Assembly: GCA_902597575.1 (NCBI GenBank)
Contig: CACJYF010000005.1
Span: 1-53,805, forward strand
From: an uncultured Pelagibacteraceae bacterium
GTDB lineage: Bacteria; Pseudomonadota; Alphaproteobacteria; Pelagibacterales; Pelagibacteraceae
Length of the DNA: 53,805 nucleotides
Direction: 5' to 3'
Shown in pieces: positions 1 through 53,805 of the stretch (positions are counted from its first letter, which is position 1; each line of letters starts with the position of its first letter). The notes below the pieces were generated by a model that was given only the letters and a program-made list of their open reading frames with translations, had not been told where the DNA came from and ran no database searches. The translations under genes were made by a program, and so were the position numbers.

Positions 1-1
1 A

Positions 2-853
2 AAAATAATTGAGGAACTTAATTACGAATTTTATAATCCAAAATTTTTTATAAAAGAATTCAAAAAACCAAAAAATAAGAAGAAAATTTTGATAACAATA
101 GATGATGGTTTCAAGTCTTTCTACAATAATGCTTGGCCATATTTAAAGGAAAATAAAATTCCATTTATTTTATTCGTATCTACAGAACCGGTCGGCAAAA
201 ACGGTTATATGACTTGGGATGAAATAATTGAGATTGACAAATCTGAATTTGGTTATATTGGCCATCATTCTCATTCACATGACTACCTAATTGATAAAAG
301 TGAAGAAGAATTTATTAATGATATAGAGCTTGCATCAAAAATTTTCAAAAATAAATTAGGATATGTTCCAGAAATATTTTCATATCCATTTGGCGAATAT
401 TCTCTTTTTATGAAACAATACGTAGCTAAAAATTTTGAAGTGGCTTTTGGGCAACATTCTGGAATTATTGATGTGAATAAAGATAAATTTGAATTACCAA
501 GGTTTCCAATAAATGAAAAATATGGTGAATTAAAAAGGTTTAAATCTATAATTAATTATTTACCACTTGAGTATAGATCTCTAGAGCCAGAGGAAAAAAA
601 AATAAATAAAAAGAACAATCCCCCAAGAATGGTAGTTGAATTTTTTAATGAACAAAAAAATATAAAGAATATTAATTGTTATTCTAATGATGGTGGCAAA
701 TGGAAAAAACCAAATTTAAAATTTGATATCAATAAACTTATCGTAAATTTTGAAGATCCATTTATACCAAGAAGAGGAAGAATTAATTGTTCACTAATGG
801 ATAATGGTAAGTGGCGATGGTTTGGAACTCAATTTATTGTAAGCGAGAACTAG
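2..853 (+). CDS. polysaccharide deacetylase family protein, 5' truncated by window edge
   Basis: Reading frame stays open upstream of the listed TTG at 89 to the window edge (KIIEELNYEFYNPKFFIKEFKKPKNKKKILITIDDGFKSF). TIDDGF and HHSHSHDYL are NodB-type deacetylase motifs. Confidence 0.8.
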   Translation, partial: KIIEELNYEFYNPKFFIKEFKKPKNKKKILITIDDGFKSFYNNAWPYLKENKIPFILFVSTEPVGKNGYMTWDEIIEIDKSEFGYIGHHSHSHDYLIDKSEEEFINDIELASKIFKNKLGYVPEIFSYPFGEYSLFMKQYVAKNFEVAFGQHSGIIDVNKDKFELPRFPINEKYGELKRFKSIINYLPLEYRSLEPEEKKINKKNNPPRMVVEFFNEQKNIKNINCYSNDGGKWKKPNLKFDINKLIVNFEDPFIPRRGRINCSLMDNGKWRWFGTQFIVSEN

Positions 854-1929
854 ATCAAGCTTTCTAATTCTATACTTGAAGGGAGCAATTTAGCATCATC
901 AAAATCTTGGAGATTGTTTTGTTTTATAATTTTTTGTAAAACTTCGACATATTGATCACCTGTTTCTGCGTATTTGTTCAAAAATTTGGAAAGTATAATG
1001 CTATCCAAAGATTCTCCTTTATCTCTTAATTTAGCTCTCTCTTGTCTAAAATCTTTGTAAGTTGAATGTGTATTAAGATTTCTTTGATATGCTCTAACAG
1101 ATGCTTGGAGAACGTTAAACTTCATTACTTTATGTCCCTCACTTTTGTCAGCATCTTTTGGTTTTAACCCCTCACCTGACCAAGTCCACTGGCCAAATAA
1201 TGCATTACCTTCTTGGGCAAATCTTGATGTTCCCCAACCTGTCTCCTTAGCAGCTTGTGCTAATGCTAATGAAACAGGAACTTCATCCATTCTAATTTTA
1301 AGAGTTGATAAATCTCTTGAGGGAACTCCGTACTGTTTATATTTTTTTTCAAGCCACTTCTTTTCTAAGACTGTATTGTTGCTCTTATTTATAATGCTGA
1401 AAAGTCTTTTCCTATCAATCTTTATGTTACTATTTTCTTTCAATATCAATGGAAGGACAATCTGAATAAAAAATTCTTTTCTTTTAGACGTACTCTCAAT
1501 CATCTTTATTTCGTTTGGTAATAATGTCAAAGCAACAGGTTTTACCAATTTGGTTTTTCTAACGTCTTTAAGAGTATAATTTGTGTCTTCAAATAATTGT
1601 TTTATAGTTGTGGCGTTTAATCTTACTGTATCAGTTTCCAGATCATTTAAACTGAAAATATCAACTAATAGATCTTGTTCATTTAAAATCTTGTCATCAA
1701 TTTCATTTCCACTGGTACCATTTTTAAGAGTATAGGCCAAAACAGCTTTTGATTTATTTTGAAAAGCCATATTCTTATTATTGGCAAAATTCACAACTAT
1801 TGGCATTGCATAAAAAAAGGTGACTAGCAGTATGGACGATATAAGAATTCTAGGCAATGAACCAATATTTCTTCTTCTGTTAAAAAAATTTATTGATTTT
1901 ACTCTTTTAGTAAAATTTCTTTTATACAT
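850..1929 (-). CDS. Bax-like glucosaminidase-domain protein
   Basis: N-terminal TM segment; 'VPVSLALAQAAKETGWGTSRFAQEGNALFGQWTW' is typical of the Bax/glucosaminidase family. Confidence 0.8.
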   Translation of the reverse strand: MYKRNFTKRVKSINFFNRRRNIGSLPRILISSILLVTFFYAMPIVVNFANNKNMAFQNKSKAVLAYTLKNGTSGNEIDDKILNEQDLLVDIFSLNDLETDTVRLNATTIKQLFEDTNYTLKDVRKTKLVKPVALTLLPNEIKMIESTSKRKEFFIQIVLPLILKENSNIKIDRKRLFSIINKSNNTVLEKKWLEKKYKQYGVPSRDLSTLKIRMDEVPVSLALAQAAKETGWGTSRFAQEGNALFGQWTWSGEGLKPKDADKSEGHKVMKFNVLQASVRAYQRNLNTHSTYKDFRQERAKLRDKGESLDSIILSKFLNKYAETGDQYVEVLQKIIKQNNLQDFDDAKLLPSSIELESLI

Positions 1930-1932
1930 AAT

Positions 1933-2472
1933 TTATATTGCCTCTACTTGTTTTACCTCAGGTATATAGTGACATAGAAGGTTTTGAACACCTTGTTTTA
2001 ATGTCATTGTAGAACTTGGGCACCCTGAGCAACTTCCTTGTAATTGAACTTTAACTATACCATCTTTAAATTCCTTAAATTTAATATCACCCCCATCTCT
2101 TGCAACAGCAGGTCTAATTTTTTGGTCTAGAATTTTAATAATTCTTAATTCTATCTCCTCTAGATTTTCAGAGTTCTCATTTAAGTCTTTTTCCACGACG
2201 TATTCTTTACCTGCCGAATAAAAATCATTTATTAATGATATTATAATATGTTTTATTTCCTCCCACTCAACTTCATCTTGCTTATTTACTGAAATAAAAT
2301 CTTTTCCTAAAAAAATACTTTCTACACCACTAACAGAAAACAAATTTTTAATTAGTTCATTATTGGTCTCATCTTTTTTTGTAACTTCGAAAGAACCACT
2401 TTTAGAAACAGTCTTACCAGGCAAAAACTTGATCGAGTTTGGATTAGGTGTAAATTCTGACTGTACAAACAT
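1933..2472 (-). CDS. NifU-like Fe-S scaffold protein (Nfu N-terminal plus NifU C-terminal domain)
   Basis: 'TPNPNSIKFLPG' N-terminus and 'ARDGGDIKF...GSCSGCPSS' CxxC motif. Confidence 0.88.
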   Translation of the reverse strand: MFVQSEFTPNPNSIKFLPGKTVSKSGSFEVTKKDETNNELIKNLFSVSGVESIFLGKDFISVNKQDEVEWEEIKHIIISLINDFYSAGKEYVVEKDLNENSENLEEIELRIIKILDQKIRPAVARDGGDIKFKEFKDGIVKVQLQGSCSGCPSSTMTLKQGVQNLLCHYIPEVKQVEAI

Positions 2473-2524
2473 AATTTATATATAGTCAATAATTTTTAAA
2501 ATGAAACTTGTTTGTATTTTATAT

Positions 2525-3526
2525 TTAAAAACCCATGATTTCTTGAATTTTTTTAACCTTTTCCGATGCAATCTTATCAGCTTTTTGACGTCCACTATCT
2601 AATATTTGGTCTAAAAAACTTTTTTCTTTTAAGAGTTTTTTAATTTCATTCGATATAGGGATTATCTTATCAACTAAAACTCGTGACAAATTTTCTTTAA
2701 ATTCTGAAAAATTTTTTCCAGAAAATTTATTAATTGTATCATCTAAATTTTCATCAATAATACTAGAATAAATACTCATCAAATTTTTAGCCTCAGGTCT
2801 TTTTTCTAAATCTGCGCTTGTAGATGGTAATGGCAAAGTATCAGTTTTTGCTTTTTTAATTTTATTAATTATTTGATCTTTATCATCAGTTAAATTTATT
2901 CTACTCAGATCTGATAATTCAGATTTACTCATTTTTTTTGTTCCATCTCTTAAACTCATAATTCTGGAAAACTTTTTTTGAATTAATGGCTCAGGTATTT
3001 TGAAAAACTCATCAACATTGAAATCATTATTAAATTTTTGTGCGATATCTCGACAAAGTTCTAAATGTTGCTTTTGGTCGTCTCCAACAGGCACGTGAGT
3101 AGTGTCATATAGTAGGATATCCGCTGCCATTAAAACAGGATATGAGTAGAGACCAATACTTGCTTTTTCTTTATCTTTGCCAGCTTTCTCCTTAAATTGT
3201 GTCATTCTGTTAAGCCATCCCATCCTAGCCACACAGCTTAGTATCCAAGCAGTCTCTGAATGAGCGCTCACGCTTGATTGATTAAATATAATACTTTTTT
3301 TGGGATCTATACCACATGCAATAAAAGTTGCTACAGTTTCATAAATATTATCTTTCAATTTTTTTGGGTCTTGAGCAACTGTAATAGCATGAAGATCAAC
3401 AACACAAAATATACACTCATTTTGGTCTTCGTTATTTAGCTTAACAAAATTTTTAATTGCACCCAAATAGTTTCCAAGATGAAGATTCCCGGTAGGCTGG
3501 ACACCTGAAAAAATTTTTTTTCGCAT
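2525..3526 (-). CDS. trpS: tryptophanyl-tRNA synthetase
   Basis: '[22 protein letters not shown]', 'KMSKSE' class I signature. Confidence 0.95.
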
Positions 3527-3528
3527 AT

Positions 3529-5058
3529 TTAATACTTTAGTTTAATATCACTATATTTAAAAGCTTTGATAAATAATGAAAAACACAAATAAAATACAAG
3601 ACTCAAAAAAGATGACAATATTAAATAAATAGATTTTAAATTATATTGATAAATCAATTTGTTTTCAAAAAACAAAATTAAATAATTAAAAAATATTCCC
3701 ATAAGTATAGAAGCCAGAAGGATCTTTAAAAATTTAATAAAAAATAAATCATTGAAATTAAACAAATTATTATTTTTTAAATAAACAAATAATACAATTG
3801 CATTAAACCAAGATGCAATTGTCGTAGCTATAGGAATTATTATGAAACCAATATCTCTAAAAAAATAAATACTTATCAATATATTTAAAATTACAGAAAT
3901 TAGTGAAATATAAAAAGGTGTTTTAGTATCTTGGTTTGCGAAAAAGAATGTCGAGAATACTTTAATCAATGCAAATGCTGGTAAGCCTAGACCAAAGTAA
4001 TAAAGAGCATTTGCCGAGTTAGATACTGAAAGTTCATCAAAAGAACCATAACCAAACAATGCCGAAATAATTTGTTCTGATCCTACAATTAAAGCGACTG
4101 AGGCAGGCAAACTTAAAAACATACTAAGCTCAAGTGCTTTATTTTGAAGTAAAAGTATTTTGTTTTTTTTTTTTAAAAAAACATGTTTAGAAAGTTGTGG
4201 CAAAACAACAACTCCTATTGCAATTCCTGCTATTGCTAGGTTTATTTGATAAATTCTATCGGCATAGTATAGATAAGAAACTGCGCCGGCTTGAAAGGAT
4301 GCAATTATAGTGCCAACAAGAATATTAATCTGTGTAACACCAGAAGAAAAAATGCTAGGTAAAAGTTTTCTAAAAAAAAATTTAACTTTATTATTAATTT
4401 TAAAACTTAAGTTTAGTTTTATAGAATAAAATTTTTTTGTAAATTGATATAAAAAAACAAGCTGTAATATTCCTGCTATTGAGACTCCATAAGATAGATA
4501 ATAAACCAATTCGTCGTTGAGAAATTTCCCAAAAAATAAAATAGATATTAAAACAATATTAAGAATTATCGGAGCTGCAGAGGCAGCAGCAAATTTATTG
4601 TGTGAATTTAAAATTGCTGCAAAAAAAGAGGACAAGCTCACAAACATTAAAAATGGAAGGGTTATCCTAGTTAAATTTACAGCCAGCTGAATTTTTTCTG
4701 AATTATCAACAAAACCTGGTGCTATTAATCTCACAAAAATTGGCATGAAAATTTCAATAATTAAAACTAAAAACAAAAGACCTAGGAATAATAAATTAAA
4801 AATTTGGTTCGCAAATTTTTGTGACCCAGATTTTTTTTTTACTAATTCTGAGGTGTAACTTGGTATAAAAGCTGCATTAAAGGTTCCTTCTGCAAATAAT
4901 CTTCTAAAAGTATTAGGTATTCTGAATGCCACAAAAAAAACATCTGCTAAAAAACTTGTTCCAAGAAAAATTGCTATCAAAACATCTCTTAAATAACCAA
5001 GTAATCTACTGATAATAGTATAAAAACCAAAAGTCCCTGTTGACTTAACTAAATTCAT
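3529..5058 (-). CDS. murJ: lipid II flippase MurJ (MviN)
   Basis: Multi-TM protein; '[46 protein letters not shown]'. Confidence 0.92.
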
Positions 5059-5108
5059 AAATCATATTAGTCTTAATTTTACTCCATTTGTACACCTAAT
5101 TAACATAA

Positions 5109-7391
5109 ATGAAAAAAACAAAAATTGATCATTACACTGATAAAGAAGCTTTAGATTTTCATAAAGAAAAAAAGCCAGGCAAGATTGAGATATCTTCCTC
5201 AAAAAATATGACCACAAAAAGAGATTTGGCTTTAGCATATTCTCCTGGGGTAGCAGCTCCCGTAAAGGCGATAAGTGAAAATCCAGAAGCAGCATTTGAT
5301 TATACTAGTAAAGGAAACCTCGTTGCAGTTATTAGTAACGGCTCCGCAATTTTAGGCATGGGAAATTTAGGTGCATTAGCATCGAAACCGGTTATGGAAG
5401 GAAAGGCTGTTTTATTTAAAAGATTCGCCGATATAGACTCTATTGATTTAGAGATAGATTCAGATGACACAGAAGAAATCATAAATAGCATAAAAAATTT
5501 TGCCCCTAGCTTTGGTGGTATCAATCTTGAAGATATTGCTGCACCTGATTGTTTTATTATAGAGGATAAGCTCAAAGAAATTCTAGATATACCTGTATTT
5601 CACGATGATCAACACGGTACAGCAATTATCACAACCGCAGCATTAATTAATGCATTAGATATTAGTAAAAAAAAAATTGATAAAGTAAAAATAGTTGTAA
5701 ATGGTGCTGGTGCGTCAGCAATGGCTTGTGCAAATTTATTTAAAAAATCTGGCGTACCAAATGAAAACATCACGATGGTGGATAGAAAAGGGGTTATTTA
5801 TAAAGGTAGAGAAAATTTAAACCAATGGAAATCTAGTCATGCAATTGAAACAGAACACAGAACTTTAAGTGATGCGGTCAATAATGCTGATGTTTTTTTA
5901 GGATTATCTGCAAAAGGAACATTAACAAAAGAGATGGTTAAAAAGATGGCAAAAAATCCAATAATATTTGCCTGTGCAAATCCTGACCCTGAAATTACAC
6001 CTGAAGAAGTTGAGGAGGTAAGGAATGATGCAATAATAGCTACGGGAAGATCAGATTACGCCAATCAGGTGAATAATCTGATAGGTTTTCCCTATATATT
6101 TAGAGGAGCATTAGATGTAAGGGCAAAAACAATAAATGAAGAAATGAAAGTTGCCGCTGCACTTGCAATCGCAAATTTAGCAAAGGAAGATGTACCTGAT
6201 GAAGTTGTTGCAGCAATGGGAGGTGAAAGACCTCATTATAGTAAAGATTATATAATACCATCAACTTTTGACCCAAGATTAATTAGCGTTATTCCGGCAG
6301 CTGTGGCTAAGGCTGCAATGGAAACTGGAGTGGCTAGAATTAAAATAAAAGATTTTGATGTTTACAAAGATCAACTTAAGCAAAGGCTAGATCCAACTGT
6401 TACAATTCTTCAAGGTGTTAATAATTATATTAAGAAAAAACAAAAAAAAGTTGTTTTTGCAGATGGTGAGGATGAAAATATGTTAAAGGCTGCCATTGCA
6501 TTTAAAAATTCTAAATTAGGAATTCCAATTTTAGTAGGTAAAGAGGAGCTGATTAAGAGCCAGATTAAAAAAATTGGGTATAATGAAGATTTTGATATTG
6601 AAATTGTGAACTCTAAAGACAAGGAGAAAAGAGAGAAATATGTAAAATATCTTTTTAAAAGACTCCAGAGAGAAAAAGGAATGCTGGAAAGGGACTGTGA
6701 TAGACTTATAAGAAATGACAGGGTGATTTGGGCATCTTGTATGGTTGCTTGCAATGATGCAGATGCTATGGTCACTGGTAATACTAGAAGATATTCCTCG
6801 TCACTTGAAAAAGTAATCCAGGTTGTAGATCCAAGACCTGGAGAAATTATGTTTGGTTTAAATTTGGTTGTTAATAGGGGTAAAACAATTTTTATTTGCG
6901 ATACATCAGTTATTGAATACCCTGATGCTAGACAATTAGCTGAAATGGCAAAATCTGCGGCAAGAGTTGTAAGACTGTTTGGATTTGACCCTAAAGTTGC
7001 TTTTTTATCCCACTCCACTTTTGGTGAACCAGCCACAGATAGAACAAAGAGATTAAGCGATGCAGTCGAAATTCTTAAAAAAGATAAAGTTGATTTTAAA
7101 TTTGATGGAGAGATGCAACCAGATGTCGCTTTAGATGAAATTTATAAAGAATTATATCCATTTTCTGAAATTGTTGGAAACTCAAATGTGTTGGTAATGC
7201 CTAGTCAACACAGTGCAGCAATATCGTATAAAATGATTAAATCCATGAGTAGAGCAAAAGTAATTGGACCGTTATTGATTGGTTTAGGTTTACCAATTGA
7301 AATAGCACCATTGAGGTCATCTACTTCTGAAATTTTAAATCTAGCATCGATAGCTGCTTATTCTGCGGACGTTATTAAATATGATAAATAA
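5109..7391 (+). CDS. maeB: NADP-dependent malic enzyme with C-terminal phosphotransacetylase-like domain
   Basis: 'LALAYSPGVAAPVKAI', 'PVFHDDQHGTAIITTAALINAL', C-terminal PTA-like domain. Confidence 0.93.
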   Translation: MKKTKIDHYTDKEALDFHKEKKPGKIEISSSKNMTTKRDLALAYSPGVAAPVKAISENPEAAFDYTSKGNLVAVISNGSAILGMGNLGALASKPVMEGKAVLFKRFADIDSIDLEIDSDDTEEIINSIKNFAPSFGGINLEDIAAPDCFIIEDKLKEILDIPVFHDDQHGTAIITTAALINALDISKKKIDKVKIVVNGAGASAMACANLFKKSGVPNENITMVDRKGVIYKGRENLNQWKSSHAIETEHRTLSDAVNNADVFLGLSAKGTLTKEMVKKMAKNPIIFACANPDPEITPEEVEEVRNDAIIATGRSDYANQVNNLIGFPYIFRGALDVRAKTINEEMKVAAALAIANLAKEDVPDEVVAAMGGERPHYSKDYIIPSTFDPRLISVIPAAVAKAAMETGVARIKIKDFDVYKDQLKQRLDPTVTILQGVNNYIKKKQKKVVFADGEDENMLKAAIAFKNSKLGIPILVGKEELIKSQIKKIGYNEDFDIEIVNSKDKEKREKYVKYLFKRLQREKGMLERDCDRLIRNDRVIWASCMVACNDADAMVTGNTRRYSSSLEKVIQVVDPRPGEIMFGLNLVVNRGKTIFICDTSVIEYPDARQLAEMAKSAARVVRLFGFDPKVAFLSHSTFGEPATDRTKRLSDAVEILKKDKVDFKFDGEMQPDVALDEIYKELYPFSEIVGNSNVLVMPSQHSAAISYKMIKSMSRAKVIGPLLIGLGLPIEIAPLRSSTSEILNLASIAAYSADVIKYDK

Positions 7392-7392
7392 T

Positions 7393-7998
7393 TTAATTTT
7401 TTTGAATTCTTAAATTATCGACTAGTAATATACTTGCAATTACGTTTTCAACATCCAAAATTTCATTTGCTTCTTCAATAACTGCATCCTTTTCATCAGT
7501 TGTTGTTGCAATGCCATAAATATAAATTTTTTTCTTATATGTATCTATTTGATAGTTTGTTGCTTTTATCGTGTTGTTAAATATCAACGCTGTTCTTAAT
7601 TGTGAGGTAATTAGTAAATCTTTTGCAGATTGTTTAAAATTAAAATCTTCCTTAATTTTTAAGTCATTTTTTACGGACCTTACTCCCTGAGTTTCCCATG
7701 CAAGCTTCGTTAATTTAAGTTTTTCCTCTGGATCTTCAACTTTACCAGTTATAAATATTCTACCATCTATAACTTTTGTTTTTACAGATAAAAAATAATT
7801 TTTATCCATCAATAAAATTCTTGCACTCAAATTTTTCTGCATTATTGAGTCATCTATTTGCGTTCCAAGAGATCTTGGATCGATTGCCACACTAACCCCA
7901 GTCCCAAATATTCCAGTCGATGATACTCCAACACACCCACTAAAAATAAATCCAATCAAAAAAATTAATATAAATTTAATTTTCATTCTTAATATCAA
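7393..7998 (-). CDS. BON-domain lipoprotein
   Basis: Lipobox-like 'FSGC'; two BON-like repeats ('VKTKVIDGRIFITGKVED...'); adjacent to rsmI. Confidence 0.75.
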   Translation of the reverse strand: MILRMKIKFILIFLIGFIFSGCVGVSSTGIFGTGVSVAIDPRSLGTQIDDSIMQKNLSARILLMDKNYFLSVKTKVIDGRIFITGKVEDPEEKLKLTKLAWETQGVRSVKNDLKIKEDFNFKQSAKDLLITSQLRTALIFNNTIKATNYQIDTYKKKIYIYGIATTTDEKDAVIEEANEILDVENVIASILLVDNLRIQKN

Positions 7999-8836
7999 GA
8001 CAGTATTTATAAATTATTTTTTTTGAAACTGGATTATTTTGATAAATAAGGTTTGTAATTTCTTTTATACTTAGTTTATTAATCATTTTTTTAATAGTAC
8101 TTTTATCTGATTCACTTAATTCAAGCGAACTTTTTTTATCTAATTTCTCTGAAATTACGATTGTTAATTCACCTTTTAAGTTTTTTTCAAAGAGTTTTAA
8201 TTTATCAATGTCTGATCTAATAAATTCCTCGTATAATTTTGACATTTCTCTACAAATTAAAATTTTTCTACCTGAAAATTTCTTTTTTATATAAGGTATC
8301 ATTTTGTTAATTTTTTTAGCTGAAATGAAAAAAATTATCGAACTATCTATTTTTTTCGTAGACTCTAAGATTTTCAATATTTCATTATTTTTATCAGATA
8401 AAAAACCATAGAAAAAAAATTTATCTGAAAACCCACTTGCAGATAATGCTGTCGTAACTGCTGATGGACCCGGTAATGGGACAATTTCAATCATGTTTTT
8501 TACACACTCATTTACTAATATGCTTCCAGGATCTGAGATGCTCGGTGTTCCAGCATCTGAGATCATCGAAACTATTGAGCCTTTTTTTAATATATCAATA
8601 ATTTTTGATAAGTTTTTTTTTTCATTAAACTTATGATTTGAAATTAATTCTGCACCAATTTCATATTTATTTAATAAATTTTTTGAAACTCGAGTATCCT
8701 CGCATAAAATAAAATCAGATTTTTTCAAGGTTTCTAAGGCCCTAAAAGTTATATCATTTAAATTACCGATTGGGGTTGGTACTAAATATAAGCCTTTTTT
8801 CAATTCTTTATTTGTTGTTTTAGAATTTACGATCAT
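7976..8836 (-). CDS. rsmI: 16S rRNA (cytidine(1402)-2'-O)-methyltransferase
   Basis: 'GLYLVPTPIGNLNDITFRALETLKKSDFILCEDTRVSKNLL' and 'SDAGTPSISDPG'. Confidence 0.93.
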   Translation of the reverse strand: MIVNSKTTNKELKKGLYLVPTPIGNLNDITFRALETLKKSDFILCEDTRVSKNLLNKYEIGAELISNHKFNEKKNLSKIIDILKKGSIVSMISDAGTPSISDPGSILVNECVKNMIEIVPLPGPSAVTTALSASGFSDKFFFYGFLSDKNNEILKILESTKKIDSSIIFFISAKKINKMIPYIKKKFSGRKILICREMSKLYEEFIRSDIDKLKLFEKNLKGELTIVISEKLDKKSSLELSESDKSTIKKMINKLSIKEITNLIYQNNPVSKKIIYKYCLDIKNEN

Positions 8837-8866
8837 ATTTATGTATAATTAATATAATATCATCAA

Positions 8867-10027
8867 ATGTTTAAAATTTTTAAAATAATTTTTATTAATG
8901 TAATTATCATCTTATTTATTTCAAAATTTGGCCACACCAATGAAGAAAAAATCAAGATAGGTTTATTAGTTCCAATGTCAGGTGAGAAAAGTAAAATTGG
9001 ACAATCGATTATTAAATCCACTAGAATGGCTCTAAAAGATATTGGCACTGATAAAATAGAAATATATCCAAAAGACACAAAGTTAGACCCAAATAAAACA
9101 CTTCAGTCAGCTGTTGAGTTAAAAAAATTAGGTGTAAAAATTATATTAGGTCCAGTTTTTTTTGAAAATATAAAATATTTAAATGAATTAAATGATATTA
9201 TATTTTTATCTCTAACGAATAAAACAGATAATTTGCCGGGTAATGTTATTAGTAGCGGTATAAACTCTGTCTCACAGCTAAATGCAATAAAAAAATTTAC
9301 AGAAATTAACAAATTAGAGAGAACAATCTTACTAACTCCTGATGTTAACTACAAAACAGAAATAGAGAGAGCAGTTAAAAAATCTAATTTGAAAATTTCA
9401 AAACATTATATTTATAATATTGAGCCTACAAAATTAACACAACAAATCGAGGAAATAACTAATTATAAAATTAGAAAGCAAAATTTAGCTGATGAAATTA
9501 GAAGAGTTGAATTATCAGATTTAGAAGAGGAGATAAAAAAAAGAAGAATAGATAAATTAAACAAAAGATATACAATTGGAAATGTTAATTTCGATTCCCT
9601 AATCATTTCAGATTTTGATGAAAGTTTAAAAAGTGTTATCACATCATTTTTATATACCGACGTATCTCCTGAAGATAAATATTTTATAACTCTAAATCAG
9701 TGGTTTGATAAAAGCTTGCTTTCCGAAAAAAATATTCAACCATTATATTACCCGTCAATTAATAAAAAAAATCTAGAGAAATTTTCAAATAAGTTTTTAA
9801 AATTTTATAATGAAAAACCTAATCATTTATCACTACTTAGTTACGATCTTATTGGTTTGATTTATTATCTATCTTTAAAAAATGACTTATCTGACACTAA
9901 GTTGTTGTTTAAAAAACAAAATTCTTTTAAAGGAAAAATTGGTGTATTCGATATTAAAGATAATAAAATAAATCATAGATTAAATTTTTATCAAATTCAA
10001 AATGGATCCCTCAAAGAAATCTTTTAA
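8867..10027 (+). CDS. penicillin-binding protein activator / LpoA-like periplasmic binding protein
   Basis: Signal segment then 'KIGLLVPMSGEKSKIGQSIIKSTRMAL' (Peripla_BP_6-like); divergent from rsmI. Confidence 0.72.
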   Translation: MFKIFKIIFINVIIILFISKFGHTNEEKIKIGLLVPMSGEKSKIGQSIIKSTRMALKDIGTDKIEIYPKDTKLDPNKTLQSAVELKKLGVKIILGPVFFENIKYLNELNDIIFLSLTNKTDNLPGNVISSGINSVSQLNAIKKFTEINKLERTILLTPDVNYKTEIERAVKKSNLKISKHYIYNIEPTKLTQQIEEITNYKIRKQNLADEIRRVELSDLEEEIKKRRIDKLNKRYTIGNVNFDSLIISDFDESLKSVITSFLYTDVSPEDKYFITLNQWFDKSLLSEKNIQPLYYPSINKKNLEKFSNKFLKFYNEKPNHLSLLSYDLIGLIYYLSLKNDLSDTKLLFKKQNSFKGKIGVFDIKDNKINHRLNFYQIQNGSLKEIF

Positions 10028-10610
10028 TCTTTTTAAAAGCATTGAAACGATGATCCATTCTATATTTCTTTAAAAAAGACATTTGACCAAAGGTTTTGTT
10101 TTCATTTTTAGGGATAAATATTGGATCATATCCAAAACCGTTTTCTCCCCTAGCTTTATCTGATATACGTCCTTCAACTTTACCAGTGACACTTATTAAA
10201 TTTTTGTTTAGATAACTTATTGATAGGGCACAAATAAATCTTGCTCTAATATTTTTTTTTCTCCAATTTTTATCTTTGTAATCTAATTTTCTAAAAACTT
10301 TATTAATTGCAATATTGAAATCTTTACCTTTTCCGGCCCACCTAGCAGAATAAATTCCTGGTTTTTTATCTAAAATATCAATTTCAAGTCCAGAGTCGTC
10401 TGCTAGACAAATAAGGTTGGTTTTTTTTGAGAAATATTTTGATTTTATAATCGAATTTTGCTCAAAAGTTTTACCATTTTCTTTTGGACTTTTAAGCTTA
10501 AAATCTGAAGTAGAAAAAATTTGTATATTTTTAGGTATTAAATTCCTAATTTCCCTTAATTTTCCTTTATTATTAGTGCCAATTAATAATTTTTTTATTT
10601 TTTTTTTCAT
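10011..10610 (-). CDS. rdgB: non-canonical purine NTP pyrophosphatase (RdgB/HAM1)
   Basis: 'GTNNKGKLREI', 'ADDSGLEIDILDKKPGIYSARWAG', 'GENGFGYDPIF'. Confidence 0.93.
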   Translation of the reverse strand: MKKKIKKLLIGTNNKGKLREIRNLIPKNIQIFSTSDFKLKSPKENGKTFEQNSIIKSKYFSKKTNLICLADDSGLEIDILDKKPGIYSARWAGKGKDFNIAINKVFRKLDYKDKNWRKKNIRARFICALSISYLNKNLISVTGKVEGRISDKARGENGFGYDPIFIPKNENKTFGQMSFLKKYRMDHRFNAFKKIKRFL

Positions 10611-10648
10611 ATCTGGAAATTTTAAATTTTCTTACCATATAACCTAAT

Positions 10649-11281
10649 ATGGAAAAAGAAGAAAACAAAACTACCTTAGATAACGAGAATATAAAAAAAA
10701 ATTTAGGTGATGATAAAAACGATAAGTCTCAAAATAGTAATCTAAATGAAGACGATGAAAAAAAAGAGAAATCACCAGAAGAAAAGATTGCTGAACTCGA
10801 AGATAAATTAGCAAGAACTTTTGCAGAAATGGAAAATCAAAGGAGAAGGTTCGAAAAAGAAAAAATAGATGCATTTGAATATGGAGGTTATACTTTTGCG
10901 AAAGAAGCATTAAACTTGGTTGATAATTTGGAAAGATCAAAAAATATTTTGGAAAACGATGAAAAACTTAAAAATACAGAAGCTTTAAAAAAAACTTTGG
11001 ATCATTTTGATATAATATACAAAGATGTCATTTCTATTTTTAATAAAAACAACATTACACCCATAGAAAGTATAAATAAAAAACTTGATCCAAATCTCCA
11101 TCAAGCAATGATGGAAATAGAAGATGATAATAAAGAGCCAGGAACAATTATTCAGGAAATACAAAAAGGATTTATGTTAAAAGATCGTCTATTAAGACCT
11201 TCTTTAGTTGGTGTTGCCAAGAAAACGACCCCAAAAGACGAAAAAACAGAAGAAAATAAACAAAATTTAAAGGATAAATAA
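10649..11281 (+). CDS. grpE: nucleotide exchange factor GrpE
   Basis: 'AEMENQRRRFEKEK', 'NLVDNLERS', 'MLKDRLLRPSLVGVAK'; upstream of dnaK. Confidence 0.92.
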   Translation: MEKEENKTTLDNENIKKNLGDDKNDKSQNSNLNEDDEKKEKSPEEKIAELEDKLARTFAEMENQRRRFEKEKIDAFEYGGYTFAKEALNLVDNLERSKNILENDEKLKNTEALKKTLDHFDIIYKDVISIFNKNNITPIESINKKLDPNLHQAMMEIEDDNKEPGTIIQEIQKGFMLKDRLLRPSLVGVAKKTTPKDEKTEENKQNLKDK

Positions 11282-11293
11282 TGTTCGTCACAA

Positions 11294-11321
11294 CTTGTAG
11301 ATTTAAAATTAACCCTTATAT
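11294..11321 (+). promoter_or_regulatory. candidate sigma-32 (RpoH) promoter of dnaK
   Basis: CTTG (11294-11297), N17, CTTATAT (11315-11321); fits the alphaproteobacterial RpoH pattern CTTG-N17/18-CYTATNT; lies in the grpE-dnaK gap. Confidence 0.55.
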
Positions 11322-11341
11322 GAATCTCGGAGTATTTGATT

Positions 11342-13270
11342 ATGAGTAAAATTATAGGAATTGACCTTGGTACAACTAATTCATGTGTTGCGATCATGGA
11401 AGGTAGCCAAGCTAAAGTTTTAGAGAATGCAGAAGGAGCAAGAACAACACCATCTGTTGTAGCTTTTACTGACGAAAGTGAAAAATTAATTGGTCAACCG
11501 GCAAAAAGACAAGCTGTAACTAACCCTGAAAATACAATATTTGCTGTTAAAAGACTAATTGGAAGAAATTTTGAAGATCCAACTGTAAAAAAGGATGTTG
11601 AGACTGCACCATTTAAAATTATTAATTCTGAAAAGGGTGATGCATGGATAGAAGCAAAAGGGCAGAAATATTCCCCATCACAGATATCTGCGTTTATTTT
11701 GCAAAAGATGAAAGAAACTGCTGAAAAATATTTAGGCCAAGCAGTTACTAAAGCTGTCATAACGGTTCCAGCTTATTTCAATGATGCACAAAGACAAGCT
11801 ACGAAAGATGCAGGTAAAATTGCAGGTTTGGAAGTTTTAAGAATCATTAATGAACCAACTGCTGCATCACTAGCTTACGGCTTAGACAAAAAACAAAATA
11901 AAAAAATTGCTGTATATGATCTTGGTGGCGGAACATTTGATGTTTCAATACTTGAACTAGGAGATGGTGTCTTTGAGGTAAAATCTACAAACGGTGATAC
12001 TTTTTTAGGTGGAGAGGATTTTGATAATACAATTGTAGAATATTTAATTAATGAATTTAAAAAAGATAATGGGATTGATCTTAAATCAGATAAACTTGCT
12101 TTACAAAGACTAAAGGAAGCTGCTGAAAAAGCAAAAATTGAGCTTTCATCTGCAGAACAAACCGACATAAACTTGCCTTTTATAACAGCAGATAAAACTG
12201 GGCCGAAACATATTAACCTTAAGATGACAAGAGCAAAGCTAGAGGCTTTAGTTGAGGATTTAATTTCTAAAACAATGCCTCCATGCAAAACAGCTTTAAA
12301 GGACGCGGGTATATCTGCCAATGAAATTGACGAAGTTGTTATGGTCGGTGGTATGACTAGGATGCCCAAAGTAATTGAGGAAGTTAAAAACTTTTTTGGA
12401 AAGGATCCAAATAAGAGTGTAAATCCTGACGAGGTAGTTGCTATGGGTGCCGCTATACAAGCTGGCGTATTACAAGGTGATGTTAAAGATGTTCTTTTAT
12501 TAGATGTGACGCCACTGTCATTGGGTATTGAAACATTAGGTGGAGTTTCTACAAAATTGATAGATAAAAATACTACAATTCCAACAAAGAAAAGTCAGGT
12601 TTTTTCAACTGCTGAAGATAACCAGCCAGCTGTTTCTATAAGAGTTCTTCAAGGTGAAAGAGAGATGGCGACAGATAATAAATTACTTGGAAATTTTGAA
12701 TTAGTTGGTATCGCTCCAGCTCCAAGAGGTATGCCTCAAATTGAGGTTACATTTGATATCGATGCTAATGGAATTGTGAACGTTTCTGCAAAAGACAAAG
12801 GTACTGGAAAAGAGCAAAAGATCCAAATTCAAGCTTCAGGAGGATTAAGTGAAGCAGAAATAGAAAAAATGGTTAAAGAAGCTGAAGCAAATAAAGAGGC
12901 TGATAAAAAGAAAAGAGAGTCAGTAGATGTAAGAAATCAGGCTGACACTTTAATTCACTCTACAGATAAAAATTTAAAAGAGCATGGCTCAAAAATATCT
13001 GATGCTGACAAAAAAGCTATAGAGGACTCCTCAGCAACTCTCAAAGAATCTTTAAAAGGTGATAATACAGAAGAAATCAAGAAAAAAACTGAAGCTTTAG
13101 TTCAGGCTTCGATGAAGCTTGGGGAAGCTATCTATAAGTCACAACAAAATGCTAAACCAGACTCTAACAAAGACGATGGTAAAGATGATGATAAAGGAAA
13201 AAAAGACGATAATGTTGTTGATGCGGATTTTGAAGAAGTAAAAGACGAGAATAAAGAAAAAAGCGCTTAA
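11342..13270 (+). CDS. dnaK: molecular chaperone DnaK (HSP70)
   Basis: '[21 protein letters not shown]', '[16 protein letters not shown]'. ATG at 11342 preferred; GGAG at 11329-11332 as SD. Confidence 0.97.
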
Positions 13271-13297
13271 CTGACATCTATTTGTCCAAGTTAATAA

Positions 13298-14431
13298 ATG
13301 GCTAAAAGAGATTATTATGATGTCCTGGGCGTTAATAAAAATGCTTCACCTGAAGAATTAAAATCTGCTTACAGAAAACTTGCTGTAAAATATCATCCTG
13401 ACAAAAATCCTGGGGACAAGACCGCTGAAGATAAGTTTAAGGAAGCTAGTGAAGCTTATGGCGTTTTGTCAGATAAATCAAAAAAAGAAAATTATGACAA
13501 CTTCGGTCATGCTGCTTTTGAGAATGGTGGTGGAGGAAAAGGTGGCTTTGGTGGCTTTGGAGGTTTTAGTGGCGCTGACTTTTCAGATATATTTGAAGAT
13601 TTCTTTGGTGATTTTGGTGGTGGAAGAAGAAGATCAAGGAGCAGCTCAAATAATAGAGGTTCAGATTTAAGATATGATTTATCTATAACTCTTGAGGAGG
13701 CTTATACTGGTAAGAAACAAAATATTCAATTTTCATCATCTGAAAAATGTAATTCTTGTAAAGGCAGCGGGTCTAAAGCAGGATCCAGTCCTGATAGATG
13801 TACTTATTGTGGAGGAAATGGCCGTGTTAGGACAAATCAGGGATTTTTTACTGTTCAACAAACATGCCCTCAATGTGCAGGAAGTGGTGAGGAGATAACT
13901 AATCCATGTGGTGATTGTAATGGGCAGGGAAATAAACAAACCTCAAAAAAATTGTCTGTGACAATTCCTAAGGGTGTCGATGATGGCACAAGAATAAGAC
14001 TTGCTGGTAAGGGTGAGGCAGGAACAAGAGGTGGAGCTACTGGTGACTTATATATATTTGTTAATATTAAATCTCATGAGCTCTTTAAAAGATCTGAAGT
14101 TAATTTATTTTTTGAATTCCCAATTTCTATTGCTGATGCTGCTCTTGGTACAACAATTGAGATACCAACAATTGATGGAAAAAAAGCTAAAATAAAAATA
14201 CCAGATGGAACGCAAAGTGGTAAACAATTTAGGTTAAAAGGTAAAGGAATGCCTTTCATGCGGAGAGGAGATTTTGGTGATCTTTATGTGCAAGTTAAAA
14301 CAGAAGTTCCTGTTTCTCTCAATAAAGAACAAAAAGAATTATTAGAAAAATTTAGAAAAATTGAAAATGAAAGGTCAAATCCAAGTATCAAAAAATTTTT
14401 TCAAAAGGCTAAAGATTTTTGGAAAAATTAA
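13298..14431 (+). CDS. dnaJ: chaperone DnaJ
   Basis: J domain with HPD ('YHPDKNPGD'), G/F region, four CxxCxGxG repeats. Confidence 0.97.
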
Positions 14432-14433
14432 AA

Positions 14434-14604
14434 ATGGGTCTAGAAGAAATTATTCCAGCAATTGCTTTAATCGCCATATTAATATTAGTCTTACCAGAAT
14501 TTATGAGCACTAATTTAAAAAAAAATCTATTTTTTAAAAACCTATTTATTTGGGGTATTATTGTTTTATTACTTATGGTAGTTCTATATTTTATTTTCAA
14601 ATGA
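14434..14604 (+). CDS. small hydrophobic protein with two predicted TM helices (56 aa)
   Basis: ATG at 14434; MGLEEIIPAIALIAILILVLPEFMSTNLKKNLFFKNLFIWGIIVLLLMVVLYFIFK; fits between dnaJ and dapB, overlapping dapB start by 4 nt. Confidence 0.65.
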   Translation: MGLEEIIPAIALIAILILVLPEFMSTNLKKNLFFKNLFIWGIIVLLLMVVLYFIFK

Positions 14605-15377
14605 AAAAAATTAACTTAGCTGTTACCGGATGTTTAGGAAGAATGGGCCGACAGATAATTAAATCTGTTAAGTTTGATAAAAATTTTAAATTAGTAACCG
14701 TGACAGAAAGCAAAAAAACAAATAAAAAAATCCAAGGCTTAAAAATTTCTAAAAATAATTTAGATGTATTTAAGAAAACTAATCTTGTTATAGATTTTAC
14801 AATTCCAAAATGTACTATGGACATATTAAAAATTGCAGTAAAGTTAAAAAAAAGAGTGGTTATAGGAACTACAGGGTTTACTAAAAAAGAAGAAAATTTA
14901 ATCAAGAAATACTCAAAAAAAATACCAATTTTAAAAGCAGGAAATATGAGCTTGGGTATCAACTTACTTATGTACTTAACAGAAATAACCTCAAAATCTT
15001 TAAATAATTCATTCTTAAGCAAAATATTTGAGGTACACCATAAACATAAAAAAGATTATCCATCTGGAACTGCTCTGATGCTTGGAAAAGGTATAGCAAC
15101 CGGAAAAAATAAAAACTTATACAATTTAATTGGAAAAAAATATTTAAATAGAAAAACCTTTCCCTACGGTAAAAAAATTAATTTTAACTCAATAAGAAAG
15201 GGTGAAATTATTGGTGAACATGAAGTAAAATTTTCAAGTGGAAAAGAGATAATAACACTTAATCACGAGGCTTTTGACAGAGCGTTATATTCTGAGGGTG
15301 CATTATCTGCAGGTAAATGGTTAATGACAAAAAAACCAGGTCTTTACTCAATGCGAGATCTTATGAATTTCAGATAA
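14601..15377 (+). CDS. dapB: 4-hydroxy-tetrahydrodipicolinate reductase
   Basis: 'INLAVTGCLGRMGRQIIK', 'VIGTTGFT', 'EVHHKHKKDYPSGTAL'. ATG at 14601. Confidence 0.94.
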   Translation: MKKINLAVTGCLGRMGRQIIKSVKFDKNFKLVTVTESKKTNKKIQGLKISKNNLDVFKKTNLVIDFTIPKCTMDILKIAVKLKKRVVIGTTGFTKKEENLIKKYSKKIPILKAGNMSLGINLLMYLTEITSKSLNNSFLSKIFEVHHKHKKDYPSGTALMLGKGIATGKNKNLYNLIGKKYLNRKTFPYGKKINFNSIRKGEIIGEHEVKFSSGKEIITLNHEAFDRALYSEGALSAGKWLMTKKPGLYSMRDLMNFR

Positions 15378-16030
15378 TGACCGAAGTTCAAAGGGCGAAA
15401 ATTATATTAAAGCATCTTAACAAAACTTATCCAAAAATAAAAGTCCCTCTAAAAAGTCGAAATGTTTTTACTTTATTAATCTCTGTTTTGTTGTCTGCTC
15501 AATGCACTGACGTAAATGTAAATAATGTTACAAAAAATATTTACCCAAAATATTATAAACCTCGTCATTTTTTAAAATTAGGAAGAAAAAAAATTGAAAA
15601 ACTTATTAAAAAAATTGGAATTTTCAGAGTAAAAGCAAAGAGTATCTATAATCTTTGCGGCATATTAGAAAAGAACTACAATGGAAAAGTACCAAAAACA
15701 TTTGAAGAATTGGAACAGTTACCTGGTGTAGGCCATAAAACTGCTAGTGTGGTTATGTCACAAGGATTCGGTCATCCCGCATTTCCAGTTGATACTCACA
15801 TTCATAGATTAGCTCAAAGGTGGGGACTTACTAATGGTAAAAATGTTATTCAAACTGAGAAAGATTTAAAAAGATTATTTCCAAAAAGATACTGGAACAA
15901 GCTTCACCTACAAATTATTTATTACGGTAGGGAGTATTGTAAAGCGAGAGATTGTTATGGAATAACTTGTAAAATATGTACTAGTTGTTATCCTCACAGA
16001 AAAAAACCAATCAGAACAAAAAAACCATAA
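15377..16030 (+). CDS. nth: endonuclease III
   Basis: 'LLSAQCTDVNVN', 'LPGVGHKTASVV', 'VDTHIHRLAQRWGL', C-terminal 4Fe-4S cysteines. ATG at 15377 overlaps dapB stop. Confidence 0.94.
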   Translation: MTEVQRAKIILKHLNKTYPKIKVPLKSRNVFTLLISVLLSAQCTDVNVNNVTKNIYPKYYKPRHFLKLGRKKIEKLIKKIGIFRVKAKSIYNLCGILEKNYNGKVPKTFEELEQLPGVGHKTASVVMSQGFGHPAFPVDTHIHRLAQRWGLTNGKNVIQTEKDLKRLFPKRYWNKLHLQIIYYGREYCKARDCYGITCKICTSCYPHRKKPIRTKKP

Positions 16031-16960
16031 ATGAAAATTTTAGGCATAGGAAATGCAATAGTTGATGTGATATGCAAAGTTGATGATGAATTTATAAAAA
16101 CAAATAATCTTACAAAAGGTCTGATGAAACTTATATTTGATCAGGGTGAGTTCTCAAACTTATTATCAAATTTAAAAATTGAAAAAACAATTTCAGGTGG
16201 TTCCGTTGCAAATTCAATAGTTGGTTTGTCACAATTGGGAGATAAAGTTGGATTTATTGGTAAAATATCTGATGATGATTTTGGTATCAAATATGAAGAA
16301 GGTTTAAAAAACGAAAACGTAAATTTTTTTTATACAAAGAAAAAAGAAATTCTTCCTACTGGAACTTGTTTAATTTTAATTACGCCCGACTCGGAAAGAA
16401 CAATGTGTACTTTTTTAGGAACTGCAGGAAAAATAAGCAAAAATGATCTTGATGCTAATGTCATTAAAAAAAGTGATTTGGTTTTTTTAGAAGGATATTT
16501 GTGGGATGAGGGAGATCCAAAAGAAGCATTTGAAAAAGCTATTAATTTATCAAAGAAAACTGCAATGTCTTTATCAGATAAATTCTGTGTAGATAGGCAC
16601 AAACCTAATTTTTTAAATCTTGTGAAAGATAAATTAGATTTAGTTTTTGCAAATGAGGGGGAAATAACATCACTGATTGATGCAAAAAACTTTGATGAAG
16701 TTGTTTCTTTTGGTAGAGAGATAAAAAAACATTTAGTAATAACCAGAGGTGAAAAGGGTGCCATCTCAATTTACAAAGATGAAATAAAGGAAATTGATGC
16801 AAAAAAAGATCTCAAAGTTATAGATCTAACAGGAGCAGGTGATTTGTTTGCATCAGGATATTTACACGGATTAATAAATAATTTTTCTCAAAAAGAATGT
16901 CTTATTAAAGCAACAGAAATGTCCTCTAAAATAATTCAACAAATCGGGGCAAGATTTTAG
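16031..16960 (+). CDS. PfkB-family carbohydrate/adenosine kinase
   Basis: 'GIGNAIVDVICKVDD', 'GGSVANSIVGLSQLG', 'VIDLTGAGDLFASGYLHG'. Confidence 0.87.
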   Translation: MKILGIGNAIVDVICKVDDEFIKTNNLTKGLMKLIFDQGEFSNLLSNLKIEKTISGGSVANSIVGLSQLGDKVGFIGKISDDDFGIKYEEGLKNENVNFFYTKKKEILPTGTCLILITPDSERTMCTFLGTAGKISKNDLDANVIKKSDLVFLEGYLWDEGDPKEAFEKAINLSKKTAMSLSDKFCVDRHKPNFLNLVKDKLDLVFANEGEITSLIDAKNFDEVVSFGREIKKHLVITRGEKGAISIYKDEIKEIDAKKDLKVIDLTGAGDLFASGYLHGLINNFSQKECLIKATEMSSKIIQQIGARF

Positions 16961-17079
16961 CCTTTCTTAATTCTTTTAAAACTTCCTTTCCCTTTTTTTG
17001 GTTTGACTATTCTGGGTTTAAATTTTTTAGTAAAAAGTTCTTTAGCGAATTTATTTTTTTTCTGAAATTTCGTAACCAT
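16957..17079 (-). CDS. arfA: ArfA-like alternative ribosome-rescue factor (40 aa)
   Basis: Hand-translated: MVTKFQKKNKFAKELFTKKFKPRIVKPKKGKGSFKRIKKG*. Core 'F..RV.K.KKGKGSY.RK' matches E. coli ArfA '[21 protein letters not shown]'. Too short for the supplied ORF track. Confidence 0.75.
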   Translation of the reverse strand: MVTKFQKKNKFAKELFTKKFKPRIVKPKKGKGSFKRIKKG

Positions 17080-17620
17080 TTTTTTTACTAATAATTAAAT
17101 TTTCATCAAAAAACTTTTCTTTAATCTTTTTTCTCAACCTATGAATATGTGTTTCAACTGTGTGAGTTTCCAACTTTGATTGGTATCCCCAAACCTTTTC
17201 TTGCAATTCATTAATTTTAATTGGTTTTTTGCTCTGTGTTAAATATAAAATCATGTTTATTTCTTTTTCAGTAAGCTTTAATTTTTGATTATTTAGAATC
17301 ATTTCTCTAGAATTTGTGTTAATAGTATATTTGCTAACATTTATATTAGATTGTTCGTTAAAATTTTTTTTCAAAAACTCAATATTAATTGTTTCTGAAA
17401 GTTTTGAAAATTTTATTGGGAAATTTTCTACCAGAATTACATTAGATAACTTAAGATCTTTAATAGATAAAATGAGATAATCTTTATAATTTTTAAAATT
17501 AATGGAAGATATTTCGTTTTTGGTTAAATTTATGACTTTAAAATTTAAATTATCTTCGATTTCTGAAAATATATCAAAAAGTGACTTAGATTCATAAATA
17601 AACAAAATTTGATTATTCAT
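17051..17620 (-). CDS. OmpR-type winged-helix regulator with degenerate receiver-like N-terminus
   Basis: C-terminus 'LKLTEKEINMILYL...VWGYQSKLETHTVETHIHRLRKKI...ISKKNGYEI' is a trans_reg_C domain. Start set to MNNQILFIYES at 17620. Confidence 0.8.
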   Translation of the reverse strand: MNNQILFIYESKSLFDIFSEIEDNLNFKVINLTKNEISSINFKNYKDYLILSIKDLKLSNVILVENFPIKFSKLSETINIEFLKKNFNEQSNINVSKYTINTNSREMILNNQKLKLTEKEINMILYLTQSKKPIKINELQEKVWGYQSKLETHTVETHIHRLRKKIKEKFFDENLIISKKNGYEISEKK

Positions 17621-17633
17621 ATATAAATAGAAT

Positions 17634-18128
17634 ATGACAATTATTTTAAAAAACAAACATTCTCTTGAAGTTGATGACTTTAAATTCAAATGTTGTGTTG
17701 GAAAAAATGGGATAAGTAAAGAAAAAATTGAAGGTGATAATAAAACTCCCAAAGGTAATTTTAAATTGGAAAAGTTGTATTACAGAAGCGATAGATTAAA
17801 TAAGCCTTTTACAAAATTAAAGTGTGTAAAAATCAATAAGAGCATGGGTTGGTGTAATAACATAAAGGATAACGCCAATTATAACAAATTGGTCAATACT
17901 AAAAAAAAAACAAAACACGAAAAACTTTATAGAAAAGATTTTAAATATGATTTGTTAATTCCCATAAAATATAATTGGGAAGGAGAAAAATTAGGAAAAG
18001 GCAGTTGTATTTTTTTACACCTAACTAAAAATTACAAACCAACAGCAGGTTGCATTGCGTTATGCAAAAAAGACTTCTTAATTATGTTAAAGCTAATAAA
18101 TACAAAAACAAAAATTAAAATCTATTAG
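17634..18128 (+). CDS. YkuD-type L,D-transpeptidase domain protein
   Basis: 'GDNKTPKGNFKLEKLYYR', 'MGWCNN', 'CIFLHLTKNYKPTAGCIAL' with catalytic-type Cys. Confidence 0.82.
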   Translation: MTIILKNKHSLEVDDFKFKCCVGKNGISKEKIEGDNKTPKGNFKLEKLYYRSDRLNKPFTKLKCVKINKSMGWCNNIKDNANYNKLVNTKKKTKHEKLYRKDFKYDLLIPIKYNWEGEKLGKGSCIFLHLTKNYKPTAGCIALCKKDFLIMLKLINTKTKIKIY

Positions 18129-18784
18129 GCTCTTTCACCAAAAATTGCAGAACCTATTCTTAAATATGTTGAGTTATATTCAACTGCTTTTAGGTAATCT
18201 GATGACATACCCATACTTAATTCTTTTAAACTTAAATTTTTATTAAGATTGTTTAACTCTTGAAAAAAAGGATTTGGGTCAGAATTATATGGTGGAATAC
18301 ACATCAAGCCCACAATATCTAATTCTAGCTCCTTACAATAATGATAAAGATCATCTAAATCATTTTTTAATATGCCAGATTTTTGTTCTTCATTTCCTAT
18401 GTTAACTTGTATAAATAATTTAACTTTTTTATCTTGATTTGATTGTTCATCATAAATTTTTTTTGCAAGCTTTTTACTATCCACAGAATGAATAAAATCA
18501 AAAAGTTTTATTGCTAACTTTACTTTGTTTGTTTGAAGTTTGCCTAATAAATGAAGTTTTAATTCAGGCTTTTCTGATTTAATTTGTGTCCATTTATCTA
18601 AAGCTTCTTGAACTTTGTTTTCACCATAATCATAATGACCATGATTTATTAATGGCATAATTTTATCTAATGAAAAGGTTTTGGATACAGCGATAATCTT
18701 AGACGCTTCTGATTTTTTTAGATTTGCCTCTTTAGATTTTACAAGTTTTTCTATATGTATTAATTTTTGAACAGAGTCATGCAT
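18125..18784 (-). CDS. YggS-family PLP homeostasis protein
   Basis: 'IIAVSKTFSLDKIMPLINHGHYDYGENKVQEAL', 'LHLLGKLQTNK', 'GLMCIPP', 'LSMGMSSDYLKAVEYNSTYLRIGSAIFG'. ATG at 18784. Confidence 0.93.
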   Translation of the reverse strand: MHDSVQKLIHIEKLVKSKEANLKKSEASKIIAVSKTFSLDKIMPLINHGHYDYGENKVQEALDKWTQIKSEKPELKLHLLGKLQTNKVKLAIKLFDFIHSVDSKKLAKKIYDEQSNQDKKVKLFIQVNIGNEEQKSGILKNDLDDLYHYCKELELDIVGLMCIPPYNSDPNPFFQELNNLNKNLSLKELSMGMSSDYLKAVEYNSTYLRIGSAIFGERA

Positions 18785-19336
18785 AAGATAAATTATCAAA
18801 AATATTACTTTATAAGCGAATACGATACAAATCTAATAAAACAACAAGACAAAAAAACCAATATAATTTTTAGAAATTATAATAACAACCTAGACACCAC
18901 AAAATTGAAGATTTTAAGCAATTTATGTAAAAAAAAAGGATGTAATTTCTTTTTGTCAAATAATATTAAATTAGCAATAAAGTTGAAATTAGATGGCGTT
19001 TATTTACCGTCATTTAATAAAAGTTTTAATCATTTAGCTTATAGTTTAAAAAAAAAGTTTATTATTTTAGGGTCAGCACATTCACTTCAGGAATTAAATA
19101 TCAAAAAACTTCAAGCAGTAGAATTTTTCTTTATTTCATCATTATTCAAAAAAAATAAAAATTATCTAGGAATTTATAAATTTAAGTTTTTTGAAAATTT
19201 TACAAAAAAAAAACTTGTTGCCTTAGGGGGTATAAACGAAAAAAATATAAAAAAATTAGGCCTATTAGATATTTATGGTTATGCAGGAATATCTTTTTTC
19301 CAAAAAAAAAGGCCCCTTAAAAAAGGGGCCCTTTAA
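18779..19336 (+). CDS. ThiE/TenI-like protein (divergent thiamine phosphate synthase family)
   Basis: 'YFISEYD', 'LKLDGVYLPS', 'ILGSAHSLQEL', 'FFFISSLFKKNKNYLGIYKF', 'VALGGINEKNI' follow the ThiE/TenI barrel pattern. ATG at 18779. Confidence 0.68.
   Translation: MHKINYQKYYFISEYDTNLIKQQDKKTNIIFRNYNNNLDTTKLKILSNLCKKKGCNFFLSNNIKLAIKLKLDGVYLPSFNKSFNHLAYSLKKKFIILGSAHSLQELNIKKLQAVEFFFISSLFKKNKNYLGIYKFKFFENFTKKKLVALGGINEKNIKKLGLLDIYGYAGISFFQKKRPLKKGAL
19311..19330. terminator. bidirectional intrinsic terminator between thiE-like gene and porin
   Basis: GGCCCCTT-AAAA-AAGGGGCC perfect 8-bp stem, flanked by A9 on the left (U-tract for the minus strand) and CTTTAATTTTT on the right (U-rich for the plus strand). 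Confidence 0.85.
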
Positions 19337-19355
19337 TTTTTAGCTTCTAATTATA

Positions 19356-20345
19356 TTAGAATGCAAATGTAAGAGCGAACTCATACGACTCTTTATCGTT
19401 TGTAGCAGCTGTGCTTCCACCAACGTTGTCGTTTGTGTTCATGTGACCAGCAATAGTCATACCACCCATTGTGTATGATGCTGAGAAACCTGAATCATGT
19501 TGCTCTGATGAAGATGAACCAGCAGTTGATGTATCGTCATCGTAGTCTCTTTCACCGTAAGCGATAGTCATATTTTCGTTTACAGCATATGAGATACCCC
19601 AGCTAGTAGATTCATCGTTATCTGCAGCTACACTTGAATCAGCTTCATGTGTTTGGTAACCTAAAGTGAAACCACCAACAGCATATTTAACGAAGAATGT
19701 TTCGTTATCAATTGATGTTGAAGTAGTATCCTCTAACTCTGCAGTAGCATAACCAACTGTCAAACCTTCAACCATTTCTGGTGAAACTTGAATACCAAAG
19801 TCAGTGTACTGACCTAAGTCGTAGTTTTGGTTTGTTGCAGCAGTTGTTTCATGGTCAACTTGGTGAGCCATTTTAAACATAACACCATTGAATGAAGGTG
19901 AATCATAAGTTAACAAGTTGTTACCTGATCTACCATCTATTCTGCTGTCAGCACCTGATGTCGTATCCCATACTTCTTCGTAAGCATTTGGAGTTACGTC
20001 ATCCCACTGACCCATTACTGAAGAACCACCATGTCCGTGGAACGTCACAGTACCTAGAGCGTCTGTTCCGAATGATACACTTCTATCATCCATACCATCA
20101 CCTGTTGCAGGGTTGTCGTTATCAAGTTCCATTTTTGCTGAAACTGTAATACCACCTTCTGTTTCACCTGATGCAGAAAAAACTACACTGTCAAACTGAT
20201 AAGGACCAGTTGGTGCGTTTTCATCTGTTGTCGATGCGAAAGCGAAACCAGTTGAAACTGAAACACTTCCTTCAGCTGCGTGTACAGCTGTCATCGCTAG
20301 TGAACCAGCTAATGCTGATACACCGATTTTTGTTAATTTGTTCAT
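19356..20345 (-). CDS. porin (gram-negative porin family, outer-membrane beta-barrel)
   Basis: Signal peptide 'MNKLTKIGVSALAGSLAMTAVHA', alternating beta-strand pattern, C-terminal 'YEFALTFAF' ending in Phe; strong SD AAAGGAGT upstream. Confidence 0.83.
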   Translation of the reverse strand: MNKLTKIGVSALAGSLAMTAVHAAEGSVSVSTGFAFASTTDENAPTGPYQFDSVVFSASGETEGGITVSAKMELDNDNPATGDGMDDRSVSFGTDALGTVTFHGHGGSSVMGQWDDVTPNAYEEVWDTTSGADSRIDGRSGNNLLTYDSPSFNGVMFKMAHQVDHETTAATNQNYDLGQYTDFGIQVSPEMVEGLTVGYATAELEDTTSTSIDNETFFVKYAVGGFTLGYQTHEADSSVAADNDESTSWGISYAVNENMTIAYGERDYDDDTSTAGSSSSEQHDSGFSASYTMGGMTIAGHMNTNDNVGGSTAATNDKESYEFALTFAF

Positions 20346-20363
20346 ATTAATTACTCCTTTAAT

Positions 20364-20379
20364 TGTTTAATATTAAACA
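20364..20379. repeat. 16-bp perfect palindrome in porin 5' leader
   Basis: TGTTTAATATTAAACA is a perfect inverted repeat just upstream of the porin SD. Confidence 0.6.
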
Positions 20380-20541
20380 GGAAACATTTATCAAAAAGAG
20401 CCCAGTTTTTGCTAAATATACAATATTTTTCTCTATAAAATTAATAAGTGTGATAATTTTACAACACAATTTTCGTTTATTTTAATATGTTTTTTGTGTT
20501 ATTTGATTATGTTAAAAATCACATCCTAAATAAGCTTATTT

Positions 20542-21129
20542 ATGAAAAATTATATGTTTTCGCGGAAATTTAGCCTACTAACCTTTTTTATGATTGTTTT
20601 AATCTCTTTAAACAGTTGTGGAAACAATTTTTTTAGAGGGGCTGATGCAAGAAAAGTTCCTCCAGATCCTCGCGAAAGAGTAAAAAAGAATTTGGAAGAG
20701 GGAAAAGGTTTTAGAGTCAATGACGTAATTAAAAAAAGAGCTGGTATAGGTGGTGGAAATTTTGAATTTGCAAGTTCGAATGAATTATGGAGAGCATCAT
20801 TAGATATCATAGAATTTATGCCATTAACATCTGCTAATTACAGTGGTGGAATAATTATCACAGACTGGTACACAAGCAATACTAATCCAAATGAAACCAT
20901 TAAAATTACCATTAGATTTTTAAGTAATGAAATAAGATCTGATGCTGTAGACATTAATGTCTTCTATAAAAAATGTGAAGCAGACTATAAATGTGTTGTT
21001 CAAAAAGATAATAAAAATATTGAAGCTGAATTAAGAAGAGAAATTTTAAAAAGAGCAACCATATACCAAAAACAAACCAAAGCTAAAGATAAATCCTATT
21101 ATCCAGGTGTTAAGATGGGTAACGATTAA
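20542..21129 (+). CDS. DUF3576-like lipoprotein
   Basis: Lipobox-like 'SLNSCG' then '[24 protein letters not shown]' and '[34 protein letters not shown]'. Confidence 0.72.
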
Positions 21130-21146
21130 TTTTAGATTTCCTTCTA

Positions 21147-23684
21147 GTGGACAGATATAATTTTAAAGAAATAGAAAAAAAATGGCAGAATTATTGGGAA
21201 AGTAATAAATTTTTTAAAACTCAAAAAGATAAAGATAAAAAAAAATTTTATTGTTTAGAAATGTTCCCATATCCATCTGGCAAAATACATATGGGTCATG
21301 TCAGAAATTATACTATAGGTGATGTTTTAGCACGTTATAAAACCTTAAAAGGTTTTAATGTGCTGCATCCAATGGGTTGGGACTCCTTTGGTATGCCAGC
21401 AGAAAATGCAGCACGCGAAAACAATTTAGATCCTAAAGAGTGGACAAATAAAAATATAAAAACAATGAAAAACCAACTCAAGAAATTGGGTTTGTCTTTA
21501 GATTGGGATCGAGAAATATCAACATGTGATAAGAATTATTATAAACACCAACAGATTTTTTTTTTAGAATTATTGGAAAAAGGCCTTGTTTACAGAAAAG
21601 AAAATTATGTTAATTGGGATCCGATCGATGAAACCGTTTTAGCAAATGAACAGGTAATTGATGGGAAAGGATGGAGATCTGGTGCAACAGTTGAAAGAAA
21701 AAAGTTAAGTCAGTGGTTTTTCAACATATCAAAGTTTTCACAAGATTTATTAGATGGTTTAGAAAATTTAGATGCATGGCCCAATAAAGTAAAAACAATG
21801 CAAAAAAATTGGATTGGAAAATCATTTGGATGTGAAATTGAATTTGAAATTGAGGGCGATTTACCTGTAAAAAATATTAAGTGTTTTACAACAAGGCCCG
21901 ACACTTTATTTGGTTTTTCTTTCTTGGCACTATCAGTTGATCATGAGATCTCTAATTTTTATATTAAAAATAAAGAATTTTTGGACTTTAAAGAAGAATG
22001 TTCAAAAACTGGAACAACTGAAGAGGCAATCGCTGTTGGAGAAAAAATTGGATTTAAAACTAATCTTTTTGCTAAAAATCCCCTAAATCCAAGCCAAAAA
22101 GTTCCTGTTTATTTCGCAAATTTTGTTTTAATGGATTATGGTTTTGGTGCAGTATTCGGGTGTCCTGCACATGATCAGCGAGATTTTGATTTTGCCAAAA
22201 AATATAAATTAGAAATCAATACCGTAGTTAAGCCTTATGAAAAAAATAATGATTTCAAAGTATCAAAAGAAGCTTACGCTGGACCTGGAACAATCATAAA
22301 TTCAAAATTTTTAAATGGCCTTGATGCTCCAAAAAAGTCTGTAATTGAAACAATAAAAATTTTAGAAGAAAAAAAATTAGGTAAAAAAAAAACAAATTAT
22401 AGGTTAAAAGACTGGGGTGTATCTCGTCAGAGGTATTGGGGCTGTCCTATCCCAATTATTTATGATGAAAAAGGCAAAGCGTTTCCAGTGCCTAAAGAAA
22501 AGCTGCCTGTTGAGCTGCCAGAAAATATTGATTTAAACGTTAAAGGTAACGCACTAGATAGCCAAAAAGATTGGAAAGAAGTTATAATAAATGGAAAAAA
22601 ATTTACAAGAGAGACAGATACATTAGATACATTTGTATGTTCATCATGGTACTATTTAAGATTTTGTTCTCCAAAAGAAGAGAGTTATGGGTTTAATAAA
22701 GAAGACATAAATTATTGGATGCCAGTTGATCAATATATTGGTGGGGTTGAGCATGCAATATTACATTTATTATATTCTAGATTTTTTATGAGAGCTATCA
22801 ACTTTGAGAATCAAAACTTTCAAATAACCGAACCTTTTCAAAGTCTATTTACACAAGGCATGGTTTGCCATGAAACATACAAAGATCAAGATAACAATTG
22901 GTTAAGCCCTGAAGAAATAGAAAAAGTTAATGAAAAAGTTGTAAAAAAAAATAATCCTGATGTAATTGTTAAAGTTGGCCCATCAGAGTCCATGTCAAAA
23001 TCAAAAAAAAATGTTATTAATCCTGAGGAGATTATTAATACCTATGGTGCAGATTCTGTTAGATTATTTATTTTATCTGATAGCCCTCCAGAAAAAGATG
23101 TACAATGGTCAGAACAAGGAATGGCTGCCTCTCATAAATTTATTCAAAAACTATGGATTTTAAATACACAAATTTTGGATGAAATCATAAAAGATCATCC
23201 AAAAGATATTGATGATGAATTTAAAAAAATTGCAAATATATTTATAAATAATGTCAACGATAATTTGTCAAAATTTACATATAACAAAATTATCGCAAAT
23301 TTTTATGAAGTTCACTCCTCAATATCAAAATTAGTTAAAAAAAAATATTCGTCTAAAACTATTATTGATAATTATAAAAAAATATTAATCTGTATGATAC
23401 CAATTATCCCACACTTTTCGAACGAGTGTCTTGAATTAATTAAAAGTAAATCAGAAATAAAATGGCCTGATGTAGATAAACAGCTCTTGATAGAAGAAAA
23501 TATTAATTTTGTTGTTCAGATAAATGGAAAAAAAAGAGGTTTAATAAAAGTTAACAGAAATATCTCTGAGAAGGATATATTAAATTTAATTAAAAAGAAC
23601 GTCGAAATTAATAAATATATTAAAAATCAAGAACTTAAAAAAAAAATTTTTATTCCAAATAAATTAATAAATATCATAATATAA
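21147..23684 (+). CDS. leuS: leucyl-tRNA synthetase
   Basis: '[26 protein letters not shown]', '[13 protein letters not shown]', '[12 protein letters not shown]'. GTG start at 21147. Confidence 0.96.
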
Positions 23685-23688
23685 TTGA

Positions 23689-24144
23689 ATGAAAAAATAT
23701 ATCTACATCCTGATATTCATACCATTTCTATTCATTAGTTGTGATTACACTCCAATCTATTCTGATAAAAATGATTATAATTTTAAAATTGAAAAAATCG
23801 AATTCAATGGAGATGCAGAAATTAATAATTTGATTGATAAAAAATTAAAGAAATATAAGAAAACTTTAAGTGACAAAAAATTTTCTATCTTTGCTTCCAC
23901 ATCTTACGCAAAAATTTCACAATCAAAAAATCTCTCAGGTAAAACAACAAATTTTATGGTAACCATTAAGGCAAATTTCAAAATTAAAAGAGAGGATAAA
24001 ATAAAAACTTTTATATTTAAGGAAGAATTTTTGATCAAAAATTTTAGTAATAAATTTGAAGAAAATAACTTTGAAAAAATTAAAAAAGAAAACTCAATTG
24101 ATTTAATAATTAGTAAATTAATAGTCCAACTTTCACGAATGTAA
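23689..24144 (+). CDS. lptE: LPS-assembly lipoprotein LptE-like
   Basis: Lipobox 'LFISCDYTPIYSD'; leuS-lptE-holA order. Confidence 0.75.
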   Translation: MKKYIYILIFIPFLFISCDYTPIYSDKNDYNFKIEKIEFNGDAEINNLIDKKLKKYKKTLSDKKFSIFASTSYAKISQSKNLSGKTTNFMVTIKANFKIKREDKIKTFIFKEEFLIKNFSNKFEENNFEKIKKENSIDLIISKLIVQLSRM

Positions 24145-25127
24145 TGATTCTGAAATATTATGAGTTAGATAAAATAAATTTTAATAAAATAAATTTTCTC
24201 TTACTGCACGGTAAAAATGAAGGGTATAAAAATGAGGAAATTGAAAAAATCACAAAGAGATTAAAAAGAACAATTGTCAATTATGATGAAAAACAAATAA
24301 TTGAGAACACTGATGAATTTTTTGAAAACAATCTTAATAAATCGTTGTTCGATGATGAAAAAATAATATCAATAAATAGATGTTCCGATGGAATAATCAA
24401 AATCATTGAAAAATTAATTGATAAGAATATCAATGATACAATATTTATATTAAACTCAGAAATTTTAGAGAAAAAATCAAAATTAAGAAATTTTTTTGAA
24501 AAATCGAAAACACAATTAGTATCAATAGCATTTTATCCTGACAATTTTGATACACTTTTAAAAATTGCCCAACGAGCCTTGAAAGATAAGAAAATTTTAT
24601 TATCGAATGAGTGCCTTAATGTTTTGGTTAACAAATGCGCAAATGATAGAAAAAATTTATTGAATGAAATAGAAAAAATCGAATTGTATTCAAAAGATAA
24701 AAAAAAAATAAGTAATGAAGAAATTTTTAGACTAATTAATTTAGCAGAAAACCATAGCATTAATGAATTAATAAATTGTTGTTTGGCTAAAAATCAAAAA
24801 AAACTATTTAATATTTTAAATAACAATATTTTTTCAAATGATGACTGTATTATCATTATCCGCACTTTACTTAAGAAAAGTAAAAACCTTTTAAATCTAG
24901 CTAATTTATATCAATCAAATAAAAATATTGAAGCTACAATAAATAATGCAAAACCTCCAATTTTTTGGAAAGAAAAAAATGTCGTTAAAGATCAAATAAA
25001 TTTGTGGTCCGCTGAAAAATTGAAGAATTTAATTATAGAAATTAATGATATTGAGTATCAAATTAAGAAAAATTCTTTTAATGCTATAAATTTTACAACA
25101 AATTTCCTTCTTGAGAAGTCGAATTGA
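24144..25127 (+). CDS. holA: DNA polymerase III delta subunit
   Basis: 'LLHGKNEGYKNEEIEKI', HolA-like architecture and conserved neighbours leuS-lptE. Confidence 0.82.
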   Translation: MILKYYELDKINFNKINFLLLHGKNEGYKNEEIEKITKRLKRTIVNYDEKQIIENTDEFFENNLNKSLFDDEKIISINRCSDGIIKIIEKLIDKNINDTIFILNSEILEKKSKLRNFFEKSKTQLVSIAFYPDNFDTLLKIAQRALKDKKILLSNECLNVLVNKCANDRKNLLNEIEKIELYSKDKKKISNEEIFRLINLAENHSINELINCCLAKNQKKLFNILNNNIFSNDDCIIIIRTLLKKSKNLLNLANLYQSNKNIEATINNAKPPIFWKEKNVVKDQINLWSAEKLKNLIIEINDIEYQIKKNSFNAINFTTNFLLEKSN

Positions 25128-25130
25128 TTT

Positions 25131-25973
25131 TTAATAATTATTTTTAATAATCTCAATTAATCTATTTAATTGATTATGATCGTGAAAAGATATTGTAATT
25201 GAACCTTTGTTTCTTTTATTACTTTTAATCAAAACTCTAAGCCCTATTTTGTTTGAAATAATTTCTTCGAGATTTTTAACATTAGGGTCATTACTTAAAA
25301 CCTTTTTTTTTGAATTTTTAAAAAATTTTACAAATTTTTCAGATTGTCTAACAGATAATTTTTTATCTATAATTTTACTAGCTAGAAAACTTGCATTTTC
25401 CAGTCCAACTAGGATTTTTGCATGACCAGGCGTAATTTTTCTTTTCTCAACATAAGTTAAAACATCTGCAGGTAAATTGAGTAATCTTAATGAATTGGTG
25501 ATATAACTTCTGCTTTTACCTATAAATTTTGAGACTTTATCTTGATCATATGAAAATTCGTCAATTAATCTTTTATATCCTTGTGCTTCTTCTAAAGGAT
25601 TTAAATCATGTCTTTGTACATTTTCAACTATTGCAAACTCAAGTGATTTTAAATCGTCTGCTTCAGTTACAACTACTGGAATGTCGTGTAGGCCAGCTTT
25701 TCTTGCTGCAAGCCATCGTCTCTCTCCAGCAATAATCTCGTATTTAGAATTTTCAGAATTTGATTTTCTTACAATTATTGGCTGAATTACTCCTCGTTCT
25801 TTTATTGAGTTGGTCAAATCTTGTAAATTTTCTTCATCAAAAACTTTTCTTGGTTGAAATTTATTTGGAATGATATCACTTAATGAAAGTTTATTAGTTT
25901 TAACCTCTACTTTAGTCTCACCAATCAAAGACGATAAACCTCTGCCTAAACCTTTTTTAATTTGGGAATTCAT
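25131..25973 (-). CDS. parB: chromosome partitioning protein ParB
   Basis: 'KKGLGRGLSSLIG', 'IPNKFQPRKVFDEENLQDLTNSIKERGVIQPIIVR', 'YEIIAGERRWLAARKAGL'. Confidence 0.95.
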   Translation of the reverse strand: MNSQIKKGLGRGLSSLIGETKVEVKTNKLSLSDIIPNKFQPRKVFDEENLQDLTNSIKERGVIQPIIVRKSNSENSKYEIIAGERRWLAARKAGLHDIPVVVTEADDLKSLEFAIVENVQRHDLNPLEEAQGYKRLIDEFSYDQDKVSKFIGKSRSYITNSLRLLNLPADVLTYVEKRKITPGHAKILVGLENASFLASKIIDKKLSVRQSEKFVKFFKNSKKKVLSNDPNVKNLEEIISNKIGLRVLIKSNKRNKGSITISFHDHNQLNRLIEIIKNNY

Positions 25974-26767
25974 TAAGCAGCACTCCCAATTTTATTTTCT
26001 TGTGCAATAAATTCATCAGTAAAATTGTAATAGGATTTACTACCCGGGCAACTTCTGTCATAAATAAGCACTGGTACACCGTGAGAAGGTGCTTCGGATA
26101 ATCTTACATTTCTTGGTATAACTGTTCGATAAACCTTATCTTTAAAATAATTTCTTGCCTCTTGCTCTACCTGAGAAGATAACTTATTCCTTCTATCATA
26201 CATTGTTAAAAGTATTCCTTGGATTTCTAAAGTCGGGTTAAGATTGATTTTAATTCGCTCGATAGTTTTCATAAGTTGTGTAAGGCCCTCTAGTGCAAAA
26301 AATTCTGTCTGAAGAGGAACCAAAAGGGAGTTAGATGATACTAAAGCCATTACTGTCAATAAACTTAAGGAAGGAGGACAATCAATAAGCACATAATCAT
26401 ATAATCCTCTAGAATTGTTTAAATAAGCGGTTAATTTACTCTTTAATATAAATGCTCTGTCACTATCTCCAGCTGTCTCAACCTCTAAGCCCGATAAATC
26501 TACATTTGATGTTATCAAATCCAGATTTTCAAAATCTGTTTTTTTAATTACATTTGAAATAGACACTGTTCCATTTAAAATTCCATAAATTGTCTGATCA
26601 GATTGATTAGTATTAGACAATCCTAATCCAGTGGTGGCATTTCCTTGAGGGTCTAAATCGATAACCAAAATTTTTTTATTCTGATGGGTTAAGGCTGATG
26701 CCAAATTGATTACAGTTGTAGTTTTTCCAACTCCGCCCTTTTGATTTATTATTGAAATTATTTTCAC
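25973..26767 (-). CDS. parA: chromosome partitioning ATPase ParA/Soj
   Basis: 'IISIINQKGGVGKTTTVINLASAL', 'LVIDLDPQGNATTGLG'. Confidence 0.95.
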   Translation of the reverse strand: MKIISIINQKGGVGKTTTVINLASALTHQNKKILVIDLDPQGNATTGLGLSNTNQSDQTIYGILNGTVSISNVIKKTDFENLDLITSNVDLSGLEVETAGDSDRAFILKSKLTAYLNNSRGLYDYVLIDCPPSLSLLTVMALVSSNSLLVPLQTEFFALEGLTQLMKTIERIKINLNPTLEIQGILLTMYDRRNKLSSQVEQEARNYFKDKVYRTVIPRNVRLSEAPSHGVPVLIYDRSCPGSKSYYNFTDEFIAQENKIGSAA

Positions 26768-26819
26768 AATTTTTTTTTTTTTATTTTTTTAATATTAATT
26801 ATAAATGAGTCGTTATTAG

Positions 26820-27410
26820 TTATACTTTTTTTTTTTCATAATCTAAATCCCAAGTTTTCATTGTCTCGCTCAGAATCTTTTTTCCACTTTTTCCCATAAA
26901 TAAAATTATGTTATTAAATTTTTTAAAATTCTGATTTATAAGATTTAAAATTATAGGCATAGGTTTAAAAGCTCTCGACATTACTGTTCCTGTTTCAATG
27001 TTCTTGACTGTAAAAATATCTTTTTGGATAATTTTTGTATTTAGGTTTAATTTTTTTGAGACATCTTTTAAAAATGCACATTTATGATAGCTTTTTTCAT
27101 AAAGATTTATTCTCAGTGAATTTTTTAACTTTTTCATTACTATTGCGATAACAAGTCCTGGCATCCCCCCTCCAGTACCTAAATCAGAGGTTGTATTTAG
27201 ATTTAAATCAATAAAATCAATTATTTGTGCTGAATCTAGTATATGTCTTTCCCTAATTTCCTCAATTTTAGCAGTTTTTTTACTAATTATGTTAATTTCT
27301 TTATTTTTCTCCCTGATCATTGAAATCAGGCTCTCAAAATCAAAGCAAGTTTCACGTGAAACATTTGCAATTGGGATTTTTGAGTAAAAATTTAAAATTG
27401 TATTATCCAT
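26820..27410 (-). CDS. rsmG: 16S rRNA m7G527 methyltransferase RsmG (GidB)
   Basis: 'ANVSRETCFDFESL', 'ERHILDSAQI', 'DLGTGGGMPGLVIAI'; next to mnmG. Confidence 0.93.
   Translation of the reverse strand: MDNTILNFYSKIPIANVSRETCFDFESLISMIREKNKEINIISKKTAKIEEIRERHILDSAQIIDFIDLNLNTTSDLGTGGGMPGLVIAIVMKKLKNSLRINLYEKSYHKCAFLKDVSKKLNLNTKIIQKDIFTVKNIETGTVMSRAFKPMPIILNLINQNFKKFNNIILFMGKSGKKILSETMKTWDLDYEKKKV
27348..27363. promoter_or_regulatory. parS: parS centromere site
   Basis: AGTTTCACGTGAAACA versus consensus TGTTTCACGTGAAACA: 15 of 16, with the full 14-bp palindrome GTTTCACGTGAAAC. Inside rsmG, encoding VSRET. Confidence 0.9.
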
Positions 27411-29281
27411 TAAGCTATATGCTTAATAGACTTTCTTTTTACATGTGACAACAAAATATATACGGCAGCAGGTGTAATCCCATCAATTCTTAACGCCTGC
27501 CCCATTGTTTTAGGCTTAATTTCTTTAAATTTAGCTTTCACTTCATTAGAAAGACCTGAAAATTGGTCATAATCAATATCATCAGGTATAACTAGATTTT
27601 CATCTCTCTTAAAAGCTAAAATATCTGCTTTTTGTTTTTTTAAGTATCCTCTATAATGGGAATTAATTTCAATTTGCTCATCGATCTCATCACCGTAATT
27701 CTCAATTTCAGGCCAAATATCTCTAATTTTACACATGTTAACCCCTTTTTGTGTTAAAATTTCATCAGCAGATCTAAAAACACCATCTTTTGCAATTCTA
27801 ATATTAAATTTACCAGCTTTCGAAGGTGAAATTTGTAATGTAGACATTTGAAGCGATATTTTTCCAAGTTTATTAAATTTGTCTTCAAAATAATCTTTTC
27901 TGAAATCTGAAATTAATCCAATTTTAATTCCTTTATTTGTAAGTCTTAAATCAGCATTGTCAGACCTCAAACTTAACCGATATTCTGCGCGAGACGTAAA
28001 CATCCTATAAGGCTCTGCCACTCCTTTAGTTACCAAATCATCGATCATTACTCCAATATATGCATCAGACCTATCTAAGATAAACGGTTCCATATTTTTT
28101 AACGAAAGAGCAGCATTCACGCCTGCTATAAGACCTTGTGCTGCTGCCTCCTCATATCCAGTAGTTCCATTAATTTGGCCAGCAAGATATAAATTTTTAA
28201 TTTTCTTTGTCTCTAATGTTAAAAAAAGTTCTCTAGGATCAATATAATCGTATTCTATAGCATAACCCGGCCTAATAATTTTAACATTTTCTAAACCATT
28301 GATATTATTGAGTATTTCTTTCTGTACCACCTCAGGTAGAGAATTGGATATACCATTAGGGTAAATTGTATAATCATTTAGGCCCTCCGGCTCCAAAAAA
28401 ATTTGATGCCTAGTCTTATCTGCAAATTTTACAATTTTGTCCTCTATTGAGGGACAATATCGTGGACCAACACCTTGTATATTTCCAGAATACATCGCGC
28501 TTTTAGATAAATTTTTTTTAATAATCCTATGCACCTTTTCATTAGTGTATGTCATAGAACACGATACCTGCTCATTAAAAATTTTTTTTGTTAGAAAAGA
28601 AAAGAAGTAAGGATCACTATCAGCAAATTGTTTTTCTAAATTATCAAAATTAATTGACCTTGAATCTAGTCGAGGAGGTGTCCCTGTCTTGAGTCTTCCA
28701 ATTTTAAAATTATATTTCTTTAACTCTTCACTTAAACCTGTACTAGGTTTTTCATTAAACCTTCCTGCAGGTGTTCTCTCATCACCAATATGTATCAAAC
28801 CATTTAAAAATGTTCCTGTAGTTAGAATTAGTTTGTTACACTTTATATTATTACCTTTTAGCGTTACAAACCCGTTTATTGCATTATTTAAAAAAATAAA
28901 ACTTATTACTGGATCCGAAAAAATGCTTAAATTACAATAGTTTGCAAGTTTTTCTTGCATAAATTTGCGATATAACGATCTGTCAGACTGAGTTCTGGGG
29001 CCCCGGACGGCTGGTCCTCTACTTCTATTTAATAATTTAAATTGTATTCCAGACTTATCTGCTACCTCACCCATAACCCCATCAAGAGCATCAATTTCCC
29101 TGACAAGATGGCCTTTTCCTAAACCACCAATAGCTGGGTTACAAGACATTTCTCCTATGGTTTTTTTATTATGTGTGAATAGTGCAGTGTTAATTCCAAG
29201 CCGTGCAGAAGCGGCGGCAGCTTCACATCCTGCATGACCACCACCAATTACTACCACATCAAAGAATAAATCTTTTTTCAT
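27410..29281 (-). CDS. mnmG: tRNA uridine-5-carboxymethylaminomethyl modification enzyme MnmG (GidA)
   Basis: '[22 protein letters not shown]', '[23 protein letters not shown]'. Confidence 0.97.
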
Positions 29282-29389
29282 AATTTAAACTTATATTCGT
29301 TTAAATTATTTACAAGGTGTGTGTTATTTTTTTTCAAGAGGTTGGTAATCAAAGATGAACAAAAAGGGTTAAAAATATAAGTATTTAGA

Positions 29390-30721
29390 TTATTTTCCAA
29401 TACAAAAATCATTAAAAATACTACCTAAGATTTCTTCCACATCAACTTTTCCAACAATCATACCTAGATGCCTGATTGCCAATCTAAGATCCTCGGCAGC
29501 CTTATCAAAATCTTTCTTATCATTTTTATTTAGAAAATTTTTTAAATGATCTACACATTGTACCAAATGTTGTCTATGTCTCTCTCTCGTTATCAGAATA
29601 TCTTCTTCAGAAATAAATCTTTTTTTTAGATTATTTTTTATTTTTGAAATTAATTTATCTATATTAAAATTGTCTTTTAATGAAATTAATATGTTATCAA
29701 ATTTTGATAGATTTTGATCAATCTTATTTTTTACTAGATCTGACTTATTAACAACTAAAATAGCATTTCCTTTAAGCAAATCCTTCAAAAAAGGGCTTAA
29801 ATCAATATTTTTGGCATCAACCACTACTAATTTTAAATCAGCATTTTCAGCTCTTTTAAGAGATAATTTTATCCCCTTTTTTTCTATTTCATCTTTTGAG
29901 TCTCTTATTCCTGCCGTATCTGAAATAATAACTGGATAACCATCTATATTTAAGCGAGTTTCAACAACATCTCGTGTGGTACCTGCAATTTCAGAAACTA
30001 TGGCAACTTCCCTATTTGACAAATTATTTAATAAACTCGACTTTCCAGCATTCGTTGGCCCCACAATAGCAATCTTAAAACCCTCACGAATTATTTCTCC
30101 AATTTTTTGATTTTTTAAAATTTTTTCAATTTCATTAATTACATCTAAAGAGTCGATTCTCATTTTTTCTAGATTTTCTTCAGGAAGATCTTCGTCAGGA
30201 AAATCTATCTTTGCTTCAACGAATGACAAAAGTTTTAGTAGTTTTTCTCTAATATAATTAAACTTATCTGACGAATTTCCTCTCATTATTTTAATAGCTT
30301 GCGATCTTTGAATTTCAGTTTCGGCAGAGATTAGATCAGCTATACTTTCAGCTTTTAACAAATTTATCTTGCCATTTTGAAAAGCAAGCTTTGTAAATTC
30401 ACCAGGTTCGGCAAGTCTACAATTCTCAATTTTAGCTATCTCATTTTGAACAGCCAAAATTACAGCTTTTCCACCATGGATATGAATCTCGGCCATATCT
30501 TCACCTGTGTAGCTCTGCGGCCCAGGAAACCACAATATTAGTCCTTCATCGATTAATTCTAAACTATCAATATTCTGAATTTTACGAAGTGTTGCAACTC
30601 TTGCTTTAGGGAGTTGACTTCGAGTTAAAGTTTTAATTACTTCAGATGTATTTTGACCAGAAACTCTTATTATAGCGACACCAGATACGCCAGGACCAGT
30701 AGACAGTGCATAAATAGTCAT
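29390..30721 (-). CDS. mnmE: tRNA modification GTPase MnmE (TrmE)
   Basis: 'IYALSTGPGVSGVAIIRVSG', 'IVGPTNAGKSSLLNNLSNREVAIVSEIAGTTRDVVE', C-terminal 'CIGK'. Confidence 0.97.
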   Translation of the reverse strand: MTIYALSTGPGVSGVAIIRVSGQNTSEVIKTLTRSQLPKARVATLRKIQNIDSLELIDEGLILWFPGPQSYTGEDMAEIHIHGGKAVILAVQNEIAKIENCRLAEPGEFTKLAFQNGKINLLKAESIADLISAETEIQRSQAIKIMRGNSSDKFNYIREKLLKLLSFVEAKIDFPDEDLPEENLEKMRIDSLDVINEIEKILKNQKIGEIIREGFKIAIVGPTNAGKSSLLNNLSNREVAIVSEIAGTTRDVVETRLNIDGYPVIISDTAGIRDSKDEIEKKGIKLSLKRAENADLKLVVVDAKNIDLSPFLKDLLKGNAILVVNKSDLVKNKIDQNLSKFDNILISLKDNFNIDKLISKIKNNLKKRFISEEDILITRERHRQHLVQCVDHLKNFLNKNDKKDFDKAAEDLRLAIRHLGMIVGKVDVEEILGSIFNDFCIGK

Positions 30722-30733
30722 AGATAAAGTTAT

Positions 30734-32434
30734 TTAATTATAAATTTTTTCAAGGCTAGAAAAAAAACTATCACAAAACTTTTTTCCATCAAATAAAGGT
30801 GTCTCAATTACATTTTCAAAAAGATTTTTTCTTATTGTAAGTAATTCTTTTTCATTTTGAGCTAAGGACACAGCTTTTTTTACATAATCCTCTTTATCCT
30901 CCGCAATTAGTGAGGAAAGATTTGCATTTTTATTGATAGACTCACCACATCTTGAATTTAAATTGTAGCCTTTCATAGTAACTACTGGAACACCCATCCA
31001 AATTGCTTCAAATGAGGTTGTTACACCATTATAAGGAAAAGTATCTAAAGCTATATCAATATCTTTATAAATCTCTAAATGATTAGCAAACTTCTTTTTG
31101 AATGGCAAAATTGTTACTGAGTCTAGCACACCATATTCATCAAATCTTTTTTTAAATCTTTCAGTCAAGATAGGAAATGAAGTTTTTAGCATCAATTTTG
31201 AATTTTTAACTTTTTTTAATATCATTGACCAAACTTCTATAACATCATCGTTTATTTTTCTAAAATTATTAAAAGATCCAAATGTAATAAATTTCTTTTT
31301 AGAGAATGGCATTAAATTAAATTCTCTCACAGCATCATAACCACAATGACAATTCCAAATATCATTTAGGTAAATTATCTTTTCTGTGTAATATTTCTCC
31401 TCTTGGGGTTTAATTAAATTTTTATCAGCAATCAAGTAATCCATTTCATTTAAACCAGTAGTATTGACATACCCACACCAAGAAACTTGGACAGGAGCTA
31501 CACGATTTTTAAACAGAGAAAGCCTATGATCAGATGAAAGTCCGTTTAGATCAATAATTATATCAATTTTATCTTTTCTAATTGTATTGATAACTTCAGT
31601 ATCTTTAAGAGTTTTGATATCTAATATCTTAAAAACTTTATTCTCAAATTCTTTAATCGTCTTATTTTCTTGGGGAAAGCTATTATAATTATTGTATATA
31701 AAAATATTGTATTTTTTTTTATCGTAAAAATTAATTAAAGATTTTAAGAAATATACTACGGAATGTTTTCCCCTAATGTCGGACGATATAAATGCAATAT
31801 TTAATTTTTCATTTTTAACATTTATAATTTGTTCAAATGCATCTTTATTATAGAGAGGAACTAAGTCATTGATCTTTTTTAAATTATTGAAATATTCCTC
31901 TTGACTCCATCCGTAATTATAATTTCGCCAAAAAATAGACGATATAAAAGCATCAGTATTTGAATCTAATTCAAAAACTTTTTTATGATGTTCGGCGACT
32001 GTTTGTGGATCTGAAGTACGCGCAATGACTTTCGAAAAATTATGCATCAAATCAGAGTTTTTTTCAAAGAAAGATTTATTCTTATTATAAAAAAAATAAA
32101 TATCATCAAAAAAATTTTTTTCTAATTCCTTTTCATTTTGTCTGAATTCATTATCAAAAAGGATTACGGACGCATTAATTAAATTTTTTAAAGGATCAAA
32201 CAATTTTTCTGTGACCGTCTCCTTCAAACATGAATTCTTAAAATCTTTAATAGCAAGTCTTATAACGTCATTAGATTTTTCCGACAACATTCTGGCAACG
32301 CCACAAAGATTCAGTAATCCTGATGTTTTGTCTTTTTCACTAATTTTTTTTTCAATTATTGTTACAATTAAAGAATATTTTTTTTCTTTTAACAATTCTA
32401 AAAAATTGGTTTTTTCCTCAATCATAATGTTCAA
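30734..32434 (-). CDS. GT41/SPINDLY-like O-linked N-acetylglucosaminyltransferase domain protein
   Basis: 'NIAFISSDIRGKHSVVYFL', 'APVQVSWCGYVNTTGLNEMDYLIADKNLI', 'FGSFNNFRKI', 'DIALDTFPYNGVTTSFEAIWMGVPVVTM' are hallmark GT41 motifs. Confidence 0.85.
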   Translation of the reverse strand: MNIMIEEKTNFLELLKEKKYSLIVTIIEKKISEKDKTSGLLNLCGVARMLSEKSNDVIRLAIKDFKNSCLKETVTEKLFDPLKNLINASVILFDNEFRQNEKELEKNFFDDIYFFYNKNKSFFEKNSDLMHNFSKVIARTSDPQTVAEHHKKVFELDSNTDAFISSIFWRNYNYGWSQEEYFNNLKKINDLVPLYNKDAFEQIINVKNEKLNIAFISSDIRGKHSVVYFLKSLINFYDKKKYNIFIYNNYNSFPQENKTIKEFENKVFKILDIKTLKDTEVINTIRKDKIDIIIDLNGLSSDHRLSLFKNRVAPVQVSWCGYVNTTGLNEMDYLIADKNLIKPQEEKYYTEKIIYLNDIWNCHCGYDAVREFNLMPFSKKKFITFGSFNNFRKINDDVIEVWSMILKKVKNSKLMLKTSFPILTERFKKRFDEYGVLDSVTILPFKKKFANHLEIYKDIDIALDTFPYNGVTTSFEAIWMGVPVVTMKGYNLNSRCGESINKNANLSSLIAEDKEDYVKKAVSLAQNEKELLTIRKNLFENVIETPLFDGKKFCDSFFSSLEKIYN

Positions 32435-32524
32435 TATATATTCTAATTTGTAACATTATTATTTTTTTAAAAGAAAAATAGATCTTTTTTATATTTGTTG
32501 ATATTTGAACTATATAATCTCGAA

Positions 32525-33793
32525 TTATGAAGGTTTATTCATTGAATTAAAGAATTCAGAATTATTTTTTGTATCTTTTAATTTTGAACTTATAAACTCA
32601 ATAGCATCCATCGTTCCCATAGGTGCTATTATTCTTCTTAAAACATTCATTTTCTGTAAATCGTTTTTTTCGAAAAGCAGTTCTTCTCTTCTTGTCCCTG
32701 ACTTAGTAATATCGATTGCTGGGTATATTCTTTTATCTGCAATCTTCCTGTCCAGCACAGTTTCACTGTTACCAGTGCCTTTAAATTCCTCAAAAATTAC
32801 CTCGTCCATTCTGCTTCCAGTGTCAATTAATGCAGTAGATATAATAGTTAAAGATCCTCCTTCTTCGATATTTCTGGCAGCACCAAAAAATCTTTTTGGT
32901 CTCTGAAGTGCATTGGCATCTACACCTCCTGTTAATACTTTTCCTGAGCTTGGTATAACTGCATTATAAGCTCTTCCTAATCTTGTTATTGAGTCTAATA
33001 GTATGACAACATCTTTTTTATGTTCAGTTAATCTTTTAGCTTTTTCAATAACCATCTCTGCAACCGCAACATGGCGCTGTGCAGGCTCATCAAAAGTTGA
33101 GCTAATAACTTCTCCTTTAACAGTTCTTTGCATATCAGTAACTTCCTCAGGTCTTTCATCAATAAGTAAAACGATCAAATAACATTCGGGATAATTTTTA
33201 GCGATTGAATTAGCTATGCTCTGTAAAATCATTGTTTTCCCAGCTTTTGGGGGTGAAATAATTATTGATCTTTGACCTTTTCCAATAGGGCTTACCAAAT
33301 CAATTAATCTTGGCGTTAAATCTTGTTTCTTATCTGGCTTTGTAGCCTCCACCTCCATAATTAATTGTTTGTCAGGATAAAGTGGAGTCAAGTTATCAAA
33401 TGCAATTTTATGTCTAGATTTCTCAGGCTCCTCAAAATTAATCTTACTCACTTGAAGTAAGGCGAAATATCTTTCACCTTCTTTTGGTGCTCTCACTGGT
33501 CCTTCTACAGTATCTCCAGTCCTTAATCCAAATTTTCTGATCTGACTCGGACTTACATAAATGTCATCGGGTCCCGGAAGGTAATTTGATTCCATCGCTC
33601 TTAGAAAACCAAACCCATCTTGCAATAACTGTAGAACTCCTGCCCCAGTAATCTCCTCTTTCTCAGCAACTTTTTTCAATATAGCAAACAGTATTTCTTG
33701 CTTCCTAAGCGTGCTTGCATTTTCTATGCCCAATTCTTCCGCTTGGGCTATAAGCTGTTCTGATGATTTAAGTTTTAGTTCTTGGATGTTCAT
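32525..33793 (-). CDS. rho: transcription termination factor Rho
   Basis: '[35 protein letters not shown]', '[15 protein letters not shown]', '[12 protein letters not shown]'. Confidence 0.97.
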
Positions 33794-33856
33794 GATTTAG
33801 ATTATTAAGGACTTAATAATAAACTTAATATATATACTAATTTAGATTATTCAACC

Positions 33857-34291
33857 CTAGATAGGTTTGAAAATCACAATAAATATGATCAAAATAAGCA
33901 ATAATGTGGGAATTTCATTAATGTATCGGTAATATTTAGAGGAATGTTTATTCATATCTAATTTAAATTGTCCTAAAATTCTTCCAAGATAAAAATGATA
34001 TAAAGTTAGAGTGGTCACAAAAAGAAGTTTAAGAATCATCCACTTTTGACCTAACTGCTGAAAACCTATTTCATGTATTAGTATTAATCCAAATATCCAT
34101 GAAAGTGTCATTGCTGGGGTCATAATGTAAAAGAAAAGTTTTTTTTCCATAACTTTAAATACTTCTGTCACTAGCGGTTTTTCATTATTTTCGGAATGAT
34201 AAACAAAAATTCGTGGTAAATATAAAAGTCCTGCCATCCAAGAAATAACCGCTATTAAATGCAAAGATTTGAAAAGCAAATAAGTATTCAT
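33857..34291 (-). CDS. hemJ: HemJ-type protoporphyrinogen oxidase (CopD-like membrane protein)
   Basis: 'LFKSLHLIAVISWMAGLLYLPRIFVYH', 'KWMILKLLFV'; in a hemJ-hemH-hemE cluster. Confidence 0.86.
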   Translation of the reverse strand: MNTYLLFKSLHLIAVISWMAGLLYLPRIFVYHSENNEKPLVTEVFKVMEKKLFFYIMTPAMTLSWIFGLILIHEIGFQQLGQKWMILKLLFVTTLTLYHFYLGRILGQFKLDMNKHSSKYYRYINEIPTLLLILIIFIVIFKPI

Positions 34292-34293
34292 AA

Positions 34294-35292
34294 TTACAAG
34301 CTTTTTTGAACTAATGATTTTAATAAAGCTATATGTTCATCGCTATCATTTAAACACGGAACCATATCAAAATTTTCACCACCGGATTCTAGGAAAGTTT
34401 CTTTGCCTTGAATTAAAATTTCCTCCAAAGTTTCAACACAATCTGAGGAAAAACCTGGACATATTGCAAGAACATTTTTTTTACCCTCGCCAGGTAATTT
34501 TTCTAATGTTTTATCTGTGTAAGGTTCAAGCCATTTTTGGGGGCCAAATCTTGATTGAAAAGTTGTTTTAAGTTCTATGGAATTAAATTTTTCTGAAATC
34601 AGTCTAGTAGTTTTTTGACAATAACAATGATATGGATCTCCTTTATCAAAATATTTTTGTGGTATACCGTGATAAGACACTAAAATTAAATCCGGTTTCC
34701 AATTTATTTCTTTTATCTTTTTATTCAGTGAATTTACCAAAGCATCTATATATTGAGGATGCGATTCATAATGTGGGATAATTTTAATTGAAGGTTGCCA
34801 CCTCATTTTCATAAGTGTTCTATATATTTCATCGCAAACAGTGGCTGTAGTTGCTGCAGCATATTGAGGATACAATGGAAGTATGACTAAATTTTCACAA
34901 CCTTTATCATGCAAATCTTTTACCTTATTTTTAATACTTGGATTTCCATATCTCATTGCGAAATCTACAATTACATTTTTTTCAGATATTAAATTTGATA
35001 ATTTATTTGCTTGTTGTCGAGTATAATAAAGTAATGGAGAGATATTTTCTTTTTTCATCCAAATTTCTTTATAAGCTTTAGCAGTTTTAGATGGTCTTAA
35101 ATTTAATATAAAAACGTTTAATATAATTTTCCATAATAAAGGATTGACTTCTATTACTCTTCTATCTGAAAGGAATTCCTTTAAATACTTTCTAATATCC
35201 AGCCAGCTTGTTGAATCGGGTGTTCCTAAGTTTATTATTAAGACTCCAGTTTTACCAAAGTTAACCTGTGGGTGATTTTTGCTATTTTCCAT
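34294..35292 (-). CDS. hemH: ferrochelatase
   Basis: 'GVLIINLGTPDS', 'FLSDRRVIE', 'LVSYHGIPQKYFDKGDPYHCYC', 'CPGFSSDCVETLEEI'. Confidence 0.95.
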   Translation of the reverse strand: MENSKNHPQVNFGKTGVLIINLGTPDSTSWLDIRKYLKEFLSDRRVIEVNPLLWKIILNVFILNLRPSKTAKAYKEIWMKKENISPLLYYTRQQANKLSNLISEKNVIVDFAMRYGNPSIKNKVKDLHDKGCENLVILPLYPQYAAATTATVCDEIYRTLMKMRWQPSIKIIPHYESHPQYIDALVNSLNKKIKEINWKPDLILVSYHGIPQKYFDKGDPYHCYCQKTTRLISEKFNSIELKTTFQSRFGPQKWLEPYTDKTLEKLPGEGKKNVLAICPGFSSDCVETLEEILIQGKETFLESGGENFDMVPCLNDSDEHIALLKSLVQKSL

Positions 35293-36294
35293 TTAATAGT
35301 CTTTCACTATTTTGACGAGATAATCCATCATTTTTGGATCAGTTTCAGGCAAAACCCCGTGTCCCAAGTTAAATATATAAGGATGGTCTTTAAAAATTTC
35401 TAAATATTTTTTTGCTCCTTTTCTCAAATTTTCTTTATCCGTTAATAAAATTTTTGGATCCATTCCTCCTTGAACAGGAATTTTAACATCTTTTAAAATT
35501 TCTTTAGGATCAGCTTCATAATCAATACAAATCGCGTCAGGTTTCACAGTTTCACAATACTCTTTATACTTTTTTATACCTTTAGGAAAGCATATGGTCG
35601 GAACATTTAAAGATCTAGTATATTCAACTAACTTAATCGTAGGTTCATAAACATAACTTGGTAGGCTTTTTTCGTCTAATAGATTAGCCCAACTATCAAA
35701 AATTTGAATGATTTGTGCTCCATTTTCAATTTGATTTCTTATGTGTAATTTTAAAAACTTTTCAATAATTTTTAGAGTCTTTCTTATTAAATTTATATTT
35801 TTAAAAAAATCGCTTTTTAATCCAGACTTTGGGGATTTTTGATTTATCATATAGACTAAGAGGGTCCAAGGAGCACCAACAAAACCTATAGTATTTTTGT
35901 TTCTTGTAAGATCATTATTTTTAATTAAATTAACCAACTTATAAACTGGCTGTAGTTTATCGATAAAATCACTTTCGTTTAACTTTAAAATGTTTTCTAA
36001 ATTTAAATCACCTAATATAGGTCCAATCCCTTTTTTAAATTCAACTTTTTGGTTTAACGCATATGGAAGCATTAAAATATCAGAAAAAATTATCGCAGCG
36101 TCTAAATCAAATCTTTTAAGAGGTTGTAAAGTTATTTCAGTTGATAGTTTTTCATTTAAACAGAGTTTTATAAAATTGGGATTTTTAGCCCTGATTTCTC
36201 TAAACTCCGGTAAATATCTACCAGCTTGTCTCATTATCCATATTGGCTTTACAGAAGTATCGTAATTTTTTAAAACTTTATCAATTAGTGTCAT
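35293..36294 (-). CDS. hemE: uroporphyrinogen decarboxylase
   Basis: 'PIWIMRQAGRYLPEFREIR', 'IIFSDILMLPYAL', 'FNLGHGVLPETDP'. Confidence 0.95.
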   Translation of the reverse strand: MTLIDKVLKNYDTSVKPIWIMRQAGRYLPEFREIRAKNPNFIKLCLNEKLSTEITLQPLKRFDLDAAIIFSDILMLPYALNQKVEFKKGIGPILGDLNLENILKLNESDFIDKLQPVYKLVNLIKNNDLTRNKNTIGFVGAPWTLLVYMINQKSPKSGLKSDFFKNINLIRKTLKIIEKFLKLHIRNQIENGAQIIQIFDSWANLLDEKSLPSYVYEPTIKLVEYTRSLNVPTICFPKGIKKYKEYCETVKPDAICIDYEADPKEILKDVKIPVQGGMDPKILLTDKENLRKGAKKYLEIFKDHPYIFNLGHGVLPETDPKMMDYLVKIVKDY

Positions 36295-36556
36295 AAATAA
36301 AATATATATTATAAGATTGTAGTATTATTTGGTAATGTGAATAATGGTAACTATTTTTTTTTAACATTTTATTAACTATTTACTCACAAATTTAACATTT
36401 ATTTCTAACTAATTTGCGAATTATTTAACTTTTTGTATATCTGTTTTCCACCTAATAAAGAATGTTAACAAAATCCTTGTTTTACAAGCTATTTATATAA
36501 AAAATAAATTTGTTTAATTTTATTAAAATATTACAAAGATGTTAACATAAATATAC
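36295..36556. other. oriC: candidate chromosomal origin of replication (oriC)
   Basis: Very AT-rich gap between divergent hemE and ppsR. TGTGAATAA at 36336-36344 (reverse complement TTATTCACA, perfect TTATNCACA), TTACTCACA at 36380-36388 (one mismatch), TTTTCCACC at 36444-36452 (weak), TTAA-N7-TTAAC at 36361-36376. Genes on both sides point away. hemE-adjacent oriC is known in Caulobacter. Confidence 0.7.
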
Positions 36557-37387
36557 ATGATTAATACTTACCAAGTTTTTTTAATCTCAGATTCTACAGG
36601 GGAAACTTTAGATAGAATTTTTTTATCTTTAAAAGCTCAATTTAAAAATATTGATTACAAAGTTAATTCTTACTCTTTTACAAGAACAGAAAATCAAATA
36701 TCTAAAATACTGGATACAGCTGAGAAACAAGAAAACCCGATTATCTTGTATACAATTGTAGATAATAATCTTGCTAAAAGTTTAGCCAAGACTTGTAATA
36801 AAAAAAAAATCCCTTGTTTTGGTGTTTTGGGAAGTTTAATTTTAAGTTTTTCAAAACTCTTTAATCAAAAAGCATCTCATGAGCCCAGTGGACAACATGT
36901 TTTAGATGAGGAGTATTATAACAGAATCGAGGCTATTCAATATACAATGAACCACGATGATGGCAATCTTCTTGGTGATGTAAACAAATCTGATATAATT
37001 TTATTGGGTGTTAGTAGAACCAGCAAAACACCAACTTCTATATATTTAGCGAACAAAGGCTTTAAAACAGCCAACATACCTTTAGTAAATGACAATTCAA
37101 TACCAAAAAGTTTAAAGATAAGGCCTCAAGATTTTTGCATTATCGGTCTAACAACCGAAGCTGAAAGACTAGTTGAAGTCAGAAAAAATCGTATAAACTC
37201 AATCAGAGATAATAAAAATCAAGATTATACTAATTTAGACAAAATTAAAAAAGAAGTTGAAGAAGCAAAAAATACTTTTAAAAAATATAGATGGCCAACT
37301 ATAGATGTTACAAGAAAATCTGTCGAAGAAACTGCCGCATCTATAATTAAAATTTACGAAATATTTTCTACTAAAAAAAATGGATAA
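36557..37387 (+). CDS. ppsR: pyruvate, phosphate dikinase regulatory protein (DUF299 kinase/phosphorylase)
   Basis: 'VFLISDSTGETLDRI', 'HEPSGQHVLDEEYYNRIEAIQYTMNHDDG', 'ILLGVSRTSKTPTSIYLANKGFKTANIPLV'. Confidence 0.93.
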   Translation: MINTYQVFLISDSTGETLDRIFLSLKAQFKNIDYKVNSYSFTRTENQISKILDTAEKQENPIILYTIVDNNLAKSLAKTCNKKKIPCFGVLGSLILSFSKLFNQKASHEPSGQHVLDEEYYNRIEAIQYTMNHDDGNLLGDVNKSDIILLGVSRTSKTPTSIYLANKGFKTANIPLVNDNSIPKSLKIRPQDFCIIGLTTEAERLVEVRKNRINSIRDNKNQDYTNLDKIKKEVEEAKNTFKKYRWPTIDVTRKSVEETAASIIKIYEIFSTKKNG

Positions 37388-37967
37388 AAGAATTATTTTA
37401 GCATCTAAGAGCAAAGTAAGAAAAGAAATTTTAAACAAGAATAATATTGTTTGTGCTGCAGAACCTTCAAATATTGATGAAGATATTGTTAAAAAAAGTT
37501 TGTTGAAGGAAAAAGCCAGTCCGGAAACTATCTCAAAAAATCTTGCAGAGCTTAAGGCAAACAAAATAAGCATGAATAATCCTGACGAATTAGTATTAGG
37601 CGCAGATAGTGTTATAGATTTAGAGGGAGAGTTAATTTCAAAACCAGAAAACAGAGATGTTGCTCTAAAGATTTTAAAAAAACTTAATGGTAAATTTCAT
37701 TACTTGATAAGCTCTGTGTGTATATCTAAAAATGGGATGATGATCTGGAATTATACTGATAAAGCTAAATTAACTATGAAAAGTTTTAGTGAAAAACAAT
37801 TACAAGACTATCTATCTAAAATAAGCGATGAAGCACTTTACGCTTATAATGTATATCAAATTGAGGGTGAGGGAAGGTCTTTGTTTTCCAAGATAGAAGG
37901 AGACCAAAATACAATTATGGGCCTTCCAATAAATGAGATTAAGGATTATTTAAGAAATTATGAATAA
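37380..37967 (+). CDS. maf: Maf-family nucleotide pyrophosphatase
   Basis: 'IILASKSKVRKEIL', 'VLGADSVIDLEG', 'ALYAYNVYQIEGEGRSLFSKIEGDQNTIMGLP'. Confidence 0.92.
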   Translation: MDKRIILASKSKVRKEILNKNNIVCAAEPSNIDEDIVKKSLLKEKASPETISKNLAELKANKISMNNPDELVLGADSVIDLEGELISKPENRDVALKILKKLNGKFHYLISSVCISKNGMMIWNYTDKAKLTMKSFSEKQLQDYLSKISDEALYAYNVYQIEGEGRSLFSKIEGDQNTIMGLPINEIKDYLRNYE

Positions 37968-38799
37968 GTATTTAGTTATTGGTAATCCAATCGAGCATTC
38001 ATTGTCACCTTTGTTGCATAACTACTGGTTTAAAAAATATGGAATATTAGATTCTATTTATGAAAAACAGAAGGTAGACAAAAAAGATTTAAAAAAAATT
38101 ATTGAACAAGTCAAAAATGGGGAATTAAAGGGTGTTAACGTAACAGTTCCATTTAAAAGAGAAATGTTTGATTGTTTAGATGCCTCCTCTAGCGAAGCTC
38201 AGCTAACTAAATCCGTAAACACTTTACTAAAAGAGGGTGACAAAGTTGTTGGATATAATACAGATCAGGGTGGTTTTGAAATTAGTTTACAAAAAAATAA
38301 TTGGAAACCAGAGAGCAAAAAAATTTTAATATTCGGCGCAGGAGGGGTTACACCTTCGATTTTATCAACTTTTATTAAAGCAAATGGTGATAATAAAATT
38401 TATTTATGTAATAGAACTCGGGATAAAGCAGAGGCATTGAAGGAGCTATGGGATAAAACGGTTAATTTATTTGGCATGAATAAGAATACAATCGAAATAG
38501 TTGATTGGGGTAAAAAAATTGAATTGTGTGATTTAGTAATTAATACAACAAGTGTTGGTTTGTTGAAAGATGAGAATATAAATTTTGATTTTACTGATTA
38601 TGATAATAACGAAGATACTCTATTTTACGATTTGATATACAATCCAAAAGAAACAAATTTTCTCAAAGATGCCAAATTGAGAGGAAATAGAACCATGAAT
38701 GGTAAATTGATGTTTTTAGGGCAAGCGCAATTAGCCTTCAAAATGTGGACAGGCAAAAGCCCAGAAATTAATAAAGAAGTTATAGATCTATTGGATTAA
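37960..38799 (+). CDS. aroE: shikimate dehydrogenase
   Basis: 'LVIGNPIEHSLSPLLHNYWF', 'GVNVTVPFKREMF', 'ILIFGAGGVTPSIL'. Confidence 0.94.
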   Translation: MNKYLVIGNPIEHSLSPLLHNYWFKKYGILDSIYEKQKVDKKDLKKIIEQVKNGELKGVNVTVPFKREMFDCLDASSSEAQLTKSVNTLLKEGDKVVGYNTDQGGFEISLQKNNWKPESKKILIFGAGGVTPSILSTFIKANGDNKIYLCNRTRDKAEALKELWDKTVNLFGMNKNTIEIVDWGKKIELCDLVINTTSVGLLKDENINFDFTDYDNNEDTLFYDLIYNPKETNFLKDAKLRGNRTMNGKLMFLGQAQLAFKMWTGKSPEINKEVIDLLD

Positions 38800-39371
38800 T
38801 GATTGTTATAGGCATTTTAGGAGACATTGGATCAGGAAAAAGCTATGTAGCTAGTCAATTTGGCTATCCAGTTTTCAATGCAGATGCCGAGGTAGCTAAG
38901 ATATATAGAAATAGCAAGACTTGTTTTAAAAAATTAAAAAAAAAACTACCAAATTATATAAAGTCATTTCCAATAAATAAAAATGAGCTGACAAATTCAA
39001 TCTTAAGTAACGGAAAAAACATTGCAAAAATCAGCAAAATAGTTCATCCGCTCGTTAGACAAAAGATGAATTCATTCCTCAAAAAAAATAAAAAAAAAAG
39101 AGTTATAGTTTTAGATGTGCCTTTGTTATTAGAAAATAAAATTAAAATTAAAAATATGATTTTGGTTTTTGTAGACTCCAAAAAGTCTGATATTTTAATT
39201 AGGCTTAATAAAAGGAGAGGTTTAAATAGAAAAATTTTAAAAAAACTGAAAGAAATTCAACTACCGCTTGATTATAAAAGAAGAAAATCTCATTTTATTA
39301 TTAAAAATTATTATACAAAAAAGTATGTTAGAAAAAATGTGAAAACTATTTTAAAAAATATTTTACAATGA
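38799..39371 (+). CDS. coaE: dephospho-CoA kinase
   Basis: 'IGILGDIGSGKSYVASQFG', 'VFNADAEV', 'VLDVPLLLENKI'. Confidence 0.92.
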   Translation: MIVIGILGDIGSGKSYVASQFGYPVFNADAEVAKIYRNSKTCFKKLKKKLPNYIKSFPINKNELTNSILSNGKNIAKISKIVHPLVRQKMNSFLKKNKKKRVIVLDVPLLLENKIKIKNMILVFVDSKKSDILIRLNKRRGLNRKILKKLKEIQLPLDYKRRKSHFIIKNYYTKKYVRKNVKTILKNILQ

Positions 39372-40033
39372 AAGAAATTGTTTTAGATACGGAAACCACT
39401 GGTATTTCTGTTAAAGAGGGTCATAGAATTGTTGAAATCGGCTGTATTGAACTTGATAATCTAATTCCAACTAAGAAAAAATTTCATTATTATTTAAATC
39501 CAGAAAGAAAAGTTTCACAGAAGGCCTTTGAAGTTCATGGTTATAGTGATGAATTTTTATTAAAACAAAAAAAATTTTCACAAATTGTAGATGAATTTTT
39601 AATATTTATAGATGGTAAAAGATTAATTATACACAATGCAGAATTTGATTTATCTCATTTAAACAATGAATTAAAAATCTCAGGTAAAAAATCTATCAAA
39701 AATAATATTGTAGACACATTAGTTTTAGCTAGGGATAAATTTCCAGGAGCTCCCTCCAATTTAGATGCTTTGTGTAAAAGATACAGGATTGATAATTCAA
39801 GACGAACTAAACATTCAGCTTTGATAGATTGTGATTTATTAGCGAAAGTTTATATAAATCTAATAGATCAAAAAGAACCTACTTTAGATTTTAGTAATCA
39901 GGAAAAAATTACTGATCAAGAAAGTCATAAAGAAATAATATATTTTAAGAAAGTTATAGCCCCATCTAAAGAAGAATTAGAAAGTCATAGTCATTATTTA
40001 AAGTCCCAAATAAAAAAAAATTTTTTCAATTGA
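39368..40033 (+). CDS. dnaQ: DNA polymerase III epsilon subunit (3'-5' exonuclease)
   Basis: 'EIVLDTETTGISVKEGHRIVEIG', 'IIHNAEFDLSHLN', 'KHSALIDCDLLAKVYINL'. Confidence 0.95.
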   Translation: MKEIVLDTETTGISVKEGHRIVEIGCIELDNLIPTKKKFHYYLNPERKVSQKAFEVHGYSDEFLLKQKKFSQIVDEFLIFIDGKRLIIHNAEFDLSHLNNELKISGKKSIKNNIVDTLVLARDKFPGAPSNLDALCKRYRIDNSRRTKHSALIDCDLLAKVYINLIDQKEPTLDFSNQEKITDQESHKEIIYFKKVIAPSKEELESHSHYLKSQIKKNFFN

Positions 40034-40454
40034 AATTTTTTTTATATAGTTCCTCAAAATCTACTTTCTTCTCTATTTTGATTGCTGGGTAACCTGAATT
40101 ATGAAGTAAGTTAATTAATATTTTTTCTATATCAGAGAAAATTTCTTTTTGAACTTCAACTAAAATAATTCTTTCCAATACTTTTTTATCCTTAAGATTT
40201 TCATCAACTTGAACAACAGATGTGTATACAAATTCAAAAATTGATTTTTTTACATTCTCTCTCTTATCATGAAATTTTATTGAAGTATTGATTTCTATTA
40301 ATCTACTTTTGATTGCTTTCGAATTTATATCAATACCCAATTGATAACGAGATATGTTATCTTTGACGTACATATATGTTTCAGCATCTGGTGTCTCGCT
40401 AGACATATCTTTTATGTATTTAGCTAAAATTTTATAATTTTTTGTCATCTTCAT
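40026..40454 (-). CDS. secB: SecB-like protein-export chaperone
   Basis: Short acidic protein with divergent SecB-like sequence ('YIKDMSSETPDAETY'; 'GYPAIKI'); dnaQ-secB-fxsA-tim44 order as in other alphaproteobacteria. Confidence 0.68.
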   Translation of the reverse strand: MKMTKNYKILAKYIKDMSSETPDAETYMYVKDNISRYQLGIDINSKAIKSRLIEINTSIKFHDKRENVKKSIFEFVYTSVVQVDENLKDKKVLERIILVEVQKEIFSDIEKILINLLHNSGYPAIKIEKKVDFEELYKKNFN

Positions 40455-40857
40455 TTTTTAAATCTTCATATTCGCCATCTATAAATTTCTCATTTTTACT
40501 TTTCTTAACTTGAATTTTAGACGACAGCATTTTCAAAATAAGATTTCTAGTAAAGGGGAATATTAAAAGAAAACCAATTATATCTGTTGCAAAGCCTGGA
40601 ATAATTAGCAACACAGCCGCAATAGTAATAGCCGCACCTGATATTATTTCATAAACGGGTAATTCATTTTTAATCAATTGCATAAAACCAGACCTTAAAG
40701 TGTTTATACCTTCATATCTGGCATAAAAAATCCCAAGAATAGCAGTTACAAATATCAATGTAATCGTTATTAAAGCTCCAATTTGAGACCCAATTTTTAT
40801 AAATAGGTATATTTCAATAATTGGGATAAGTACTATTGCTATTAGAACTGAGTTCAT
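40432..40857 (-). CDS. fxsA: FxsA family membrane protein
   Basis: 'IPIIEIYLFIKIGSQIGALITITLIFVTAILG', 'IPGFATDIIGFLLIFP'. Confidence 0.9.
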   Translation of the reverse strand: MNSVLIAIVLIPIIEIYLFIKIGSQIGALITITLIFVTAILGIFYARYEGINTLRSGFMQLIKNELPVYEIISGAAITIAAVLLIIPGFATDIIGFLLIFPFTRNLILKMLSSKIQVKKSKNEKFIDGEYEDLKNEDDKKL

Positions 40858-40914
40858 TTGTCTTTAATGTAATTGCTAGTTGAAATTATTCAACATAGTA
40901 ATTACAATTAGCTA

Positions 40915-41511
40915 ATGAATTATAGTTTTGAATATATAGACATTATACTTTTAGCGATGATAGCAGGCTTTATCTTTCTAAGATTAAGAGGAATTTTAGG
41001 TAAAAGAACAGGCTTTGAGGGTAAAGTTAACCCACAATTTGAGAACATTTTAAAAAAAGCTCAGGCAGAACATTCAGTTAAAATTAAAGAAAATTTTGAT
41101 GAAGAAGCTCAAAAAGAATTTTTAAAAGGAGCAAAAATCGCATATGAAACTATAATTACTGACTTTAGTGATCAAGATAATAAAATTACTAATAGTAAAC
41201 CGTTGTTAAGTGAAAAAATTTATTCTCAATTTAAAACCGCTCTAGTTGATAGAAGTAAAAGAGGACACTTTGCTGAGATTACATTCATTGGTATCAATTC
41301 AGCAAAAATAAAAGAACATAACAAAATCGGCTCTATTCTCAAAGTAACAGTAGATTTTGTTGCTGAAGTAATAACATGCGTAAAAGACAAAGAGAAAAAA
41401 ATAGTTTCAGGTGATCCAGAGACAATAAAAAAGATTTATGATACCTGGGTATTTTCAAGAGATACTAAATCAAACAATCCAAATTGGCAACTTGTTGATA
41501 CTTTAACTTAA
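40915..41511 (+). CDS. Tim44-like domain protein
   Basis: N-terminal TM then 'FLKGAKIAYETIITDFSDQD...LLSEKIYSQFKTAL', 'WVFSRDTKSNNPNWQLVDT'. Confidence 0.87.
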   Translation: MNYSFEYIDIILLAMIAGFIFLRLRGILGKRTGFEGKVNPQFENILKKAQAEHSVKIKENFDEEAQKEFLKGAKIAYETIITDFSDQDNKITNSKPLLSEKIYSQFKTALVDRSKRGHFAEITFIGINSAKIKEHNKIGSILKVTVDFVAEVITCVKDKEKKIVSGDPETIKKIYDTWVFSRDTKSNNPNWQLVDTLT

Positions 41512-41931
41512 TTGATTACAAAAATTTCTAAGAAAGATAAAAAAGATTGGGAAGACTTTCTTAATAAAGAAGAGTCTTTACCAGATAAAGACTTTTCAAG
41601 TTCTAAAAAAAGACTTGAAGGGACAAAAAACTTTGATTTCCATGGTTTTTCATTAGATGAGGCAAATAAAACAATAAATAAAGTAATTAAAGATTCTTTT
41701 AAAAATGGGATTAGAAAATTAGTTATTGTCACAGGTAAAGGTATACATTCCGATAATTTAAAAAATCCTTATACCTCAAAGGATTTTGGTATTCTAAAAT
41801 ATTCTATGCCAGAATATATAAAAAATGATCCAGAGTTGATGAAATTAATTAATGAAATAAAAGAGGCAGATGTAGTTGATGGAGGTAGTGGGGCATTTTA
41901 TATTTTTCTTAAAAAAAATTTAGTAAAATGA
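41512..41931 (+). CDS. Smr-domain protein
   Basis: 'DFHGFSLDEANKTINKVIKDSFKNGIRKLVIVTGKGIHS', 'GGSGAFYIFLKK'. TTG start directly after the Tim44 stop. Confidence 0.87.
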   Translation: MITKISKKDKKDWEDFLNKEESLPDKDFSSSKKRLEGTKNFDFHGFSLDEANKTINKVIKDSFKNGIRKLVIVTGKGIHSDNLKNPYTSKDFGILKYSMPEYIKNDPELMKLINEIKEADVVDGGSGAFYIFLKKNLVK

Positions 41932-42758
41932 TAATTTGGCTGGCCTCATATCCTAAGAGTGGAAATACTTGGGTCAGACTATTTTTAAATTCTTTGATAT
42001 TTGCACCAAATGAAACAATTAATATTAATGATATAAAGTTAGGACAATTTCCAGTTAGAAAATATTTTAAAGATATTACAAATAATATTGATGATGTTAA
42101 AGAATTCATACAGAATTGTAATTATGCTCAATCAAAGATTAATTTAGATAATAAAATTAAATTTTTTAAAACACATAATGCTTTTTGGAAAATAGGACAA
42201 GATTGTTTTACTAATGATGAGAATACTAAAGGGATCATACATATTGTAAGAGACCCAAGAAATGTTATTACGTCTATTAAAAATCATTACGGGTATGAGA
42301 ATTATAAGGAAGCTTTAGATTTTATGAAGCATGAAAACAATATTATAGGAGTTAAAAACTCCACAAAGGAAGAGGATTTACCAACCCCAATTTCATCTTG
42401 GAAATTACACTATAATTCATGGAAAAATCCTATTAACTTAAAAAGTAAATATATTTTAATAAAATATGAAAATTTAATTAATAACCCATATAGTGAATTT
42501 TCAAAAATTATTAAATTTATAGAAAAGATTTCTGAAATCAAATTTAAAGAAAAAAATATTCTTAAATCCATTGAGAATACAAAATTCGAAAATTTGCAAA
42601 AACAAGAGGAAAAAGAGGGATTTAAAGAAAGTCCAAATAATAATAAGTTTTTCTATTTAGGACCTAAAAATAATTGGCAGAGTTTATTAGATAAGAATAT
42701 AAAAGATGATATAGAAACTAGTTTTAAAAATGAGATGCAAGATTTAGGTTATTTATAA
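41928..42758 (+). CDS. sulfotransferase (tandem copy 1)
   Basis: 5'-PSB '[20 protein letters not shown]', 3'-PB '[16 protein letters not shown]'. Confidence 0.88.
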   Translation: MIIWLASYPKSGNTWVRLFLNSLIFAPNETININDIKLGQFPVRKYFKDITNNIDDVKEFIQNCNYAQSKINLDNKIKFFKTHNAFWKIGQDCFTNDENTKGIIHIVRDPRNVITSIKNHYGYENYKEALDFMKHENNIIGVKNSTKEEDLPTPISSWKLHYNSWKNPINLKSKYILIKYENLINNPYSEFSKIIKFIEKISEIKFKEKNILKSIENTKFENLQKQEEKEGFKESPNNNKFFYLGPKNNWQSLLDKNIKDDIETSFKNEMQDLGYL

Positions 42759-42770
42759 ATTTTTTATATT

Positions 42771-43604
42771 ATGATTATTTGGCTGGCCTCATATCCTAAG
42801 AGTGGGAATACTTGGGTCAGACTGTTCTTAAATTCATTGGTATTTACTCAAGATGCAACTGTAAATATTAATGAAATAAAAATAGGACAATTCCCAACTA
42901 GAAAATATTTTCAAAATTTTACAAAAAATACTGACGACGTAACAGAAATAATAAAGAACACGAATAATGCACAATCAAAAATAAATTTAGATAATAAGAT
43001 AAAGTTTTTTAAAACTCACAGTGCATTTTGGAAAATATCAAAATATAGTTTTACAGATGATAAAAATACAATTGGAACAATCCATATTGTAAGAGACCCA
43101 AGAAATGTTATTACGTCTATTAAAAATCATTATAATCATGAAAGTTATGAAAAAGCTCTTAAATTTATAAAAGATGAAGATAACACGATTGGAGTAAGAG
43201 GATCTAAAAGGGGAGAGGATTTACCAACAATAGTTTCATCTTGGAAATTTCACTATAATTCTTGGAAAAGCATTACTTCTTTTAAAAGTAAATATATTTT
43301 AATAAAATATGAAAATTTAATTAATAACCCCATTGATGAATTTAGAAAAATTGCAGAATTTATAAAAGAAATAGCTCCAATTAAATTTGATAAAAAAAAT
43401 ATTTTAAAAGCCATTGAAAATACAAGTTTTGAAAACTTAAAAAAACAAGAGGATTCAAGAGGGTTTAAAGAAGCTCCAAAAAATAATAATAAATTTTTTC
43501 ATCTAGGACCCAAAAATAATTGGAGAGATTTATTGGATAAAAGTATTAAAGATGAGATTGAAGTTAGTTTTAAAAATGAGATGAAAGATTTGGGTTATTT
43601 ATAA
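42771..43604 (+). CDS. sulfotransferase (tandem copy 2)
   Basis: Full-length paralog of the preceding gene with the same PAPS-binding motifs. Confidence 0.88.
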
Positions 43605-44972
43605 AATAAATTTAGACAAATCAGTATCTTTAACAAGATTATCCAGATTTTTGTTTATATAATTCTTATCAATAGTAATTTTTTCTCCAGATCTGTCTGT
43701 TGCAGTAAAGCTGATTTCATCTAAAATTTTTTCAATAATCGTGTGTAATCTTCTTGCTCCAATATTTTCAACTGTGGCATTTACTTCTGAAGCAATGTTA
43801 GCTATTGCATCTATCCCATCTTCAGAAAATTCCAGTTCAACGTTTTCAGTTTTTAAGAGAGCAACATATTGTTTTATTAAACTGTAATCAGGTTCTTTTA
43901 AAATTCTTTTAAAATCCTCACTTGTTAAAGCTTCCAATTCAACTCTTATAGGTAATCGTCCTTGCAATTCAGGCAATAAATCTGATGGTTTAGCAAGTTG
44001 AAATGCACCAGAGGCAATAAATAAAATATGATCTGTTTTAATTGGGCCATATTTAGTATTTACTGTGGTTCCTTCTATCAAGGGTAACAGGTCTCTTTGC
44101 ACACCTTCTCTTGATACATCACCGCCAACTCTATCTGTTCTTCCAGAAATTTTGTCGATTTCATCTAAAAAGACTATACCATTATTTTCAGTTGAAACTT
44201 TTGCAGCTTTAATAATTTTATCCTGTTCAATTAATTTATCAGATTCGTCGTTAATTAAAATTTCATGGGACTCTTTTACAGTCATTTTTTTCTTTTTTTC
44301 TTTAGCACCCATTGATTTTCCAAGCATTTCACCAATATTAATCATTCCTACATTTGCTCCAGGCATTCCAGGAATCTCAAAAGAAGTTGAATTAGATCCT
44401 GTATCACTTACTGCAATTTCAATTTCATTATCATCCAGATCACCATTTCTTAATCTTTGTCTAAAGCTCTCTCTTGTTGCAGCACTTGCTTTTTTCCCAA
44501 CTAAAGCATCTAAAACTTTTTCTTCTGCGAGTTTTTGTGCCTTAGTCTTTACTTCTTTCCTTTTTTTTATTTTTTCCATTGAAATTGCTATTTCAACTAG
44601 ATCTCTAACTATTTGTTCAACATCTCTGCCAACATATCCTACCTCTGTAAACCTTGTTGCTTCGACTTTGACAAATGGAGCTTCAGCTAGTTTGGATAAT
44701 CTTCTTGATATTTCAGTTTTTCCTACTCCAGTTGGACCGATCATTAGAATATTTTTAGGTAAAACTTCATTCTTCATTTCACCTTTAAGAGCCTGTCTTC
44801 TCCATCTGTTTCTTAATGCAACTGCGACTGCTTTTTTTGCTTTATTTTGCCCGACAACAAATCTGTCTAATTCAGATACAATTTCTCTCGGGGAAAGAGA
44901 ACTACCTAAAAACTCCTCTTGTGAGCCTTTTTTATCTGTTGGATGTAGTTGTGTAACGTTTGATTTATCCAT
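43599..44972 (-). CDS. hslU: HslU ATPase subunit of HslUV protease
   Basis: '[34 protein letters not shown]', '[48 protein letters not shown]'. Confidence 0.97.
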
Positions 44973-45487
44973 TATATTTTTTCAATTTTAACATTATTGT
45001 TAGTGAAAACACAAATTTCTGCTGCGACTTCAATTGCTTTTTTTGCAACTTGCTCAGCATTCATTTCAGTTCCAATTAAAACCTTTCCTGCTGCTAGTGC
45101 ATAGTTTCCCCCAGAACCAATACCAATTACATCTCCTTCAGGTTCTAAAACATCCCCTGTACCAGAGATTATATAACTATTTTCTTTATCACCTATTGCC
45201 ATTAATGCTTCAAGTCTTCTTAAATATTTATCGGTTCGCCAATCTTTTGCTAATTCGACTGCTGCTCTGGATAAATTTCCAGCGTGCTTTTCTAATTTTG
45301 CTTCTAGTCTTTCAAATAAAGTCAAGGCATCTGCTGTGGATCCTGCAAATCCTGCTACCACACCTCTCTTATCAATTTTTCTTACTTTTGAGGCAGTACT
45401 TTTTACGACAGTATTTCCCATACTTACTTGCCCGTCCCCTGCAACTACTACTTCTTTGTTTTTTCTCACTAATACTATAGTTGTCAT
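44972..45487 (-). CDS. hslV: HslV peptidase subunit of HslUV protease
   Basis: '[28 protein letters not shown]', '[12 protein letters not shown]'. Confidence 0.97.
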
Positions 45488-45492
45488 AGCTT

Positions 45493-45522
45493 ATAAATGG
45501 ATACTAATTTTGATACTTCAAG
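45493..45522 (-). promoter_or_regulatory. candidate sigma-32 promoter of hslVU
   Basis: Minus strand: CTTGAA (45522-45517), N16, CCATTTAT (45500-45493); -35 matches well, -10 is a partial match. Confidence 0.4.
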
Positions 45523-45578
45523 CCCAAGTTTAGTATTATTGCCATAATTGAATAATATATGTATATCTCTTTTAAATT

Positions 45579-46169
45579 ATGAAGCGCAAAGGTAAAATTA
45601 ATCGAAAAACTAAAGAGACCAGCATCAGTGTTGATTTAAATATTGATGGAAAAGGTAAATATAAAATTGATACAGGCATAGGTTTTTTAAATCACATGTT
45701 AGAACAGTTATCTAAACATTCCTCTATTGACATGACTATCAAAGCCAAAGGGGATACTCATATAGATCTTCACCACACCACTGAAGATACGGGTATTGCG
45801 ATAGGTGAGGCTCTGAAGAAAGCTTTGAAAAAATCCGTTGGTATTAGAAGATATGCTCATGCAATGATACCTATGGATGAAACCTTATCGCGTGTAGCTC
45901 TTGATATTTCTAATAGACCTTACTTGATTTGGAATGTTAATCTTAAAGTAGAAAAACTAGGGGAAATGGATACTGAACTCTTTAAAGAATGGTTTCAAGC
46001 ATTTTCACAAGCTGCTGGAATTACTTTACACGTCGAGAATATTTATGGTGATAACAGTCACCACATAATAGAGTCTTGTTTCAAAGGTTTAGCAAGATCA
46101 TTACGAGCCGCATTAGAAATAGATCCAAGGAATAAAAAAACAGTTCCTTCTACAAAGGGTTCTTTATAA
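45579..46169 (+). CDS. hisB: imidazoleglycerol-phosphate dehydratase
   Basis: '[49 protein letters not shown]'. Confidence 0.96.
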
Positions 46170-46174
46170 GTTTA

Positions 46175-46801
46175 ATGAAAGTCACAATTGTTGATTATAA
46201 TTCGGGTAATATTAGCTCGGTGATAAACTCTTTTAAAGAAGTTGCCAAAGACAAAGTGAATATTGAGGTTGCTTCAGATTTAGGAAAGATTAAATCGAGT
46301 GATAAATTAGTTTTACCAGGACAGGGCTCATTTAAAAGTTGTGTAGATGCTCTAAATAAAATTGATGGTTTAACGGAAGCTCTAAACGAATTTGCAATAA
46401 ATAATAAAAAACCTCTTCTTGGAATTTGTGTTGGTTTACAAATGTTTGCTGATGTTGGGTATGAAGAAACCGAAACGAAAGGATTAGGATGGATTTCGGG
46501 TAAAGTTTCTAAAATAGATAACCAAAATGGTAAATTTAAACTTCCTCACATTGGGTGGAACCAGATAAATATTGCAAAGGATAGTAAACTTTTTAAAGAT
46601 ATTGAAAATAACTCACATATGTATTTTGTACACAGTTACGAATTTGTACCTAATGATAAAAATGTAATTTCAGCAACAACAGATTATTCTTCACTCATTG
46701 TTTGTTCAGTCGAGAAGGAAAATATTTTTGGAACTCAATTTCACCCTGAAAAAAGTGATAAAATTGGACTGAAAATTATTGATAATTTTTTAAGTTTATA
46801 A
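46175..46801 (+). CDS. hisH: imidazole glycerol phosphate synthase subunit HisH
   Basis: 'VDYNSGNISSV', 'LPGQGSF', 'LLGICVGLQMFADVGYEE', 'GTQFHPEKS'. Confidence 0.95.
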   Translation: MKVTIVDYNSGNISSVINSFKEVAKDKVNIEVASDLGKIKSSDKLVLPGQGSFKSCVDALNKIDGLTEALNEFAINNKKPLLGICVGLQMFADVGYEETETKGLGWISGKVSKIDNQNGKFKLPHIGWNQINIAKDSKLFKDIENNSHMYFVHSYEFVPNDKNVISATTDYSSLIVCSVEKENIFGTQFHPEKSDKIGLKIIDNFLSL

Positions 46802-46837
46802 ATTGAAACGTTCACAGAATTTTGTTAATATAAATTA

Positions 46838-47236
46838 ATGAAATTATCTTTAAAAACTTTAATTTTACTCGCATCAATTATATTCACTTTTAATATTGCT
46901 AATGCCGATAGTTGGTCCACTAATTCTTTGGGCATAACATCTGGTACACTTGGTGGTCAATCTTTCTCATCGTCAACTAATTCACTTGGAATTACATCAG
47001 GTTCAATTGGGAGCGAAACATTTTCCTATTCGACTAATTCTTTAGGTATTACATCTGGAAGTGTGGGTGGTCAATCTTTCTCATCGTCAACTAATTCACT
47101 TGGAATTACATCAGGTTCGATTGGGAGCGAAACATTTTCTTATTCGACTAATTCTTTAGGTATTACATCTGGAAGTGTGGGCGGCAATTCTTTTTCTTGC
47201 TCAACAAATTCACTTGGAATTACTACTTGTTATTAA
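46838..47236 (+). CDS. secreted tandem-repeat protein (19-aa STNSLGITSGS repeats), family not recognised
   Basis: Signal peptide 'MKLSLKTLILLASIIFTFNIANA' then five full 19-aa repeats plus a partial sixth; flanked closely by hisH and hisA on the same strand. Confidence 0.85.
   Translation: MKLSLKTLILLASIIFTFNIANADSWSTNSLGITSGTLGGQSFSSSTNSLGITSGSIGSETFSYSTNSLGITSGSVGGQSFSSSTNSLGITSGSIGSETFSYSTNSLGITSGSVGGNSFSCSTNSLGITTCY
46916..47233 (+). repeat. in-frame 57-nt tandem repeats (5 full plus 1 partial), with a 114-nt higher-order unit
   Basis: Units: 46916-46972, 46973-47029, 47030-47086, 47087-47143, 47144-47200, partial 47201-47233. The pair 46973-47086 is repeated at 47087-47200. Confidence 0.92.
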
Positions 47237-47280
47237 GAATTAATTAAATTTAAATATTTAGTTAATCAAATAATTCAAAA

Positions 47281-47997
47281 ATGAAAATATTTCCTGCAAT
47301 AGATATTAAAGATAAAAAGTGTGTAAGATTAGTTAAAGGAAATTTTCATAATAAAACCGAGTATGAACTTTCTCCAGTTGAACAAGCAAGGAAATATAAA
47401 GATTATGGATTTAAAAATTTACACATAGTTGATTTAGATGGAGCTTTAACTGGTGAGACAGTAAATTTAGACATCATCAAAGGTATAGTTGGTAAATTTA
47501 ATTTAAAAGTCGAGATAGGTGGTGGAATTAGAAATTTTGATAGTATCCAAAAATACGTCGATGCAGGTGCTGAGAAAGTAATTTTAGGAAGTGCTGCAAT
47601 AAAAGATAAAAACTTTCTAAAAGATGCTTGTCAAAAATTTCCTGATAAAATTGCTTTAGGTTTAGATGCAAAAGATGGATATTTATCGGTTTCAGGTTGG
47701 AAAGAAAATTCAAATCAATTAACTTTAGATTATTTAAAAGAAGTTAACGAATATGGTGTTAATAGATTAATTTATACGGATATAAATCGAGATGGTATGA
47801 AACAAAGCCCAAATTTTGATGAAACATCAAGAGTTGCAGAGATATCAAATTGTCCAGTAGTTATATCAGGTGGAGTTTCATCAATAGATGATATTAAAAA
47901 AGCCAAAACTTTGAATAATATTGAAGGTGTAATAGTAGGAAAAGCTATTTATGATGGAGATATTAAGTTAGATGAATTAGTAAAAGAAGATGCTTAA
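47281..47997 (+). CDS. hisA: HisA phosphoribosylformimino-5-aminoimidazole carboxamide ribotide isomerase
   Basis: '[18 protein letters not shown]', 'EIGGGIRN', 'VVISGGVSS'. Confidence 0.96.
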
Positions 47998-48745
47998 AAA
48001 TAGAATTATCCCTTGTTTAGATGTTAAAAATGGTCGTGTAGTTAAAGGTATTAACTTCGTTGAATTGAAAGATGCTGGGGATCCAGTTGAGCAAGCAAAG
48101 ATTTACTCTGATGGTGGAGCAGATGAAATATGTTTTTTAGATATTACTGCCTCAAACGAAAATAGAGATACAATTTATGATGTAGTTGAGAGAACATCAA
48201 AAAAATGTTTTGTCCCTCTAACTGTTGGTGGAGGAGTAAGAAGTATAAATGATATTAATAAATTATTAAATTGTGGTGCTGATAAAGTATCTATTAATAC
48301 CGCAGCTGTTGAAAATCCAAAAGTTGTTTTAGATAGTTCAAAAAAGTTTGGATCTCAATGCATTGTTGTAGCTATTGATGCAAAAAAAAATGGAGATAAG
48401 TGGGAAGTCTTTACACATGGGGGAAGAAATAATAGTGAAATTGATGTGTTAGAGTATGCAAAAAATATGGAAGATAGTGGGGCAGGAGAATTACTTGTAA
48501 CATCAATGGATAGAGATGGAACACAAATAGGTTATGACGTGGATTTGATGAATAAAATTGCATCAAAAGTAAACATACCTTTAATTGCCTCAGGAGGTGT
48601 TGGTAATCTAGATCATTTGGTTGATGGAATTAAGTTAGGAAATGCAAGTGCAGTTTTAGCTGCCTCAATATTTCACTATGGAAAACATTCAGTGCGAGAG
48701 GCTAAGGAATATTTGGACTCAAAAGGAATTCCTGTTAGAATTTAG
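47990..48745 (+). CDS. hisF: imidazole glycerol phosphate synthase subunit HisF
   Basis: '[19 protein letters not shown]', '[12 protein letters not shown]', 'LIASGGVGN'. Confidence 0.97.
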
Positions 48746-48746
48746 T

Positions 48747-49019
48747 ATGCTAAGTACTCTAGAAAACTTATTTAAACTAGCCCGTGAAAGAAAAGAAAGA
48801 CCAGTTGATGGATCTTATACCAACAGATTATTATCAGATAAATCTTTAAGCAAATCAAAAGTTTTAGAGGAAATAAATGAGTTGATTGAGGCAGCAGATA
48901 AGGACACTAATAAAATTCATGAGGCTGCTGATGTATTTTATCATTTGATAATTTATCTTGAGGCGCATAATATTAAAATTGAAGATATAGAAAAAGAACT
49001 AGAAAAAAGAAGAAAATAA
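48747..49019 (+). CDS. hisE: phosphoribosyl-ATP pyrophosphatase
   Basis: MLSTLENLFKLARERKERPVDGSYTNRLL...VLEEINELIEAADK...HEAADVFYHLIIYL. ATG at 48747. Confidence 0.92.
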   Translation: MLSTLENLFKLARERKERPVDGSYTNRLLSDKSLSKSKVLEEINELIEAADKDTNKIHEAADVFYHLIIYLEAHNIKIEDIEKELEKRRK

Positions 49020-49020
49020 A

Positions 49021-49362
49021 ATGAGTAAGATTAAAATTGTTTTAGTCTTTTTATTGTGTTTTGGTCTTTATAAAGGCTATGTTTCTTTTTCTGAATTTGA
49101 AATAGGAGTTTCCAATCGAGTTGCAGAGCTAGAATGGAATGAAGATATAGAAAAAGAAGGAGAAGTCATAGCACTTTTGATGTATTTAGGCGATCCATTA
49201 GAATTAAAAGAACATTTGTTAGTTGAAAAAGAGTCCAAATGTTTAGAAATGAAGCAGATAGCGGAGGAAACATCTTTTGCATATTATGAATGTGCTGTTG
49301 TTGACGCTAATTTAAAAGGTGGAAAAATTATTAGTATAAATGCAGAGTTAGAGATTTTATAA
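49021..49362 (+). CDS. small membrane-anchored protein of unknown function
   Basis: 113-aa ORF with N-terminal hydrophobic segment; tightly spaced between hisE and the HIT gene. Confidence 0.65.
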   Translation: MSKIKIVLVFLLCFGLYKGYVSFSEFEIGVSNRVAELEWNEDIEKEGEVIALLMYLGDPLELKEHLLVEKESKCLEMKQIAEETSFAYYECAVVDANLKGGKIISINAELEIL

Positions 49363-49727
49363 TGACTTATGATAATAATAATATTTTCGCAAAAATTTTA
49401 AGAAATGAAATTCCTTGTAAAAAAATTTATGAGGACAAGTTTGTCTTATCTTTTTATGATATCAATCCACAAAAGAAAATTCATGCACTTGTTATACCAA
49501 AAGGAAAATACATTGATTTAGATGATTTTGCGATTAATGCATCTAATGATGAAATTGTAGGATTGATAAAAGGCATAAATATAGTTGCTAAAAAATTAAA
49601 TATTTCTGTCGATACTGGAAAAGGTTACAGGGCACTCGCAAATATAAGCGAGCATGGCGGACAAGAAGTACCTCACTTACACTTTCATTTATTTGGGGGC
49701 GAGATTGTCGGTAAAATGGTCCAATGA
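49362..49727 (+). CDS. HIT-family (HinT-like) protein
   Basis: 'IFAKILRNEIPCKKIYEDKFVLSFYDINPQKKIHALVIPK', 'GGQEVPHLHFHLFGG' (HxHxH). Confidence 0.94.
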   Translation: MTYDNNNIFAKILRNEIPCKKIYEDKFVLSFYDINPQKKIHALVIPKGKYIDLDDFAINASNDEIVGLIKGINIVAKKLNISVDTGKGYRALANISEHGGQEVPHLHFHLFGGEIVGKMVQ

Positions 49728-50227
49728 GCTTAAAAGTTAAAAGAAACTATCTAGAGATTTATTCAATTGATGATTTAATTGATGTAAAAATCACACCAAA
49801 AGAATTTAAAATAGAGCTAACTGATCCACCAAACTTTCAACTAAATAAGTTTTTTTACAAAGGCATAGGCAGAAATCATCGTTGGACTGACAGATTGTCA
49901 TGGAGTGATAATCAGTGGATAAGTTATACAACAAATAAAAATCTTAAAACTTATATTTTAAAAACCGATAATGATCTTGTTGGTTATTTTGAGTTAATTT
50001 TTCATAAAAATGATAATGAGGTCGAAATAGCTTACCTTGGGTTATTAGAAGAATATCAAAATAAAAAACTTGGATCATATTTATTGTCTATTGCAATTAA
50101 AGAATCTTTTTCACAAAAGCCCAAAAGAGTGTGGGTACATACCTGTTCTTTAGATCATAAAAATGCTTTAAACAACTATTTATCTCGAGGTATGAAGGTT
50201 TTTATGACAGAGACGATACATATTTAG
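49724..50227 (+). CDS. GNAT-family N-acetyltransferase
   Basis: 'VEIAYLGLLEEYQNKKLGSYLLSIAIKESF', 'VWVHTCSLDHKNALNNYLSRGMKVF'. Confidence 0.85.
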   Translation: MSLKVKRNYLEIYSIDDLIDVKITPKEFKIELTDPPNFQLNKFFYKGIGRNHRWTDRLSWSDNQWISYTTNKNLKTYILKTDNDLVGYFELIFHKNDNEVEIAYLGLLEEYQNKKLGSYLLSIAIKESFSQKPKRVWVHTCSLDHKNALNNYLSRGMKVFMTETIHI

Positions 50228-50240
50228 ATATTATTAATTT

Positions 50241-50792
50241 TTAGTCAGAACTTGGTAGTTCAAATTTTTTTGTTTCAATTTTTTGATTGATCAAAATAGA
50301 AGATAAAAAAACAATATTAAGATTTTGATATAAATCTACTGTTTGCCAACCCTTTAAATTTAGTGTTTTTTTATCAAAAAAAAGGTTTATTTCATTTTCA
50401 TCTTTAAAAAATTTGAAAGCCACAATATTTTTATCTGAGTAATAACTTTCCGATTTACTGATCGTGTTTAATAAAAATTTTTTATCTAATATAAGATCTA
50501 GAGAAGTTTTTTTTAGAGGATATATATAATAACTGGAAATAGTCTTAATTACGAAAGATGATCCGTTGGAGACTAAAATTTTTTTATTACTTAAGTCATA
50601 CTCACAAAAAATTTTCTTTGGGTATTGTAGAATACATTTTCCTTTTTCAATTTTATCATTTATGTTCTGTTCAAAATTAAAAGATATATTTTCTATAAAA
50701 TTAAGTTTCTTAATTATATTCTTTTTAATTGAGGCTGAACTCTGATTTGAAAAAAAAAAAAATATTATTAAAAAAAGGAAAATATTTTTCAT
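50241..50792 (-). CDS. lolA: outer-membrane lipoprotein carrier LolA-like protein
   Basis: Signal peptide; 'ISFNFEQNINDKIEKGKCILQYPKKIFCEYDLSNKKILVSNG'; downstream of ftsK. Confidence 0.8.
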   Translation of the reverse strand: MKNIFLFLIIFFFFSNQSSASIKKNIIKKLNFIENISFNFEQNINDKIEKGKCILQYPKKIFCEYDLSNKKILVSNGSSFVIKTISSYYIYPLKKTSLDLILDKKFLLNTISKSESYYSDKNIVAFKFFKDENEINLFFDKKTLNLKGWQTVDLYQNLNIVFLSSILINQKIETKKFELPSSD

Positions 50793-52915
50793 TTCAAAAC
50801 ATCTCGTTTTCCGACATGATTAGCTTTACTCACAATTCCCTCTGCTTCCATCATATCAACAATTCTTGCTGCTCGATTATATCCAATCTGTAATTTTCTT
50901 TGTAGAAATGATGTCGAAGCTTTACCTTCTGATCTTATAATTTCTATAGCTTCATTGTATAATTCATCTTTGTCCCCCTGATTCTTTGAATTCTCAACCA
51001 TTTCTTTTTCATCAACAAAATTTAAAATTTCATCAATGTAATCAGGTTCTGCTTGGGACCTTAAATAATTGTTTATTTTTTCGATTTCTTTTTCAGAAAC
51101 ATATGGTGCATGAATTCTCACAACTTTATTTGCAGACGACATAAACAGCATATCTCCTTTGCCTAACAATTGTTCCGCACCTTGTTCACCCAAAATTGTT
51201 CTACTATCTATTTTTGAAGTTACTTGAAAAGAAATACGAGTTGGGAAATTTGCTTTAATAGTTCCCGTTATAACGTCAACACTTGGTCTTTGGGTTGCCA
51301 TTATTATATGAATACCAGCTGCTCTAGCCATTTGAGACAATTTTTGTATATAATTTTCTATCTCTTTTCCAGCAACTAACATTAGGTCAGACATTTCATC
51401 GACAACAACCACAATATAAGGCATTGGAAGTTTATGTTTTGAATTATATCCATCAATATTTCTTACGCCCTCTTTAGTCATCAATCTGTATCTGCTTTCC
51501 ATTTCTTTAACTACCCAACCCAGCACTGAGGCTGCTTTTTTTGCTTCAGTGATTACAGGACAGAGTAAATGAGGCACACCCTCATAAGTAGATAGTTCAA
51601 GCATTTTTGGATCAATTAAGATAAATTTACATTTATCAGGATGGTGTCGGTAAAGTAATGAGAGAATAATTGTATTTATACAAACTGATTTTCCTGATCC
51701 TGTGGTACCGGCAATTAATAGGTGAGGCATTGATGTTAAGTCTCTCAAGATTGGTTCTCCAGAAATATTTTTACCTAATGCGATCGGTAATTTTATTTCT
51801 TTTTTTTTAAAATTTAAGCTATTGAGAATTTCGCTTAAATAAACATTCTCTCTTTGCATATTTGGCAACTCTATGCCGATAGTATTACTGCCGGGGACAG
51901 TAGATATTCTTGCAGATTCTGAACTTGTATTTCTTGCAATATCATCTGAAAGATTTACAATTTTTGAAACTTTTACCCCTGCAGCTGGCTCAAACTCATT
52001 TAAGGTAACAACTGGCCCGTGACTTACTTTTTTTATTTTACCGTTTACACCAAAATCTAAAAGTATTTTTTCTAGGAACGTTGGGTCTATTGTATCGTCT
52101 TTGCTAAATTTTTTTCTCTCATTATTTGAGGGAGTTTTAAGCAATTCTAAAGAGGGTAATTTATAATTATTTTTATCATTTGGGAGAGAGTTTTCAGCTT
52201 TTATGAACGGCAAATCCTTCTGAATCAAACTCTTTATTTCATCTTGAGGTATATATTCTTTGATAATTTCATTTTTGTTAGTATAGTTTTCTTCTCGTCT
52301 GTTAAACAAAATACTATAAATTTTTTTGATAATTTCAAAAAATTTTTTAATATTAAAGTTTATACTTATTAAAAACAGAAAAAAGATAACTAAAACTAAA
52401 GTATAGTAAGAAATTAATTCATTAGATTTTATGAATGAATTTAAAAAAGTACCATTTAGGTATTTACCTATGAAACCTCCATTGCCATTTATATAAAGAT
52501 CAAAAGAGTCTGAATAAAAATAGCTAAAAAAAAGTGAGCCGACAATGCAATAAACAATAATAAAGAATAAGTTTTCTAAAAATAAAAGGATTTCTTTTTT
52601 TCTAAAAATACTAATTCCAGTTAAAGTAAACGTTATGGGTATTAAAAAAGAAATAAGACCTACAGATTGAAAAAAAAGATCCGAGGTATAACTCCCTTGA
52701 AAACCTAGAAAATTTTTAATTTCTAAATTCTCAGGAAATATAAAATTTGGATCCTCTGGTGAATGAGATATTAGAGCCAGAAAAAGAAAAACACCTAAAA
52801 TTGTAATGATTATTCCTGAGATCTCTATTAATCTCTTAGTGATAAAAATTAGTATTGAATTACCAAGTTTTTTTATATCCATAGCAGGTGAATCAAATAT
52901 ATATCTTTGTATCAT
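50789..52915 (-). CDS. ftsK: DNA translocase FtsK/SpoIIIE
   Basis: N-terminal TM helices; 'LPHLLIAGTTGSGKSVCINTIILSLLYRHHPDKCKFILIDPKMLELSTYEGVPHLL'; C-terminal gamma-type winged helix 'IRSEGKASTSFLQRKLQIGYNRAARIVDMMEAEGIV'. Confidence 0.96.
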   Translation of the reverse strand: MIQRYIFDSPAMDIKKLGNSILIFITKRLIEISGIIITILGVFLFLALISHSPEDPNFIFPENLEIKNFLGFQGSYTSDLFFQSVGLISFLIPITFTLTGISIFRKKEILLFLENLFFIIVYCIVGSLFFSYFYSDSFDLYINGNGGFIGKYLNGTFLNSFIKSNELISYYTLVLVIFFLFLISINFNIKKFFEIIKKIYSILFNRREENYTNKNEIIKEYIPQDEIKSLIQKDLPFIKAENSLPNDKNNYKLPSLELLKTPSNNERKKFSKDDTIDPTFLEKILLDFGVNGKIKKVSHGPVVTLNEFEPAAGVKVSKIVNLSDDIARNTSSESARISTVPGSNTIGIELPNMQRENVYLSEILNSLNFKKKEIKLPIALGKNISGEPILRDLTSMPHLLIAGTTGSGKSVCINTIILSLLYRHHPDKCKFILIDPKMLELSTYEGVPHLLCPVITEAKKAASVLGWVVKEMESRYRLMTKEGVRNIDGYNSKHKLPMPYIVVVVDEMSDLMLVAGKEIENYIQKLSQMARAAGIHIIMATQRPSVDVITGTIKANFPTRISFQVTSKIDSRTILGEQGAEQLLGKGDMLFMSSANKVVRIHAPYVSEKEIEKINNYLRSQAEPDYIDEILNFVDEKEMVENSKNQGDKDELYNEAIEIIRSEGKASTSFLQRKLQIGYNRAARIVDMMEAEGIVSKANHVGKRDVLK

Positions 52916-52946
52916 CTAATTTTTGTTGTTAAAATTAAAATTTATT

Positions 52947-53805
52947 ATGAATGTATGTATTTTAGGCAATGGATTAACAAGCTTAACACTTGCTAAAAGT
53001 TTAACGAATATAGGCTTAAATGTTGACATTATTTCCAGCGAGAAGAAAAATAAAACTAAATATAATCGTACAATAGGAATTTCAAAAGCTAACTTAGAAT
53101 TTTTTAATAAAGAAATTTTATATATTAATAAATTATCATGGGATATCGATAAAATTGAAATTTATAGTGAAAATTTGAATAATGAAAAAATATTGAATTT
53201 TCAAAATAATGGTCAAAAGCTTTTTTCTGTAATAAGAAATCGTGAATTAATTGACTGTTTAACGAAAAATTTAAAAAAGGAAAAATTATGTAATTTTAAA
53301 AAAATTTCGGTAAATAAAAATATATTAAAACAGCGATACGATTTAATTATAAATTGTGAATTTTCAAATTTTATAACTAAAAAATTTTTTTCTAAAAGGA
53401 TTATAAAAAATTATAATAATTATGCTTACACAACAATTATTAAACATTCAAAAACTATCAATAATAAAGCGATTCAAATTTTTACATCGAGAGGGCCATT
53501 GGCATTTTTACCTGTTTCTAAATTTGAGACGTCAGTAGTTTATTCTGTAAAAGGAGATCAAAAAATTAATTTTAAAGATTTGGTTAAATTTTATAATAAA
53601 TTCTATAAAATTGTGAATATTGATAATTTTTCAAGATCTGAACTAAAAATGTCTAATCTGAGAAATTATTATCATAGAAATATTTTAGCTTTTGGAGATT
53701 TGTTGCACAAAATCCACCCATTAGCGGGACAAGGTTTTAACATGACTTTAAGAGATATTAAAATTTTTTCTGAGATTGTGCAAAAAAAATTAAACTTGGG
53801 CCTTC
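52947..53805 (+). CDS. UbiH/Coq6-family FAD-dependent monooxygenase, 3' truncated by window edge
   Basis: Hand-translated: MNVCILGNGLTSLTLAKSLTNIGLNVDIIS...; near the edge 'HPLAGQGFNMTLRDIKIFSEIV' matches the ubiquinone hydroxylase FAD motif. Not in the ORF track because no stop falls in the window. Confidence 0.82.
   Translation, partial: MNVCILGNGLTSLTLAKSLTNIGLNVDIISSEKKNKTKYNRTIGISKANLEFFNKEILYINKLSWDIDKIEIYSENLNNEKILNFQNNGQKLFSVIRNRELIDCLTKNLKKEKLCNFKKISVNKNILKQRYDLIINCEFSNFITKKFFSKRIIKNYNNYAYTTIIKHSKTINNKAIQIFTSRGPLAFLPVSKFETSVVYSVKGDQKINFKDLVKFYNKFYKIVNIDNFSRSELKMSNLRNYYHRNILAFGDLLHKIHPLAGQGFNMTLRDIKIFSEIVQKKLNLGL

Follow-up and report, generated by a model that had tools for sequence, protein, structure and literature searches.

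A putatively exchanged cassette in the his operon of Pelagibacter encodes a Cys-capped repeat protein with probable relatives on plasmids and phages

Introduction

The functional amyloid subunits CsgA and FapC are exported proteins of about five short beta repeats. Neither gives a sequence match with the 132-residue protein described here, which differs from both in carrying a Cys cap. On the scale of genomes, aquatic prokaryotes possess replacement flexible genomic islands that are swapped by homologous recombination (PMC4033161). These islands resemble the present locus in that alternative genes are found at one site and homologous recombination is involved; the islands are larger, however, whereas our locus is a single intra-operon junction occupied mostly by one small gene.

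The locus lies in a contig from an uncultured Pelagibacteraceae bacterium, and the window is the whole 53,805-nucleotide stretch of DNA that was analyzed. An earlier note on this DNA had drawn attention to a secreted repeat protein encoded between hisH and hisA. Our main reading, to which we give a probability of about 0.6, is that the gene is accessory cargo brought to this junction by recent exchange, and that its product would be a Sec-exported, disulfide-capped beta rod serving as a passive element of the cell envelope.

Results

The ORF, its repeats and its termini. The coordinates, strand and placement given for the ORF in the earlier note are all correct (Table 1). Its mature part consists of DSW, five full 19-residue repeats starting at residues 27, 46, 65, 84 and 103, and an 11-residue partial copy that begins at residue 122, which bears out the number of copies first noticed. 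The repeat consensus is STNSLGITSG(S/T)(I/V/L)G(G/S)(Q/E/N)(S/T)FS(S/Y/C). The array, which exceeds chance, is scored by TRF at 482 with a 114-bp (38-residue) unit and 90% matches, implying that two 19-residue repeats of different types, GGQSFSS and GSETFSY, together make up the true unit at DNA level; the DNA of copies 2 and 4 is 96% identical, and the copies diverge mainly at third codon positions.

Table 1. Positions of the cassette, its flanks and the elements of the repeat gene in the window
Feature	Position	Strand	Remark
hisH, left flank	46175..46801	+	GATase match
Block at 98.5% identity with G060 (10 of 670 positions differ)	46718..47387		Exchange footprint
Cassette between hisH stop and hisA start	46802..47280	+	Missing from G132 and G067, both close relatives
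Promoter-like TTGAAA-17-TAATAT, TG before -10, 6 nt before ATG	46803..46831	+	Motif scan
Putatively exported 132-aa tandem-repeat protein	46838..47236, stop included	+	Identical protein in G060, synonymous changes only
Putative Sec signal peptide, 23 aa, cleavage predicted between ANA and DSW	46838..46906	+	Read from sequence by eye
Array of five complete 19-aa repeats of 57 bp, with a higher-order unit of 114 bp	46916..47200	+	Repeat analysis
C-terminal cap C-STNSLGITT-C-Y	47198..47233	+	Last residue of repeat 5 and partial repeat 6
hisA, right flank	47281..47997	+	His_biosynth match

Residues 1-23 can be read by eye as a signal peptide, as had been claimed, with the n-region KLSLK, a hydrophobic core and an AxA-type site (MKLSLKTLILLASIIFTFNIANA-D), and export of the protein by Sec is inferred from it. 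The mature protein is devoid of His, Lys and Arg, lacks a conserved catalytic set, and has 0.09 side-chain nitrogen atoms per residue as compared to 0.27-0.31 in hisH, hisA and hisF. Given the absence of Lys and Arg, ordinary tryptic proteomics is blind to the mature protein, and its absence from such data would be meaningless. The only two cysteines, C121 and C131, which the earlier note did not mention, are located in the last copy and at the C-terminus, forming a C-X9-C pair that a single residue separates from the stop; the protein ends CSTNSLGITTCY. Upstream of the ORF, the promoter-like site could yield a leaderless transcript; the motif is not above chance, with 8 sites found against 14 expected.

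Exchange of the cassette. The block that surrounds the cassette has sharp edges, and the DNA on both sides of it is more divergent from G060 than the block itself; hisA of G060 is only about 85% identical. In G132, by contrast, hisA is 97-100% and hisH 93-95% identical to the genes of the window, and the site is empty in both G132 and G067, where the hisA ATG directly follows the hisH stop. The flanks resemble a genome whose site is empty, whereas the cassette is 98.5% identical to that of a distant one; the alignments are thus most simply explained by recent exchange by way of homologous flanks, loss of the cassette in G132 and G067 being a conceivable alternative history. Exchange with G060-like DNA may have been wider than the block, since hisB, further left, is again 93-95% identical in G060.

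The junction across Pelagibacter. The hisH-hisA junction is a cassette or insertion hotspot in Pelagibacter, inside the his operon. We picked 110 loci by hisA similarity, of which 106 could be parsed; in this sample, which is biased toward the nearest hisA genes so that its rates are indicative only, 68 loci have a gap of at most 38 nt and were counted as empty, and the other 38 have one of more than 60 nt, 35 of them with an ORF that encodes 35 residues or more. These ORFs fall into 13 sequence clusters of unrelated genes on the same strand (loci L015-L144), and the occupants include two kinds of 64-residue proteins, polysaccharide-lyase-like, Adhesin_E, GNAT and SHOCT proteins, and a glucose/sorbosone dehydrogenase. 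Hence, the repeat gene does form a cassette at hisH-hisA, as the words "inserted in the his operon" had implied, but this position is not peculiar to it; the earlier view that it plays no role in histidine synthesis is supported. The papers that we searched contained no published description of hisH-hisA as an insertion site.

Most frequent at the junction are tiny lipoprotein-like ORFs of about 45 residues (e.g. MNKFLFIIVCYFFLTSCQN...), present at 12 loci (L022, L024, L030, L035, L072, L078, L080, L100, L102, L126, L129 and L137). FkbM-type methyltransferases (Pfam PF05050, tested on L018) are seen at six loci (L018, L091, L095, L108, L111 and L140).

A second allele. The single-cell SAR11 genome G060 (AG-337-G11) encodes a 132-residue protein that is 100% identical to the one in the window, and the two cassette genes differ at 8 of 399 bases, all of them synonymous third-position transitions. 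If random transitions only are counted, the probability that all eight differences would be synonymous is about 2e-4. Because the differences are confined to third-position transitions and the protein is unchanged, the comparison points to purifying selection on the reading frame, and the claim that this is a real gene holds: the 132-residue gene is coding, exchanged and conserved. Two of 399 Pelagibacter genomes carry this protein, and a family profile search found no member in 146 other Pelagibacteraceae genomes. Such rarity in SAR11 counts against our main reading; together with near-identical repeats and recent tandem duplication, it would also suit a neutral or young gene, i.e. a simple-repeat ORF grown by slippage that has no selected function. 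The entirely synonymous differences between the two cassettes, the tendency of the repeat copies to vary at third positions, the clean signal peptide and the conserved Cys cap make this a remote prospect.

Relatives on plasmids and phages. Searches of Pfam, NCBIfam and PDB gave no match for the 132-residue protein, direct tblastn against phages and plasmids gave none, and searching the text of papers for the repeat peptides was likewise unsuccessful. A guided search of plasmids and phages was then made with a generalized query for a repeat motif, and full-length remote relatives were obtained from plasmids of Alteromonas, E. coli/Klebsiella/Serratia/Yersinia (WP_008324024.1), Acinetobacter (WP_216986683.1) and Aeromonas (WP_236544941.1), and from phages of Yersinia, Pantoea and Enterobacter (WOL24270.1, UJH96000.1 and XLD54448.1). 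All are labelled "hypothetical" or are unannotated. The earlier note had not recognized the family, and no curated library does match it to a characterized domain family; relatives nevertheless exist.

Because these relatives came from guided queries, and because such repeats mislead aligners, we ran permutation controls in which the 19 repeat columns were shuffled identically in all copies, thereby keeping composition and period. The score was reached by 0 of 2000 permutations for Alteromonas, 2 for E. coli, 4 for the Yersinia phage, 6 for Acinetobacter, 8 for the Enterobacter phage, 38 for the Pantoea phage and 41-46 for Aeromonas. The closest of these proteins in our comparisons, AGP79955.1 from a plasmid of Alteromonas mediterranea 615 (blastp E=4e-11, 33% identity, full length), resembles the SAR11 protein in length (134 versus 132 residues), signal peptide, 19-residue repeats (SDSFGNTTGRIGDDRVNTY) and C-terminus, where CTTDSFGNTTCR immediately precedes the stop; it differs in its D and N residues within DSxGN, a charged second repeat half and an extra Cys pair near the N-terminus. 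The enterobacterial, Acinetobacter, Aeromonas and phage proteins share the signal peptide and (T/K/R)DS(L/F)G(N/T) repeats, and differ in their alternating shorter repeat units and basic residues.

Common to the relatives are their size, a signal peptide and xx(N/D)S(L/F)Gxx repeats, along with a C-X9-C pair in most. The SAR11 protein falls within the family size of about 110-135 residues and has the N-terminal signal peptide as read by eye; its six STNSLGIT cores follow the pattern x-x-(D/N)-S-(L/F)-G-x-x with N in place of a strict D, the D and N of the relatives being replaced in the SAR11 repeats by N and I, respectively. C121 and C131 are invariant in the family alignment. Moreover, the SAR11 protein shares the ending C-X9-C-x-stop with each of the six relatives of this type in the comparison of C-termini, a feature that does not enter the repeat score. 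The pair lies one residue before the stop in the members from enterobacteria, Acinetobacter and phages, while Aeromonas WP_236544941.1 differs by a C-terminal tail beyond it. Since an N-terminal Cys pair is not universal among relatives, it was not counted as defining: the mature SAR11 protein starts DSWSTNSLG and lacks it, as do the relatives L160 and L162. With moderate to good confidence, we regard the SAR11, plasmid and phage proteins as one unnamed family of Cys-capped, putatively exported DSxG-repeat proteins, apparently undescribed before and defined here from sequence. The main caveat is that convergence is possible, because the resemblance is restricted to a low-complexity repeat.

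Proteins with a 14-residue IGNxTYxSDG unit (Phaeobacter WP_199536933.1, Variovorax WP_068674288.1) are alike in size, signal peptide and a terminal Cys pair one residue before the stop, spaced in their case C-X8-C. Their scores were reached by 24 and 377 of 2000 permutations, with 844 of 2000 for a Dickeya phage, and they may represent a sister type at most. Such C-X8-C-capped proteins, annotated as hypothetical, were seen on plasmids and a 253-kb Dickeya phage (L145:869-1195, L147:914-1240 and L173:2501-2860).

Several candidates were discarded. A self-repeat profile (A1) run over family and class returned chance matches only, for example ORFs antisense to an HflK-like gene and further ORFs in the wrong frame, and FMDV VP2 and other PDB matches at E>0.1 were dismissed as composition. 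We also dropped KQVNFADG ORFs beside rep genes of Klebsiella, which look like iteron DNA and have no signal peptide. On Klebsiella plasmids these are annotated as hypothetical proteins (L163:1317-1844 and L165:1476-1766), and are probably iteron arrays mis-annotated as genes.

Predicted fold. AlphaFold2 models made with no alignment have a pLDDT of 69 for the full chain, and of 78 with a pTM of 0.66 for the mature chain, for which only one of five models is confident. The mature-chain model has about 17 strand residues per 19-residue repeat. A Foldseek search against PDB found no significant match to a known fold at a threshold of E<0.001, with nothing below E 0.5 and best values of about 0.58-0.65. 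The weak neighbors, none of them significant, are mostly beta-solenoids with TM up to 0.63 (a fungal antifreeze protein), and include tapirin, CsgA, ice-binding proteins, bactofilin and left-handed beta-helices. Ice binding, suggested by such folds in the list, was rejected because the matches lack significance and the protein has no TxT array. The beta-rich model and these neighbors favor a beta-solenoid for the mature protein; the small beta-solenoid or fibre-like protein envisaged earlier is supported by a beta-rich model, the solenoid itself staying a prediction.

The dimensions of the protein, with 5.5 repeats of 19 residues in 109 mature residues, approach those of CsgA, and CsgA and FapC are among the structure neighbors, as would suit a curli- or Fap-like functional amyloid subunit that is exported unfolded and whose repeats assemble into extracellular fibres. 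These structure matches are non-significant, however (E 0.58-3.7, TM 0.10-0.16); no CsgG channel was found in G000, G060, G132 or G067 (genomes 63-86% complete), there is no Q/N ladder, and a conserved Cys pair at the C-terminus speaks for a closed, folded protein, all of which renders the amyloid reading very doubtful.

A free-standing strip of YD/RHS-like repeats is, in our judgment, very unlikely as well. An Rhs-family protein provides the best PDB hits of the family alignment (E=0.018), whose one other match among 200 genomes is an RHS protein, and the member from the Yersinia phage reaches 19.8 bits with PF05593, for which the cut-off is 22. The SAR11 protein itself, however, has no RHS match (PF05593, TIGR01643), its score with the RHS piece is close to zero, 44 of 500 permutations score as well, and the whole score of the profile is not above its null (20/199). 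The YD/RHS link therefore appears for the relatives and fails for the 132-residue protein, as far as these profiles can tell.

Discussion

On our main reading, the gene would have entered the hisH-hisA junction of a SAR11 chromosome through recent homologous exchange, and its product would belong to a family, as yet without a name, of small exported proteins built of repeats and spread over Pseudomonadota plasmids and phages. The signal peptide suggests that the chain leaves via Sec. Its 19-residue repeats are predicted to stack into a short rod of beta coils, about 5.5 in number and most likely forming a beta-solenoid, and the open end of this rod would be closed in the oxidizing periplasm by a C121-C131 disulfide inferred from conservation. 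Because the mature part lacks basic residues and a conserved catalytic set, the protein does not resemble an enzyme, and we conjecture that it serves the cell envelope passively, as a structural or binding element. The homologues travel on phages and plasmids and the gene sits at a variable site in the chromosome, which suggests an interaction at the envelope, conjecturally one that masks or alters contact with phages or conjugation.

A factor for phage contact or entry exclusion, kept in SAR11 by phage pressure, would refine the main reading and does not exclude it. The homologues on phages and plasmids, and the position at an exchangeable chromosomal site used by other envelope genes, are consistent with this proposal; there is no PADLOC match, however, and the neighbors on phages are uncharacterized, so that we treat it as tentative and on the whole unlikely. 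The bolder form, in which an undescribed family of disulfide-capped exported beta rods on phages, plasmids and SAR11 chromosomes alters the envelope and thereby controls the entry of phages and plasmids, its SAR11 member being one of many genes swapped at a dedicated exchange point in the his operon, seems to us quite unlikely.

The accessory-cargo reading connects a SAR11 gene that looks like an orphan with a family not yet catalogued. The terminal C-X9-C would provide a searchable structural signature for this family, which could be expressed in E. coli, a host with a plasmid-borne homologue. For genome biology, the junction means that a core biosynthetic operon of a very streamlined and abundant ocean cell contains a busy point of gene exchange. 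Finally, because G060 (L003/L169) has about 616 extra bases beside the start of the hisE-like gene (48678-49019), opposite about 48700-48850 of the window, a second cassette point near this gene is possible in the his operon.
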